Assembly: GCA_029820295.1 (NCBI GenBank)
Contig: JALGVA010000028.1
Coordinates: forward strand, 1-49,140
Length of the DNA: 49,140 bases
Source: Candidatus Zipacnadia bacterium
GTDB lineage: Bacteria > Armatimonadota > Zipacnadia > Zipacnadales > UBA5352
Reading direction: 5' to 3'
Both the position numbers and the translations under genes were made by a program. The number at the start of each line of letters is the position of its first letter. Positions within the stretch are counted from its first letter, which is position 1. Below are positions 1-49,140 of this stretch, piece by piece. The notes below the pieces were generated by a model, which saw nothing but the letters and a program-made list of their open reading frames with translations, had not been told where the DNA came from and did not search any database.

Positions 1-2
1 TG

Positions 3-842
3 TTCGCGCCCGGCTCGACCTTCTTCGGCTACACCCACACTGAGACCCGGCCGTGGCTGGTCGAGGCCTTCCTGGAGCGCGAGATGACGGTGATCTCCTT
101 CGAGCGCGTGCGCGCGGCCGATGGCTCGCTACCGCTGCTCGCGCCCATGAGCCGCATCGCCGGGCATATGTCGGTCGTCATCGGCGCCCAGCTTCTGCAG
201 ACCGCGCACGGCGGCCCCGGCGTGATGGTGGGAGCGACGCTCGGGGCCGATCCATGCGAGGTCGTGATCATCGGCGGCGGCACGGTCGGCGAGTACGCCG
301 CGCGCGCGGCCTCGGCGCTGGGCGCGCAGGTGACAGTTCTCGAGCTGCGCGAGGAGCGCCGCGCCGAGCTGGCGCGGGCGCTGCCGGGCGTGCGCGTGCT
401 GGCGCCCGAGCCCGACGCGGTGGCGGCCGCGGTCGCCAAGGCGTGGCTGGTGATCAACGGCGCGACCGTGCCCGCGGACTTGGACGTGCACGTGGTGACG
501 CGCGAGATGGTGCGCGCGATGCGCGACGGGGCGGTCATCATAGACGTGACCGGCGACCTGCGCGGCGCCATCGAGACGTCGGTGCGCCACACCACGCACT
601 CGCAGCCCACCTACGTCGAGGAGGGCGTCACGCACTACGTGGTGCTGAACATCCCGGGCGTGGTGCCGCGCACCTCGACGCTGGCGCTGCAGGCGGCCAC
701 GTTGCCCTATCTGCTGGAGATCGCCACCGCCGGCGTCGAGGCAGCGCTGGCCGACGATCCGGGCCTGGCCGCCGGGCTGCTGTGCCGCGCCGGCCAGCCG
801 ATCGCCGACGACATCGTCGCGCACGCCGGGCGCGGCAACTGA
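3..842 (+). CDS. ald: Alanine dehydrogenase, 5' end outside the window
   Basis: NAD-dependent oxidative deamination of L-alanine to pyruvate and ammonia (family knowledge). The reading frame is open from base 3; the first methionine at 84 is internal, because residues typical of the family (FFGYTHTE) lie upstream of it. A Rossmann motif GGGTVG lies at about nt 273-290, followed by the acidic end of the second strand (TVLELRE). The C-terminal stretch with ETSVRHTTHSQPTYVEEG and PGVVPRTSTLALQ is the most characteristic Ald signature. About 280 residues are visible of an expected 360-370, so the N-terminal substrate-binding part is missing only because of the window edge. A GC-rich hairpin follows the stop codon directly. 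Identification is firm; the physiological direction of the reaction is not determined. Confidence 0.93.
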   Translation, partial: FAPGSTFFGYTHTETRPWLVEAFLEREMTVISFERVRAADGSLPLLAPMSRIAGHMSVVIGAQLLQTAHGGPGVMVGATLGADPCEVVIIGGGTVGEYAARAASALGAQVTVLELREERRAELARALPGVRVLAPEPDAVAAAVAKAWLVINGATVPADLDVHVVTREMVRAMRDGAVIIDVTGDLRGAIETSVRHTTHSQPTYVEEGVTHYVVLNIPGVVPRTSTLALQAATLPYLLEIATAGVEAALADDPGLAAGLLCRAGQPIADDIVAHAGRGN

Positions 843-851
843 GGCCCCGCG

Positions 852-873
852 CCGCCGACGCTCCTGTCGGCGG
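852..873 (+). terminator. Hairpin after ald
   Basis: An 8-bp perfect stem (CCGCCGAC / GTCGGCGG) with a 6-nt loop begins 10 bp after the ald stop. There is no clear T-run behind it, as is common in GC-rich genomes. Termination role is inferred from position. Confidence 0.5.
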
Positions 874-888
874 GCCGTTCGCCCTTAC

Positions 889-948
889 TGCCGTGTGCTG
901 TCGTACGCTGCCGTGCTCTGCCGCTCTCTGCCGTTTCTTGCCGTCGCC
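889..948. repeat. Six tandem 10-bp units, TGCCGTNNNN
   Basis: Six consecutive decamers start at 889, 899, 909, 919, 929 and 939. Each begins TGCCGT (TGTCGT in unit 2, TGCCGC in unit 4), followed by four variable bases. On the other strand this reads as ACGGCA every 10 bp, about one helical turn. It lies in the non-coding stretch between ald and the lyase gene. No gene is visible around it. Confidence 0.75.
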
Positions 949-1141
949 CCCTCCCACTTGCGCACCGAGGGCGCGCCAGGGCCATGCATCACCCACAAGC
1001 CTCCGCGCTCACCTGCCTGCGGCCGCGTGCCTCCGGACTGAGTGCACTGCAGATCGGCGCGCTCGTGGCGCCCGCGGGCGCAGGAGGCGATCGCGTCGCA
1101 GACGCGAACGCCGAGAGCGCAGCGGCGCGGACGCAGGTCGC

Positions 1142-1211
1142 GCCGCCACCGGCGAGGCGCGCGCAGGTCCGTCCGCAGGACGGGACACAGCGCGCGAGCC
1201 GGCCGCGGGCG
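1142..1211. repeat. Dispersed intergenic repeat, copy A
   Basis: A 70-bp block that recurs at 29316-29385 in the same orientation with about five mismatches; its first 28 bases are identical. A second shared block (GTGCCGTCCGGCTGGTTGCG) follows at about 1256 here and at about 29422 in the other copy. Both copies sit upstream of genes for large secreted proteins. No open reading frame with family features covers either copy. Confidence 0.7.
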
Positions 1212-1273
1212 TCGGGCGACGCCCGGCCGCTTCCTCAGGCCGGTCGGCAGCGTCGGTGCCGTCCGGCTGGTTG

Positions 1274-1336
1274 CGCGCGAAACCGGGAGCGACGGGCGTG
1301 CGCCGCAGGCGCGCCCCGGCGCCACGGTTTCGCGCG
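1274..1336. repeat. 63-bp segment bounded by 12-bp inverted repeats
   Basis: CGCGCGAAACCG at 1274-1285 is the exact reverse complement of CGGTTTCGCGCG at 1325-1336. The segment falls inside copy A of the dispersed repeat and has no counterpart in copy B, so it looks like an insertion or an added hairpin. No target-site duplication is obvious. Confidence 0.55.
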
Positions 1337-1429
1337 AGCCGTCCTGCGCGCGAACACGCGTCTGCTCACCCGTGAAGTCTGCGCGCGCAGATTTCAGTTC
1401 TTTGGGGAGGGGGAGACCGCGCAGCGGTC

Positions 1430-1467
1430 GGGGGAGGGCGCTTTCTTTCAAGAAAGCGCCCTCCCCC
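1430..1467. repeat. Perfect 18-bp-arm hairpin
   Basis: The left arm starts with the G-run and reads through GAGGGCGCTTTCTT; the right arm is its exact reverse complement, starting AAGAAAGCGCC and ending in a C-run. Only two bases (TC) separate the arms. It lies about 95 bp upstream of the lyase start and has no second copy in the window. It could be a REP-like element or a 5'-UTR structure. Confidence 0.75.
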
Positions 1468-1559
1468 ACACGCCGTCGCCGCTGCCGTTGCGGAGGCGCA
1501 TCGGCGGTCGGCGTCGAAACGCGAGCCATCATGCCTACGTCGCACCCGGAGGCCCGACA

Positions 1560-3971
1560 ATGCGCGAACTGATCCTGGGCGCCCTGGTCGTGGGCGCGTT
1601 CTCAGGCGTTGACATCGAGCACCTGCTGGACACGCCGATCCTCGGCGCTGAGACCATCGTCGAGGTGACCGGCGAGGAGTTGCTCGGCTATGGCGAGGGC
1701 ATGACCGTCGAGCAGCGCGATGGCGAAGCGGTCGTGGTCACCGGCCCGGAGTTCTCCTTCGAGCTTGCCCTCGACCTCGACCCCGGCACCTACAGCCTGG
1801 CGATCGAGTCCAGCGCGCCCGATCGCGGCTCGGACTCCCTGTGGCTGGTGGTCGATGGCGAGCAGCAGCCCCAACCGATCCTGCCGCCGGTCGGCCCCAT
1901 CGCCGAGCGCTCCGGCGGCTTCAGCATCGACGAGGCCGGCGCGCACAGCGTGAGCCTGGCGCTGCGCGAGAGTTCCGGTCAGGTCATTCGCGCCGTGCGC
2001 CTGCGCCGCAACGCGCTCAACATCCCGCAGGAGCCGATGCTCGCCGAGCTGGCCGGCCAGCATCCGCGCCTGTACTTCACCGCCGACGACATCCCGGCCA
2101 TGCGCGCGCGCCTGCAGAACCCGCGCGTGCAGGACTACTACCATCCCGCCGGAGTGCTGACGCGCACGCCGCCCGCCTTCAACCCCGATGGCCGCAACGG
2201 CGGCGCCTTCCGCACGCTGCCCAACTACGCGCTCTCCTACGTGCTCGAGCCGACCCCCGAGAAGCTCGCGGGCATCATCACCTGGCTGGAGATGGCGACC
2301 ACCTACCCCCACTGCGGCGTGGACCTCGATGCCGAGTACTTCATGGAGGGCATCGCCTACTGCTACGACTGGCTCTACCATGACCTGCCGCCCGACCTGC
2401 GCGACCGCCTGCGCGACACCATCGTCCGCCAGACCACCGAGGTCTACAACGCCTCGTTGAGCGGGCACACCGGCGGGGGTCTCAGCTTCCAGCAGAACCA
2501 CTACTGGTACGCGCACCTGGCGATGATCCTGGGCGCCGCCGCGGTCTACGGCGATGTGCCCGAGGCGCGCGAGTGGCTGGCCTGGGGGTGGGACCGTGCC
2601 GAGCGCATCTTCATCACCTTCAGTCCCGACGGCGCCTTCCACGAGGGACCGGCCTACTGGGACTTCTCCATGCCCACGCTCTACATGCTCGTGGACCTCT
2701 ACGAGCGCTGCACCGGCCTGCACGTGCCCTGGGCCGATACGGGCCTGAGCGGCCAGGCGGTCTTCCGCTTCCATCACATGTACCCGGGCATGGAGCACGG
2801 CGCCACGCTCGAGGACACCACGGTGTCTTCTCGGCGCCCGCCCACGCGGCTGCTGCTGTGGGAGGCGAAGCGCTTCCAGGACCCGGTGCCGCAGGGCATC
2901 GCCGACCTGCTCAAACACGACTCGACCCCGCTGGCCTTCGACTTCCTGTGGCTTGACGAGGGCGTCCTGCCGGGCGACCCGCTCGTGGACGTGCCCCTGG
3001 CGCAGTACTACCCGGACGTCGAGACCGCGTTTGCGCGCACCTCGTGGGCCGATGACGCCACCTGGGCGGCGCTGGTCAGCCGACCGCTGGGCGGGCACCT
3101 CTGGGCGGAGATGTGCGCGCGCTACGGGCTGTCGGGCACCGGCCACAACCACCCCGAGCAGGGCCACTTCATGATCTTCGGCCGTGGCGAGGTGCTGGCG
3201 CACGACCCGGGCTACACCTACGAGAAGAAGACGCGCAACCACAACACCATCCTGGTCGATGGCCAGGGCCAGTACGGCGACGGCGAGATGTGGCCCGGCC
3301 CCAAGCCCGGACGCGCCACCATCACCGGCTTCGCCACCGAGGGCCCGATCACCATCATCGCCGCCGACCCGTCCTCGGCCTATCCCGAGGAGCTGGGCCT
3401 GACGCACTTCGAGCGCATCGTGGCGCTGGCGGGTGAGGACCTGGTGGTGGTGCGCGACCGCGTCGCCGCCGACCGGCCGCGCACCTTCAGTTGGCTGCTG
3501 CACCATATCGGCGCAGTGGAGGCGACCGACCACGACTGCCTGATTACCCGCGGCGGCGCGCAACTGAGCATCCAGCCCCTGCAGCCTGCGCAGGTCACGC
3601 TGACCACCGAGCGCTACCTGCCGCAGTATGTCCACCCCACGCGCGATCACACGCCCGACGAGGACGCCGAGATCGGGCTGGTGACCCTCGAGACCGGCCC
3701 GGTGGCGCAGACCAGCTTCCTGGTGCCCCTGGTCATCGGCGCCGCGGGCGATGCGGTCCCGCGGGTCGAGAGCATCGGCGATGACAGCTTCGACGGTGTG
3801 CGCATGGGCGAGATCGTGGTGGCCTTCCGCGGCGATGCCGACGAAATGACCGTGCCGCTGCCCTGGGGGGAGACGTTGCGGACCGATGCGCGCGCGGTCG
3901 TGGCGACCGTGCGCGACGGCGAACGCCTGGTCGTCGAACTGCCCGGCGCCACGCCCGGCGCCGAAGGGTAG
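1560..3971 (+). CDS. Secreted heparinase II/III-like polysaccharide lyase
   Basis: 803 residues. ATG 1560 is chosen over in-frame upstream starts because GGAGG lies 7 bases before it and a hydrophobic leader follows (MRELILGALVVGAF); the leader is short, so export is likely rather than certain. Residues about 20-150 form a beta-rich accessory domain; about 165-450 match the alpha/alpha-toroid of alginate/heparin lyases (ARLQNPRVQDYY onwards). The C-terminal beta-sandwich has the family stretch GHNHPEQGHFMIFG at about 527-540, then DPGYTY and NHNTILVDGQGQYGDG. Family members cleave uronic-acid-containing glycans by beta-elimination; the substrate here is unknown. The sialidase-like gene follows 28 bp later with its own ribosome binding site, so the two probably form an operon. 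Confidence 0.85.
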   Translation: MRELILGALVVGAFSGVDIEHLLDTPILGAETIVEVTGEELLGYGEGMTVEQRDGEAVVVTGPEFSFELALDLDPGTYSLAIESSAPDRGSDSLWLVVDGEQQPQPILPPVGPIAERSGGFSIDEAGAHSVSLALRESSGQVIRAVRLRRNALNIPQEPMLAELAGQHPRLYFTADDIPAMRARLQNPRVQDYYHPAGVLTRTPPAFNPDGRNGGAFRTLPNYALSYVLEPTPEKLAGIITWLEMATTYPHCGVDLDAEYFMEGIAYCYDWLYHDLPPDLRDRLRDTIVRQTTEVYNASLSGHTGGGLSFQQNHYWYAHLAMILGAAAVYGDVPEAREWLAWGWDRAERIFITFSPDGAFHEGPAYWDFSMPTLYMLVDLYERCTGLHVPWADTGLSGQAVFRFHHMYPGMEHGATLEDTTVSSRRPPTRLLLWEAKRFQDPVPQGIADLLKHDSTPLAFDFLWLDEGVLPGDPLVDVPLAQYYPDVETAFARTSWADDATWAALVSRPLGGHLWAEMCARYGLSGTGHNHPEQGHFMIFGRGEVLAHDPGYTYEKKTRNHNTILVDGQGQYGDGEMWPGPKPGRATITGFATEGPITIIAADPSSAYPEELGLTHFERIVALAGEDLVVVRDRVAADRPRTFSWLLHHIGAVEATDHDCLITRGGAQLSIQPLQPAQVTLTTERYLPQYVHPTRDHTPDEDAEIGLVTLETGPVAQTSFLVPLVIGAAGDAVPRVESIGDDSFDGVRMGEIVVAFRGDADEMTVPLPWGETLRTDARAVVATVRDGERLVVELPGATPGAEG

Positions 3972-3999
3972 CGCGCCCCGGCGCGTGGGAGGTCGGTTC

Positions 4000-5673
4000 A
4001 TGCGACCTGTCTTGACCGCGATGGCCCTGGCCGTGCTGCCCCTGGCGGTGCCCGCGCAGGCGCCCGCAGACGAGATCACGTGGGACGTGGTGTACACGCC
4101 CGATGCGCTGCCGGGTGAGTCGGGCTGGGGCGCGAGCCAGGGCGAGAACACCAGCGCCGAGATTGCGGACGGCGCCCTGCACATCATCGATGCCGGCACC
4201 GCCCGCACCCAGCTCCACTGCTACTCCCGGCACTGGGGCGCGCGGCCCGAACGCGGCGCCATCGTCCGGGCCACCGTGAAGCTGGTTGACTGCACCGATC
4301 GCTCGGGCATGTGCCTCCTCGTGGCCGACGGGGTGCACGAGGCCGGACTGACCTTCTATCCCGACCGCATTGTGCTCAGCAACCTCGACCTCGAGCATGC
4401 GATGGACACGACTGACGGCTTCCACACCTACGAGATCCGCATCGCGGGCATCAACATCGAGGTGTGGGTGGACGGAGCGCCGGTCATCGACGGCTGGGGG
4501 AAGTTCATACACGAGGCCTACGAGGGGCGGCGCATCATCAGCTTCGGCTCGATCTCCAGCGCCGCCACCGCCGAGGCTTACTGGAGGGATGTGCGCTACG
4601 TGGCTCACACCATCCCGGCCGAGCCCATTGCGGGCGCGCAGAACGTGGTCATCTACCGGCAGGAGGGCATCTACGCGTGCTTCCCGTCGCTCATGCGCCT
4701 CGATGACGGCCGGCTCGTCACCGGCTTCGCCACGCGCGCGCGCCGCTCGCACATCGACAACACCGGCGGCGGCGCGCGCGCCATCTCGCGCGACGGCGGC
4801 TACACCTGGGAACTGACCGAGGAGCGCTTCACCGATCCGCGCACCATCCGCGACGACGGCACCAGGATCGTCCCCCATGCGGGCGGATGGACCTACGTGC
4901 CTGAGGAGCAGCTCCCCGAGGTCCGGGCCCGCGGCCGCCGCTGGATGAAGGCGCGTGAGGGCACCATCGCCTACCTGACGGACCCGCGGGTGCGCATCGA
5001 GCCCCCCGACGGCGAGGCGCGCATCATCGAACTGCAGTCGCCGCTCCCCGGCGGGAGCATGGGCCACCAGTCGGCCAGTTCCTTCCTGCACGCGGGCGAT
5101 CTGTGGCTCAACGCCATCTACTGCTCCCCCGGCCAGGAGGGCCTGAGCAGCGTGTGGGTGATCCGCTCGGGCGACAACGGCGAGAGCTGGGCGCTGCACG
5201 AAGTCGCGCACCCCATCGGCGACCGCATCGGCTTCTCCGAGACCGCGCTGTGCGATAACGGGCGGGGCGAGATCATCGCCGTGATGCGCTCGGGCTCGGG
5301 CGGCGAGTACAACACCTATCAGTCCTTCTCCTCGGATGGGGGCCTGACATGGAGCCCGCCCGAGGACACCGGCATCTGGGGCTACCCGTGCAACGTCATC
5401 CTGCTCGACGACGGCCGCCTGCTGTGCACCTACGGCTACCGGCGCGACGCCATGGGCATCCGCGCGGTGCTCAGCGAGGACGGCGGCCACACCTGGAAGC
5501 TCAGCGAGGAGATCGTGCTGCGCGCCGACGGCTGGGGCAACGGCGGTGACAACGGCTATCCGCTCTCGATGCAGATGGACGACGGGCACATCTTCACGAT
5601 CTACTACCTCAACGACCGCGAGAACGTCACCCACATCGCGGGCACGCACTGGAGCGTGCCGCCGGCGGAGTGA
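4000..5673 (+). CDS. Secreted sialidase-like (BNR/Asp-box) protein
   Basis: 557 residues. Start ATG 4000 has GGGAGG at 3987-3992 and is followed by a signal peptide ending near VPAQAPAD. Residues about 25-210 look like a laminin-G/concanavalin-type beta-sandwich (ALHIIDAG, EVWVDGAPVIDGWG). Residues about 220-557 form the six-bladed propeller region of the sialidase superfamily, with four Asp-boxes: SRDGGYTW (about 261), SGDNGESW (389), SSDGGLTW (444), SEDGGHTW (491). The superfamily includes exo-sialidases and other exported glycosidases or glycan-binding proteins. I cannot confidently assign the arginine triad, so sialic acid specificity is unproven. It lies 28 bp behind the lyase gene and is probably co-transcribed with it. 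Confidence 0.82.
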   Translation: MRPVLTAMALAVLPLAVPAQAPADEITWDVVYTPDALPGESGWGASQGENTSAEIADGALHIIDAGTARTQLHCYSRHWGARPERGAIVRATVKLVDCTDRSGMCLLVADGVHEAGLTFYPDRIVLSNLDLEHAMDTTDGFHTYEIRIAGINIEVWVDGAPVIDGWGKFIHEAYEGRRIISFGSISSAATAEAYWRDVRYVAHTIPAEPIAGAQNVVIYRQEGIYACFPSLMRLDDGRLVTGFATRARRSHIDNTGGGARAISRDGGYTWELTEERFTDPRTIRDDGTRIVPHAGGWTYVPEEQLPEVRARGRRWMKAREGTIAYLTDPRVRIEPPDGEARIIELQSPLPGGSMGHQSASSFLHAGDLWLNAIYCSPGQEGLSSVWVIRSGDNGESWALHEVAHPIGDRIGFSETALCDNGRGEIIAVMRSGSGGEYNTYQSFSSDGGLTWSPPEDTGIWGYPCNVILLDDGRLLCTYGYRRDAMGIRAVLSEDGGHTWKLSEEIVLRADGWGNGGDNGYPLSMQMDDGHIFTIYYLNDRENVTHIAGTHWSVPPAE

Positions 5674-5734
5674 GGCCCCACCCCGCCCGCGCGTCGAACG
5701 ACCTGGTCACATCCGCGCATCCGCGCCCGCCATC

Positions 5735-5764
5735 TTGCCGCCCGTGCCCGCGGCATGCTATGCT
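5735..5764 (+). promoter_or_regulatory. Candidate sigma-70 promoter for the glycosyltransferase
   Basis: TTGCCG (5735-5740), 18-bp spacer, TATGCT (5759-5764). It would start transcription near 5771, after the in-frame upstream start at 5670 and before ATG 5820, which supports the latter as the real start. Confidence 0.4.
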
Positions 5765-5819
5765 GGACGACACGCAGGCGCACGCAGCCCCTCCCGCGAG
5801 CGGAGCCATCCGCCCGACC

Positions 5820-6992
5820 ATGAAGATCGTGCACTTCACCAATACCTACCCGCCCAGCCTCAACGGGGTGGCCAACGTCACGCACTTCTACCGCCGCGGG
5901 CTGGTCGAGCGCGGGCACGAGGTGCATGTGTTCGCCCCCGCGCCCCGAGGCGAGGACCCCTTCGCCGATGACCCCTTCGTCCACCGCTACCGCTCGGTGC
6001 TCCTGCCCGGCGAGGTGGACTACATGATGGCCCTGCCGGTGCTCACCACGCTGCGCGAGCACTACCGGTTGCTGACTCTCGAGGCCGACCTGGTGCACAG
6101 CCAGCACCCGGCGTGGGTGGGCGCGTGGGGGCACCGCTGGGCGCGCCGGCGCAAGCTGGCCTTCGTGACCACTGCGCACACCCAGTATGAGCTGTACGCC
6201 GACCGCGCCTTCCTGCCCGAAAAGTGGGTTGAGCGTGTGGTCAGCCGGCACGTGGGGCGCTTCTTCAACCTGTGCGATGTGGTGACCACGCCGGTTAACT
6301 GGATGCGCCGGCGGCTGCTCGACAAGGGCGTGACCACGCCCATCGAGATCGTGCGCAATCCCGTGGACGTGAGCGGCCTGGCCGGCCCTGACCGCGAGGG
6401 CACGCGCGCGCGGCTGGGCTTCGGCGCCGACGAGATCGTCATCGGCTTCCTGGGCCGCCTGTCACCGGTCAAGAACGTGGAGTGCGTCATCGACACCGTC
6501 GCCCTCCTGGCGCAGCGCCGGCCGAACGTGCGCCTGCTGATCGTGGGGGATGGGGGGCGTCGCGAGGGGCTGCAGAACCGGGCGCGTCGGAAGCTTGGGG
6601 ACCGCGCGGTCTTCACCGGCGGCATCCCACACGCCGAGGTCAAGCACTACGATGCCGCCATGGACCTGTTCGTCACCGCGAGCGTGAGCGAGACCATGCC
6701 GCTGGCGTACACCGAGGCGATGTACTGCGGAACGCCGGTCATCGCCCACGCTACCCCCGGCGCCGCAGACATGATCCGGCACGAGGAAACCGGGCTGCTG
6801 GTGCCGCCTGAGCGCGGCGCCGAAGGCCTGGCCGAGGCGGTCGAGCGCGTGCTGAACGACCCGGAGTTGCGGCGGCGGCTGCTCGAGGGCGGGCGCGCCT
6901 TCGCGGACTCCTGCACCTGCGCGGCCATCGCCGAGCGTCTCGAAGAGGTCTACGGGCTGGCGCTCGAGCGCGCGGCCGAGCGGCATCAGTAG
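5820..6992 (+). CDS. GT-B glycosyltransferase, family 4 type
   Basis: 390 residues, normal for the family. The start is placed at ATG 5820 because the protein opens with the GT4 N-terminus MKIVHFTNTYPPSLNGVANV; the 50 residues upstream are compositionally shadow-like. The ribosome binding site is weak. The C-terminal domain holds GFLGRLSPVKNVECVI, LLIVGDGG and the E-x7-E type donor-site motif in SETMPLAYTEAM (about residues 289-298), followed by GTPVIA. Overall it resembles glycolipid glucosyl- or mannosyltransferases that use a nucleotide sugar at the cytoplasmic membrane face. Acceptor unknown. It ends convergently, overlapping the next minus-strand gene by 7 bp. Confidence 0.88.
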   Translation: MKIVHFTNTYPPSLNGVANVTHFYRRGLVERGHEVHVFAPAPRGEDPFADDPFVHRYRSVLLPGEVDYMMALPVLTTLREHYRLLTLEADLVHSQHPAWVGAWGHRWARRRKLAFVTTAHTQYELYADRAFLPEKWVERVVSRHVGRFFNLCDVVTTPVNWMRRRLLDKGVTTPIEIVRNPVDVSGLAGPDREGTRARLGFGADEIVIGFLGRLSPVKNVECVIDTVALLAQRRPNVRLLIVGDGGRREGLQNRARRKLGDRAVFTGGIPHAEVKHYDAAMDLFVTASVSETMPLAYTEAMYCGTPVIAHATPGAADMIRHEETGLLVPPERGAEGLAEAVERVLNDPELRRRLLEGGRAFADSCTCAAIAERLEEVYGLALERAAERHQ

Positions 6993-8086
6993 CCCCTGTA
7001 CTCGCGGATGCGGTCGCCGATGAGGATCTGGATATCCCGCGCCGCCACCGCCGCCGAACCGCCTCCCGGGTCCTGGGTCAGCTCCAGCGTGTTCTCGCCG
7101 ATGCGAAGCTGATCGCGGTCGAGCAGCAGCGTGAAGGTGTCGGCGGTCTCATTGCCCGTGATGGGGATCGAGAACGCCTCGCCACCGTTGAGCCGCGCCA
7201 CCAGCTCGCGCACGTAGTCCACGTCACTCGCGGTGATGCGCAGGGCGTACACCTTGCCCTCGGGTAACGCGTCCATCTGCCAGGTCGCAGTTGCGGTCTC
7301 CCCCGCCGGGATGCTGAAACGTCCCTCGACGTCGATGGTGGTGTCGATGATGTCCGGCCGGTACTCCTCGCCCGCGGCGAAGACCTCCGCCCACGCCGGG
7401 TCCTCGCATAGCAGCGGCGGCACGCGACCGCTCAGGTGGAAGGTCACGTCATCGAGTACCAGGCCCTCGCGCTCGGGGTCGCTGAGCGTCAGCGACCACA
7501 CCGCGCCGTCGGCGCCCTCGGGCACGTCGATGTCGAAGCGGCGCTCCTGATCGAAGTCGTCGATCTCCTCGAGCACCAGCGCCCCGTCGGGGCCGAAGAC
7601 GCGCAGCGCCGAGCCCTCGCCCGTGACGCTGGCGGACAGCGTGACCTGGAAGCGTTCGACGCCGTCAAGCACCTTGAAGTACTGCGGGGCCATCGACCCG
7701 CAAATTGAGACCGGCACGTCCTGCCACGCCACCAGCGCCCACGGCCGGTCCACAATGCGGGCGGTGCAGGTGTTCCAGCCCGAGGAGACGCGCACTGCGT
7801 GCTTGCCGGCGGTCTGCACCGGATACTCGATGGTCTCGGCGTCACCCAGGCGCACCAGGCGACGCAGCGTGCGCTCGCTGGTGGAGTCAATGACCTCGAC
7901 CAGCAGATCATCGCCGTAGGTGAAGCCGGACCTGGGGATGGACTCGACCGCGATGCCGACTGTCTCGCCTGCCTCAGCCTCGAACACCAGGAAGTTGTCG
8001 TGGCGCAGGATGGTCTGCGCGTCCTGCTGCGCCGCTGTCAGCGACACGCAGGCCACGGCGAGCGCGACGGGCGCGAGCGTCCTCAT
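6986..8086 (-). CDS. Secreted protein of unknown function
   Basis: 366 residues with a signal peptide (MRTLAPVALAVACVSLTAAQQ). The start has a strong GGAGGGGAG upstream. The remainder looks like three beta-sandwich-type segments (EAEAGETVGIAV; QYFKVLDGVERFQVTLSASV; FSIPAGETATATWQMD), so it may be a carbohydrate-binding or wall-surface accessory protein; that is inference from composition. No catalytic motif was recognised. It lies 100 bp downstream of the sulfatase-fold gene on the same strand, so the two may be co-transcribed. Its 3' end overlaps the glycosyltransferase gene tail. Confidence 0.7.
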   Translation of the reverse strand: MRTLAPVALAVACVSLTAAQQDAQTILRHDNFLVFEAEAGETVGIAVESIPRSGFTYGDDLLVEVIDSTSERTLRRLVRLGDAETIEYPVQTAGKHAVRVSSGWNTCTARIVDRPWALVAWQDVPVSICGSMAPQYFKVLDGVERFQVTLSASVTGEGSALRVFGPDGALVLEEIDDFDQERRFDIDVPEGADGAVWSLTLSDPEREGLVLDDVTFHLSGRVPPLLCEDPAWAEVFAAGEEYRPDIIDTTIDVEGRFSIPAGETATATWQMDALPEGKVYALRITASDVDYVRELVARLNGGEAFSIPITGNETADTFTLLLDRDQLRIGENTLELTQDPGGGSAAVAARDIQILIGDRIREYRGY

Positions 8087-8186
8087 GGTCTCCCCTCCGG
8101 GCTGTCAGTACCTCCAGCATCGGGCACGAACGCGGTCACGTTCGTGCGCACGAGAACTTCCCCGGCCACGCGCATGAGCCCTTCGG

Positions 8187-9650
8187 CTACCCCTTCTCCT
8201 CCACATCGCGGCTGCCCCGTGGCACGTCCATGAACCCGAACTGGATCGCCCGGCACACGTGCGCCGGGGCCTTCACGTCGCGCGTGCACATCTCCTCATG
8301 CCGACCCGGCAGCGGCCGGCGCATGACCGCCTCGACCCGCCGCCGCTGCATCTCCGCGACCTCCGGATGGTCGGCGATCACGTTCGCATCCTCATTCGGG
8401 TCTTCGCTCAGGTCGTACAACGCGGGCGCATCGTCCTCCTGCCCGGTCTTCGTCTGGAAGTTCCAGCGGTCGTCGCGCACCGACACGGCCCCGCGCGCGC
8501 GGCCGTCCGCCCAGTCGGCCCAGGCGATCACCACGTGATCGCGAATCGCCTCCGCCTCTCCGGTCACCAGCGGCCAGAAGTCCAGCCCGTCCATCTGCGC
8601 GGGCACGCCGAGTTGTCCGAGCAGCGTCGGCGCCAGGTCGTGCGCCTGCACGAAGCCGTCGAAGTGCTCCCCGCGCGGCCCGTCGGGGTGGCGCAGGTGC
8701 ATGGCGATCTGCGTGTTGTAGCGCCGCAGGTTGCTCGGGCTCTTGCCGAAGCGCCCGTGGTCGAGGATCTGCGTGCCGTGGTCGCTGGTGAGCACCACGA
8801 TGGTGTCATCCCACAGCCCCAGCCGATCGACGGTCTCGAGGAAGCGCCCGATGCACTCATCAACGAAGGTGACCTCGCCAAAGTAGAGCGCGCGCACGCG
8901 CTCGATCTCCTCCTCGGTTCCCTCGGGCCCGAAGTGGTGCCAGATGAAGTCGATGCCGTCATAGTCGGGCATGTACATGTCCGCGTACTTCCGCGGCGGG
9001 TCCCACGGCTCGTGCGGGTCGAAGCCATCGACCCACAGGAAGAAGGGCGCGTTGGCGTGATTGTCCGCCAGCCAGCGGCTCGCGGCGGAGAACACCCGCG
9101 CGGGCAGGTAGTCGTCCTCGCTGTGTCTGTCGCGGTTGTTGAGGAAGTACTGCAGCATCACCAGGTGGCGCTGCCAGTCGATGGGCTCCCGGCAGACGCG
9201 CTTCATCAGCGGCTCGACCATCTCGCGCGTCCCGCCGCGCCAGTGGTCATCCACCTGCCCGCGCACAAACTCCCATGAGCAGAACCCGCGCGTGAAGTTC
9301 ATGGTCGGCTTGAACATATGGTGGGTGTCGGTCACCAGCCCGGTGTACCACCCGCGCTGAACCAAGATCTCGGCGAGGGTGTCGTGCTCGGGCGGGATCT
9401 TGTGCCAGCCCGCTGCGTGGTGCCAGTGCCCGCGCCGGTCCACGTTGAAGCGCCACGGGAAGCAGCGCATTCCGGTCATGAGCGAGCGCCGCGCCTGCAG
9501 CGTCGGCTGGCTCTCGCCGAAGGCGCGGTCGAAGTTCGCCGACTGCGCGGCGAGCTGGTCCATGGCGGGGGTCTTCACGTGGGCGAGCCGGTCACGATCG
9601 CCGACGATGTCGGCGCGGAAGGTGTCGAGGCAGATGACGATGACGTTCAT
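8187..9650 (-). CDS. Sulfatase-fold hydrolase with Thr at the FGly position
   Basis: 487 residues. Start ATG 9650 rather than 9692: it has GGGAG 7 bases upstream and the protein then opens with the alkaline-phosphatase-superfamily strand MNVIVICLDTFRAD (metal ligand D9). The family's Cys-x-Pro-x-Arg site aligns with T50-L-Q-A-R54 in PTLQARRSLMTG, so the residue normally converted to formylglycine is a threonine. Other signatures remain: VDGFDPHEPW (D211, H213), VVLTSDHG (D290, H291) and LDHGRFGKS (H298, K303). Thr nucleophiles are known in related phosphodiesterases of the superfamily, so it may be a phospho- rather than a sulfohydrolase, or a divergent sulfatase group. No signal peptide, so cytoplasmic by sequence. 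Confidence 0.83.
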   Translation of the reverse strand: MNVIVICLDTFRADIVGDRDRLAHVKTPAMDQLAAQSANFDRAFGESQPTLQARRSLMTGMRCFPWRFNVDRRGHWHHAAGWHKIPPEHDTLAEILVQRGWYTGLVTDTHHMFKPTMNFTRGFCSWEFVRGQVDDHWRGGTREMVEPLMKRVCREPIDWQRHLVMLQYFLNNRDRHSEDDYLPARVFSAASRWLADNHANAPFFLWVDGFDPHEPWDPPRKYADMYMPDYDGIDFIWHHFGPEGTEEEIERVRALYFGEVTFVDECIGRFLETVDRLGLWDDTIVVLTSDHGTQILDHGRFGKSPSNLRRYNTQIAMHLRHPDGPRGEHFDGFVQAHDLAPTLLGQLGVPAQMDGLDFWPLVTGEAEAIRDHVVIAWADWADGRARGAVSVRDDRWNFQTKTGQEDDAPALYDLSEDPNEDANVIADHPEVAEMQRRRVEAVMRRPLPGRHEEMCTRDVKAPAHVCRAIQFGFMDVPRGSRDVEEKG

Positions 9651-9736
9651 GCGGTGGCTCCCGGGGACCGGCGGTTGTGCGCCGGCCATCACTTGGCCGC
9701 GCGCGCCCGCGACACCTCCTGCGCAGAACGTGCGGC

Positions 9737-9758
9737 GAGCCGGCCCAGAGGCGGGCCG
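9737..9758 (-). terminator. Hairpin after the HAF fragment
   Basis: Stem GCCGGCCC / GGGCCGGC with a 6-nt loop, 30 bp past the stop of the HAF-repeat fragment and upstream of the sulfatase-fold gene. No T-run. Role inferred from position. Confidence 0.4.
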
Positions 9759-9787
9759 GCCCGCCGATCGCTGATGTGGTCCGCGCG

Positions 9788-10141
9788 TCAGATGGGCCGC
9801 GCGATGAAGGCGTGGTAGTCGCCGCCGGGCGCCAGGCCCTGGCCGACGATCACGTTGTTCTTGTTGATATCGCTGGCGTTGGTCAGCGTCCAGCCCTGCG
9901 ACGAGGCGTCGAGCAGGTCATTGAGGTCGCGCATCGTCCCGTCCCACAGGAAGGCGTGGGTCGCGGGGTCTGCCGTCCGGTCGATGCCCACCACCACGCC
10001 CGCGTTGTTGATCGCGTGTGCCTCCCCACTCGTCCCGCCCAGCGTGCCGATGTTCGTCATCGCGCCGTTGCGGTAGATGAACAGGCGCTTGTGCCCGTCA
10101 TCCACGTGGAAGCCGACGATCTCGCTCGAGTCGTTAGCTGT
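9788..10141 (-). pseudogene. 5'-truncated HAF-repeat protein fragment
   Basis: The frame encodes HAF-type repeats, named after their HAF motif: GAMTNIGTLGGTSGEAHAIN, NAGVVVGID, THAFLW, and a terminal YHAFIARPI. These occur in exported proteins of several hundred residues with many repeats. The only plausible start in frame (GTG 10105) is internal: the sequence upstream of it still reads as a repeat unit (ANDSSEIVGFHV, up to about 10141). Beyond that the frame stays open to about 10235 but repeat similarity stops. So only the last one to two repeats survive, without a signal peptide. I read it as a decaying gene remnant. Confidence 0.65.
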
Positions 10142-10264
10142 GCAGCCATCCTGATCGACCTCCCGAAGCTTGCGGGCATCCGATCGGTTCGCGCCGCGCA
10201 GCCGTGACGGACCTGACGACTGCAGTAGAGGAGTTCAGCAGATGCCAGGGCACCCTCTCTTGCG

Positions 10265-10309
10265 CTCCGCGCGCGCAGTGCAGCAGAGGAACGCCCGCTG
10301 CGCGCGGAG
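10265..10309 (+). promoter_or_regulatory. Inverted repeat in the 5' region of the aldo/keto reductase
   Basis: CTCCGCGCGC (10265-10274) and GCGCGCGGAG (10300-10309) are exact reverse complements, 25 bp apart, ending 38 bp before the start codon. The inner flanks GCAG/CTGC extend pairing with a small bulge. It could be a leader hairpin or operator; no factor can be named. Confidence 0.35.
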
Positions 10310-10347
10310 AAGGCGCATTGGCAAGTCACGCACTGGAGGGATGCGCG

Positions 10348-11355
10348 ATGCAGTACCGCACGCTGGGCCGCTGCGGAGTGAAGGTCTCCCAGCTCTGCCT
10401 GGGCACCATGATGTTCGGCGACCCCACGCCCGAGGACGAGTCGCTGCGCATGATCGGCGTGGCGCTGGACGCGGGCATCAACTTCCTCGACACCGCCGAC
10501 AAGTACAACGCCGGCGAGTCCGAACGCGTGGTCGGCAAGGTCCTCGCAGGGCGGCGCGAGGAGATCGTGCTGGCCACCAAGGTGACGCTGCCCGTGGGTG
10601 ACGGGCCCAACCAGGCTGGGTCGTCGCGCAAGCACATCATCGAGGGCTGCGAGGCCAGCCTGCGTCGGCTCGGGACCGACTACCTCGACCTCTACTACCT
10701 GCACAAGCCCGACCCCGACACCCCCATCGAGGAGTCGCTGTCGGCGCTGGATCACCTGGTCACTCAGGGCAAGGTGCTCTACGTGGGAGTGAGCAACTTC
10801 GCGGCGTGGCGGGTGGCGCACGCGCTGGGCGTGCAGGCGCTGCGCGGCTGGGACCCGCTGGTGGCGGTACAGCCGCTCTACAACATCGCCAACCGCGACA
10901 TCGAGGTCGAACTGCTGCCCGCCGCCGCCGAGCTGGGCCTGGGTGTGGTGACCTACTCGCCGATCGCGCGCGGGGTGCTGACCGGTAAGTATGCGCGCGA
11001 CGCCGAGCCGCCTGCCGAGTCACGCGCGGGGCGCGGCAACGAGCGGCTGATGCAGACCGAGTACCGCGAGGCGAACTTCGAGCTGGCGCGGCACGTGGTG
11101 GCGCTGGCCGAGGAGGTCGGGTGCACGGCGGCGCAGCTCGCGGTGGCGTGGGTGATGGCCAACGGGCTGGTGACCTGCCCGATCATCGGCCCCCGCACCA
11201 TGGAGCAGCTCGAGGACAACCTGGGCGCGCTCGACGTGGTCATCACGCCCGAGCTGGAGGAGCGCATCGACGTGTTGGTGCCGCCGGGCGAGCACACCGG
11301 CTGGGGCTTCCAGGACCCGAGCTTCCCGGTCACCGGGCGGCGGCCGCGGGGGTAG
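10348..11355 (+). CDS. Aldo/keto reductase
   Basis: 335 residues, usual for the family. ATG 10348 has GGAGGG 7 bases upstream. The protein opens MQYRTLGRCGVKVSQLCLGT, typical of YhdN/GSP69-type members. The catalytic tetrad is visible as D48 and Y53 (FLDTADKYNAGESE), K78 (ATKVTLP) and H119 (LYYLHKPDPDTP). NADPH-dependent reduction of an aldehyde or ketone sugar or xenobiotic is the family role; the substrate is not predictable. It is flanked by a leader inverted repeat and ends toward a bidirectional terminator shared with the convergent oxidoreductase gene, so it is probably monocistronic. Confidence 0.9.
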   Translation: MQYRTLGRCGVKVSQLCLGTMMFGDPTPEDESLRMIGVALDAGINFLDTADKYNAGESERVVGKVLAGRREEIVLATKVTLPVGDGPNQAGSSRKHIIEGCEASLRRLGTDYLDLYYLHKPDPDTPIEESLSALDHLVTQGKVLYVGVSNFAAWRVAHALGVQALRGWDPLVAVQPLYNIANRDIEVELLPAAAELGLGVVTYSPIARGVLTGKYARDAEPPAESRAGRGNERLMQTEYREANFELARHVVALAEEVGCTAAQLAVAWVMANGLVTCPIIGPRTMEQLEDNLGALDVVITPELEERIDVLVPPGEHTGWGFQDPSFPVTGRRPRG

Positions 11356-11468
11356 CACCGGTCGCCGTCGTTCGTGGGACAGGCCACGGGCCTGCGCGTC
11401 GTTGCGCCCGGGGGATCAACGGCTCCGGCCAACGGCAGACCGGGCGCAGGTGCCCGCCGTCCAGACGA

Positions 11469-11501
11469 CAACGGCGACCGCCCTCAGGGCCGTCGCCGTT
11501 G
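11469..11501. terminator. Bidirectional terminator, ACGGCGAC/GTCGCCGT stem
   Basis: CAACGGCGAC (11469-11478) pairs with GTCGCCGTTG (11492-11501), and an inner GCCCT-C-AGGGC hairpin extends the stem after one C-C mismatch. It lies between two convergent genes. The core matches the convergent-gene hairpin at 33962-34001. Confidence 0.7.
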
Positions 11502-11543
11502 CCGTATCCCCTTACCTCTTCCCCCCGGCTCCTTGCCCGCCGT

Positions 11544-12752
11544 CTAGATATTCCAGTACTCGTCGATCGGGTCCTGGTAGGCGTGGATCTTGCCGTCGCG
11601 TACGTCGGCGACCTTCGTGGGCGCGCCGCCCGCGGCCGCCGACTCGTAGAGCGCGAAGCACAGTGACTTCGCCTGCAGCGCCTCCTGCGCGTCGATCTCC
11701 GGCGAGCGCCCGTCGGCCACCGCCTCGATGAAGTCCCAGCACTCGATGGTGATGCCTTCGGTGATCCCGTAGGGGAAAAGCCGGCTCTTCTCCGCTTCGC
11801 TGAGGCCGGCGAGGTAGGCCGCCTCGATCTCCTCGTAGGGGGTCTCGGTGCCGTCTTTGAGCTTGAGGTCGGCGCCGAACTGGAACGGGTGCTGCCACTC
11901 CTGGCGGTCCGAGAACGATCCTTCGGTACCATAGTGCATGCGCGTGCTCAGCTTCTCGCCCCAGGCGTAGTTCGACCAGCCCCAGTGGCCGATGACGCCG
12001 CTTTCGAAGATGAGCGTGGCGGTCCACAGGTCCTCGATGTCCGCCGGCTGTGGCTCCATGTCCGGCAGTTCGATCATGGTCTCGTCGATGGTGCGCATGG
12101 TGCACATAACCTCGTCGACCGGCCCGTAGACGTGCTGCACCATGTCGGTGAAGTGCGCGCCGCCGTCGAGGATCTGCCCGCCGCCGCCCATCACCTTGAG
12201 GGAGCGCCACGCGAACTTGTAGCTGCTGCGGTCGAAGGGCGCGCCCGAGAACACCTCCTGGGTGAAGAACAGCGGGTCGCCGAACATCTTCTGGTCATTG
12301 ATGGCCCACTCGATGGCGCGCGCGCCGATGCAGCGCCGGATCTGCTCGGCCCCGGCGATCACCAGGTCGGTGCCCTCGGCCGCCTCCATGATGCGCCGGG
12401 TGGCCTTGACGGTGATGCCCACCGGCTTCTCGACCATGATGTGCACGCCGCCCTGCAGACAGGTCACGCCCGCAGTGTGATGGAAGGCGTGTGGCAGGCA
12501 GATGTCGGCGGCATCGGCCGCGCCCGCGGCCACCATCTCGTCGGCGGTCGCGAACACCTGCGGCCGCGTGCCCAGGTTCTTCTCGATGCGGTCCGCGAAG
12601 GCGTTGGCGCCGTCCGCGTTCACATCGCATACCGCGGTGATCGCGAAGCGGTCGTAGCCTTCGGCCGCCAGCTTCTCGTATCCGTTCAGGTGCGCGCCCG
12701 CGATCCCGCCGCAACCCACGATCCCCAGCCTCACTGCATCCGCCATCGCCAT
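11544..12752 (-). CDS. Gfo/Idh/MocA family oxidoreductase (1)
   Basis: 402 residues from ATG 12752 (GAGGAG upstream); a second ATG at 12746 is equally possible. The Rossmann motif GCGGIAG is at about 13-19, and the family EKP motif at 108-110 (VEKPVGITVKATRR) carries the usual catalytic-site lysine. Members catalyse NAD(P)-dependent oxidation or reduction of sugars, cyclitols or amino sugars. The C-terminus ends VADVRDGKIHAYQDP, closely resembling the end of the product at 47568-48821, so the two are paralogues. It is divergent from the next oxidoreductase gene across 152 bp, which suggests a shared control region. Confidence 0.9.
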   Translation of the reverse strand: MAMADAVRLGIVGCGGIAGAHLNGYEKLAAEGYDRFAITAVCDVNADGANAFADRIEKNLGTRPQVFATADEMVAAGAADAADICLPHAFHHTAGVTCLQGGVHIMVEKPVGITVKATRRIMEAAEGTDLVIAGAEQIRRCIGARAIEWAINDQKMFGDPLFFTQEVFSGAPFDRSSYKFAWRSLKVMGGGGQILDGGAHFTDMVQHVYGPVDEVMCTMRTIDETMIELPDMEPQPADIEDLWTATLIFESGVIGHWGWSNYAWGEKLSTRMHYGTEGSFSDRQEWQHPFQFGADLKLKDGTETPYEEIEAAYLAGLSEAEKSRLFPYGITEGITIECWDFIEAVADGRSPEIDAQEALQAKSLCFALYESAAAGGAPTKVADVRDGKIHAYQDPIDEYWNI

Positions 12753-12904
12753 CAGTCTCCTCGTGCCCGGCCTGGTCAACGTCCGGGAGGTTTCGCGCCG
12801 CAATCAGCCACACCTGCCGGGAGGAGCCGGCGGTCGGGCAGGGAATACCCGCCCGGACGCGCGGGCGGGCAACGACGGTCGCCGCTTCATGGCAGGTGAA
12901 CCCC
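12753..12904. promoter_or_regulatory. Divergent intergenic region between two oxidoreductase genes
   Basis: 152 bp separating divergent starts, so it should hold both promoters. It contains GC-rich near-palindromic sequence (CGCCCGGACGCGCGGGCGGG). I found no convincing -35/-10 pair. Confidence 0.35.
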
Positions 12905-13954
12905 ATGTCGAGCTACCGCACGATGATCCTGGGCTGCGGGCCGCGCGCGCACCAGCACGCCGAGGTCTACCCGGAGCTTGAGCGCATGAAGCTGGTCGCG
13001 GCCGTCGAGCTGGACGAAGAGCGGCTGGCGGCGTTCACCGAGAAGTTCGGGATCGAGGGCGCGTACACCGACTACGAGACCGCGCTCGCCGAGGTGCAGC
13101 CGGACATCGTGCACGTGGTGACGCAGCCGGCCAACCGCGTGTGGGAGGCGCAGTGCGCCGCCGACGCGGGGGTGAAGGCGGCGATCATCGAGAAGCCCAT
13201 CGCCATCCTCCCCTCGGAGATGGAGGGCCTGAGCCGCATCTTCGACGAGTCGGGCATGGAGATGATGGTCAACTGCCAGCGCCGCTACTTCCCGCAGTTC
13301 CGCGACGGCGTCATCCGCGACGTCATGCGCAACGAGATCGGCGAGACCTACCTGATCCGTGCCAGCACCAAGGGCAACCTGATGAGCATGGGCCCGCACA
13401 CGCTCGATCTGCTGCTGCAACTCCTCGGCGACGTCATGCCCGAAGCGGTGTGGGCGATGGCCTACGGGATCGACGAGACCGGCTACAAGGCCTATCACCG
13501 CGCGCCCGAGCATACCTTCGCCGAGTACTGGTTCCCGGGCGACATCCGTGTGCTCTTCGACTCCGACACCGAGGCGCTTGGATCACCGGGAGAGACCAGT
13601 TTCTTCATGCACCTGCACTTCGACATCCTGGGCACGAAGGGTCGCATCTACGTCACCCAGAACGCCGGCTGGTGGTATCAGACCGAGGGCATGGCCCACC
13701 CGGTGCACGGCGAGAGCAGTTGGGACACCCAGCAGTGGAACGGTCAGCGCGACTTCACGCAGGCGGTGGCCGACTGGCTGGACGGCGGGCCACCGCACCT
13801 GAACCGCTTCGAGGTCGCGCGCGCGGTCTTCGATACGTCGATGGGCGCGCTGCAGTCGGCGTATGAGGGCCGGCGAATCGAGTTTCCTCACAGTTTCACC
13901 GATAAGCAGTGGCGGGAGCAACGTGTGAGGTTATCATCTGAAGACGCAGGGTAG
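12905..13954 (+). CDS. Gfo/Idh/MocA family oxidoreductase (2)
   Basis: 349 residues. ATG 12905 (AGGTGA upstream) is preferred over GTG 12896. The N-terminus MSSYRTMILGCGPRAHQHAE carries a variant nucleotide loop GCGPRA (10-15); the EKP motif is present at 96-98 (IIEKPIAIL). The C-terminal beta-sheet domain contains SMGPHTLDLLLQLLGD. It is divergent from gene (1) and clearly different in sequence, so the pair may act on successive or alternative substrates (inference). Its stop is followed closely by the response regulator gene. Confidence 0.87.
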   Translation: MSSYRTMILGCGPRAHQHAEVYPELERMKLVAAVELDEERLAAFTEKFGIEGAYTDYETALAEVQPDIVHVVTQPANRVWEAQCAADAGVKAAIIEKPIAILPSEMEGLSRIFDESGMEMMVNCQRRYFPQFRDGVIRDVMRNEIGETYLIRASTKGNLMSMGPHTLDLLLQLLGDVMPEAVWAMAYGIDETGYKAYHRAPEHTFAEYWFPGDIRVLFDSDTEALGSPGETSFFMHLHFDILGTKGRIYVTQNAGWWYQTEGMAHPVHGESSWDTQQWNGQRDFTQAVADWLDGGPPHLNRFEVARAVFDTSMGALQSAYEGRRIEFPHSFTDKQWREQRVRLSSEDAG

Positions 13955-14050
13955 AATGGGCATGCGGGACGGGAGCCAACGCACTCATACATGGTGTCAC
14001 ATCCGCTCCCGACCGGTGCCATCATCGCCGTCAGTGGACGTGATGCGATC

Positions 14051-14422
14051 ATGGCCGTATCGTACCTGCTCGTTGTCGATGACGATCCGCAGATCACGAC
14101 GTTGCTGCGTATCGTCCTGGGACGGGTGGGGTGGCAGGTTCGCGAGTCACATAGTGGGACGCAGGCTCTGGACATCGCCCGCCAGCGGCCGCCTGATGCT
14201 GTGCTGGTGGACCTGTGGATGCCGGACATGACCGGCGCGGACGTCGTGCAGGAGATGGTGACCGAGCCGAAGCTGGCCAAGGTTCCGGTGATCGTGACCA
14301 CCGGCGACCCCGAGGCCCCGGAGGTGTCGGGGGCGTTCGCGACCCTGACCAAGCCGTTCAGCGTCGAACAGCTCTACCGCACGATACGCGCGGCCACCGC
14401 CGCAGGTCGCCGCAGCAACTGA
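14051..14422 (+). CDS. Single-domain response regulator receiver
   Basis: 123 residues from ATG 14051; an upstream in-frame ATG at 13991 would add 20 residues. Neither has a good ribosome binding site. The CheY-type active site is complete: acidic pair D11-D12 (VVDDDPQ), phosphoacceptor D54 (LVDLWMPDMTG), T83/T84 (VIVTTGDP) and K101 (LTKPF). There is no output domain, so signalling must go through a partner. No histidine kinase is in the window. TAGAAT at 13952-13957, overlapping the upstream stop, could be a -10 element. Confidence 0.88.
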   Translation: MAVSYLLVVDDDPQITTLLRIVLGRVGWQVRESHSGTQALDIARQRPPDAVLVDLWMPDMTGADVVQEMVTEPKLAKVPVIVTTGDPEAPEVSGAFATLTKPFSVEQLYRTIRAATAAGRRSN

Positions 14423-14509
14423 GGCCGACTGACGCCCGGAGCGTCCCGCCGCGCGCGCCTGCGCTCGCGGGAGGATGATGATGTACGCGCCAGGAGACCG
14501 GCGACTGCC

Positions 14510-15517
14510 ATGACCCCGCGGGAGCGCATCCTCGCCGCCCTCCGCCACCAGGAGACCGACTACGTGCCCTACCTTATCCCCATCGACCCCGAGGTGGTCG
14601 AGCGTCTGAACCGCCACTACGGCTCGGAGGAGTGGCGCAGGCGCATCCACGGTTTCTTCCAGGGAGCCGGCGTCGCGTGGGGGCGCGACGAGCAGCCCGA
14701 CGGGACCTGGGTCGATCGCTTCGGCGTGGTGTGGCAGGATGCGCCCGGGCCCGGCGCCTGGCACAGCGTCAGCGTCCCGCTCACCGAGCCGACCCTGGCG
14801 GGCTACGAGTTCCCGGAGCTGTTGCCCGACGATGAGCTGGAGGCGATGCGCCGGGCGTTCAGCGGCGCGCACGACCGCTACCGGCTGGTCAACCTGGGGA
14901 TGCTGTTCTTCGAGCGTGCGTGGGCCTTGCGGGGCATGGAGAACATCCTCATGGACTTCCGCCTGCACCCGCGGTTCGCCCACGAGCTGTTCGAGCGGCT
15001 CATGCAGCTCCACCTCGACCTGCTCGACCGCCTCGCCGACCTGCCCATCGACGCCATCCGCTTCGGCGACGACTTCGGCGCCCAGCGCGGGCTGATCATG
15101 GGTACGCCGACCTGGCGCGAATTCCTCAAGCCCCGGCTGGCGCGCATGTACGGGCGCGCGCACGAGCTGGGCTTCGACGTGTGGATCCACTCCTGCGGCG
15201 ACAACTCGCCGGTCATCGAGGACCTGATCGAGATCGGCGTCGATGTCTTCAACCCATTCCAGCCCGAGGCCCAGGACGTCTACGCGATGAAGCGCGACTT
15301 CGGCGAGCGCATCACCTTCGAGGGCGGCATCGGCACCCAGAAGCTGCTGCCCCTGGGCACGCCCGAGTCGATCCGCGCCGAAATCGCCCGCCTGTGCCGC
15401 GAGATCGGCGCGGGCGGGGGCTTCATCCTCAGCCCCACCAAGCCGATCATGCCCGACGTGCCCACCGAGAACGCAGTGGCCTGCGTCGAAGCGATCCTCG
15501 AGCAGGCGGGCCACTGA
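14510..15517 (+). CDS. UroD-superfamily protein, probable methyltransferase type (1)
   Basis: 335 residues, family-typical length. Opens MTPRERILAALRHQETDYVP, the usual start of UroD-like cobalamin-linked methyltransferases such as MtaA/MtbA. HSCGD at H227-C229 is the H-x-C zinc-site motif of those methyltransferases. The third ligand expected in a later PxxC segment is replaced (SPTKPIMPD), so metal binding may be altered. True haem-pathway UroD is unlikely, with no other haem genes nearby and the zinc motif present. The stop lies 84 bp before purQ. Confidence 0.8.
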   Translation: MTPRERILAALRHQETDYVPYLIPIDPEVVERLNRHYGSEEWRRRIHGFFQGAGVAWGRDEQPDGTWVDRFGVVWQDAPGPGAWHSVSVPLTEPTLAGYEFPELLPDDELEAMRRAFSGAHDRYRLVNLGMLFFERAWALRGMENILMDFRLHPRFAHELFERLMQLHLDLLDRLADLPIDAIRFGDDFGAQRGLIMGTPTWREFLKPRLARMYGRAHELGFDVWIHSCGDNSPVIEDLIEIGVDVFNPFQPEAQDVYAMKRDFGERITFEGGIGTQKLLPLGTPESIRAEIARLCREIGAGGGFILSPTKPIMPDVPTENAVACVEAILEQAGH

Positions 15518-15601
15518 GATCTCCCGCCGCGCGGAGAGGTGCGCGCGGGGGGCGCGCCGAAGGACACCTGCGCGACACAAGCAATCGACGGAGGTAGTGC
15601 G

Positions 15602-16459
15602 ATGCCTGAAGCGACCGCCCCCCGCGTGGCCCTGGTGCAGTTCCCCGGCTCGAATTGCGAGTGGGAGACCAGGCGCGCCGCCGAGGCCGCGGGGATCTCG
15701 TGCGACGTCTTCCGCTGGAACCTCGACCCCGAGGCACTGGGGGCGTACCAGGGGTACATCGTGGGCGGCGGCTTCTCCTACCAGGACCGCGTGCGCTCGG
15801 GCGTCGTGGCCACCAAGGAGCCGATCGTGGCGCGTATGATGGCCGAGGTGCTCGACGGCGGCAAGCCCGCGCTGGGCATCTGCAACGGCGCGCAGGTGCT
15901 GGTGGAGGCGGGGTTGATCCCGGGGGCACACGCGGGCGACGTGGAGATGGCGCTGGCGCCCAATCGCCCCGACCCCGAGCGCCGCATCGCCGGCTTCTGC
16001 TGCCGCTGGGTTTTCCTCAAGCTCGCCTGCGCGCCCGAGCGCTGCGCGATGACGGCGCGCATGCAGCCGGGGGAGGTGATCCCCATCCCGATCGCCCACG
16101 GAGAGGGCCGCTTCACCACGCGCATCCCCGGTCTGGTCGATCGCCTGCGCGACGAAGACCAGATCGTCTTCCAGTACTGCGACGCCGACGGCAACGTGGA
16201 GGACCGACCCGAGATCAACCCCAACGGGGCGGTCGCCAACATCGCCGGCATCTGCAGTCCCGACGGCCATGTGATGGCCATGATGCCCCACCCCGAACGC
16301 GCCAGCTTCCTCGGCCAGGTCCCGACCGACCTGGGCGGCCCGTGGTCGCGGCGCCGTCGCGCCGCCTGGGGCGATGCCGAGGCGCTGCAGGCGCCGGGGC
16401 CGGGCCGCGTTATCTTCGATTCGATGCGCGAGGCGCTGCTCGCGAGGCAGCCCGCATAG
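15602..16459 (+). CDS. purQ: Phosphoribosylformylglycinamidine synthase, glutaminase subunit
   Basis: 285 residues. ATG 15602 is preceded by GGAGG. It supplies ammonia from glutamine to PurL in step four of de novo purine synthesis. The class I glutamine amidotransferase triad is visible: C94 (LGICNGAQVL), H230 and E232 (MMPHPERA). ALVQFPGSNCEWE at the N-terminus and PIAHGEGRF are PurQ-specific. It is longer than the usual 220-240 residues owing to segments around 120-150 and the C-terminus (PWSRRRRAAWGDAEAL). No purL or purS lies in the window. Confidence 0.9.
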   Translation: MPEATAPRVALVQFPGSNCEWETRRAAEAAGISCDVFRWNLDPEALGAYQGYIVGGGFSYQDRVRSGVVATKEPIVARMMAEVLDGGKPALGICNGAQVLVEAGLIPGAHAGDVEMALAPNRPDPERRIAGFCCRWVFLKLACAPERCAMTARMQPGEVIPIPIAHGEGRFTTRIPGLVDRLRDEDQIVFQYCDADGNVEDRPEINPNGAVANIAGICSPDGHVMAMMPHPERASFLGQVPTDLGGPWSRRRRAAWGDAEALQAPGPGRVIFDSMREALLARQPA

Positions 16460-16529
16460 GGCCGCCGGCAGCCGCCGCGCACGCGCTGGCACGCGATTCG
16501 TGCCGCCGCGATGACCCGTCGCGGCCTGC

Positions 16530-16558
16530 TTGACAGTGCATATGCGTTGGGCTATACT
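16530..16558 (+). promoter_or_regulatory. Near-consensus sigma-70 promoter
   Basis: TTGACA (16530-16535), exactly 17 bp spacer, TATACT (16553-16558), followed after about 35 bp by AAGGTGGA and a GTG start. This is the best promoter in the window and probably drives the zinc-ribbon gene and the yggS-sepF-proC-yggT genes behind it. Confidence 0.85.
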
Positions 16559-16600
16559 CGGCGTGATTTCGGCCACGTTTGCCGGTAAGGTGGAATTACT

Positions 16601-17395
16601 GTGGCAGTGGTCTACTGCAATCGATGCGGCTGCGAGAACGAGTCCACACGCGGTGCGTGCCTCCGATGCTTCAACTTCATCGAAACGCCTGAGGGGACCC
16701 TGTCCTGCGCCAACTGCGGCGCCGGCAACGTCGCCGACGCGCTCTACTGCGCGGCGTGCGGCCAGCCGGTAGCCGATGTGCCGCCGGCGGTGGCGTGCTC
16801 CCTGGAGACGGCCATCAATCTGGTCCTGGGCGGCGAGTCGGACATCGGCCCGGCTGAGGAGGAGTATGCTGAGGACGAGATCGCTCCGCCGGGCGTGCCC
16901 GAGCTGGACTTCGAGGAGGAGGCGGAGCCCGAGGAGGCCGCGCCGCCGCCTCCCGCCGAATCTGCGGCGGAGGAGGTTGCGCCGGCACCGCCTCCCGCCG
17001 AATCTGCGGCGGAGGAGGTTGCGCCGGCACCGCCTCCCGCAATCGAGGTCGAAGAGGCAGCTCCACCGCCTCCACCGCCCTCTTTCGAGGAGATAGCAGT
17101 CGAGGAGCCGCAGGAGCCCGAAGAGGAGCTGTTCGAGCCGGCCGCGGAGGAGCCTGATTTCGCTCCCCCCCCGCCCCCCCCCGCCCCCGAGGAGATCTCG
17201 GCCGAAGGTCTGCTTGATGAGTCAGAGGCCGAAGTAGCCTTCGAGCCGCCGGGGGAGGAGGCCGAGCCCGAGCCGGCCGAGGTCAGCTTCGAGGCGCCCG
17301 CGGAGCAGCCGGCCGAGGAGGCCGAGGAGGGCGAGAAGAAGGAAAAGGACCTCGGCGGCTGGGTCATCGACTTCGGCGACAGTGAAGACGAGTAG
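16601..17395 (+). CDS. Double zinc-ribbon protein with Pro/Glu/Ala-rich tail
   Basis: 264 residues from GTG 16601 (AAGGTGGA 6 bases upstream). Two CxxC pairs form zinc ribbon 1 (C6, C9, C20, C23) and two more form ribbon 2 (C36, C39, C50, C53). Residues about 75-245 are an acidic, proline-rich, low-complexity tail, probably unstructured, ending in KDLGGWVIDFGDSEDE, a conserved-looking hydrophobic peptide that could be a docking site (inference). A 42-bp exact duplication encodes two copies of ESAAEEVAPAPPPA. It lies directly behind a strong promoter and 18 bp before yggS, so it probably leads the division-linked operon. Function unknown; a scaffold or adaptor is plausible. Confidence 0.8.
   Translation: MAVVYCNRCGCENESTRGACLRCFNFIETPEGTLSCANCGAGNVADALYCAACGQPVADVPPAVACSLETAINLVLGGESDIGPAEEEYAEDEIAPPGVPELDFEEEAEPEEAAPPPPAESAAEEVAPAPPPAESAAEEVAPAPPPAIEVEEAAPPPPPPSFEEIAVEEPQEPEEELFEPAAEEPDFAPPPPPPAPEEISAEGLLDESEAEVAFEPPGEEAEPEPAEVSFEAPAEQPAEEAEEGEKKEKDLGGWVIDFGDSEDE
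16946..17029 (+). repeat. Exact 42-bp tandem duplication inside the zinc-ribbon gene
   Basis: Two identical 42-bp units, 16946-16987 and 16988-17029, and the first 11 bases of a third unit. The 14-residue translation keeps frame. Perfect identity suggests a recent slippage event and possible length variation between strains. Confidence 0.85.
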
Positions 17396-17413
17396 CCTGA
17401 GAGCGGCCTGACG

Positions 17414-18112
17414 TTGCCATACGGGGAGATCGCGGACAACCTGCGCCGCGTGCAGGATGAGATCGCGGCGGCGGCCGGGCGCGCCGGGCGCGATCCGGGC
17501 GAGGTCACGCTTGTCGTGGTGACCAAGACGCGCGGCCTCGACGAGGTGCGTGCGGCGGTCGCCGCGGGCGCGACCGACCTGGGCGAGAACTACGTCCAGG
17601 AAATGGAGGCCAAGGCCGAGGCGCTGGCGGGCGAGGATGTGCGCTGGCACGCCATCGGCCACCTGCAGACGAACAAGGTGCGCAAGATCGCGCCCTTTGT
17701 GACCCTGGTCCACTCAGTGGACAGCGTGCGCGTGGCGCGGGAGTTGGACACAAGGGCATCGGCCGCGGGGCGCCGGGTGCCCTTCCTGCTGCAGGTGAAC
17801 GTGAGCGGGGAGGACAGCAAGTTCGGCGTCGGCGTGGATGATGCCGAGGCGCTGGCCGTGGAGGTGTGCGGCCTTGAGGCCGCGCGTCTCGTGGGCCTGA
17901 TGACGATGCCACCTTACGTCGAGGATCCGGAGGCCAACCGACCACACTTCCAGCGGCTGCGAGAGGTGCGCGAGCGGCTGGTGGCGGCCGGGGTTGCCGA
18001 GGCCGACCTGCGGCATCTGTCGATGGGCATGAGCGGCGACTTCGGGGTGGCGGTCGAGGAGGGAGCGACGCTGGTGCGCGTGGGCACCGCGATCTTCGGG
18101 GCGCGCGACTGA
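17414..18112 (+). CDS. yggS: YggS/PLPBP family pyridoxal-phosphate homeostasis protein
   Basis: 232 residues. The only plausible start is TTG 17414, 18 bp after the previous stop, which suggests translational coupling; a clear ribosome binding site is absent. Pyridoxal-phosphate lysine K38 in VVVTKTRGL, then GENYVQEMEAK, WHAIGHLQTNK, VNVSGEDSKFG and LSMGMSGDF are all diagnostic. The protein binds PLP without known catalysis and buffers the cofactor. Its position just before sepF is conserved in many Gram-positive-side bacteria. Confidence 0.93.
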   Translation: MPYGEIADNLRRVQDEIAAAAGRAGRDPGEVTLVVVTKTRGLDEVRAAVAAGATDLGENYVQEMEAKAEALAGEDVRWHAIGHLQTNKVRKIAPFVTLVHSVDSVRVARELDTRASAAGRRVPFLLQVNVSGEDSKFGVGVDDAEALAVEVCGLEAARLVGLMTMPPYVEDPEANRPHFQRLREVRERLVAAGVAEADLRHLSMGMSGDFGVAVEEGATLVRVGTAIFGARD

Positions 18113-18125
18113 ATACAACTGGATC

Positions 18126-18153
18126 GCTCCGCCACCCGCCACGCGGGCGGAGC
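18126..18153 (+). other. Hairpin between yggS and sepF
   Basis: GCTCCGCC and GGCGGAGC form an 8-bp stem in the 97-bp gap. It could be a partial terminator or an mRNA processing/stability element setting sepF levels. Confidence 0.4.
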
Positions 18154-18209
18154 AACGACATCGCATAGCAGCAGTCACAGCAGTCTTCGCAGCAACACTG
18201 GAGGGATGC

Positions 18210-18683
18210 ATGATGTCGAACCGCCTTGTGGCAGCGGCCCTGGAGTTCTTCGGATTCAGCGACGGCCTCAACGGGGACGGGCTGGACTTCGAGGACGATA
18301 TCGAGGGCTTTGCTCCGGTGGACGACGACCCCTCGGGCGTCTACCCTCTGCGCAACGATCGCACCGAGTTCAGCGGCATGGCGATCATCCGCGCCCGACC
18401 ACAGACCATCGAGGAAGCGCCGCAGGTCGCCGAGCAGATCAAGAGCCAACTGCCCGTGATCGTCAACCTGGAGGAAGTGCCCGAGTCCGAGGCGCGACGG
18501 ATCGTGGACTTCCTCGGCGGTGTGGTCTACGGGCTCAACGGCGTGATGAAGAAGGTCGCGCGCTCGGTCTTCATCTGCTCACCGTTCGATGTTCCCGTCG
18601 AGCAGCTCTCCATCTCCTCGGGGCGCACGCGCGGCCCGCACGAGGATGATGAGAGCGCCGACGTGCGCAGCAAGCCCTTCTGA
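18210..18683 (+). CDS. sepF: Cell division protein SepF
   Basis: 157 residues; ATG 18210 or 18213, with GGAGGG at 18200-18205 (the second ATG has better spacing). An amphipathic N-terminal segment (RLVAAALEFFGF) matches the membrane-targeting helix. After an acidic linker comes the SepF core: IIRARPQTIEEAPQVAEQIK, LPVIVNLEEV, RRIVDFLGGVVYGLNG and VFICSP. SepF anchors FtsZ filaments to the membrane in lineages lacking FtsA or with both. ftsZ is not in the window. It is flanked by yggS and proC as usual. Confidence 0.93.
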   Translation: MMSNRLVAAALEFFGFSDGLNGDGLDFEDDIEGFAPVDDDPSGVYPLRNDRTEFSGMAIIRARPQTIEEAPQVAEQIKSQLPVIVNLEEVPESEARRIVDFLGGVVYGLNGVMKKVARSVFICSPFDVPVEQLSISSGRTRGPHEDDESADVRSKPF

Positions 18684-18712
18684 CGGCCGCGACGCGCGGG
18701 CGGGAGACTGAG

Positions 18713-19531
18713 ATGAGCGAGCGCGCCATGCGCTACCGGCTCGGAGTCATCGGCACCGGCGTGATGGGCAGAGCGCTGCTCAACGCCGCCCTGCGCGCGG
18801 GCGTGCTCGAGGCCGCGCAGGTGATCGCCTCCGATATCAGCGCCGCCTGTCGGCGCGAGGTCGAGGCGTTCGGGTGCGTCGCCACCGACGACAACCGCGA
18901 GGTGGTCGAGAACGCCGAGCGCATCCTGGTGGCGGTCAAGCCCCAGGTCATCGCCACGGTGATGGGCGACCTGCGCGAGGCCTTCCACGACCGCCAGCTC
19001 GTGATCTCGATCGCCGCCGGCGTGACGCTGGCGGCGCTGCGCGACGCCGTGGGGCCGGCGCCGGCGTTGGTGCGCGTGATGCCGAACCTGTGCTGCACGG
19101 TGGGCGAGGCCGCGTCGGCGTGGTCGCCGGACGTGCGCGTGAGCGACGCCGACCGACAGTTCGTGCACGATCTGCTGGCCGCGGCGGGCGAGGTCGTCGA
19201 GGTCGAGGAGAAGCTCATCGACGCGGTGACCGGCCTGTCGGGCAGCGGCCCGGCCTTCGCCGCGATCTTCATCGAAGCGCTCGCCGACGGCGGCGTGAAG
19301 GCGGGGCTGCCGCGCGCCCAGGCCCTGCGCCTCGCGGCGCAGACGGCGCTGGGGGCGGGGCGCTGGGTGCTGGACCACGACGCCTCCCCGGCGGAGCTGA
19401 AGGACCTGGTGTCCTCGCCCGGCGGTACCACCATCGCCGGCGTCGCCGCGCTGGAAGCCCGGGGCTTCCGCGCCGCGGTCATCGAGGCCGTGGTGGCGGC
19501 CGCCGAACGCGCTCGCGAACTGGGAGACTGA
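18713..19531 (+). CDS. proC: Pyrroline-5-carboxylate reductase
   Basis: 272 residues, normal length. ATG 18713 with GGGAG upstream. Catalyses the last step of proline synthesis (NADPH-dependent). Rossmann motif GVIGTGVMG at 11-19; ILVAVKPQVI; RVMPNLCC; and the C-terminal helical domain with GLSGSGPAF and SPGGTTIAG, the ProC signature. Its stop codon lies inside a perfect 22-bp palindrome that separates it from yggT. Confidence 0.95.
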   Translation: MSERAMRYRLGVIGTGVMGRALLNAALRAGVLEAAQVIASDISAACRREVEAFGCVATDDNREVVENAERILVAVKPQVIATVMGDLREAFHDRQLVISIAAGVTLAALRDAVGPAPALVRVMPNLCCTVGEAASAWSPDVRVSDADRQFVHDLLAAAGEVVEVEEKLIDAVTGLSGSGPAFAAIFIEALADGGVKAGLPRAQALRLAAQTALGAGRWVLDHDASPAELKDLVSSPGGTTIAGVAALEARGFRAAVIEAVVAAAERARELGD

Positions 19532-19547
19532 CCGGCGCCGGTCAGTC
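19526..19547. promoter_or_regulatory. Perfect 22-bp palindrome at the proC-yggT junction
   Basis: The half-site GACTGACCGGC is followed immediately by its exact reverse complement. It overlaps the proC stop (19529-19531) and ends 10 bp before the yggT start. With no loop it is better as a DNA dyad (operator) than as an RNA hairpin, although a folded form would sequester sequence near the yggT ribosome binding site. Confidence 0.7.
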
Positions 19548-19557
19548 AAGGTGCAGT

Positions 19558-19845
19558 GTGTCACCGAGAGACCTCATCCTGATCGTTCAGCTCATCAGCT
19601 ACGCCCTCTACGTGCTGGTGCTGATCCGGGTGATCTTCAGCTGGCTGCGGCCGCGGCGGCTGCACCCGCTCCTGGTGCGCATCGAGCGGCTGGCGTACGC
19701 GGTGACCGAGCCGCTGCTGCGGCCGATCCGGCGCCTGCTCTTCCGCTTCCAGGCGGGCTCACCCATCGATTTCTCGCCGCTGGTGCTCTACCTGCTCATC
19801 GAGCTGGCCCAGCGGCTGCTGATCCGCGCCATCCTGGCCGTGTGA
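19558..19845 (+). CDS. yggT: YggT family membrane protein
   Basis: 95 residues from GTG 19558 (AAGG 5 bases upstream). Two hydrophobic segments: residues about 6-27 (LILIVQLISYALYVLVLIRVIF) and about 72-93. The family signature between them is present (WLRP, ERLAYAVTEPLLRPIRRLL, DFSPLVLYLLIELAQRLL). YggT proteins are small integral membrane proteins linked to division or osmotic homeostasis, usually encoded near sepF or proC as here. Confidence 0.88.
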   Translation: MSPRDLILIVQLISYALYVLVLIRVIFSWLRPRRLHPLLVRIERLAYAVTEPLLRPIRRLLFRFQAGSPIDFSPLVLYLLIELAQRLLIRAILAV

Positions 19846-19885
19846 CGCGCCGGGCGTGCGCCCGGCGCCACTGGAGATTCCCTGC

Positions 19886-21325
19886 GTGTCGTATCATCCC
19901 GCGCTCGGCGACATCCGGCAGCAGCTTCCCCGCGTTGCGGTCATCGCCGCCCTGCTCGCCGCCGCGGTGACGCTCATCAGCCTCGACACGCGCCGCGTCG
20001 CCCTGCCCTCCGAACGTTGGTACCGTCTGTCACGCCAGCAGGTCATGGAGGCCGACCTCACCTGGCGCCTCGGCGACGCCATCGACCGCGTCGCCGGCGA
20101 GGTGCCGCTGGTCGCCGACGACACCGGGCGGGAGCTGCGCGAGCACGCCGTCGCCATCTGGGAGCGGCGCACGCTCTCGGGCCGGCCCAGCCCGGCGGCG
20201 GCCTGGCGCCTGGGCGTGGTCTACGGTCATCGCGGCTACGACGAGCACGCCGCCGACATGTTCACCCTCGCCGCCAGCCTCGACGAAGCCGACAGCGACT
20301 GGTACCACGCGCTGCTTGAGGTCTACACCCGCCCCGACATCCCTCCCACCGAGCTGCGCGCGAAGACCCGGGCCGTCGCCGAGCGCGAGGGCCCGCTGGT
20401 GGACGTGGCGCTGGCGGACTGCTACAGCCGGCTCGATGACCAGGCCGCGCTGGCGGCCCTCGAGGCGCGCCGGCAGAGCCGGGCGCTGCGCTTCCTCGGC
20501 GGCATCATGGCGCTGGCGGCGCTCGGGCTGGTGCTGGTCGTGACGGGCGTGGTGACCATCGTGGTCCTGATCCTGCGCCGGGGCATGTCGGTGCCGCGGC
20601 CGCTGGCGCGCCCGCCCTTCATGGTGCCGTGGAGATTGCTGGACGTGGCCGAGGCGATCGCGGTGCTGCTGTTCGCCATGGTGCTGGGCGGCCTGATCGC
20701 GCCCGCGGCGGCGGGACGCGCCTTCGGCGACAGCGACTCCTCGGTGCCGCGCGCCCTGCTGCTGGCGCTGCAGTACATCGTGGTCGCGGGTGTCACTCTC
20801 GGCGTCATCTACCTGCGCGTGCGCCAGCGCAGCTCACACCCGTTGCGCACGCTGGGAGTGCGCGCGCGCCGCGTGTGGCAGCTCATCGCCGTAGGCATCG
20901 CCGGCTACTCGGTCTTCCTCACCGCGATGGTCGCGGTCGCCGCGGTCATCGGCGCGCTCTTCGGAGGCGGCATCCGCCTGGCTCAGACGGCCGAGGAGAT
21001 CGTGGGCGGCGCGCAGTCGCCCGGGGAGATCGCCATCTACTTCGTGCTGGTATGCGTGCTCGCGCCCATCGCCGAGGAGATCATCTTCCGCGGCTACGTC
21101 TACGGCGGCCTGCGCCGCTTCCTGTCGTCGCGCCAGGCCATCATCCTCGGCGCCGCGCTCTTCGCCGGCGTGCACCTCAACTCCGACGCCTTCCTCGTCA
21201 TCGCCCTGATCGGCGCGCTGCTGTGCTTCCTCTACGAGCGCACGCGCTCACTGCTGCCGGGCATGATCGCCCACGGCCTGCACAACGGCCTGGTGCTCAT
21301 GGTCATGCTGCTGCAATCGCTGTGA
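19886..21325 (+). CDS. CPBP (CAAX-type) intramembrane metalloprotease
   Basis: 479 residues from GTG 19886 (GGAG 8 bases upstream); GTG 19856 would add ten residues without a ribosome binding site. One N-terminal membrane segment, a soluble helical domain of about 160 residues (FTLAASLDEADSDWYHALLEVY looks TPR-like), then several membrane helices. CPBP motifs are intact: EEIIFRG at about 397-403, HLNSD at about 430, HGLHNG at about 463. Such proteins act as membrane proteases or as bacteriocin-immunity-type proteins. The extra N-terminal domain is larger than in most members. It sits between yggT and yggU, 3 bp before the latter. Confidence 0.87.
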   Translation: MSYHPALGDIRQQLPRVAVIAALLAAAVTLISLDTRRVALPSERWYRLSRQQVMEADLTWRLGDAIDRVAGEVPLVADDTGRELREHAVAIWERRTLSGRPSPAAAWRLGVVYGHRGYDEHAADMFTLAASLDEADSDWYHALLEVYTRPDIPPTELRAKTRAVAEREGPLVDVALADCYSRLDDQAALAALEARRQSRALRFLGGIMALAALGLVLVVTGVVTIVVLILRRGMSVPRPLARPPFMVPWRLLDVAEAIAVLLFAMVLGGLIAPAAAGRAFGDSDSSVPRALLLALQYIVVAGVTLGVIYLRVRQRSSHPLRTLGVRARRVWQLIAVGIAGYSVFLTAMVAVAAVIGALFGGGIRLAQTAEEIVGGAQSPGEIAIYFVLVCVLAPIAEEIIFRGYVYGGLRRFLSSRQAIILGAALFAGVHLNSDAFLVIALIGALLCFLYERTRSLLPGMIAHGLHNGLVLMVMLLQSL

Positions 21326-21328
21326 GGG

Positions 21329-21616
21329 ATGGCTGTGGCGGGGCCGGGCGTGAAGATCAGGGTCAAGGTCATCCCCAACGCCCCGCGCGCCGAGGTCGTG
21401 GGCTGGCGCGGCGAGGCGCTCACCATCAAGCTGACCGCCCCACCGCTGGAGGGCCGGGCCAACCGTGAGCTGTGCGGCTTCCTCGCGGGTGTGCTCGGGG
21501 TCTCCCCCGCCGACGTGACGCTCCTGCGGGGCGAGAGCGCGCGGCACAAGCTGGTGCACATCGCCGGCCTGAGCGCCGCCGAAGCCCGCGCGCGCCTCAA
21601 ACTCCACCTGTGCTAA
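21329..21616 (+). CDS. yggU: DUF167 / YggU family protein
   Basis: 95 residues, typical length. ATG 21329 comes 3 bp after the protease stop, with GAGGG overlapping that stop, so translation is coupled. KIRVKVIPNAPRAEVVGW, LTIKLTAPPLEGRANRELC and VTLLRGESARHKLVHIAG are diagnostic. The fold is known; the function is not. In many genomes it neighbours yggT and proC, as here. It ends 13 bp from the convergent secretin-like gene. Confidence 0.92.
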   Translation: MAVAGPGVKIRVKVIPNAPRAEVVGWRGEALTIKLTAPPLEGRANRELCGFLAGVLGVSPADVTLLRGESARHKLVHIAGLSAAEARARLKLHLC

Positions 21617-21629
21617 CGCGCCGCCCGCG

Positions 21630-22679
21630 CTACCGCTGCATCGTCCGGATGATCCTCGGCGTGACACTGATGACCGAGCTGCGGTCGCTGCGCATCTCGC
21701 CGACGGACAGCGGGAAGCTGCGGCTCAGCTCATCGGCGCGCCGGTCGAGGCCGCCGATGATCAGCGACTGCCCGTCGGGCACGCGCACCGTGGTCTCCAC
21801 GAGCGCGCGCTGAATGACCTCACCGGCGCCGACCTGCGCGGCCGGGCCGACGACCTCCGACAGCATCGGCCGCAGCACCATGGTCACAGTGTCATCGTTG
21901 TTCACGGTGGGCAGCACCCAGAAGGTCACGCCGGCGAAGATCGCCTCGGTCCAGTACTCCACAGTGCGCCGACCCCACGGGTCGTAGTACACCTGGCTGC
22001 GGATCTGCGGCCTGACCTCCCCCACCGAGATGGCCATCGGCTGCCCGCTCATGCCGGTCACATTCGTGGCGGTCAGGCTGCGCCCGCGGGCGCGGCCGCT
22101 CTCGTAGCCGAGCAGGCCGCGCAGGTTGCCGACCGCGAAGCCCAGCGCGGGCGCCGGCGTCTCCCCGGCCGAGACCTCCGCCCCCCATCCCCACGCGCGC
22201 AGCGACGGATCGATCTCCCGCGCCTGCGACGTGCTCACGCCGTCCATCGCCAGCTCCACGTTGACCATCGGCGTGGGCACATCGAGCATGGCGATGATCT
22301 CGCGTAGCTCGTCGATGGCGTCGCGCTCCCCGCGTACCGCCAGTGCGTTGCGGTTGGGCGCGGCCATGGGCGGCTCCAGGCCCTCGGGCAGCAGCCCGGA
22401 CAGGTCGCCGACGCCGCTGGCGACCGCGCCCGCGCGGCTGACCACGAGCGGATCGACCGGGCCGGTGCGCCCGCGGGTCTGCTCCGCGGCGTAGTGCATG
22501 GCATCGACGGCGAAGTCCGTGGCCTCGGCCTCGAGGGTGTCGGCCACCGACGCGCCGCCGCCCGCCAGCGCGGCCGCGAACTCCGGGGCGCTGAGGTGCA
22601 GCAGGTCGATGATCTCGAGCGTCTCGGCGTGGCAGGTGGCCCCTGCGACGGCCAGCACCGCGATCAATACGTGTCTCAT
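21630..22679 (-). CDS. Short secretin-like (GspD-related) exported protein
   Basis: 349 residues. ATG 22679 (GGGAG upstream) is followed by a signal peptide (MRHVLIAVLAVAGATCHA); the longer frame to 22787 overlaps the divergent gene. A secretin N-domain-like stretch (APNRNALAVRGERDAIDELREIIAML, about 145-170) is followed by a secretin C-terminal domain: VRVPDGQSLIIGGLDRR and VISVTPRIIR. Full secretins exceed 500 residues and have three to four N-domains, so this is a reduced form or a secretin-domain relative. No other type II secretion or type IV pilus genes are nearby. Confidence 0.75.
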   Translation of the reverse strand: MRHVLIAVLAVAGATCHAETLEIIDLLHLSAPEFAAALAGGGASVADTLEAEATDFAVDAMHYAAEQTRGRTGPVDPLVVSRAGAVASGVGDLSGLLPEGLEPPMAAPNRNALAVRGERDAIDELREIIAMLDVPTPMVNVELAMDGVSTSQAREIDPSLRAWGWGAEVSAGETPAPALGFAVGNLRGLLGYESGRARGRSLTATNVTGMSGQPMAISVGEVRPQIRSQVYYDPWGRRTVEYWTEAIFAGVTFWVLPTVNNDDTVTMVLRPMLSEVVGPAAQVGAGEVIQRALVETTVRVPDGQSLIIGGLDRRADELSRSFPLSVGEMRSDRSSVISVTPRIIRTMQR

Positions 22680-22786
22680 GGCATGACTCCCATGATGGCA
22701 TGCGCGGGGCGCGACAGGGATGGGGCTCGCGCCGGCGAAACATCCATCCGCGATTCGCTGCATCCGGCCGTGGAGGTTACCGGACA

Positions 22787-25267
22787 ATGCGTCATGCGCT
22801 GCCTGTTGCCCTGCTTGCGCTCACCATCGGCCCGGCGCTCGCCCAGAACCTGGTCGCCAACCCCGGCTTCGAGGAGGGCGAAGGCGCGCCCTCGGGCTGG
22901 TCGTTCAACCATCGCGGCACCGACGGCGAGATCGCGTGGGACGATACGCGTGCCGCCTCAGGCGAGCGCTCGGTGCGCCTGGTCAACGTCGAGGGGCAGA
23001 CCGGGAACGTCGTCCAGACCATCCGCATCGACCCGCCGCTGCCGCCGGGAAGCCGCGTCGCGTACTCCGCCATGTCGGCCACCCGGGACGCCGGCGCGGC
23101 GCCGAGCATCATCATGTACCTGCAGCCGCCCATCGGCGATCGGCAGACCGTCGTGGCGAGGGGCGCGGCCGGCACGCACGACTTCGCCGAGGTCACCGGC
23201 GGCGCCGTCGCCGACCGGGCGGTGGCAAGCATCGTTATCTACCTGTGCCACTACGGCACGGGGACCGCGTGGTGGGATGACGCCCGCGTCGCCGTCGAGG
23301 CCGCCGAACCCGTGACGATCCGCCCGCGACCCGCAGGCGAGGACCTGCCCGCCCTCACCACCGATGACGGGCTGTCCCTCATGCTGACTGACGCCGGCGG
23401 CGTCTCGCGAGTTCGGGCGCGCGACGCCGACCTGACCGCGGCCGGCCTGCGCTCGGGTCTGTGGGTGCAGCCGTGGGGTGGCGACGTCATCCCTGTGACG
23501 GGCGCAGTCACAAGCGCGGCCGATGCACTCGCGTTGAGCTGGGAGGACGCGGCCGAGGGGCTGCGCGTCGCCGCCTCATGGTCCGCCGATGGCCAGGCCC
23601 TGCTCTGCACCGGCTCGGTCGAGGACCTCACAGGCGAGGGCCGCGGCGTGGACCTCATCGCGTCGCTCCCGGTCGGCCGGCCCGGGGACCGCTGGGGACA
23701 GAGCATCGTCGAAGACATCCCCATCGGCGACACCTCACTAAGCGTCGAGGACCTGACCTTCTCCGCGATCTCCGGCCCGGACGCCGGCATCTCGCTCTCC
23801 GTCCCCGCAAGCAGCCCCTGCGACTGCCGTTTCGGCTGGTCGCCGGAGCTGGGCTATCACGTGCGCTTCCGCTTCGGGCTGTCGCCCGATGCTACAGGTG
23901 AGCTGGCCGGCCGCGCGCCCTTCTCCTTCACGATCTGCCGCATCGATCCCGAGTGGGGCCTGCGCGATGCCGCGCGCCGCTACCAGGAGCTGAACCCATG
24001 GGCCTTCGAGAAGCGTGCACAGCGCGAGGGCCTGTGGATGTTTGGCCGACCGCGCATCGAGCTGCCCGATCCCGAACTCTACGCCTTCCACGAGGGAGGG
24101 CCCACGGGCTGGGAGTACGATGACCGGCACGCGATATACACCTGCCCCTACGTGATCCCCGGCCAGCGCGAGATCACGCGCCTCGACAGTCTGCCCGCCG
24201 GCCCCGCCGAAGCCCTGGAGATCTTCCGCTCCTGGCAGCCGGAGGAGTCCGGCCGTGCCCGTGGGTGGGGGGATGCGCTGATGAAGCAGATCATCGAGAG
24301 CTGCATGCTGCACAACGCCGACGGCGATCCGCAGGTGGTGATCCGCAACACCACCTGGGGCGGAAACTCCATCACCTTCCCACTCAACGCCAACCCCTGG
24401 CTGGCGCCGGAGGACGGTGCTCCCACCGTGGCGCGGACCATCCTCGACGCCGTGCGTGGCATGCACGACGAGATCTCGGCGCTCGACGGCACCTACGTGG
24501 ACTCGCTCGGAGCATGGGGGAACTACGACAACTTCCGTCGCGAGCACTTTGCCGCCGAGCGCGTGCCGCTCACATATGACGCGGCGACCGGCCGTCCGAT
24601 CATCAGCAACCGCTTCACGCTGCTGCAGTTCCTGTGGGAGCTGGGCGACCTTCTGCACGAGCGCGGCAAGCTGCTGTTCGCCAACGGCGTGCACCCCAAC
24701 CGGCGCTTCCACTTCTTCGCGCTGGACATCATGGGCGTCGAGGGCCGCGGGCGGCTCGAGCACAAGCGCGTCATGGCCGGCGCCAAGCCCTTCCTGCTGC
24801 TGATCTACAACATCCAGGACGATCCCGCGGAGATGGAACACTGGTTCAACCTGTGCGCGCACTGGGGCATCTACCCGTCCTTCGGCAACATGTCGGTGTT
24901 CGACACGCCCGAGAAGTACGCGCCGGTGGCCGCGCTCAACCGTCGCTACGTGCCGGTGATGCAGATCGTGACGCGCGCGGGCTGGCGGCCGGTCACGTAC
25001 GCGGTGAGCCAGGAGTTCATGGTCGAGCGCTGGGGGCCGGGCGAGGACGGCACGCTCTGCCTCACTGTCTACAACCCGGCGGAGGAGCCGGCCGAGGGCG
25101 AGGTCGTCGTCGATGCGGCGGCGCTGGGCCTCGACGGCGCGACCCTCGCGGCCGAAGACCTGCTGGGCGGCGAGCCGTTCAGCGCGCCTGTCACCGATGG
25201 CTCGGCAACGCTGCGCCTGCCCATCGACGCCGCGCGCGTGCGCATCCTGCGCCTTTCCGCCCGGTGA
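22787..25267 (+). CDS. Large secreted protein, probable glycoside hydrolase
   Basis: 826 residues. ATG 22787 has GGAGG 10 bases upstream and a signal peptide (MRHALPVALLALTIGPALAQ). Residues 20-190 form a carbohydrate-binding-type jelly roll (NLVANPGFEEG, SGWSFN, SGERSVRLVN, AWWDDARV). A beta-sandwich follows to about 400, then an alpha/beta region likely to be a TIM barrel (TYVDSLGAWGNYDN; GKLLFANGVHPNRRFHFFALDIMGVEG) and a small C-terminal beta domain. Acidic residues in TYVDSLG and ALDIMG are candidate catalytic residues, by position only. No named GH family could be assigned. It is divergent from the secretin-like gene. Confidence 0.75.
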   Translation: MRHALPVALLALTIGPALAQNLVANPGFEEGEGAPSGWSFNHRGTDGEIAWDDTRAASGERSVRLVNVEGQTGNVVQTIRIDPPLPPGSRVAYSAMSATRDAGAAPSIIMYLQPPIGDRQTVVARGAAGTHDFAEVTGGAVADRAVASIVIYLCHYGTGTAWWDDARVAVEAAEPVTIRPRPAGEDLPALTTDDGLSLMLTDAGGVSRVRARDADLTAAGLRSGLWVQPWGGDVIPVTGAVTSAADALALSWEDAAEGLRVAASWSADGQALLCTGSVEDLTGEGRGVDLIASLPVGRPGDRWGQSIVEDIPIGDTSLSVEDLTFSAISGPDAGISLSVPASSPCDCRFGWSPELGYHVRFRFGLSPDATGELAGRAPFSFTICRIDPEWGLRDAARRYQELNPWAFEKRAQREGLWMFGRPRIELPDPELYAFHEGGPTGWEYDDRHAIYTCPYVIPGQREITRLDSLPAGPAEALEIFRSWQPEESGRARGWGDALMKQIIESCMLHNADGDPQVVIRNTTWGGNSITFPLNANPWLAPEDGAPTVARTILDAVRGMHDEISALDGTYVDSLGAWGNYDNFRREHFAAERVPLTYDAATGRPIISNRFTLLQFLWELGDLLHERGKLLFANGVHPNRRFHFFALDIMGVEGRGRLEHKRVMAGAKPFLLLIYNIQDDPAEMEHWFNLCAHWGIYPSFGNMSVFDTPEKYAPVAALNRRYVPVMQIVTRAGWRPVTYAVSQEFMVERWGPGEDGTLCLTVYNPAEEPAEGEVVVDAAALGLDGATLAAEDLLGGEPFSAPVTDGSATLRLPIDAARVRILRLSAR

Positions 25268-25345
25268 CCGCCGTCCCTGTGTCGTCGCCGTATGCTGTTG
25301 GCTGACCGCCGGGAGCTGATAGCTGGTAGGTGGGAGGAGTTCACC

Positions 25346-26401
25346 ATGCCCGAGACCGTCCGCTGCGCCGTCATCGGCTACGGCCCCATGCACAATTTCG
25401 GCTGGGCGCACTGCGCCTGGATCGACCACACGCCCGAGCTGGAGCTGGTGGGCGTGTGCGACATCGACCCCGAGCGCACGGCCGCCGCGCAGGCCGACTG
25501 GCCGGGGATCGAGACCTGGCACTCGACGGCCGACCTGCACGCGCGTGATGACATCGACCTGGTGTCGATCGTCACGCCGCACTTCACGCATTGCCCGCTG
25601 GCGGTCGAGGCCCTCGAGGCCGGCCGACACGTGGTGGTCGAGAAGGCGATGTGCCTGAACGTGGCCGAGGCCACGCACATGATCGAGGCCGCCGAGGCCG
25701 CGGGCAGGACGCTGGCCGTGCACCACAACCGCCGCCACGACGGCGACTTCCGGCGCATCAGGCAGCTCGTGCAGGACGGTGAGATCGGCGAGGTCTTCCA
25801 GATCGACCTGCAGGCGGGCGGTTACCGCAACCCCGAGCACGGCTGGTACACGCAGAAGGCGAAGGGCGGCGGCGCGTTCTACTTCTGGGGCCCGCACGCG
25901 GTGGACTGGGTGCTGGCCCTCGTCGGCGAGAAGATGACCGGCGTCACCGGCTTCTTCTACAAGAAGGTCTGGCACGACCTCGACATCGCGGACCACGTGC
26001 GGGCGATCATCCGCTTCGAGAGCGGCACGGTCGCCGACGTGACCTGGTCGCATATCAACGCCGCGCCCGGGACGCTGTGGCGCGTCCTCGGCACCGAAGG
26101 CGCCATCATCGGCACCGGCGGCGCCACCAGAGGCTACGAGCACGCGGTCTCCACTCCGCCCCAGGGCTCGGTCAAGCTCATCCGCATCTCCGACCGCGGC
26201 CACAAGCGCGAGGAGATGGAGGTCCCGAACCTGAGCAACGACTGGGACACGTACTGGCAGGATCTCGCCGACCACCTGCTGCGCGGCGCGCCCGTGCCGG
26301 TTTCGGGACACGACGGCCGCCGCACCATCGCGGTCTTCGAGACCGCCGAGAAGTCGTCACAGACCGGGCGCACTGAGCCCGTGCCCTACGAGGACTCGTA
26401 G
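25346..26401 (+). CDS. Gfo/Idh/MocA family oxidoreductase (3), EKA variant
   Basis: 351 residues. ATG 25346 is preceded by a strong GGGAGGAG. The nucleotide-binding loop is GYGPMH (11-16). The usual EKP motif reads EKA at 99-101 (VVVEKAMCLNVAEATHMI), keeping the lysine but losing the proline. HHNRRHDGDFRRI and GGGAFYFWGPHAVDWVLALVG mark the substrate domain. It lies 78 bp behind the putative glycosidase, so it may process the sugar released by that enzyme (inference). It is not close in sequence to the other three family members here. Confidence 0.87.
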   Translation: MPETVRCAVIGYGPMHNFGWAHCAWIDHTPELELVGVCDIDPERTAAAQADWPGIETWHSTADLHARDDIDLVSIVTPHFTHCPLAVEALEAGRHVVVEKAMCLNVAEATHMIEAAEAAGRTLAVHHNRRHDGDFRRIRQLVQDGEIGEVFQIDLQAGGYRNPEHGWYTQKAKGGGAFYFWGPHAVDWVLALVGEKMTGVTGFFYKKVWHDLDIADHVRAIIRFESGTVADVTWSHINAAPGTLWRVLGTEGAIIGTGGATRGYEHAVSTPPQGSVKLIRISDRGHKREEMEVPNLSNDWDTYWQDLADHLLRGAPVPVSGHDGRRTIAVFETAEKSSQTGRTEPVPYEDS

Positions 26402-26431
26402 TGCACCATGTCGCTCGAATGAGGTGCCAGC

Positions 26432-26866
26432 ATGTCACCGCGGATCGCCGCCATCGCCTGGTTCGCGCTGGTCGTCACGCTCGCGTCGCTCTGCCCGGCG
26501 CCCGCCGCCGCCCAGGAGGGCGCGTACCTCGAACTCTACGTGAACCGCTACGAGGAGCGCGGGCGCGTGCTCATCCAAATGCGCGACATCTTCGAGTGGC
26601 TGGGCTGGGTGGTCGAGTGGGACCCGTACGAGAAGTGCGTGACCGCCCACGGCGAGGGCTACACGATGAGCCTGTGGGTGGATAGCCACCAGGCGGTGGT
26701 CAACGGTCAGCGCTTTGCGCTCGACGTGCCACCGCGCCTGGTCGCCGGCAGGACGCTGGTCCCGCTGCGCTTCGTGGCCGAGGTAACCGGCTGCCGGGTG
26801 GACTACCTCGGCAACGCCGTGCAGATCACCGATGGCGTGGATGTGCTGATGATCTGGCTGGTCTGA
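26432..26866 (+). CDS. Small secreted copper-amine-oxidase-N-like protein
   Basis: 144 residues with a signal peptide cut near APAAAQEG. The mature part is one domain of the type first described at the N-terminus of copper amine oxidases: LIQMRDIFEWLGWVVEWDPYEKCVTAH, then NGQRFALDVPPRLVAGRTLVPLRFVAEVTGC. These domains are common in exported proteins of Firmicutes and Armatimonadota and are thought to bind surface or matrix polymers; they have no amine oxidase activity. No second domain is present. Confidence 0.85.
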   Translation: MSPRIAAIAWFALVVTLASLCPAPAAAQEGAYLELYVNRYEERGRVLIQMRDIFEWLGWVVEWDPYEKCVTAHGEGYTMSLWVDSHQAVVNGQRFALDVPPRLVAGRTLVPLRFVAEVTGCRVDYLGNAVQITDGVDVLMIWLV

Positions 26867-26980
26867 CGGCGGCACGGAACATCCGGCGATTTCTGTGCGA
26901 CGGCGAGGAGAACGTGCCCGCCGGGTCGAAGTGTTCCATGTCGGGCGCTGGACGCATCCTGTCACGCGGAGGTGTCGGAC

Positions 26981-27355
26981 ATGCCCACCGCCAAGGACCT
27001 GATGACGACAGAGGTCGTGATGATCGACGGGAGCGCGACGGTCAGGGAAGCCATCGACCTCATGAAGTCCGAGGGCGTGCGCTGCCTGATCGTCGACCGG
27101 CGCGGCCCCGAAGACGCCTACGGCATCGTGACCCAGCGCGACATCGTCTACGAGGTCGTCGCCTGGAGCCGCGATCCGGAGCAGATCCGGGTCCATGAGA
27201 TCATGACCAAGCCGCTGGTGGTGATCAACAAGGACCTGGACATGCGCCACGTCGCGCGCCTCATGGCCAACGTCGGCCTGTCGCGCGCGCCGGTGATCTT
27301 CGACGAGAAGATCCAGGGCGTCGTCTCCGTCACCGACATCATGAACGCCATCTGA
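26981..27355 (+). CDS. CBS-domain pair protein
   Basis: 124 residues. ATG 26981 (GGAGG at 26968-26972). Two CBS motifs: MPTAKDLMTTEVVMIDGSATV with GIVTQRDIVYEV, and EIMTKPLVVINKDLDMRHVARLM with GVVSVTDIMNAI. Stand-alone CBS pairs sense adenine nucleotides or similar ligands and regulate a partner protein. The partner is not evident from neighbours. The spacing of 115 bp suggests its own promoter. Confidence 0.93.
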   Translation: MPTAKDLMTTEVVMIDGSATVREAIDLMKSEGVRCLIVDRRGPEDAYGIVTQRDIVYEVVAWSRDPEQIRVHEIMTKPLVVINKDLDMRHVARLMANVGLSRAPVIFDEKIQGVVSVTDIMNAI

Positions 27356-27466
27356 GCAGCCCGATCGCGGCACCGCCCCCGGCCTCGTCGCAGCACGGAG
27401 ACATCGCCGAGCCGCCCCGGACGCCCAACGGGCCCGGGCGACTTGGGTATGTACGTCCGCCGGGGC

Positions 27467-29179
27467 TCAGCCGTCCGCCGGCGGTTCGTTCGGGCGCTCG
27501 ATGCGGTTGCCGGCCACGGTCACGTTCTCGGACCGGCACGCGTCGATGGGCACGCTGGCCGTCAGTCCGTAGCGCGAGCCCGCGTCCGGCGCGCGCACGT
27601 AGTTGGTGTGCGCCACCGTGTTGCCGCGGACGGCCACGTCGTGCGCGCATGACACGAAGACGCCCGCAAGCGCGCAGCCATCGATCGCGTTGCCCTCGAT
27701 AATGATGTCGCGGTTGCCCGGCGCGCACGCGAAGCCATCGTCGGGCCGGCCGAAGACGCTGATCGCGCCAGGCGTGTACGACGTCGGCGACCAGAAATCC
27801 GCCCCGCGCCCCACGTCCCGGGTAGTGTTGCCGCGCACCACCACGCCGCTGACCCAGCCCGCCTCGCGCCAGTAGCCGTACTCGGCGCCAATGGTGATCG
27901 CGGCCTGCTGCACACGCTCGATGGTGTTGCCCTCGATGAGGCCGTCCGAGGCCATGATGCGCAGCCCCCGCGCGCGATGGTCGCCGAAGCTGCAGCCGCG
28001 GATCACGAAGCCCGGGCAGGCCAGCGCCGGGAGGTCCACGCACTCCCCCACCGCCACCGGCAGCGGTCCCTCCAGCCTCACGCGGAAGAAGCGCCCGGTT
28101 ACCAGCTCTCGCCGCGGCCACATCGCCTGCACCTGCTCGCGCCACGCCTCCGATGCCTCGCGCACACGCTCGATGCCGGCGACCGTGGCCTCACCGACGA
28201 TCTCGAAGCTCCCCGGGCGCAGGCCGCGCACGAACGCGCCGGGCTCGACCATGGTCTCGAAGGGAGCGCCCCCGTAGGGCCAGCCGAGCACCACCGCCTC
28301 CTCCTCGACCGCGCACACCACGAGCATGGCACCGTGCAGGTTCACCGAGTCATCGCCCTGCGCGCGGAAGCTGCAGTCCTCGATGAGCGGCCCACCCGTG
28401 GAGTAGGCCACGTTGATGCCGTCGGCGCAGGCCGACATCAGCCGCGGCTGCGTGGCGCCCTCGGGCGTCGGGCCGGGCTCGATGGCGATGCGCCGGAAGA
28501 CGTTCTCGCCGCTCAGGTAGCGGCCGAGGAAGGCGATGCCCGGGCTGGCGAGCACGGTCAGGTCTTCGACCGTCACGTCCGCGCAGGTGTTCAGGTGCAC
28601 GCCGGCGGCGCCGCGGATGTTGAGCACCACGCGGTCTCCGACCGCGACGCGCTCCAGCATGGGCGTCTGCGGGCCGACGGTGATGCGCCCACGCCGCTCA
28701 CCCCGCGCCTCGACCGTGCGCGGGTAGATGTCCGGCACGCCGCGGCGCAGCCGCGGGCGACCGGGCTCGTAGACGTAGCACTGCCGCGCCAGGTAGTCCT
28801 CGGTCAGCGCCGGGTAGCCGTCATGCACCTCGAACTCCCACACGCTGCGGTCCTCGGAGAGCGCCACGATTGTGCCCTGCGTGAAGGGCAGCGGATCGCA
28901 GTCGATGGTGAGGTTGCGCAGCGTCACGCGCGCGCACGAGCGCAGCTCGATGCCGCCGCGCCGGCTGGTAAACACGAGCGTGCTGCCGGCGCCATCAATC
29001 ACCAGGTCCTGCGCGTCCTCCACCAGCACGCCTGAGCCCAGGCGCAACTCCCCGCCCGGCAGCGAGATCTCCGCCCGCCCATCCGCGACCGCCGCGTCAA
29101 TGAGCGTCTGCACCGCGTTGTCGGCTGCGGCGGCCCACGCGACGGACAGCACGACCGTAACCAGGCTGAGCATGCGCAT
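27467..29179 (-). CDS. Secreted right-handed beta-helix protein
   Basis: 570 residues. ATG 29179 has GGGAGG 7 bases upstream and a signal peptide (MRMLSLVTVVLSVAWAAAADN); the much longer frame upstream is repeat DNA. The mature protein is built of parallel beta-helix rungs of about 22-25 residues: VIDGAGSTLVF, VTLRNLTIDCD, VTVEDLTVLASPGI, LIEGNTIERVQQAAITIG, IIIEGNAIDGCALAGVF, VAVRGNTVAHTNYV. This fold is shared by pectate lyases, polygalacturonases and alginate epimerases. No single catalytic set was recognised, so the substrate is open. Confidence 0.82.
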   Translation of the reverse strand: MRMLSLVTVVLSVAWAAAADNAVQTLIDAAVADGRAEISLPGGELRLGSGVLVEDAQDLVIDGAGSTLVFTSRRGGIELRSCARVTLRNLTIDCDPLPFTQGTIVALSEDRSVWEFEVHDGYPALTEDYLARQCYVYEPGRPRLRRGVPDIYPRTVEARGERRGRITVGPQTPMLERVAVGDRVVLNIRGAAGVHLNTCADVTVEDLTVLASPGIAFLGRYLSGENVFRRIAIEPGPTPEGATQPRLMSACADGINVAYSTGGPLIEDCSFRAQGDDSVNLHGAMLVVCAVEEEAVVLGWPYGGAPFETMVEPGAFVRGLRPGSFEIVGEATVAGIERVREASEAWREQVQAMWPRRELVTGRFFRVRLEGPLPVAVGECVDLPALACPGFVIRGCSFGDHRARGLRIMASDGLIEGNTIERVQQAAITIGAEYGYWREAGWVSGVVVRGNTTRDVGRGADFWSPTSYTPGAISVFGRPDDGFACAPGNRDIIIEGNAIDGCALAGVFVSCAHDVAVRGNTVAHTNYVRAPDAGSRYGLTASVPIDACRSENVTVAGNRIERPNEPPADG

Positions 29180-29605
29180 GCGCGTGCCTCCCGGCAGTGA
29201 GTTGCACGCAGGTTCGCGTCTCGCCGGGGCGGGTCCTGCGAGGCCCGCGCCCGCGGGCGCACGGAGTGCGCGACGGCGAGGGCGCCGTGCCGACCGCAGG
29301 GAGGCGCAAGCCCTCGCCGCCACCGGCGAGGCGCGCGCAGGTCGGTCCGAAGGAGCGGACGCAGCGCGCGAGCCGGCCGCGGGCGCCGCACGGTCGACGC
29401 GCCTCCGACCCAGCCGCCGCCGTGCCGTCCGGCTGGTTGCGCGCCTGCCGTCCTGCATGGCGCGCGAGCAAGGCTCGGCCTTCACCGACACGTCCCCGCA
29501 TGCCGTTGATCCGTCTGCCTCCTCCGCGAAGGGAGCCTGCGTTGCGCGTGGAACCTGAGCGGTGCGCATCGCGCGTGCATGCCGACGCCTTCGGAGGGAC
29601 CAGCC
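29180..29605. other. 426-bp divergent intergenic region with dispersed repeat copy B
   Basis: Separates the divergent beta-helix and giant secreted-protein genes, so it must contain both promoters. Most of it is occupied by repeat copy B and flanking GC-rich sequence. No gene is visible and no consensus promoter was found. Confidence 0.55.
29316..29385. repeat. Dispersed intergenic repeat, copy B
   Basis: Counterpart of 1142-1211, same orientation, about five mismatches in 70 bp. The second shared block at about 29422 is followed directly by CTGCCGTCCTGC, without the 63-bp inverted-repeat segment found in copy A. Confidence 0.7.
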
Positions 29606-32600
29606 ATGCTGATGCTGCTGATCGTGATCGCGCTCTGCCCGTCCGCCGCGCTCGCTCAAGAGCAGGTCGGCCAGCGCCCGTATGAGCTGGACTGGGCCGG
29701 GCGCACGCAGGACCATCATCCGCCCCTGATCGACTTCGAGGAGCCCGCGGGCTGGATGGTCGAGACCAAGGGCTCGGAGGCCAGCTTCGAGCGCTCGCGC
29801 GAGCAGCTCATCTGGGGCGACTGGGTCGGCAAGCTCACCTACCGGGGGACCGCCGACGGCCCGACCGTGCGCATACTCGCGCCGGGGGCCATCGACATCC
29901 CGACGGCGTTTGACGCGGTCACACTCTGGGTCTACGGCAACAACTGGGCGTGGAGCCCCGACCCGACCACGCCGCAGGTGGGCATCAACCTGCTGCTCGA
30001 GGACGCCGCGGGCGAGCCGCTGAATCTGTTCCTCACGCGCGTCTACTGGAAGGAGTGGTTCATGCCCCACCTGCGCCTCACGCCCGAGCAACTCGAGCGC
30101 CTGCGCGGGGGGGCGAAGTTCCTCGGCTTCGAAGTGACCGGCGGCTCCAACGCCGCCGACCGCGTCATCTACCTCGACAACCTGGTGTTCTTCACCGAGG
30201 AGTTCCCGCCGCTGAAGTTCGAGCCGCGGCCCATGCGCGGCATCGACATGTTCCCCGGCCAGGGCGTCGGCCTGAACACCGGTCCCGGGCGGCTGCCCTT
30301 TCCGACGCGCGAGCAGACCATCCTCCCGCCGAATCTCGCCGGGCAGGCCACGACAAAGCTGGCGCAGGATGGCGAGGCGTGGAGGTTCACCTACTCGGGC
30401 GATGACGGTACGCTCGTGTACCGCATTACGCCCGCGACCGGCACGTGGAGCGACATCCGCGCGCAGTGGCAGGGCCGCGGCGAGGCCTTCCGTCCGTGCA
30501 TGGAAGGCGGCGTGCGGCTAATGACCGCCGACGGTCCGGCACTGCCCGAGAGCGCCGAACTGCTCGGCGCCGACCGCGATGGCGACGCGGTGATCATGCG
30601 CTGGCGGCTGGCCGCGGGTGGCAGCGAGGCTGAGGTCACCTACACCTACCGGCTGTGGGGCAAGTCGCTGGTGATCGACACGGTCTGTCCCGGCGGCGTG
30701 GTCGGTGAGGTGCGCTACGGCTTCGCGGAGGGCCTCGAGGACCCCCGGCTGGTCACGAACCCGTACTATGTCTACCGCGGAACCCGGCCGGCGGTCGTGG
30801 TGGCCGGTACGGCGGATGCACCGCTGTTCGTGGCCGGGAACACCGACTGGTACCGCACCAACTGCTCGCAACTGTGGGGCATCAACGAGATCAGCGAGGG
30901 CCGCGCGACCTACCAGGGCGGCGTGCGCTACTACCCGAAGACCGATGGTACGCGCAATGACTGCTTCGAGCGCTTCTTCCTCACGGTCTCGCCGCGCTAC
31001 GAGGAGGTACTGCCCACCATCGACAACCCGCGCTCGCCGTGGTTCGAGGTCACCGGCACGCGGCTGTGGCGCGCGCATGGCGCGGGCAACCGCGAGAATG
31101 ACGCGAACTTCTGGCGCCGCGTTCACCGCTACGGCATGACCGAGGTGGTGGTCACCGACCACGAGACCATGTGGCGCGATGGCGGCGAGAGCTTCACCTT
31201 CCGCACCGACCCCGCCCCGGGCAAGGGCGGCGACCGGGGCGCGTACGACTATGCGCGCATCATGCAGGACGAGCTGGGCTTCGTCTACGGGCCCTACAAC
31301 AACTTCACGGACCTCGGCGCGGTGAACGGCTTCTTCAACATCGACATGGTCATCCGCAACTCCGACGGCCAGCTCCAGCGCGCCTGGCCGCGCTGCTACG
31401 CCCCCAAGCCCTCGCGCGCCGTCGAGTTCTGCGCGCTGCTGGCGCCGCAGATCGACGACAAGTTCGACTTCTCGACCGCGTATTGCGATGTGCACACCGC
31501 GGTGGCGCCGTGGGACCGCGAGGACTACGACGCGCGCGTCCCCGGCGCAGGCACCATGGCCGCGACCTTCTATCCCTACGGCGAGATCATGCTGCTGCAG
31601 AAGCAGGCCTGGGACGGCCCGGTCTACTCCGAGGGCGGCATGCACTGGATGTACGTCGGCCTCACCGACGGCAACTACGGCCAGGACCAGCGCTACGACG
31701 CCGCCGACAACCCCTGGCTGGTGGACTTCGATCTGCGTCGCATGCACGACCTGTGCACCAGCTTCGGCATGGGCAACATCGGCATGTTCTACGGCCGCAA
31801 CGCCAGCCTGGGCAGCACGCGCGAGGAGATCGACGCCTCCATCGACCGCTTCCTGGCCGCCACCGTCGCCTTCGGGCACACCGGCTTCCTCGTCCTCGAC
31901 GGCGGCTACCGCAACGGGCTGCGCAGCTACTACATGCTCCAGCAGCTTCACTCGCGCTACGCTCAGGCGAGCGCCGAGGAGATCCGCTACGTCAACGCGG
32001 CCGGGGAGCTGCTCGACACTTCGGCGGCGGTCGCGAGTGGCGCCTACCGGCGTTCGCAGGTGGTGACGCGCTACGACGACGGGACGATCACCGCCGCCAA
32101 CGGCTCGCGCACCGAGCGCATGCGCTGCGAGGCCTTCGGCCACGCCATCGACCTGCCGCCCAACGGCTATGCGGGGTGGACCACCGATGGCGTCGAGGTG
32201 CTCGCCGGCGACCCCGGCGGCCATCGCAGCGACTATGCGGCCACGCCGGCCTACCTCTACGTGGACGGCCGCGGGCGGCTCGCGCGCTTCGAACAGGCGG
32301 CCTCGACCGGCCAGGGCGTATGCCGCATCCTGGGCGATGGCCGCTGGGAAGTCATCCCCTACGAGGCGGCGGAGTGCGGCTTCGCCATCGACGCCGACCG
32401 CGCGGTGGCGCTCGATGAGGCCGGAGCCGAGATGGGCCCCGCGGAGGTACGCCATGCCCGCGGCCTGGCCTGGGTCATGCCGGTCGAGGGCGCGTTCAGC
32501 TACCTGCTCACGCAGGGCGAGCCGGCGGGTGACGACCTGGCCTGCGACCGCGACACGGTGGTGGCGGGCGAGACGGTCATCGTGCGCGGCGCGCAGGAGC

Positions 32601-33937
32601 ACGAGGTCACCATCCCCGCCGACGCGAGCGACGGCGACCGCGTGTGGGAGCAGCTTGAGGGGCGCTGGATCGACTTCACCGTGGTGCCGCTGGCGCGCGC
32701 GGAGGTGACGCTCGAGGGAGATGTGCTGACGCTGGCGCTCACCAGCAACCTGGCCGGCCCGGAGGGGGTCACGGTCACGCTGGGCGAGGAGGCGCAGCAG
32801 ATGCTGCTCGAACCGGGCGTGCCCGGGATGGTGGGCTTCGACCTCGGCGAGCCGCGGGAGGAGATGGCCGACGTGCTCGCCATCGACCTCGAGGCCGATG
32901 GCCTGTCGCAGCGCATCGAACGCGGCATCCGGGTCACGCGCGACCTCGTCGACATCGTGCCCATGCCGGATCACTGGCGGGGTGGGATGTGCCTGCGCGG
33001 CGGCGCGGAGACCGGCGACTTCGGCGAGACCCGCGCGGATATCCGCGAGGGCGCGCGCCGCTGCGGCGGCGATCAGAAGCGCGGCATCGTCGCGCACCCT
33101 CCGTACATGGGCGCCACCGGCTACGTGTTCGCGACCTGGGACGAGGTCACGCTGCCCGTACAGCCGCCGGCGGCCTTGCGCGCGCTCGTGGGTAAGGGCG
33201 ACGGCAGCGACCTGGGCGATGGCATTCTCTACAAGCTGGCGGTGATCGATCAGGCGGGCACGGAGACGATCATCGCCGAGCGCGTGGTGCCGGATCACGA
33301 GTGGCTGGAGATCGAGGGCGACCTGTCTCCCTGGGCGGGCGAGACGATCCGCCCCAGGCTGATCGTGGACCCGGGCACCGACGACAACACCACGGGCGAC
33401 TGGGCGTGCGCCGCGGACATCCGCATCGAGACCCTCGAGCCGACGCTGGTGCGCGTGCTTGAGGGCACGGGCGAGGCCTTCCGCCGCGAGCCGGCGCCCT
33501 TCCCGGTGGCGGGACTGACGGTCGAGGACCTGCGCGGGGCGCGGCGCGGCTGGCTGCGCTACGACGGCATGGGGCTGTCGGGCACCGGCGAGACCTACGG
33601 CAGCTACGCGGTGCTCAACGGCGTGGAGCTGGGCAACATGGCGCCGGCGGGCGGCCGTGAGGCCGAGGGCGTGTGGGAGGAGGGCGTGGGCGTGGAGCTG
33701 AGCGCCGAGGCGCTCGCGACGCTCGACTTCCGCAACCGCTTCGTGCTGCGCAACCCCGGCCGCGACTGCTTCAAGGTGCGCCGGTTCTGGCTGGAGCTTG
33801 AGCTCGCGGACGGGCGCAGGGCATCGTCGCTGATCTCGGCCGCCACCTTCACGCAGCCGCCCGGCTGGCTCTACGCCGAGGGCATCGGCGTCGGCTTCGA
33901 AGACAGTATCACCGTGGACATCTGGTTCGAGCGCTAA
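29606..33937 (+). CDS. Giant secreted protein, probable TIM-barrel glycoside hydrolase
   Basis: 1443 residues, the largest gene here. ATG 29606 has GGAGGG upstream and a signal peptide (MLMLLIVIALCPSAALAQ). Residues 25-200 look like a carbohydrate-binding beta-sandwich (IDFEEPAGWMVE, VIYLDNLVFF); 220-480 a beta-supersandwich; 490-830 a probable TIM barrel (MTEVVVTDHETMWRDG; FDFSTAYCDVHTAVAPWDR; YSEGGMHWMYVGLTDGNYG; GHTGFLVLDGGYRNG); the remaining 600 residues are several beta domains. Asp in YCDVH and Glu in SEGGMH are candidate catalytic residues. The arrangement is reminiscent of GH101-type endoglycosidases, a weak inference. Only a terminator separates it from the convergent GHL10-like gene. 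Confidence 0.75.
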   Translation: MLMLLIVIALCPSAALAQEQVGQRPYELDWAGRTQDHHPPLIDFEEPAGWMVETKGSEASFERSREQLIWGDWVGKLTYRGTADGPTVRILAPGAIDIPTAFDAVTLWVYGNNWAWSPDPTTPQVGINLLLEDAAGEPLNLFLTRVYWKEWFMPHLRLTPEQLERLRGGAKFLGFEVTGGSNAADRVIYLDNLVFFTEEFPPLKFEPRPMRGIDMFPGQGVGLNTGPGRLPFPTREQTILPPNLAGQATTKLAQDGEAWRFTYSGDDGTLVYRITPATGTWSDIRAQWQGRGEAFRPCMEGGVRLMTADGPALPESAELLGADRDGDAVIMRWRLAAGGSEAEVTYTYRLWGKSLVIDTVCPGGVVGEVRYGFAEGLEDPRLVTNPYYVYRGTRPAVVVAGTADAPLFVAGNTDWYRTNCSQLWGINEISEGRATYQGGVRYYPKTDGTRNDCFERFFLTVSPRYEEVLPTIDNPRSPWFEVTGTRLWRAHGAGNRENDANFWRRVHRYGMTEVVVTDHETMWRDGGESFTFRTDPAPGKGGDRGAYDYARIMQDELGFVYGPYNNFTDLGAVNGFFNIDMVIRNSDGQLQRAWPRCYAPKPSRAVEFCALLAPQIDDKFDFSTAYCDVHTAVAPWDREDYDARVPGAGTMAATFYPYGEIMLLQKQAWDGPVYSEGGMHWMYVGLTDGNYGQDQRYDAADNPWLVDFDLRRMHDLCTSFGMGNIGMFYGRNASLGSTREEIDASIDRFLAATVAFGHTGFLVLDGGYRNGLRSYYMLQQLHSRYAQASAEEIRYVNAAGELLDTSAAVASGAYRRSQVVTRYDDGTITAANGSRTERMRCEAFGHAIDLPPNGYAGWTTDGVEVLAGDPGGHRSDYAATPAYLYVDGRGRLARFEQAASTGQGVCRILGDGRWEVIPYEAAECGFAIDADRAVALDEAGAEMGPAEVRHARGLAWVMPVEGAFSYLLTQGEPAGDDLACDRDTVVAGETVIVRGAQEHEVTIPADASDGDRVWEQLEGRWIDFTVVPLARAEVTLEGDVLTLALTSNLAGPEGVTVTLGEEAQQMLLEPGVPGMVGFDLGEPREEMADVLAIDLEADGLSQRIERGIRVTRDLVDIVPMPDHWRGGMCLRGGAETGDFGETRADIREGARRCGGDQKRGIVAHPPYMGATGYVFATWDEVTLPVQPPAALRALVGKGDGSDLGDGILYKLAVIDQAGTETIIAERVVPDHEWLEIEGDLSPWAGETIRPRLIVDPGTDDNTTGDWACAADIRIETLEPTLVRVLEGTGEAFRREPAPFPVAGLTVEDLRGARRGWLRYDGMGLSGTGETYGSYAVLNGVELGNMAPAGGREAEGVWEEGVGVELSAEALATLDFRNRFVLRNPGRDCFKVRRFWLELELADGRRASSLISAATFTQPPGWLYAEGIGVGFEDSITVDIWFER

Positions 33938-33961
33938 CGTCCGGCGCCGCGCCACGAATGA

Positions 33962-34001
33962 CGGACGGCGACGACCGCCCCGCGCGCGTCGTCGCCGTCC
34001 G
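33962..34001. terminator. Bidirectional terminator, 14-bp stem
   Basis: CGGACGGCGACGAC (33962-33975) pairs perfectly with its reverse complement at 33988-34001 across a 12-nt loop. It lies between two convergent genes (stops at 33937 and 34029). The stem core ACGGCGAC is the same as in the hairpin at 11469-11501. Confidence 0.8.
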
Positions 34002-34028
34002 CTGGTTACCGATTGCCGATTGCCCGCC

Positions 34029-36812
34029 TCACAGCAACGGCTGAATGTCCGCCGCGATGGCGCCGGCCACAATCGGCAGCGAGCGTGTGACGAACGCGCG
34101 CCGGCCGCCGCCATCGTCGTAGCTGCCCACGACCGCCAGGCGCGTCAGGCCGTCGGGCGGGCTGAAGCTCACCTCCATCGGCTCGTCTGCCGTCGGTGCG
34201 GGCCCCAGTTCCTCCAGCGTCTTCCCGTCTGCGTCCTGCAGCACCACCATGCCCTGCACATCGTTGAGGACGCGACCGGGGATGTCCTCGCCGCGCGCGA
34301 CCGTGGCGGTCACGGTCGCGCCCGGCTCAATGTGCAGGCCGAAGGTGCGCTGCCGCGTCGGCTCGCCCAGGTTGAAGCGGTACGCCGGCGCGTTGTGCGG
34401 CATGCCTGCGGGCTGCGCCAGCATCGCCTCGCCCAGCGCCGGGGCGACGGTCTCGGCCAGGTCACGGCTGTAGTTGAACAGGATGAACCCGTCGGCGCCC
34501 ACGCCGCGCGCGATGCGCACCTGCCCCGCGACCCGGTCGGGCGTGATCAGCCGCCACGCGCCGATCCCCGGGTAGAGCGGGATGCGCCCGCCCACCAGCG
34601 ACATCTGGTTCGCCACCAGCGACGCGAACGAGGCGTCGGAGACCTGGTAGTCCATCGGGCACACGAAGTCCAGCCAGCCCTGCTGGACCCAGTAGACCCA
34701 GTCCTGGCCCACGCTCTCGCGGCACCCCGGGTAGCTGCCGAAGACCGCCGCCGAGATCTTGCAGTCGGGCTTGATGGCGCGCACCTCGCGCGCGGTCGCC
34801 TCCACCAGGCGGCTGATCTGATCGCAGCGCCACTGCGTCCAGGTGTCGCGCAGCTCATCGGTGCGCAGGTCCTGGGGCCAGTTCTCCACCGTAATGCCGG
34901 TGTCGCGCTCGAAGCGCTCGTGGCAGCCCTCGCAGAAGCATGAGCCGGCGCCGGGGTAGCGGATGTAGTCGAAGTGCACGCCGTCCACGTCGTAGTTGCG
35001 CGCCACCTCGACCATGGTGTTCAGCTCCAGCTCGAAGTTGCGCGGGTCCGACGGGCACAGCCAGCGCACCTCACCGCCGTCGAAGCCCACCTGCAGCCGG
35101 CCCTCATCGCGCAGTTGCTGCACGAACTCCTCAGGCGCCGCGCTGCCCAGGTTCCAGTTGACCTTCCACACGTGCACCTCGATGCCGTGCACGTGCGCGG
35201 CCTGGACGCACTCGGCGATCTGGTCGCCGCGCTCAGCGACCACCGGGTGATGCGGCAGGTACTCGCTGTCATACAGCGCCACGCCGCCCCAGAGCATATT
35301 CGGGACCACCGCGTTGAAGCCGCACGCCTCCAGGTTCGCGATCGACTCCGCCCAGGTGTCATAGGCCCCGGTACCCGAGTGGTTCCACCACGCGCGGAAC
35401 TCCGCCGCGCGAGAGGGCTGGGCGAGGGTGAACGCGTGCCGCAGCCGATCCCATCCTTCGCCGGCGGTGTCCACAACTGCCGGGAAGTCCTCGGCCGCCA
35501 ACTGCTCGCGCGCATCCGCCAGCAGGTCCTGCGCGTCGGCCAGGCTGGAGCGCACCTTGCCCGGGTCCGGAGCGGAGTCGGCGTGGGCCTCGATCCACTG
35601 AACCGCCGCGTCGGTGCCCTCGATGTGCCCGATCTGCGCCGGGCCATCCAGCGCCTTCCGGGCCACTGTCGGCCAGATGTCGGGCAGGTAGCGGCCCAGC
35701 ATCGCCACCAGCATGCGCTCCTTGGCGGCGGTGTCGGCCGCGGTCAGCACGTGCGACATATGGATGCCACCGTCGGAGGCGACGAAGGCGGGCAGGCCGG
35801 TGTTGTTGCCGTCGGCGTCGTGGAACCAGCCGATGACCCTCGACCGGCCCTCGATCGGCTCCACCACGGTGAGGTTCCACGAGTTCTGTGCCACGCGCTC
35901 GGGCAGGCCCGCGAACTCCTCGGCGTCGGTGAAAACGATGTCGGCAAGCTGGCCCTCGTACTCGCGCGCCTGCCAGCCCACGGCGCGGATGCCCAGGGCC
36001 TCACCCACAGGGCCGGGGAGCTGGTAGAAGAACATGATCTTCCCGCCCCCGGCGATGAAGTCAGCGATCGCCCGCTCCTCCTCAGGGCTCGTGTCCGGGT
36101 TGTAGGGGAAGATCGCGAACTCGAACTCCTCCAGGGCGCCGTTGGCGACGTCCTCGTCAGTGATGGTCGAGGTCATGATGCCCGCGCCGGCAAGCATCGA
36201 GGCCATCAGGTCGGCCTGCGCCTGGACGGTGCGCGCCTCGCTGCCCCCGACCTCGATGGTGTTGGTGCCCAGCACGATCACCCGGGTCTCGCGGTGGGCG
36301 ACCAGGTTGTCCACCGCCATGAAGCCGGTGCGCTCACCGCCGCGCCAGGCCGACAGGCGGATGCGGTCGATGGTGTCCCAGCCGCCGGGATCGTCCTCAG
36401 TGCGGAAGCTCGCGCGTGAGATGTTGACGGTGTTCCAGCCCTTGCGGCCCAGCGGCACGCCCGAACCGTACCAGCCGTCGCCGGAGTGGAAGTATATGGT
36501 GAAGCTGCCGAACAGGCCGGGGTCATCGATGTACATGTCCATGGTGAAGCGGCCCCAGCGGCTCAGGTCGAGATCGACCGCCAGGTCGTAGACCGCCCGG
36601 CGCGAGTCGCCGGTGAAGTCGGCGTTCATCTGCAGCGCGCTGCCGCCGTCGCGCTCCATCAGGCTCACCGGCAGTGAGTCCTCGTCGGGCTGCCACGCCT
36701 GCTGCGCGGCCTCGGCGCTCGGGTAGTCGAAGTCGTCGATGACCATTTGCTCGTCGGCCTGTGTGAGTACCGCCGTCGCCAGCGCGGCCATGCAAACGAT
36801 CGTCAGTCGCAT
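34029..36812 (-). CDS. Secreted GHL10 (DUF187)-type glycosyl hydrolase-like protein
   Basis: 927 residues. ATG 36812 begins a signal peptide (MRLTIVCMAALATAVLTQA); GGAGGAGG lies upstream with long spacing. Residues 25-170 form a carbohydrate-binding jelly roll (VIDDFDYPSAEAAQQAW, RTGFMAVDNLV). Residues 175-390 look like a glutamine-amidotransferase-like or ThuA-type alpha/beta domain (VIVLGTNTIEVGG; IADFIAGGGKIMFFYQLPG). From about 470 comes the GHL10 barrel: FRAWWNHSGTGAYDTWAESI, IEVHVWKVNWNLG, DGVHFDYIRYPG (about 609-620), FVCPMDYQV, PLYPGIGAW and GADGFILFNY. The family acts on extracellular glycans; substrate unknown. It ends at a shared terminator. Confidence 0.87.
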   Translation of the reverse strand: MRLTIVCMAALATAVLTQADEQMVIDDFDYPSAEAAQQAWQPDEDSLPVSLMERDGGSALQMNADFTGDSRRAVYDLAVDLDLSRWGRFTMDMYIDDPGLFGSFTIYFHSGDGWYGSGVPLGRKGWNTVNISRASFRTEDDPGGWDTIDRIRLSAWRGGERTGFMAVDNLVAHRETRVIVLGTNTIEVGGSEARTVQAQADLMASMLAGAGIMTSTITDEDVANGALEEFEFAIFPYNPDTSPEEERAIADFIAGGGKIMFFYQLPGPVGEALGIRAVGWQAREYEGQLADIVFTDAEEFAGLPERVAQNSWNLTVVEPIEGRSRVIGWFHDADGNNTGLPAFVASDGGIHMSHVLTAADTAAKERMLVAMLGRYLPDIWPTVARKALDGPAQIGHIEGTDAAVQWIEAHADSAPDPGKVRSSLADAQDLLADAREQLAAEDFPAVVDTAGEGWDRLRHAFTLAQPSRAAEFRAWWNHSGTGAYDTWAESIANLEACGFNAVVPNMLWGGVALYDSEYLPHHPVVAERGDQIAECVQAAHVHGIEVHVWKVNWNLGSAAPEEFVQQLRDEGRLQVGFDGGEVRWLCPSDPRNFELELNTMVEVARNYDVDGVHFDYIRYPGAGSCFCEGCHERFERDTGITVENWPQDLRTDELRDTWTQWRCDQISRLVEATAREVRAIKPDCKISAAVFGSYPGCRESVGQDWVYWVQQGWLDFVCPMDYQVSDASFASLVANQMSLVGGRIPLYPGIGAWRLITPDRVAGQVRIARGVGADGFILFNYSRDLAETVAPALGEAMLAQPAGMPHNAPAYRFNLGEPTRQRTFGLHIEPGATVTATVARGEDIPGRVLNDVQGMVVLQDADGKTLEELGPAPTADEPMEVSFSPPDGLTRLAVVGSYDDGGGRRAFVTRSLPIVAGAIAADIQPLL

Positions 36813-36950
36813 CACTCGGACCGCCTCCTCCGCGTTGGGATGCCTGCACGCACAGGGTTCCCGCGCGGGTGGCCGCACACCTGCCGGCCGGCTGATTGGC
36901 GCAAGGTGTCGGGGGCGCGCGTGGCTAAGTACCCCGGCGGCAATTCATCT

Positions 36951-36965
36951 GCTCATGCCATGAGC
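36951..36965. promoter_or_regulatory. Small palindrome GCTCATG-C-CATGAGC
   Basis: Exact 7-bp arms around one base, 36 bp before the start of the 59-residue gene, in the 188-bp gap between divergent genes. Possible operator; no regulator can be named. Confidence 0.3.
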
Positions 36966-37000
36966 GCGGGCACACGCAGTCTCGGAGGGAGACGGGACGG

Positions 37001-37180
37001 ATGAAGAAGCAGTACGACTTCCACGTCGAGCACGCGAACAACGCCCTCAAGCAGGCGGCCGAGCGGCTGGAGAGCGTCGAGCACGTGCTCACCTTCGCGC
37101 AGGTCAACGCGCAGCTCGCCACCGCCGCGATGCTGGAGCAGATCTGGCACGAGGTCTCGCTTGTGCGCACCAGGCGCTAG
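37001..37180 (+). CDS. Small helical protein, 59 residues
   Basis: ATG 37001 is preceded by GGAGGGAG at 36984-36991, one of the best ribosome binding sites in the window. The product (MKKQYDFHVEHANNALKQAA at the start, WHEVSLVRTRR at the end) has no proline or glycine and should form one or two amphipathic helices. No family was recognised. The stop lies 6 bp before the start of a membrane protein gene that has no ribosome binding site of its own, so the two are probably translationally coupled and functionally linked. Confidence 0.75.
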   Translation: MKKQYDFHVEHANNALKQAAERLESVEHVLTFAQVNAQLATAAMLEQIWHEVSLVRTRR

Positions 37181-37186
37181 CCGCTC

Positions 37187-37606
37187 ATGTACTACGCGGT
37201 CCGCGGCATCCTGATGCTACTGCTGGCCGGGCTGTTCGCCGGCCCGGTGGGTGTGCTGTGGCAGCTCCCCACCGGCCTGGCGATCGCCTGGCTGATGCTC
37301 AACACCCAGGCGCAGTGGCGCGACGAGCCCACGCCGGTGCTCAAGCTCGCCGCCATCATCGGCGGCGGCGGCACGCTGGTCTTCGCGGTGCTCGGGCTGG
37401 CGCCCAACATCGTCACACTCATGGTCGCCATGGGCATCGTCTGGTTCGGCACCGCACAGGCGCTGGACCGGCTCATGGACGTGGACCTGGAGACCGGCCA
37501 CCGCCTGACCCAGCGCCTGCTGTTGACCATCTGGGGCGCGTGGGTGCTCATCGGGGCGGTGCGCCTCATTATCGAGAACCGCCTGTGGGACATGTCGAGC
37601 TGGTGA
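37187..37606 (+). CDS. Small multi-pass membrane protein of unknown function
   Basis: 139 residues with four hydrophobic segments at about 6-24, 28-41, 53-70 and 72-88, and a fifth near 108-128 (LLLTIWGAWVLIGAVRLII), so four or five transmembrane helices. No motif identifies a family. No clear ribosome binding site precedes ATG 37187; the gene follows the 59-residue gene by 6 bp. A role as membrane partner of that small protein is inferred from the coupling. Confidence 0.72.
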   Translation: MYYAVRGILMLLLAGLFAGPVGVLWQLPTGLAIAWLMLNTQAQWRDEPTPVLKLAAIIGGGGTLVFAVLGLAPNIVTLMVAMGIVWFGTAQALDRLMDVDLETGHRLTQRLLLTIWGAWVLIGAVRLIIENRLWDMSSW

Positions 37607-37748
37607 CTTGGCCAGCGGCCGGCGCGCGACAGCCGGCGACCGGCGATCGGCGACGACCGGGCCGTAGCGTTCGCCGTGCTGTTCGGAGAGTGGCTCTTCG
37701 GAGCCGCAGCCGTTGTCTGTCGCACCCTGACGATCGGGAGGACCCGCG

Positions 37749-40700
37749 ATGCTGCGCATACTGTTGGTGATCGGCGCGCTGATGGCGGTGACCGTGGCGA
37801 TGGCGCAGGAGCTGCCCGACCCTTACGAGCGCCCCGATGAGCCCACCATCGGCCCCGCGCCTGTCCCCGTCATGGAGCAGATGTTCTGGGTGCAGGTGAA
37901 GCTCGACCCCGCGACCGAGGTCGAGGTTGCCGCGCCTGAGGGCGTGACGCTGCTTGACCGGACGAGGCTCGGGCAGGGCGGCGGCTGGTCGCGCTTCTAC
38001 TTCCGCTCCGACCGCGGTATCGCCGGCGGCGAGATCGTGCTCGCGCCCGCAGGCGCCGCGCCCATCCGCGTGCCGCTGACCGTGCGCACCTACCGCGAGG
38101 ACCTCGAGCACAACGTCGCGCGGGTGCCGGGCATCGACCCGACGCAGCGCAAGCGCGGGCGCGCGTACTACACCGACGAGATGATCGCCATCGCGCGCGA
38201 GAACCTCGACGCCAACCCCGAGCTGGCCGACGACATCAACCGCGGCACGCGCTACGACTCCATGACCGACGAGGAGGTCTTCGGCGCATTGCCCTCGTGG
38301 ACGGTCCCGCGCCAGTGCTACAGCAACTGGCCCTGCCCGTACTGCGGTGAGAGCATCTTCAGCCACAGCGGCTTCTACCCGTGGCGCGCGAGCAACAACA
38401 CCGCCTGGAGGCTCCAGTGCCCCGACTGCGAGCGCTGGTTCCCCACCAACGACTGGGCCAACGATGACTTCACCTCGGGCGACTACCCCGACGATGGCTG
38501 GGGCTTCCCGCTCGGAGACGCGCGCGAGGACCACGCGGGCTGGGTGGCCTACTACAACCACCACATCCTCTGGCAGTACCTGGGCGGGGAGCTGCGGCGG
38601 CTGTCGCTGCGCTACCTGCTTTTCCACGACGAGCAGGCCGCGCACCGGGTCGGCCTGCTGCTCGCGCGCATGGCCTACGTTTACCCGGGGATGAACATGC
38701 GCTGGCAGCAGGTGGACGACCACTACCTGCGCGCCGGCCGGCTGCTGGTGGATGGCAACTGGGAGCGCACGCAGGTCCTGGTGCCCGCCTGCCAGGCCTA
38801 CGACGCGGTCTGGGAGTATCTGGGCGAGGACCAGGCGCTGGCCGACTTCCTGCACGCGAAAGACCCCGCGATCGAGACCCCTGACGACGTGCGCGCGCTC
38901 ATCGACGTGAACCTGATCCAGGTCTTCGGCTTCGACTGGCTGCGCCGCGAGCTGTCCGGCGGCAACATGGGCGCGCGTGAGCGCGACCTGGCGTACATGG
39001 CCGTGTGCGCCAACATGGGCCCGGTGACCGACCGCTGGATCGAGGAGCTGTTCACCCACGCCTACTCCTCGGGCCTGAACAAGGGCGGCTTCGATGACGA
39101 GACGCTGATCAACACCATGACGCGCGAGGGCCCGGTGTGGATCGCCGCGCTGGGCTACGCCTACGGCTACCTGCACAGCAAATCCGACATGGCCGAGATC
39201 CTCGCACGCGTGGAATCCGACGAATGGGGCAACCGCTGCGACCTCTACGACGAGGCGCTCTACCCCAAGCTGCGCGCGGAGTTCGACGCCTGGCCGAACA
39301 TGATCGTGGCCGGGCAGTTCGCGCCCAACTACGGTGACAGCGGCAGCGCCAGCGGCGGGACCCTGGGCGCGCGCTACGCGAGCGGGATCGTGGCCAACCT
39401 CAAGCTGCCCTACATGCGCGCCTACCGCCGCTGGCCCACAGACACGATCGCCCGGGCCCTCTACCGCGCGGGCAGGCCGCAGATCGACCTGTTTGAGCCG
39501 AACGTGTGGGACCAGGTGGTCGCGCACGCCGAGCGCGTCGGCCCGGCCGAGCCGCTGACCAGTCGCGTGATGGACGGCATCGGCTTCGTCTTCCTCGAGT
39601 CACGCGCCGATGCCGAGGAGCTGGATCAGCGCGCGGGGCTGGCGCTGCGCTACGGCTACGGTCGTGGCCATCATCACCACGACAACCTGAACGTTGAGTT
39701 CTTCGCCCTCGGCCAGGACATGACGCCCGAGCTGGGCTATCCGTGCTGGGCGCACCCGATGGGCAACACCAGCTTCGTGGCCCACCACATCACCGGGATG
39801 ATCGACCGCCGTGGGCAGTACAACTCGGCGATCTCGCACGGCACGCTGGAGCTGTTCGCGGGCGCGCCCGAGGCCTCGTTCGCGGACGTGTCCGCGCAGC
39901 CCGACGGCTTCCCGAACCGTGTCTATCGCCGTGCCATCTGCCTCGCCGACGCGCCCGAGGGCAACGTCTACGTCCTCGATGTGCTGCGCCTGGCAGGCGG
40001 CACCCGGCGCACCTGGTGCTTCCACGGGCCGCCGGCAGGCGGCTTCGAATCGAGCCTCGACTTCACCGCCACCGGCGATCCCGCGCTCCCGCTCAACGCC
40101 GGCCTCGGCCGCGGCCTCGAGAACAACATCATTGAGCCGGCGAGTGCACGGGCGGACGGCGACACCTGGGCCGACTGGGACTACCTGGACCAGGACCTGC
40201 GCCTGCGCGTGGACCTGCTGGGCGCGGCCGGGCGGAGCTACATCACCGCGCGCTGTGCCAAGCCCGACATCCCGCCGCTGCGCTACCTCTTCGCCGAGGA
40301 CGAGGCCGAGGACGGCGCCAGCGAGTTCGTCTCGGTCTGGCAGCCCTACCGCGCCGACGCCGGGCCCTTCGTCGGGCGCGTCGAGCGCCTGCCGGTCACC
40401 GGCGCCGCCGAGGGTGAGTTCGCGCCGGTGGCGGTGCGCGTGACGCTGGCGGGTGGGCAGGTGGACACCTTCATCTACTCGCTCGACCCCGAGGCCGAAC
40501 TGACCGTCGGCGACCTCGAGTTCTCCGGCAGCTTTGGCTACTGGTCAGAGTTGGACGGCCAGCCGCGCGCGGCGCACCTGGTCGGTGGACGCTACCTCCG
40601 CAAGGGCCGGACCTCGCTCACCATCGAGGAGCCGCGCCTGCAGGCGACGGTCACGGACGTGGACCTGGCTGCGAACACGCTCACGCTCGACCGGGAGCTG

Positions 40701-41135
40701 CCCGTCGGCGATGCGCTCGCCGGGCAGGTCATCTGCCTTCGGGGCGGCCCGCACCGCACCGCCTACCACGTGGCCGAGGTGCTGGAGCCGGGCAACGTGG
40801 TGCGGCTGGACCTGAATTCGATCATCTTCCGCTCCAAGGCCGAGAGCTTCGCGGACGATGGCAGCCACCTGGTGTCCGAACTGCCGCCGTCGATCGAGGC
40901 GAGCCGCGGCTTCAAGCCGGGCTACTACAACGGCGCGCTGATCACCGGCGAGGACCTGCAGGCGCGCTACCGGGTCGATCACGTCGAGGGCGCGGCGGTC
41001 TTTGCCGACCGGCCGCTGGACCCGGCCGACTTCCCCGACGCCGACGGCGACGGCCGCGTGACCTTCCGCATCTATGACCACGGCCCGGGCGACACGGCCA
41101 CCATCATCGCCTCCCGCTTCCAGCGGTGGGAGTGA
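37749..41135 (+). CDS. Very large secreted heparinase II/III family lyase
   Basis: 1128 residues. ATG 37749 has GGGAGG upstream and a signal peptide (MLRILLVIGALMAVTVAMAQ). An N-terminal beta domain to about 115 is followed by a zinc-ribbon-like insertion (CPYCGE at about 196 and CPDCERWFP at about 226) typical of a subgroup of these lyases. A helical toroid spans about 240-600. The heparinase II/III signature GRGHHHHDNLNVEFF lies at about 637, followed by the beta-sandwich with AHHITGMIDRRGQYNS. A C-terminal beta region of about 250 residues follows. It is much larger than classic 650-750-residue lyases and only distantly like the lyase at 1560-3971. Substrate unknown. Confidence 0.88.
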   Translation: MLRILLVIGALMAVTVAMAQELPDPYERPDEPTIGPAPVPVMEQMFWVQVKLDPATEVEVAAPEGVTLLDRTRLGQGGGWSRFYFRSDRGIAGGEIVLAPAGAAPIRVPLTVRTYREDLEHNVARVPGIDPTQRKRGRAYYTDEMIAIARENLDANPELADDINRGTRYDSMTDEEVFGALPSWTVPRQCYSNWPCPYCGESIFSHSGFYPWRASNNTAWRLQCPDCERWFPTNDWANDDFTSGDYPDDGWGFPLGDAREDHAGWVAYYNHHILWQYLGGELRRLSLRYLLFHDEQAAHRVGLLLARMAYVYPGMNMRWQQVDDHYLRAGRLLVDGNWERTQVLVPACQAYDAVWEYLGEDQALADFLHAKDPAIETPDDVRALIDVNLIQVFGFDWLRRELSGGNMGARERDLAYMAVCANMGPVTDRWIEELFTHAYSSGLNKGGFDDETLINTMTREGPVWIAALGYAYGYLHSKSDMAEILARVESDEWGNRCDLYDEALYPKLRAEFDAWPNMIVAGQFAPNYGDSGSASGGTLGARYASGIVANLKLPYMRAYRRWPTDTIARALYRAGRPQIDLFEPNVWDQVVAHAERVGPAEPLTSRVMDGIGFVFLESRADAEELDQRAGLALRYGYGRGHHHHDNLNVEFFALGQDMTPELGYPCWAHPMGNTSFVAHHITGMIDRRGQYNSAISHGTLELFAGAPEASFADVSAQPDGFPNRVYRRAICLADAPEGNVYVLDVLRLAGGTRRTWCFHGPPAGGFESSLDFTATGDPALPLNAGLGRGLENNIIEPASARADGDTWADWDYLDQDLRLRVDLLGAAGRSYITARCAKPDIPPLRYLFAEDEAEDGASEFVSVWQPYRADAGPFVGRVERLPVTGAAEGEFAPVAVRVTLAGGQVDTFIYSLDPEAELTVGDLEFSGSFGYWSELDGQPRAAHLVGGRYLRKGRTSLTIEEPRLQATVTDVDLAANTLTLDRELPVGDALAGQVICLRGGPHRTAYHVAEVLEPGNVVRLDLNSIIFRSKAESFADDGSHLVSELPPSIEASRGFKPGYYNGALITGEDLQARYRVDHVEGAAVFADRPLDPADFPDADGDGRVTFRIYDHGPGDTATIIASRFQRWE

Positions 41136-41212
41136 GGCCGCACGACGCTGGACTGCGGGGTATACTGGAGGGTGCCGGTCCCAGAGCGCGGTACGTGAGG
41201 AGCGCCGCAGCG

Positions 41213-41473
41213 ATGGCTCGTAGTGTGGGCGATACGCGAGCAGGCAGTGCCAACGCAAACGGCGGCAACACGGTCGCCGACGACTCGGCGGAGGTGCTTG
41301 CCGCCATCGTTGCAGCGATCAATGCCGATCCGCTCACCCCCGAAGAGCGCCGCCAGCGGATGGCGGAGTCGCTGGCGCGCTGCAACGCGCTGCGGGAGCG
41401 TCTTCTCGAGGAGATGGGGGAACCGCTTCCGGCCGGCTGGGGGGCCAGGATGATCCGGGAGGGGCGGCCTTGA
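41213..41473 (+). CDS. Antitoxin of a VapBC-type pair
   Basis: 86 residues from ATG 41213 (GAGGAG upstream, spacing about 11). The C-terminal part (PLTPEERRQRMAESLARCNALRERLLEEMG) is helical and ends in ARMIREGRP, like the toxin-wrapping tails of antitoxins paired with PIN toxins. The N-terminus has no clear ribbon-helix-helix, so the DNA-binding type is unclear. Its stop overlaps the toxin start (TTGA). TATACT at 41161-41166 may be the -10 of its promoter. Confidence 0.7.
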   Translation: MARSVGDTRAGSANANGGNTVADDSAEVLAAIVAAINADPLTPEERRQRMAESLARCNALRERLLEEMGEPLPAGWGARMIREGRP

Positions 41474-41940
41474 TCCCGCCGGCGGAAAGCGTCGTGTGCG
41501 TGGACGCGTGCTTGGCAGTCAAGCTCATCCTCCCCGAGCAGGATAGCGAGTCCGCGGTTGCTCTCTGGCAGGAATGGCAGCAGAGCCAGATTCGGGTGAT
41601 CGCGCCCTCATTGATCACCTGGGAAGTCGCGAACTCGATCCGCAGGACGGTCCTGGGCGAGCGCTTGCCCGTGCACGCCGCTGGGGACGCATACTCGGCA
41701 TTCCTCGGCCTCGGGATCACGACCACGACGTATAGCCGCCTCCCCGTTCTTGCCTGGCGGCAGTTTGTGCTGGCCTCCGACCTGCGCATCTCGCCCTATG
41801 ACGCCACGTACCTGGCGACCGCCCAGGCGGCCGAGTGCGAGCTGTGGACCGCTGACGATCGTCTGGTCTGCACCGTCGGCGACGAACTGCCGTGGGTGCA
41901 TTCGCTGAGCGAGATCGCCGGACAGGTCGCCGACGGGTAG
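41470..41940 (+). CDS. vapC: PIN-domain toxin, VapC family
   Basis: 156 residues from TTG 41470, overlapping the antitoxin stop by the sequence TTGA. The four acidic PIN residues are visible: D12 (VCVDACLAVK), E52 (TWEVANSI), D111 (SPYDATYLATA) and D129/D130 (WTADDRL). Family members are Mg-dependent ribonucleases that cut tRNA or rRNA and are held inactive by the cognate antitoxin. This is the only clear defence- or stress-type module in the window. It ends 7 bp from the convergent flavodoxin gene. Confidence 0.88.
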   Translation: MIPPAESVVCVDACLAVKLILPEQDSESAVALWQEWQQSQIRVIAPSLITWEVANSIRRTVLGERLPVHAAGDAYSAFLGLGITTTTYSRLPVLAWRQFVLASDLRISPYDATYLATAQAAECELWTADDRLVCTVGDELPWVHSLSEIAGQVADG

Positions 41941-41947
41941 CCCCCCT

Positions 41948-42448
41948 CTACGCCTCCGCCATCAGCTCCTGGACGAACGCCTCGACCTTCGCGGCGTACC
42001 GCTCCGCGTCGTCGGACCGAATGTGCTTGTCGATGAGCGTCAGCGTCGCCACCGGCGCCTTGCCACAATACCTCTCCATCGCCTCATATGCGCCCCTGTC
42101 GCCGCTGCCGCCCATCGTCGCCACGAAGGCCACACGCTGGAGTTGTCCCGCGAACTGCTCACAGAACGCCCGCGCGGCCGGTGCGCACGTAAACGCCCAC
42201 ACCGGCGTGCCGATTACCACCAGATCAAATGCGCCCACCTCTGCCCGCACCGGCCCGATCGCCGTCGGCTTCTTCAGCGTGGCATCCCGGCCCCCGGCCA
42301 GCCAGCCCATCATGCCCTCGCGGTCGGTCTTATCGATCAGCTCCTCGGTCACCGCCTCATGCCCCGCCACGCTGAGCGACGCCGCGATCGCCTCGCAGGC
42401 CTTCCTCGTTACCCCCGAGCGGGAGTAGTAGACCACCAGCACGCGCAT
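41948..42448 (-). CDS. Flavodoxin family protein
   Basis: 166 residues. ATG 42448 has GGAGG 8 bases upstream; the longer frame lacks this. The FMN phosphate loop is YYSRSGVTRK (residues 7-16), followed by VVIGTPVWAFTCAPAARAF and FVATMGGSGDRGAYEAM, matching the flavodoxin/NAD(P)H-quinone-reductase-like fold. It probably carries electrons or reduces quinones in the cytoplasm. It is divergent from the UroD-like gene at 42601; cobalamin-dependent methyltransferase systems need reductive activation, so a link is possible but unproven. Confidence 0.9.
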   Translation of the reverse strand: MRVLVVYYSRSGVTRKACEAIAASLSVAGHEAVTEELIDKTDREGMMGWLAGGRDATLKKPTAIGPVRAEVGAFDLVVIGTPVWAFTCAPAARAFCEQFAGQLQRVAFVATMGGSGDRGAYEAMERYCGKAPVATLTLIDKHIRSDDAERYAAKVEAFVQELMAEA

Positions 42449-42600
42449 GTGCACCACCTCCGACGTATGAAGGCCGTTCACCACTGTCGCGAGGATGGTT
42501 TCTTCGCGGCGCCCCATCATGCTCCCTCCCGCCCGCGAGGAGTCGCGCCGTCGCGCAGTGAATACCCCCGCGTCCAGATCACCGGGCGTGGAGCGAACCG

Positions 42601-43833
42601 ATGAGCGAGACCGCGGGCTTCCCCGCCGATGATGTGCGCGTTGTGCGCGATCTGGCCGCGCGCGTGATGGAGCTGGCGCAGAGCGAGGAGTACGAGCGCC
42701 GCCGCCGGCGCTGGCGTGACGTGAACGAGCTGCGCCGGCCCGACCGCGCGCCGGTGTGGTGCCGTCCGGCGCTGAGCTGGCGGGAGATAATGCCTGAAGA
42801 CACCCTCGAGTGTGAGGACCCCACCTGTCGCAGCGTCGAGCGCCTGCTCCGTCGCGACCTGTACAAGCACTGGGTCGGCGATGACCACATCCGCCCGCCC
42901 TGGTGGTCGGTGCGTGCTATCATCCGCCCCGAGGAGACGCCGATGTGGGGGCTGCCGACCCGGCAGTCGATCGGCTCCACCGAGCAGGGCGGCTTCAAGT
43001 ACCATCACCCGATCGAGACCCCCGAGGACTACGAAAAGCTGCGCGTGCCCCGCTTCCACCATGACGCTGCGGCGACCGAGAGGGCGGCGTCACAGATGCA
43101 GGACCTGCTCGGGGAGGTGATGCCGGTGCGGGTTGAGGGCTATCCGCCTCTGATCCCGATGCAGCAGTATTACCTGGAGGCGTTGCGCGGGATGGGGCCG
43201 ATGATGGAGGACCTGGCCTTCCGCCCGCATCTGGTGCACCGCGCGATGGCGAAGCTCACCGAGGGCATCCTCAACGCCATGCGCGCGGCCGAGGAGGCCG
43301 CGGTGCTGACCACCAACCACCACGAGCCCATGTTCTGCTCCGACCCGATCAACGACCCGCCCGCAGAGGGCCCGGTGGGCCTGCACAACCTGTGGGTCGC
43401 GGCCAACTCCCAGGAGTTCGACACCGTCGGGCCGGCCATGCACGAGGAGTTCCTGCTCAGCTACCAGAAGGTCTGCTTCCAGAGCTTCGGGCGCGTGCAG
43501 TACGGCTGCTGCGAGAGCCTGTCGCACAAGACCGACATCGTGCTGGGCATCCCCAACCTGCGCGTCTTCGTGTCCAGCTTCTGGAGCGACCTCGACGAGG
43601 TCATTGCAGCCTGCGGGAAGCGCTACTGCATCATGTGGCGGCAGTCCGCGGCGCAGGTGACGCTGCCGGACACGCTCGACGAGCACCGCGCGCACCTCGA
43701 GGCGGGCATGTCGCGCCTGCAGGGACACTTCTACCAGGTGGTGCTGCGCGAGCTGGAGACGCTACACGGCCACCCCAACCGCCTGCGCGACTGGGCGCGA
43801 CTGGGCATCGAGATGGCCGCGAAGTACGCCTGA
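42601..43833 (+). CDS. UroD-superfamily protein, divergent (2)
   Basis: 410 residues, longer than the other two. ATG 42601 with GGAG upstream. A long helical N-terminus (VRVVRDLAARVMELAQ) precedes the barrel. RVQYGCCESLSHKTDIVLGIPNL is the recognisable segment of a UroD-like subgroup, and the family H-x-C-G zinc motif is missing; the CC pair may take its place. Late segments FVSSFWSDLDEVIAACG and HLEAGMSRLQGHF also fit. Function is unassigned. A 76-residue gene follows after 14 bp and is probably in the same transcript. Confidence 0.75.
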   Translation: MSETAGFPADDVRVVRDLAARVMELAQSEEYERRRRRWRDVNELRRPDRAPVWCRPALSWREIMPEDTLECEDPTCRSVERLLRRDLYKHWVGDDHIRPPWWSVRAIIRPEETPMWGLPTRQSIGSTEQGGFKYHHPIETPEDYEKLRVPRFHHDAAATERAASQMQDLLGEVMPVRVEGYPPLIPMQQYYLEALRGMGPMMEDLAFRPHLVHRAMAKLTEGILNAMRAAEEAAVLTTNHHEPMFCSDPINDPPAEGPVGLHNLWVAANSQEFDTVGPAMHEEFLLSYQKVCFQSFGRVQYGCCESLSHKTDIVLGIPNLRVFVSSFWSDLDEVIAACGKRYCIMWRQSAAQVTLPDTLDEHRAHLEAGMSRLQGHFYQVVLRELETLHGHPNRLRDWARLGIEMAAKYA

Positions 43834-43847
43834 GGGGGCGATCAGAG

Positions 43848-44078
43848 ATGCGCCGACGCGGACGCTACGTGCACGCACGCGGGCAGCACAGCTTCCGGCT
43901 GGACCTGGTGCTGGAGTTGGACGAGCCAGCGCGCCCCGGCGAGGCCGGTCAGGTCGCGCGGCGGGTGCTCGAGGCGCTCCAGGTGGGGATGCCGCAGGTG
44001 CCCGACGGACTCGCCTCCTGCCGCCTCGTCTGCCAGGAGCTGCGCGCGAACATCACGCTGGTGCCCGAGGGCGGGTGA
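43848..44078 (+). CDS. Small protein, 76 residues, downstream of UroD-like gene
   Basis: ATG 43848 lies 14 bp after the previous stop and has a GAGGGGG ribosome binding site overlapping that region. The product starts MRRRGRYVHARGQHSFRLDL, has acidic middle helices (GQVARRVLEALQVG), two cysteines and ends ITLVPEGG. No family was recognised. Spacing and the good ribosome binding site support a real gene, perhaps an accessory of the UroD-like protein; composition alone does not exclude a spurious frame. Confidence 0.6.
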   Translation: MRRRGRYVHARGQHSFRLDLVLELDEPARPGEAGQVARRVLEALQVGMPQVPDGLASCRLVCQELRANITLVPEGG

Positions 44079-44081
44079 TGG

Positions 44082-44239
44082 CGCCGGGCGTGCCGAGTCT
44101 ACGGCGCGCGGAGGGGCACACGCTCTCGTCACGGTGGCTGCCGTGACTCGCGCGAAGGGGCGCCGGGCGTGCCGAGTGTGCGGCGCGCGGAGGGGCGTAC
44201 ACTCTCGTCACGGTGGTTGCCGTCAGTCGTGTGGAGGGG
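44082..44239. repeat. 79-bp tandem duplication
   Basis: Unit 1 is 44082-44160 and unit 2 is 44161-44239, about 86% identical and directly adjacent. Both begin CGCCGGGCGTGCCGAGT and contain CTCTCGTCACGGTGG. Each unit has a small ACGG...CCGT stem. It lies immediately after the 76-residue gene in otherwise non-coding DNA. Confidence 0.8.
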
Positions 44240-44320
44240 CCGCTCCGAAGGGCGATCTCGCCCGGGGGCGGGATCGCGACGAGGAGTGCGTCGTGCGGGC
44301 GCAATGGCGTCCGCACGGCC

Positions 44321-44345
44321 CAGCTTCCATGCCGGCCCCGCCGTT
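44321..44345. repeat. Short dispersed intergenic motif, copy 1
   Basis: Twenty-five bases beginning CAGCTTCCATGCCGGCCC and ending GCCGTT, repeated at 49027-49051 with one mismatch. Both copies are intergenic and followed by further GCCGTT units. Confidence 0.6.
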
Positions 44346-44534
44346 CGCCGTTCTGTGACGGGAGACGACACGGGCCGGGATGGAACCTGCGATCGTGCTC
44401 ACGGGTTCGCACCATGGCACCGCTCGCCTTCCGACGCGGGCGCGTCGGGCTCACGACGGCCCCTCCGCACGGCACCGTCGCGTCCCCCTGGCGGCGGGGA
44501 TCACGCCCGCGACATCATCCGTCCGAGGACTGAC

Positions 44535-45218
44535 ATGCCCAGCGACCTGCACATGGCTCTGCAGAACTTCTATGCGCGGCGGCACGGCGCCGGCACTGAC
44601 GGCCGCGTCGAGGTCGAGATGGACGGCTACCGCGCGGATGTGCTGCGCGGAGAGGTCGTCTACGAGATCCAGACCGGCTCGTTCACCGCCATCCGCGACA
44701 AGCTGCGCGCGCTCGCTCGCGAGCACCCGGTGGTGCTGGTGCACTCCATCGCGCGCTACAAGTTCATCGCGCACATCGACCCCGAGACCGGCGCCGAGCT
44801 GTCCTGCCGGCGTTCCCCCAAGCAGGCGCAGCCGGTCGAGGTCTTCGGCGAGCTGGTCCACGCCCCCGACCTGCTGCGCCGCGACAACCTGTCGCTGGAG
44901 ATCGTCATCACCGCCGAGCGCGAGCTGCGCTGCGCCGATGGCGCCGGGAGCTGGCGCCGCAAGGGCGTGTCCATCGTCGGCCGCGAGCTGATGGCGATCC
45001 TGGAGATCCTGCGCTTCGACCGCCCGGCCGACCTCGCGCGGCTGCTTCCCGAGGGCCTGCCCGAACCCTTCACGACCGCCGACCTCTCGCAGCACGGCCA
45101 GATGCGCCGACGCCTCGCGGGCCGCATGGCCTACGCGCTGCGCGAGGCCGGCGCCATCGAGCAGGTCGGCAGGCGCGGAAACGCCTACCTCTACCGATGC
45201 GCCGGAGACGCCTCATGA
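44535..45218 (+). CDS. Uncharacterised protein, possible nuclease-like fold
   Basis: 227 residues. ATG 44535 (GAGG 7 bases upstream) is preferred to the long upstream extension, which is repeat DNA. The N-terminal half has an alternating pattern with conserved-looking acidic residues, YRADVLRGEVVYEIQTGSF (D35, E44-I-Q46), then ALAREHPVVLVHSIA, which resembles the D...ExK core of restriction-endonuclease-like folds with Q in place of K. The C-terminal half (PFTTADLSQHG; MRRRLAGRMAYALREAGAIEQVGRRG) resembles a winged helix. Function is unknown; the nuclease idea is inference. It overlaps the next UroD-like gene by ATGA, implying tight co-expression. Confidence 0.7.
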   Translation: MPSDLHMALQNFYARRHGAGTDGRVEVEMDGYRADVLRGEVVYEIQTGSFTAIRDKLRALAREHPVVLVHSIARYKFIAHIDPETGAELSCRRSPKQAQPVEVFGELVHAPDLLRRDNLSLEIVITAERELRCADGAGSWRRKGVSIVGRELMAILEILRFDRPADLARLLPEGLPEPFTTADLSQHGQMRRRLAGRMAYALREAGAIEQVGRRGNAYLYRCAGDAS

Positions 45219-46270
45219 CCTCGAAGCAGCGTGTGCTGACGGCCTGCCGTCACGAGCAGCCCGATCGCGTGCCCCTGCAGGTCTACCTGACGCCGGAGAT
45301 CCACCGGCAACTGCGCGAGCACTTCGGCGGCGATGTGCTGGAGGCGCTGGGCATCGACCTGCGCGGCGTCGGCGCGTCGTATTGTGGCGAGCTGCGCCCC
45401 GGCCCGGGCTTGCCCGGCGAGGCCGATTACTACGACATCTGGGGCATCGGCTACAGCATGACGCAGTACCAGGGCGGCACCTACCCCGAGGCGACCGAGC
45501 TGCCCTTCGCCGCCATCGACACCATGGACCAGGTCGAGGCCTACCCGTGGCCGAGCGTGGACGACTACGACTACTCGGGCGTGCGCGAGCGCGCCCAGGC
45601 GCTGGGCGAGTACGCGGTCATCTTCGGTGGCGCGGGCATCCCCGACATCGTCAACGGCGTCTCCCGCGGGCGGGGCATGGAGCGTGTGCTCATCGACATC
45701 ATGACGAATGATCCGGTCGGCATCGCCATCATCGACCAGCGCGTCGAGCACTACTACGAGCACTGCCGACGCGGCCTCGAGGCCGGCGGCGGGGCCATCG
45801 ACATCCTCGCGCTGGGCGAGGACTGTGGCGACCAGCGCGGCCGGCTCTTCCCGCCGGCGGTCTTCGACGAGTTCTTCGTCCCGCGCATCCAGCCATTCAT
45901 CGACCTGGCGCACGAGTTCGGCGCACTGGCGATGCTGCACTCGTGCGGCGACACCCACGACATCATGCCCACCTTCGTCGGGATGGGCCTGGACATCCTC
46001 GATGCCATGCAGCCCGAGCCCGCGGGCATGGACCCGCCGACCATCAAGCGCCTGTACGGCGACCGCCTGACCTTCTGCGGGCTGGTGAGCACCCAGCAGA
46101 CCCTCCCGCACGGCAGCGTCGAGGACGTACGGCGCGAGGTGCGCGAGCGCATCGACGTCATGGGCGCCGGCGGCGGCTACATCTGCGCGCCCGCCCACTG
46201 CATCCAGCCCGATACGCCGCTGGAGAACGTGCTGGCGATGTACGACGAGGCGCTCAACTACCGTCCGTGA
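45215..46270 (+). CDS. UroD-superfamily protein, probable cobalamin-linked methyltransferase (3)
   Basis: 351 residues. ATG 45215 overlaps the preceding stop (ATGA) with GGAG upstream. Opens MTSKQRVLTACRHEQPDRVPL. The zinc-site set of MtaA/MtbA-type methyltransferases appears complete: H242 and C244 in LHSCGDTHD, and C329 in APAHCIQPDTPLENV. This is the best candidate of the three for a real methyltransferase, moving methyl groups between a corrinoid protein and an acceptor. No corrinoid protein gene is adjacent. It is co-translated with the nuclease-like protein. Confidence 0.85.
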   Translation: MTSKQRVLTACRHEQPDRVPLQVYLTPEIHRQLREHFGGDVLEALGIDLRGVGASYCGELRPGPGLPGEADYYDIWGIGYSMTQYQGGTYPEATELPFAAIDTMDQVEAYPWPSVDDYDYSGVRERAQALGEYAVIFGGAGIPDIVNGVSRGRGMERVLIDIMTNDPVGIAIIDQRVEHYYEHCRRGLEAGGGAIDILALGEDCGDQRGRLFPPAVFDEFFVPRIQPFIDLAHEFGALAMLHSCGDTHDIMPTFVGMGLDILDAMQPEPAGMDPPTIKRLYGDRLTFCGLVSTQQTLPHGSVEDVRREVRERIDVMGAGGGYICAPAHCIQPDTPLENVLAMYDEALNYRP

Positions 46271-46302
46271 GCTGAGGGCATCATCGAGCCGAGGTGAGTG
46301 AG

Positions 46303-47280
46303 ATGCGCACGGTGCTGACGATGGTCGTGCTGACCGGTGTGTACGCGCTGCCGATGGCGTGGGCGCAGGAGCCGGTGGGGCCGCCTCCGGACGCGCCGCC
46401 AGCTGAGGCGGTCGAGCCGCCTCCCGGCGAACCCGCCCCCGGAGCGGAGGGCTTCGAGCCCCCACCTGCGGGCCAGCAGCCCGAAGAGATGCAGCCGCGC
46501 GGACCCTACGTGATGCCGCCGCAGGCCGAGCCGGCCCCGGCCGAGCCCGCGCCACCGGAGCCCACCATCGAAGAGACCCTCATCGACCGGGCGATGGCCT
46601 ACTACGAGCGGCTGGAGCAGGCGCCGCCCGAGGTGGCCGCGTTCATGGCTGAGCACCCGGCGATCGGCTTCGTCGTGTACGTCATCCACAAGCTGCGCCA
46701 GGTGCTGATCTTCCTCTTCCTGCTGGTGCTCGTGGGCCATGGCGGCCGTGGGCTGCTCAGGCCGCTGTTCGGGGGCGCGGCCCCCCAGCCAGAGGCGCGG
46801 CAGTCGGCGCGATCGTCCGCACCGGAGCGGGTTGATCGGGCCGGCGCGATCGCCGGGCTGACCTCCTGGTCGCTGGGCCTGATCATCGCCTGCGAGGCGG
46901 TCGGACTATCGTGGATCGGCGGCCTGATCAGCGCGCTCCTGGGCCTGATCGGCATGCTGCTCAATGCGGCAGTCTGGCTGATCGCGGTGCTACTGCTGGT
47001 CGGCGTCATCGCCTGGTCGTTCAGCGGACCCGGCCGGCGTCTGATGCTCTCGCTCGTCGGATACCTCCACCTGAGGTGGGACCCGAACCGCCCGCCGCAG
47101 GGGCATCTCTTCACGCTGGCCGATGGCCGCCAGGCGACCATTGTCCGCACCGACCCGCTGCACAGCGCCATGCAGCCCGCCGATGGCGGCGCGACGGTGC
47201 TCGTGCCCAACGCCGACATCATGGAGCAGTACTACAACTGGGCGGCGGAGGTGAAGCACGGCACGGGCGAAACGGCGTAG
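46303..47280 (+). CDS. Proline-rich membrane protein with MscS-like C-terminus
   Basis: 325 residues. ATG 46303 (GAGGTGAG 5 bases upstream) starts a signal peptide (MRTVLTMVVLTGVYALPMAWA). Residues 25-95 are a Pro/Glu-rich, probably extended linker outside the membrane. One hydrophobic segment lies at about 120-146 and two or three more at about 183-245. The C-terminal soluble part (LFTLADGRQATIVRTDPLHS, TVLVPNADIMEQ) resembles the beta domain of MscS-type channels, where a VPN-S/A motif is conserved. Channel function is a weak inference; the Pro-rich insertion is unusual for the family. Confidence 0.72.
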   Translation: MRTVLTMVVLTGVYALPMAWAQEPVGPPPDAPPAEAVEPPPGEPAPGAEGFEPPPAGQQPEEMQPRGPYVMPPQAEPAPAEPAPPEPTIEETLIDRAMAYYERLEQAPPEVAAFMAEHPAIGFVVYVIHKLRQVLIFLFLLVLVGHGGRGLLRPLFGGAAPQPEARQSARSSAPERVDRAGAIAGLTSWSLGLIIACEAVGLSWIGGLISALLGLIGMLLNAAVWLIAVLLLVGVIAWSFSGPGRRLMLSLVGYLHLRWDPNRPPQGHLFTLADGRQATIVRTDPLHSAMQPADGGATVLVPNADIMEQYYNWAAEVKHGTGETA

Positions 47281-47316
47281 ACTCGGCATGCCAGCGGCAG
47301 ACGTCGCCGTTCCGTG

Positions 47317-47338
47317 CGACGGGCATCCCCGCCCGTTG
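47317..47338 (+). terminator. Hairpin after the membrane protein gene
   Basis: CGACGGGC pairs with GCCCGTTG (one G-U pair) across a 6-nt loop, 37 bp past the stop. GTCGCCGT, the terminator core seen elsewhere, lies just upstream at 47303-47310. Confidence 0.5.
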
Positions 47339-47567
47339 GCCGTTCACCCGGCTCATGCTCGAACGGCCGGGCCGATCAGGCGACCGGCCCCTCGGACGGC
47401 AACGGCCAGAGGACGCAGGAGCGCCGCCCCTCCTGGAGGATGCTGCGCATCCGCACGGCGACGGCAGTGGTCCTCCCTCCCGACGAAGGCCCTCGCCTTC
47501 TGGCGGCGAATCATCGCGTCGCAGGCCTCCATCCTGCGACCACGCGCGACTTCCAGGAGGCGGCCAC

Positions 47568-48821
47568 GTGGCGAGCGAGATCCGGCTGGGCATCATCGGC
47601 TGCGGGCGCATCCTGCCGGCGCACCTGCGCGGCCTGAGACTGCTGCGCGAGGCCAGCTTCGAGGGCTTCCGCATCACCGCGCTGATGGCGCGCAATCTCG
47701 ATGACGCCCTGCGCTTCCAGCGACGGGGCGAGGGCCCGCCGCCCCGCCCGCCCGCCTCTACCAGCCCCGGCGATCCGCTCGGCGCGCCACACATGTATGT
47801 GAGCGACGTACACCCGGGCGAGGTCGCGGTCTACGACAGCCTCGACCGCATGCTCGCCGAGGCGCCCATCGACGCGGTCTATGTCCTGACCACGCACGCG
47901 ACCCACCACGACTTCGCCATCCGCGCGCTGCGGGCGGGCAAGCACGTGGCGGTCGAGAAACCCATGGCCATGACCGTGCGCGCCGCGCGGCGCATGACCG
48001 AGGCCGCGAGGGAGGCCGGGCGTACGCTCTTCGTGCTCGAGAACGCGCGCTTCCGGCCGGCGGCCCGGGCCTCCGCGTGGGCGGCGCGCAGTGGCGTGCT
48101 CGGCGACCTGCAACTGCTGCTGTGCATGATGATCGGCTCTGCGGAGTGGAGCCCGGACGTCGTACTGGCGCACACGCCGTGGCGGCATGACCGGCTGGGC
48201 GGCGGGGGCGTGACTACCGACTTCGGCCCGCACCTGATGGACTGGGTGCGCGAGGTCGCGGGCGAGATCGACACCGTCGGCGCAATCGCGCGCACGTTCG
48301 AGCCGATCCGTCGCGAGTACGACGAGGCCGGGCGCGTGCTCACCGAGATCGCCGCCGACGCCGATGACAGCTTCTTCGCGCATCTGCAGTTCGCGTCGGG
48401 CGCGCTCGGCGTGCTGGGCTTCAGCGCCGCCGGCCACGGCGAGCCGATCGCGCTACCCGGCGGTCGCGCCATCTACGGCACCCGCGGCTGCCTGAAGCAG
48501 GGCTACGTGGTGCTCGACGACGGCTCGCGCACACCGGTGACCGCCCTCTACGAAGCGCAGGCCGATGCCGCCACGCGCGCCCGCGAATTCCCGCTGCCGC
48601 TGGAGGACCCGTTCGCGCTGGAGGCGCATCAGTTCCTGTCGGCGATCGCGAGCGGCGAGCCGCCGGAGCTGTCGGGTGAGGAGGGCCTGCGCGATCTGGC
48701 GGCGGCCTTTGCGGTGCTCGAATCATCGCACGCGGGCGTGCCCGTCCGCGTCGCCGACGTCGAGTCCGGCGTAGTCTCCGCGTATCAGGACGAGCTGAAC
48801 GCGCGCTGGGGGATCGAGTGA
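47568..48821 (+). CDS. Gfo/Idh/MocA family oxidoreductase (4)
   Basis: 417 residues from GTG 47568, with AGGAGG at 47555-47560. Nucleotide loop GCGRIL at about 11-16; EKP motif at 130-132 (VAVEKPMAMTVRAARRM). An insertion of about 25 residues (EGPPPRPPASTSPGDPLG) lies between the first two Rossmann strands, proline-rich and absent in the other three copies. TTDFGPHLMDWVREVAG marks the substrate domain. The C-terminus VADVESGVVSAYQD matches that of the gene at 11544-12752, so they are paralogues. It has a 287-bp leader region of its own. Confidence 0.9.
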   Translation: MASEIRLGIIGCGRILPAHLRGLRLLREASFEGFRITALMARNLDDALRFQRRGEGPPPRPPASTSPGDPLGAPHMYVSDVHPGEVAVYDSLDRMLAEAPIDAVYVLTTHATHHDFAIRALRAGKHVAVEKPMAMTVRAARRMTEAAREAGRTLFVLENARFRPAARASAWAARSGVLGDLQLLLCMMIGSAEWSPDVVLAHTPWRHDRLGGGGVTTDFGPHLMDWVREVAGEIDTVGAIARTFEPIRREYDEAGRVLTEIAADADDSFFAHLQFASGALGVLGFSAAGHGEPIALPGGRAIYGTRGCLKQGYVVLDDGSRTPVTALYEAQADAATRAREFPLPLEDPFALEAHQFLSAIASGEPPELSGEEGLRDLAAAFAVLESSHAGVPVRVADVESGVVSAYQDELNARWGIE

Positions 48822-48849
48822 TGGCCGACGCTGCCGTTTGCCGTTGGAG

Positions 48850-48871
48850 AGGCCGGACCCCGTTCCGGCCT
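48850..48871 (+). terminator. Hairpin after oxidoreductase (4)
   Basis: AGGCCGGA pairs perfectly with TCCGGCCT across a 6-nt loop, 28 bp after the stop. No T-run follows. Confidence 0.55.
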
Positions 48872-49026
48872 GTGTCCCTGAGCCGTTGACTCCTCTCCGG
48901 AACCTATGCATTACCCACATCTCGTGGGCGGTCGGTACGTCTGGGCCGTACGTCGTTTTCGTACGGAGGGGCTGCCCGAGCGTCGGACGCGCAGCGTCCG
49001 CGCGAGGGTGAAGCGCACCGGCGCCT

Positions 49027-49051
49027 CAGCTTCCATGCCGGCCCGGCCGTT
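49027..49051. repeat. Short dispersed intergenic motif, copy 2
   Basis: Same 25 bases as 44321-44345 with one mismatch, followed by TGCCGTT and TGCCGTCG units similar to those in the decamer array near 889-948. Confidence 0.6.
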
Positions 49052-49140
49052 GCGTCGTGTGCCGTTGGCGCTGCCGTCGTGCGCGGGCCGGGAGCGAGTT
49101 CGCGCAGCGAACTCCCAACAGAAGCTCTGGGGCTCTTGTA

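Follow-up and report, generated by a model that had tools for sequence, protein, structure and literature searches.

A PD-(D/E)XK-fold, winged-helix protein family of Armatimonadota and Gammaproteobacteria as a probable PD-EXQ nuclease

Genes at the P1 locus

The DNA analyzed here, which we call the window, is a 49,140-nucleotide stretch of the genome of a Candidatus Zipacnadia bacterium of the phylum Armatimonadota. Its class (Zipacnadia/WS1) has been described as made up mainly of anaerobic acetogens whose Wood-Ljungdahl pathway is partial (PMC10290634). The gene at 44535..45218 on the forward strand encodes a 227-residue protein of an unnamed family, designated P1, in which a PD-(D/E)XK-fold domain (44535..45020; residues 1-162, with D35 and E44-x-Q46) is followed by a C-terminal winged-helix domain (45021..45215; residues 163-227). 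This gene ends in ATGA (45215..45218), and the ATG of that overlap is the start codon of the following gene on the same strand, P2 (45215..46270), which encodes a 351-residue URO-D family protein resembling methyltransferases of the MtaA type. Both reading frames, their coordinates and their overlap are as described in a first-pass annotation of the sequence. The P1 start at 44535 is supported by homologues within the phylum, which align from MP(S/T)xLH.

Three further features precede P1 on the forward strand: a gene for a second, divergent URO-D-like protein of 410 residues (42601..43833), a small conserved ORF of 76 residues (43848..44078), and, between the small ORF and P1, a 79-bp tandem duplication whose two copies are 86% identical (44080..44237). 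The duplication occurs nowhere else in the genome and is absent from nine relatives, and its repeats fold no better than shuffled sequences. The window contained no Rfam match, and a search around the genes for promoter and terminator patterns found none. Farther upstream, at 41470-41940, lies a VapC-like PIN-domain ORF (PF01850, E 1.6e-8) that has a small ORF just before it.

Fold and putative active site of P1

AlphaFold modeled both the full-length P1 protein (pLDDT 94) and its N-terminal domain alone (pLDDT 91.9) with confidence. The N-terminal model consists of a helix (residues 4-15), strands at 24-29, 32-38 (containing D35) and 41-46 (containing E44 and Q46), a second helix (50-63, containing K56) and a strand at 66-81, after which come R92, S94, P95 and K96. 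This order, helix-strand-strand-strand-helix-strand, matches the PD-(D/E)XK core; D35 lies on core strand 2, and E44 and Q46 lie on strand 3. When the domain was compared with solved structures using VIA-align, SfsA ranked first (PDB 4dap; Z 7.8 over 115 residues, 3.3 A), followed by AF2093 (Z 6.8), YaeQ (6.7) and NucS (6.5), and in Foldseek the first two matches were BglII (best E 0.056); scores of this size, with Z below 8 and E above 0.01, can also arise between proteins that share an arrangement but not a function. A CdiA toxin domain, Cdn1/Can2, McrC, BamHI, BstEII and BglII appeared further down the VIA-align results, the first thirty rows of which held few non-nuclease entries. Each of these numbers is weak singly; the assignment to the PD-(D/E)XK fold draws its strength from top rows that converge on one superfamily, together with the position of the motif in the appropriate strands. 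Residues 163-227 matched winged helices of the ArsR/MarR/Fur type (Z 6.4-7.7).

An alignment of 36 diverse family members from two phyla contains thirteen invariant residues, including H6, E26, D35, E44, Q46, K56, R92, S94, P95 and K96, and the family motif reads E-(A/V)D-E(I/V)Q, with the lysine absent. The D...E-x-Q positions that the annotation had read from the sequence are thus borne out as D35 and E44-I-Q46, and its description of a nuclease-like N-terminus and a winged-helix-like C-terminus agrees with the models and the structural comparisons. A PD-EXQ variant of the active site has been described for CoiA and BglII, and a nuclease domain combined with a winged helix has precedents in COG5482, NaeI and TnsA (PMC1189080).

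Pfam, NCBIfam and PADLOC hold no model of the P1 family and returned no significant match to it, and neither these searches nor profile comparisons with CoiA and SfsA revealed a link at the sequence level to known nuclease families. Sequence searches of solved structures with P1 gave chance matches only. Distant members of the PD-(D/E)XK superfamily are often missed by profile searches.

We compared P1 with the known proteins that it most resembles. SfsA of E. coli (PF03749), the best structural match, is likewise a stand-alone chromosomal gene with a PD-(D/E)XK-fold domain, but it begins with an OB domain, its motif is EVK (PMC1189080) and it lacks a C-terminal winged helix. Membership of P1 in the SfsA family was rejected, as P1 has no PF03749 match, no OB domain in its model and an EIQ motif, and the profile comparison was not significant. 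YaeQ (PDB 2g3w, 3c0u) and NucS (PDB 2vld) share the core fold of P1 over about 89-109 residues (Z 6.5-6.7), whereas their additional domains are different, and no sequence relation to P1 was found. CoiA (PF06054) shares the PD-EXQ active site (PMC1189080) but differs in its flanking domains. An hhalign comparison placed RADV..YEIQ of P1 on RADVL..EFQ of CoiA without significance (probability 0.6%), and with PF06054 matching 0 of 18 P1 members, assignment to this family was likewise rejected; no CoiA-family structure was among the structural matches listed for P1, which is no argument against a relation. Proteins of COG5482 (the A. tumefaciens AGR_L_2570 family) have, as P1 does, a nuclease domain and then a C-terminal winged helix, but their motif is E-CD-ELK (PMC1189080), as against EIQ without a lysine, so P1 was set apart from them on the described motif rather than on a profile. 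BglII (PDB 1d2i) has an EXQ active site, but it is a sequence-specific type II enzyme with a DNA methyltransferase partner, of which P1 has none adjacent. The spacing of D35, E44 and Q46 equals that of D84, E93 and Q95 in BglII. Together, the modeled fold and the invariant motif suggest that P1 is very probably a PD-EXQ nuclease.

Distribution of the P1 family

Single-copy homologues of P1 with 45-70% identity were found in 18 of 60 relatives, and the family is present in 24 of 291 Armatimonadota genomes, that of the window included. Homologues of about 36-42% identity to P1 occur in marine Gammaproteobacteria. A scan of GTDB contigs with the single P1 sequence gave no match; an alignment scan was required, which gave 28 hits, and because it used a single peptide pattern the count of family members is a lower bound. 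The family is under purifying selection: among the most similar pairs for which dS was usable, dN/dS was about 0.05-0.28, the tightest pairs giving about 0.05-0.11 and the pair G003/G009 about 0.28. These homologues, the GTDB matches and the dN/dS values indicate that P1 is no chance reading frame. A literature search found nothing on the family, which is new to the databases searched, yet of a known kind, PD-(D/E)XK. Homologues in family f6 (L033 5439-6257, L034 3612-4427, L035 8306-9121) are extended at the C-terminus by a zinc-ribbon-like segment that bears two pairs of the CxxC type.

In the Gammaproteobacteria (L051-L065) the P1 gene has a conserved metabolic neighborhood of acyl-CoA carboxylase-like, histidine-phosphatase-like and acyl-CoA dehydrogenase-like genes; these names rest on the sequences themselves and not on a family search. 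These neighbors were considered as P1 partners and rejected, being transcribed mostly in the opposite direction.

In G014, G017, G026 and G028, homologues of the small ORF lie immediately upstream of P1, at most about 10 bp from it or overlapping it. These four genomes come from two families other than f1, the family in which P1 adjoins P2. Within the class the small ORF is found in five genomes, always directly upstream of P1, and it is a better candidate for a P1 partner than P2. It is not an obligate one, given that more distant homologues occur without P1 in family f21 (G146, G148, G177 and G196). Some of the homologues in that family (L110, L112, L113) adjoin glycosidase-like genes, in both orientations. 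A tentative proposal, to which we give a low probability, is that P1 and the small upstream protein form an undescribed two-gene nuclease module, in which the small protein would control or target a nuclease of the PD-EXQ, winged-helix type, with a part in DNA repair or in defence.

The distribution of P1 also bears on the possibility that it is an anti-phage defence nuclease, acting either by itself or together with the product of the small upstream ORF. Its presence is patchy among close relatives, in comparisons involving the window genome it has diverged more rapidly than P2 (66% against 85% identity between G000, the window genome, and G003), the small gene precedes it in all five Zipacnadia genomes that have that gene, and a PIN-domain gene lies close by; each of these would suit a defence function. 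However, none of 27 family members matched any PADLOC anti-phage defence model, and PHROG gave no nuclease match for P1, its matches in the members examined (Ren-like exclusion proteins and a phage regulator) being confined to the winged helix. The family was also absent from the phage, plasmid and viral collections searched, its Gammaproteobacterial members sit in stable metabolic synteny, and the small protein is found without P1 in another family. We therefore regard a defence role as unlikely.

URO-D neighbors and the role of P1

P2 is a member of the URO-D family (PF01208; 74 bits against a cut-off of 23.9), but it scores far below the cut-off of the MtaA/CmuA model TIGR01463 (60 against 235.4 bits). 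Its nearest solved structure is the methylcobamide:CoM methyltransferase MtaA of M. mazei (PDB 4ay7, E 1.4e-8), with which it shares the URO-D fold family and an H-x-C...C arrangement. The label of a zinc site that P2 had been given holds in part: the zinc-type ligands H242-x-C244 and C329 are present in P2 of the window, G003 and G009, but in the G008 orthologue C329 is replaced by Asn, so the third cysteine is not general among P2 orthologues. The activities of the URO-D family are methyl transfer between corrinoids and thiols and the decarboxylation of porphyrins; its members are not known to methylate DNA. P2 most likely serves the acetogenic metabolism of these anaerobes, where it would exchange methyl groups between small molecules and either a corrinoid or a thiol. 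The window genome encodes at least 59 URO-D superfamily (PF01208) genes, and at least 22-61 matches were counted in each of 20 relatives, an expansion possibly linked to methyl metabolism in acetogens.

URO-D-type genes flank P1 throughout f1. The second URO-D-like gene (42601-43833) also adjoins P1 in G003, G005, G006, G007 and G009, with a paralogue next to P1 in G017; the gene is found in 32 of 46 genomes, mostly unlinked to P1. This setting, and the resemblance of the winged helix to ArsR/MarR/Fur regulators, would suit a P1 that has kept the nuclease fold but is an inactive DNA-binding regulator of the neighboring URO-D genes, in an autoregulated operon. A pure regulator would have no need of D35, E44, Q46 and K56, which are nonetheless invariant in 36 sequences from two phyla. 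Moreover, most P1 homologues have no URO-D neighbor, and with so many URO-D genes in the genome such neighbors come cheap and chance adjacency is expected. These observations make the regulator an improbable alternative to a nuclease.

The annotation had also proposed that P1 and P2 may form an undescribed two-component system, to be examined by a survey of the pair across genomes. The ATGA overlap is base-for-base identical in the window genome, G003, G007, G008 and G009, whereas in G005 the end of P1 is frameshifted; in all, the overlap is seen in five to six genomes, and in the clade that carries it the two genes are probably translated together. Adjacency of the two genes is confined to f1, and the P1 proteins with the overlap form one clade (support 99/96), indicating that the overlap arose in a single event. 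Within f1 the presence patterns are identical, seven genomes having both genes and three neither, and there may be a lineage-specific link between P1 and P2 in this family. Outside f1 the presence of the two genes is not associated (Fisher p 0.49). P2 orthologues occur without P1 in G011, G012 and G029 and unlinked to it in G006, G014, G016 and G030, and seven genomes have P1 without a P2 orthologue. Nor does the pair resemble a restriction-modification system, which was considered and rejected: the scan of flanking genes found no match to a DNA methyltransferase, the matches of P2 are limited to families of the URO-D and MtaA/CmuA kinds and to MtaA of M. mazei, and proteins of the URO-D/MtaA type do not belong to the DNA methyltransferases. 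A true two-component nuclease-methyltransferase system is thus very improbable, for all the base-identical overlap and the matching pattern within f1, because the pairing is limited to a single clade, each gene occurs alone elsewhere, URO-D genes are hugely expanded, characterized URO-D/MtaA members do not move methyl groups onto DNA, and one of the overlapping P2 orthologues has lost the third zinc-type ligand.

We favor, with a probability of roughly three in four, the reading that P1 is a chromosomal, metal-dependent PD-EXQ nuclease with a DNA-binding winged helix, and that P2 is no conserved functional partner. From the computed fold and motif we infer that P1 cuts DNA. Its active site would comprise D35, E44 and Q46, probably aided by the invariant E26 and K56 and by the R92-S94-P95-K96 loop, and the winged helix would bind DNA and so bring the catalytic domain to its target. 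The role of such a nuclease is likely to be in the processing of host DNA, in repair or recombination, with defence less likely.

Of what had first been read from this locus, the nuclease half therefore stands with good confidence, and the two-component half does not. The locus also shows that, in genomes crowded with a family of methyltransferase-like genes, conservation of a stop-start overlap with one of them need be no more than a local accident. With thirteen residues invariant in 36 diverse members, the putative active site is directly testable. The PD-(D/E)XK nucleases would gain an unlisted family in two phyla, one that combines the rarer PD-EXQ site with a built-in DNA-binding domain.
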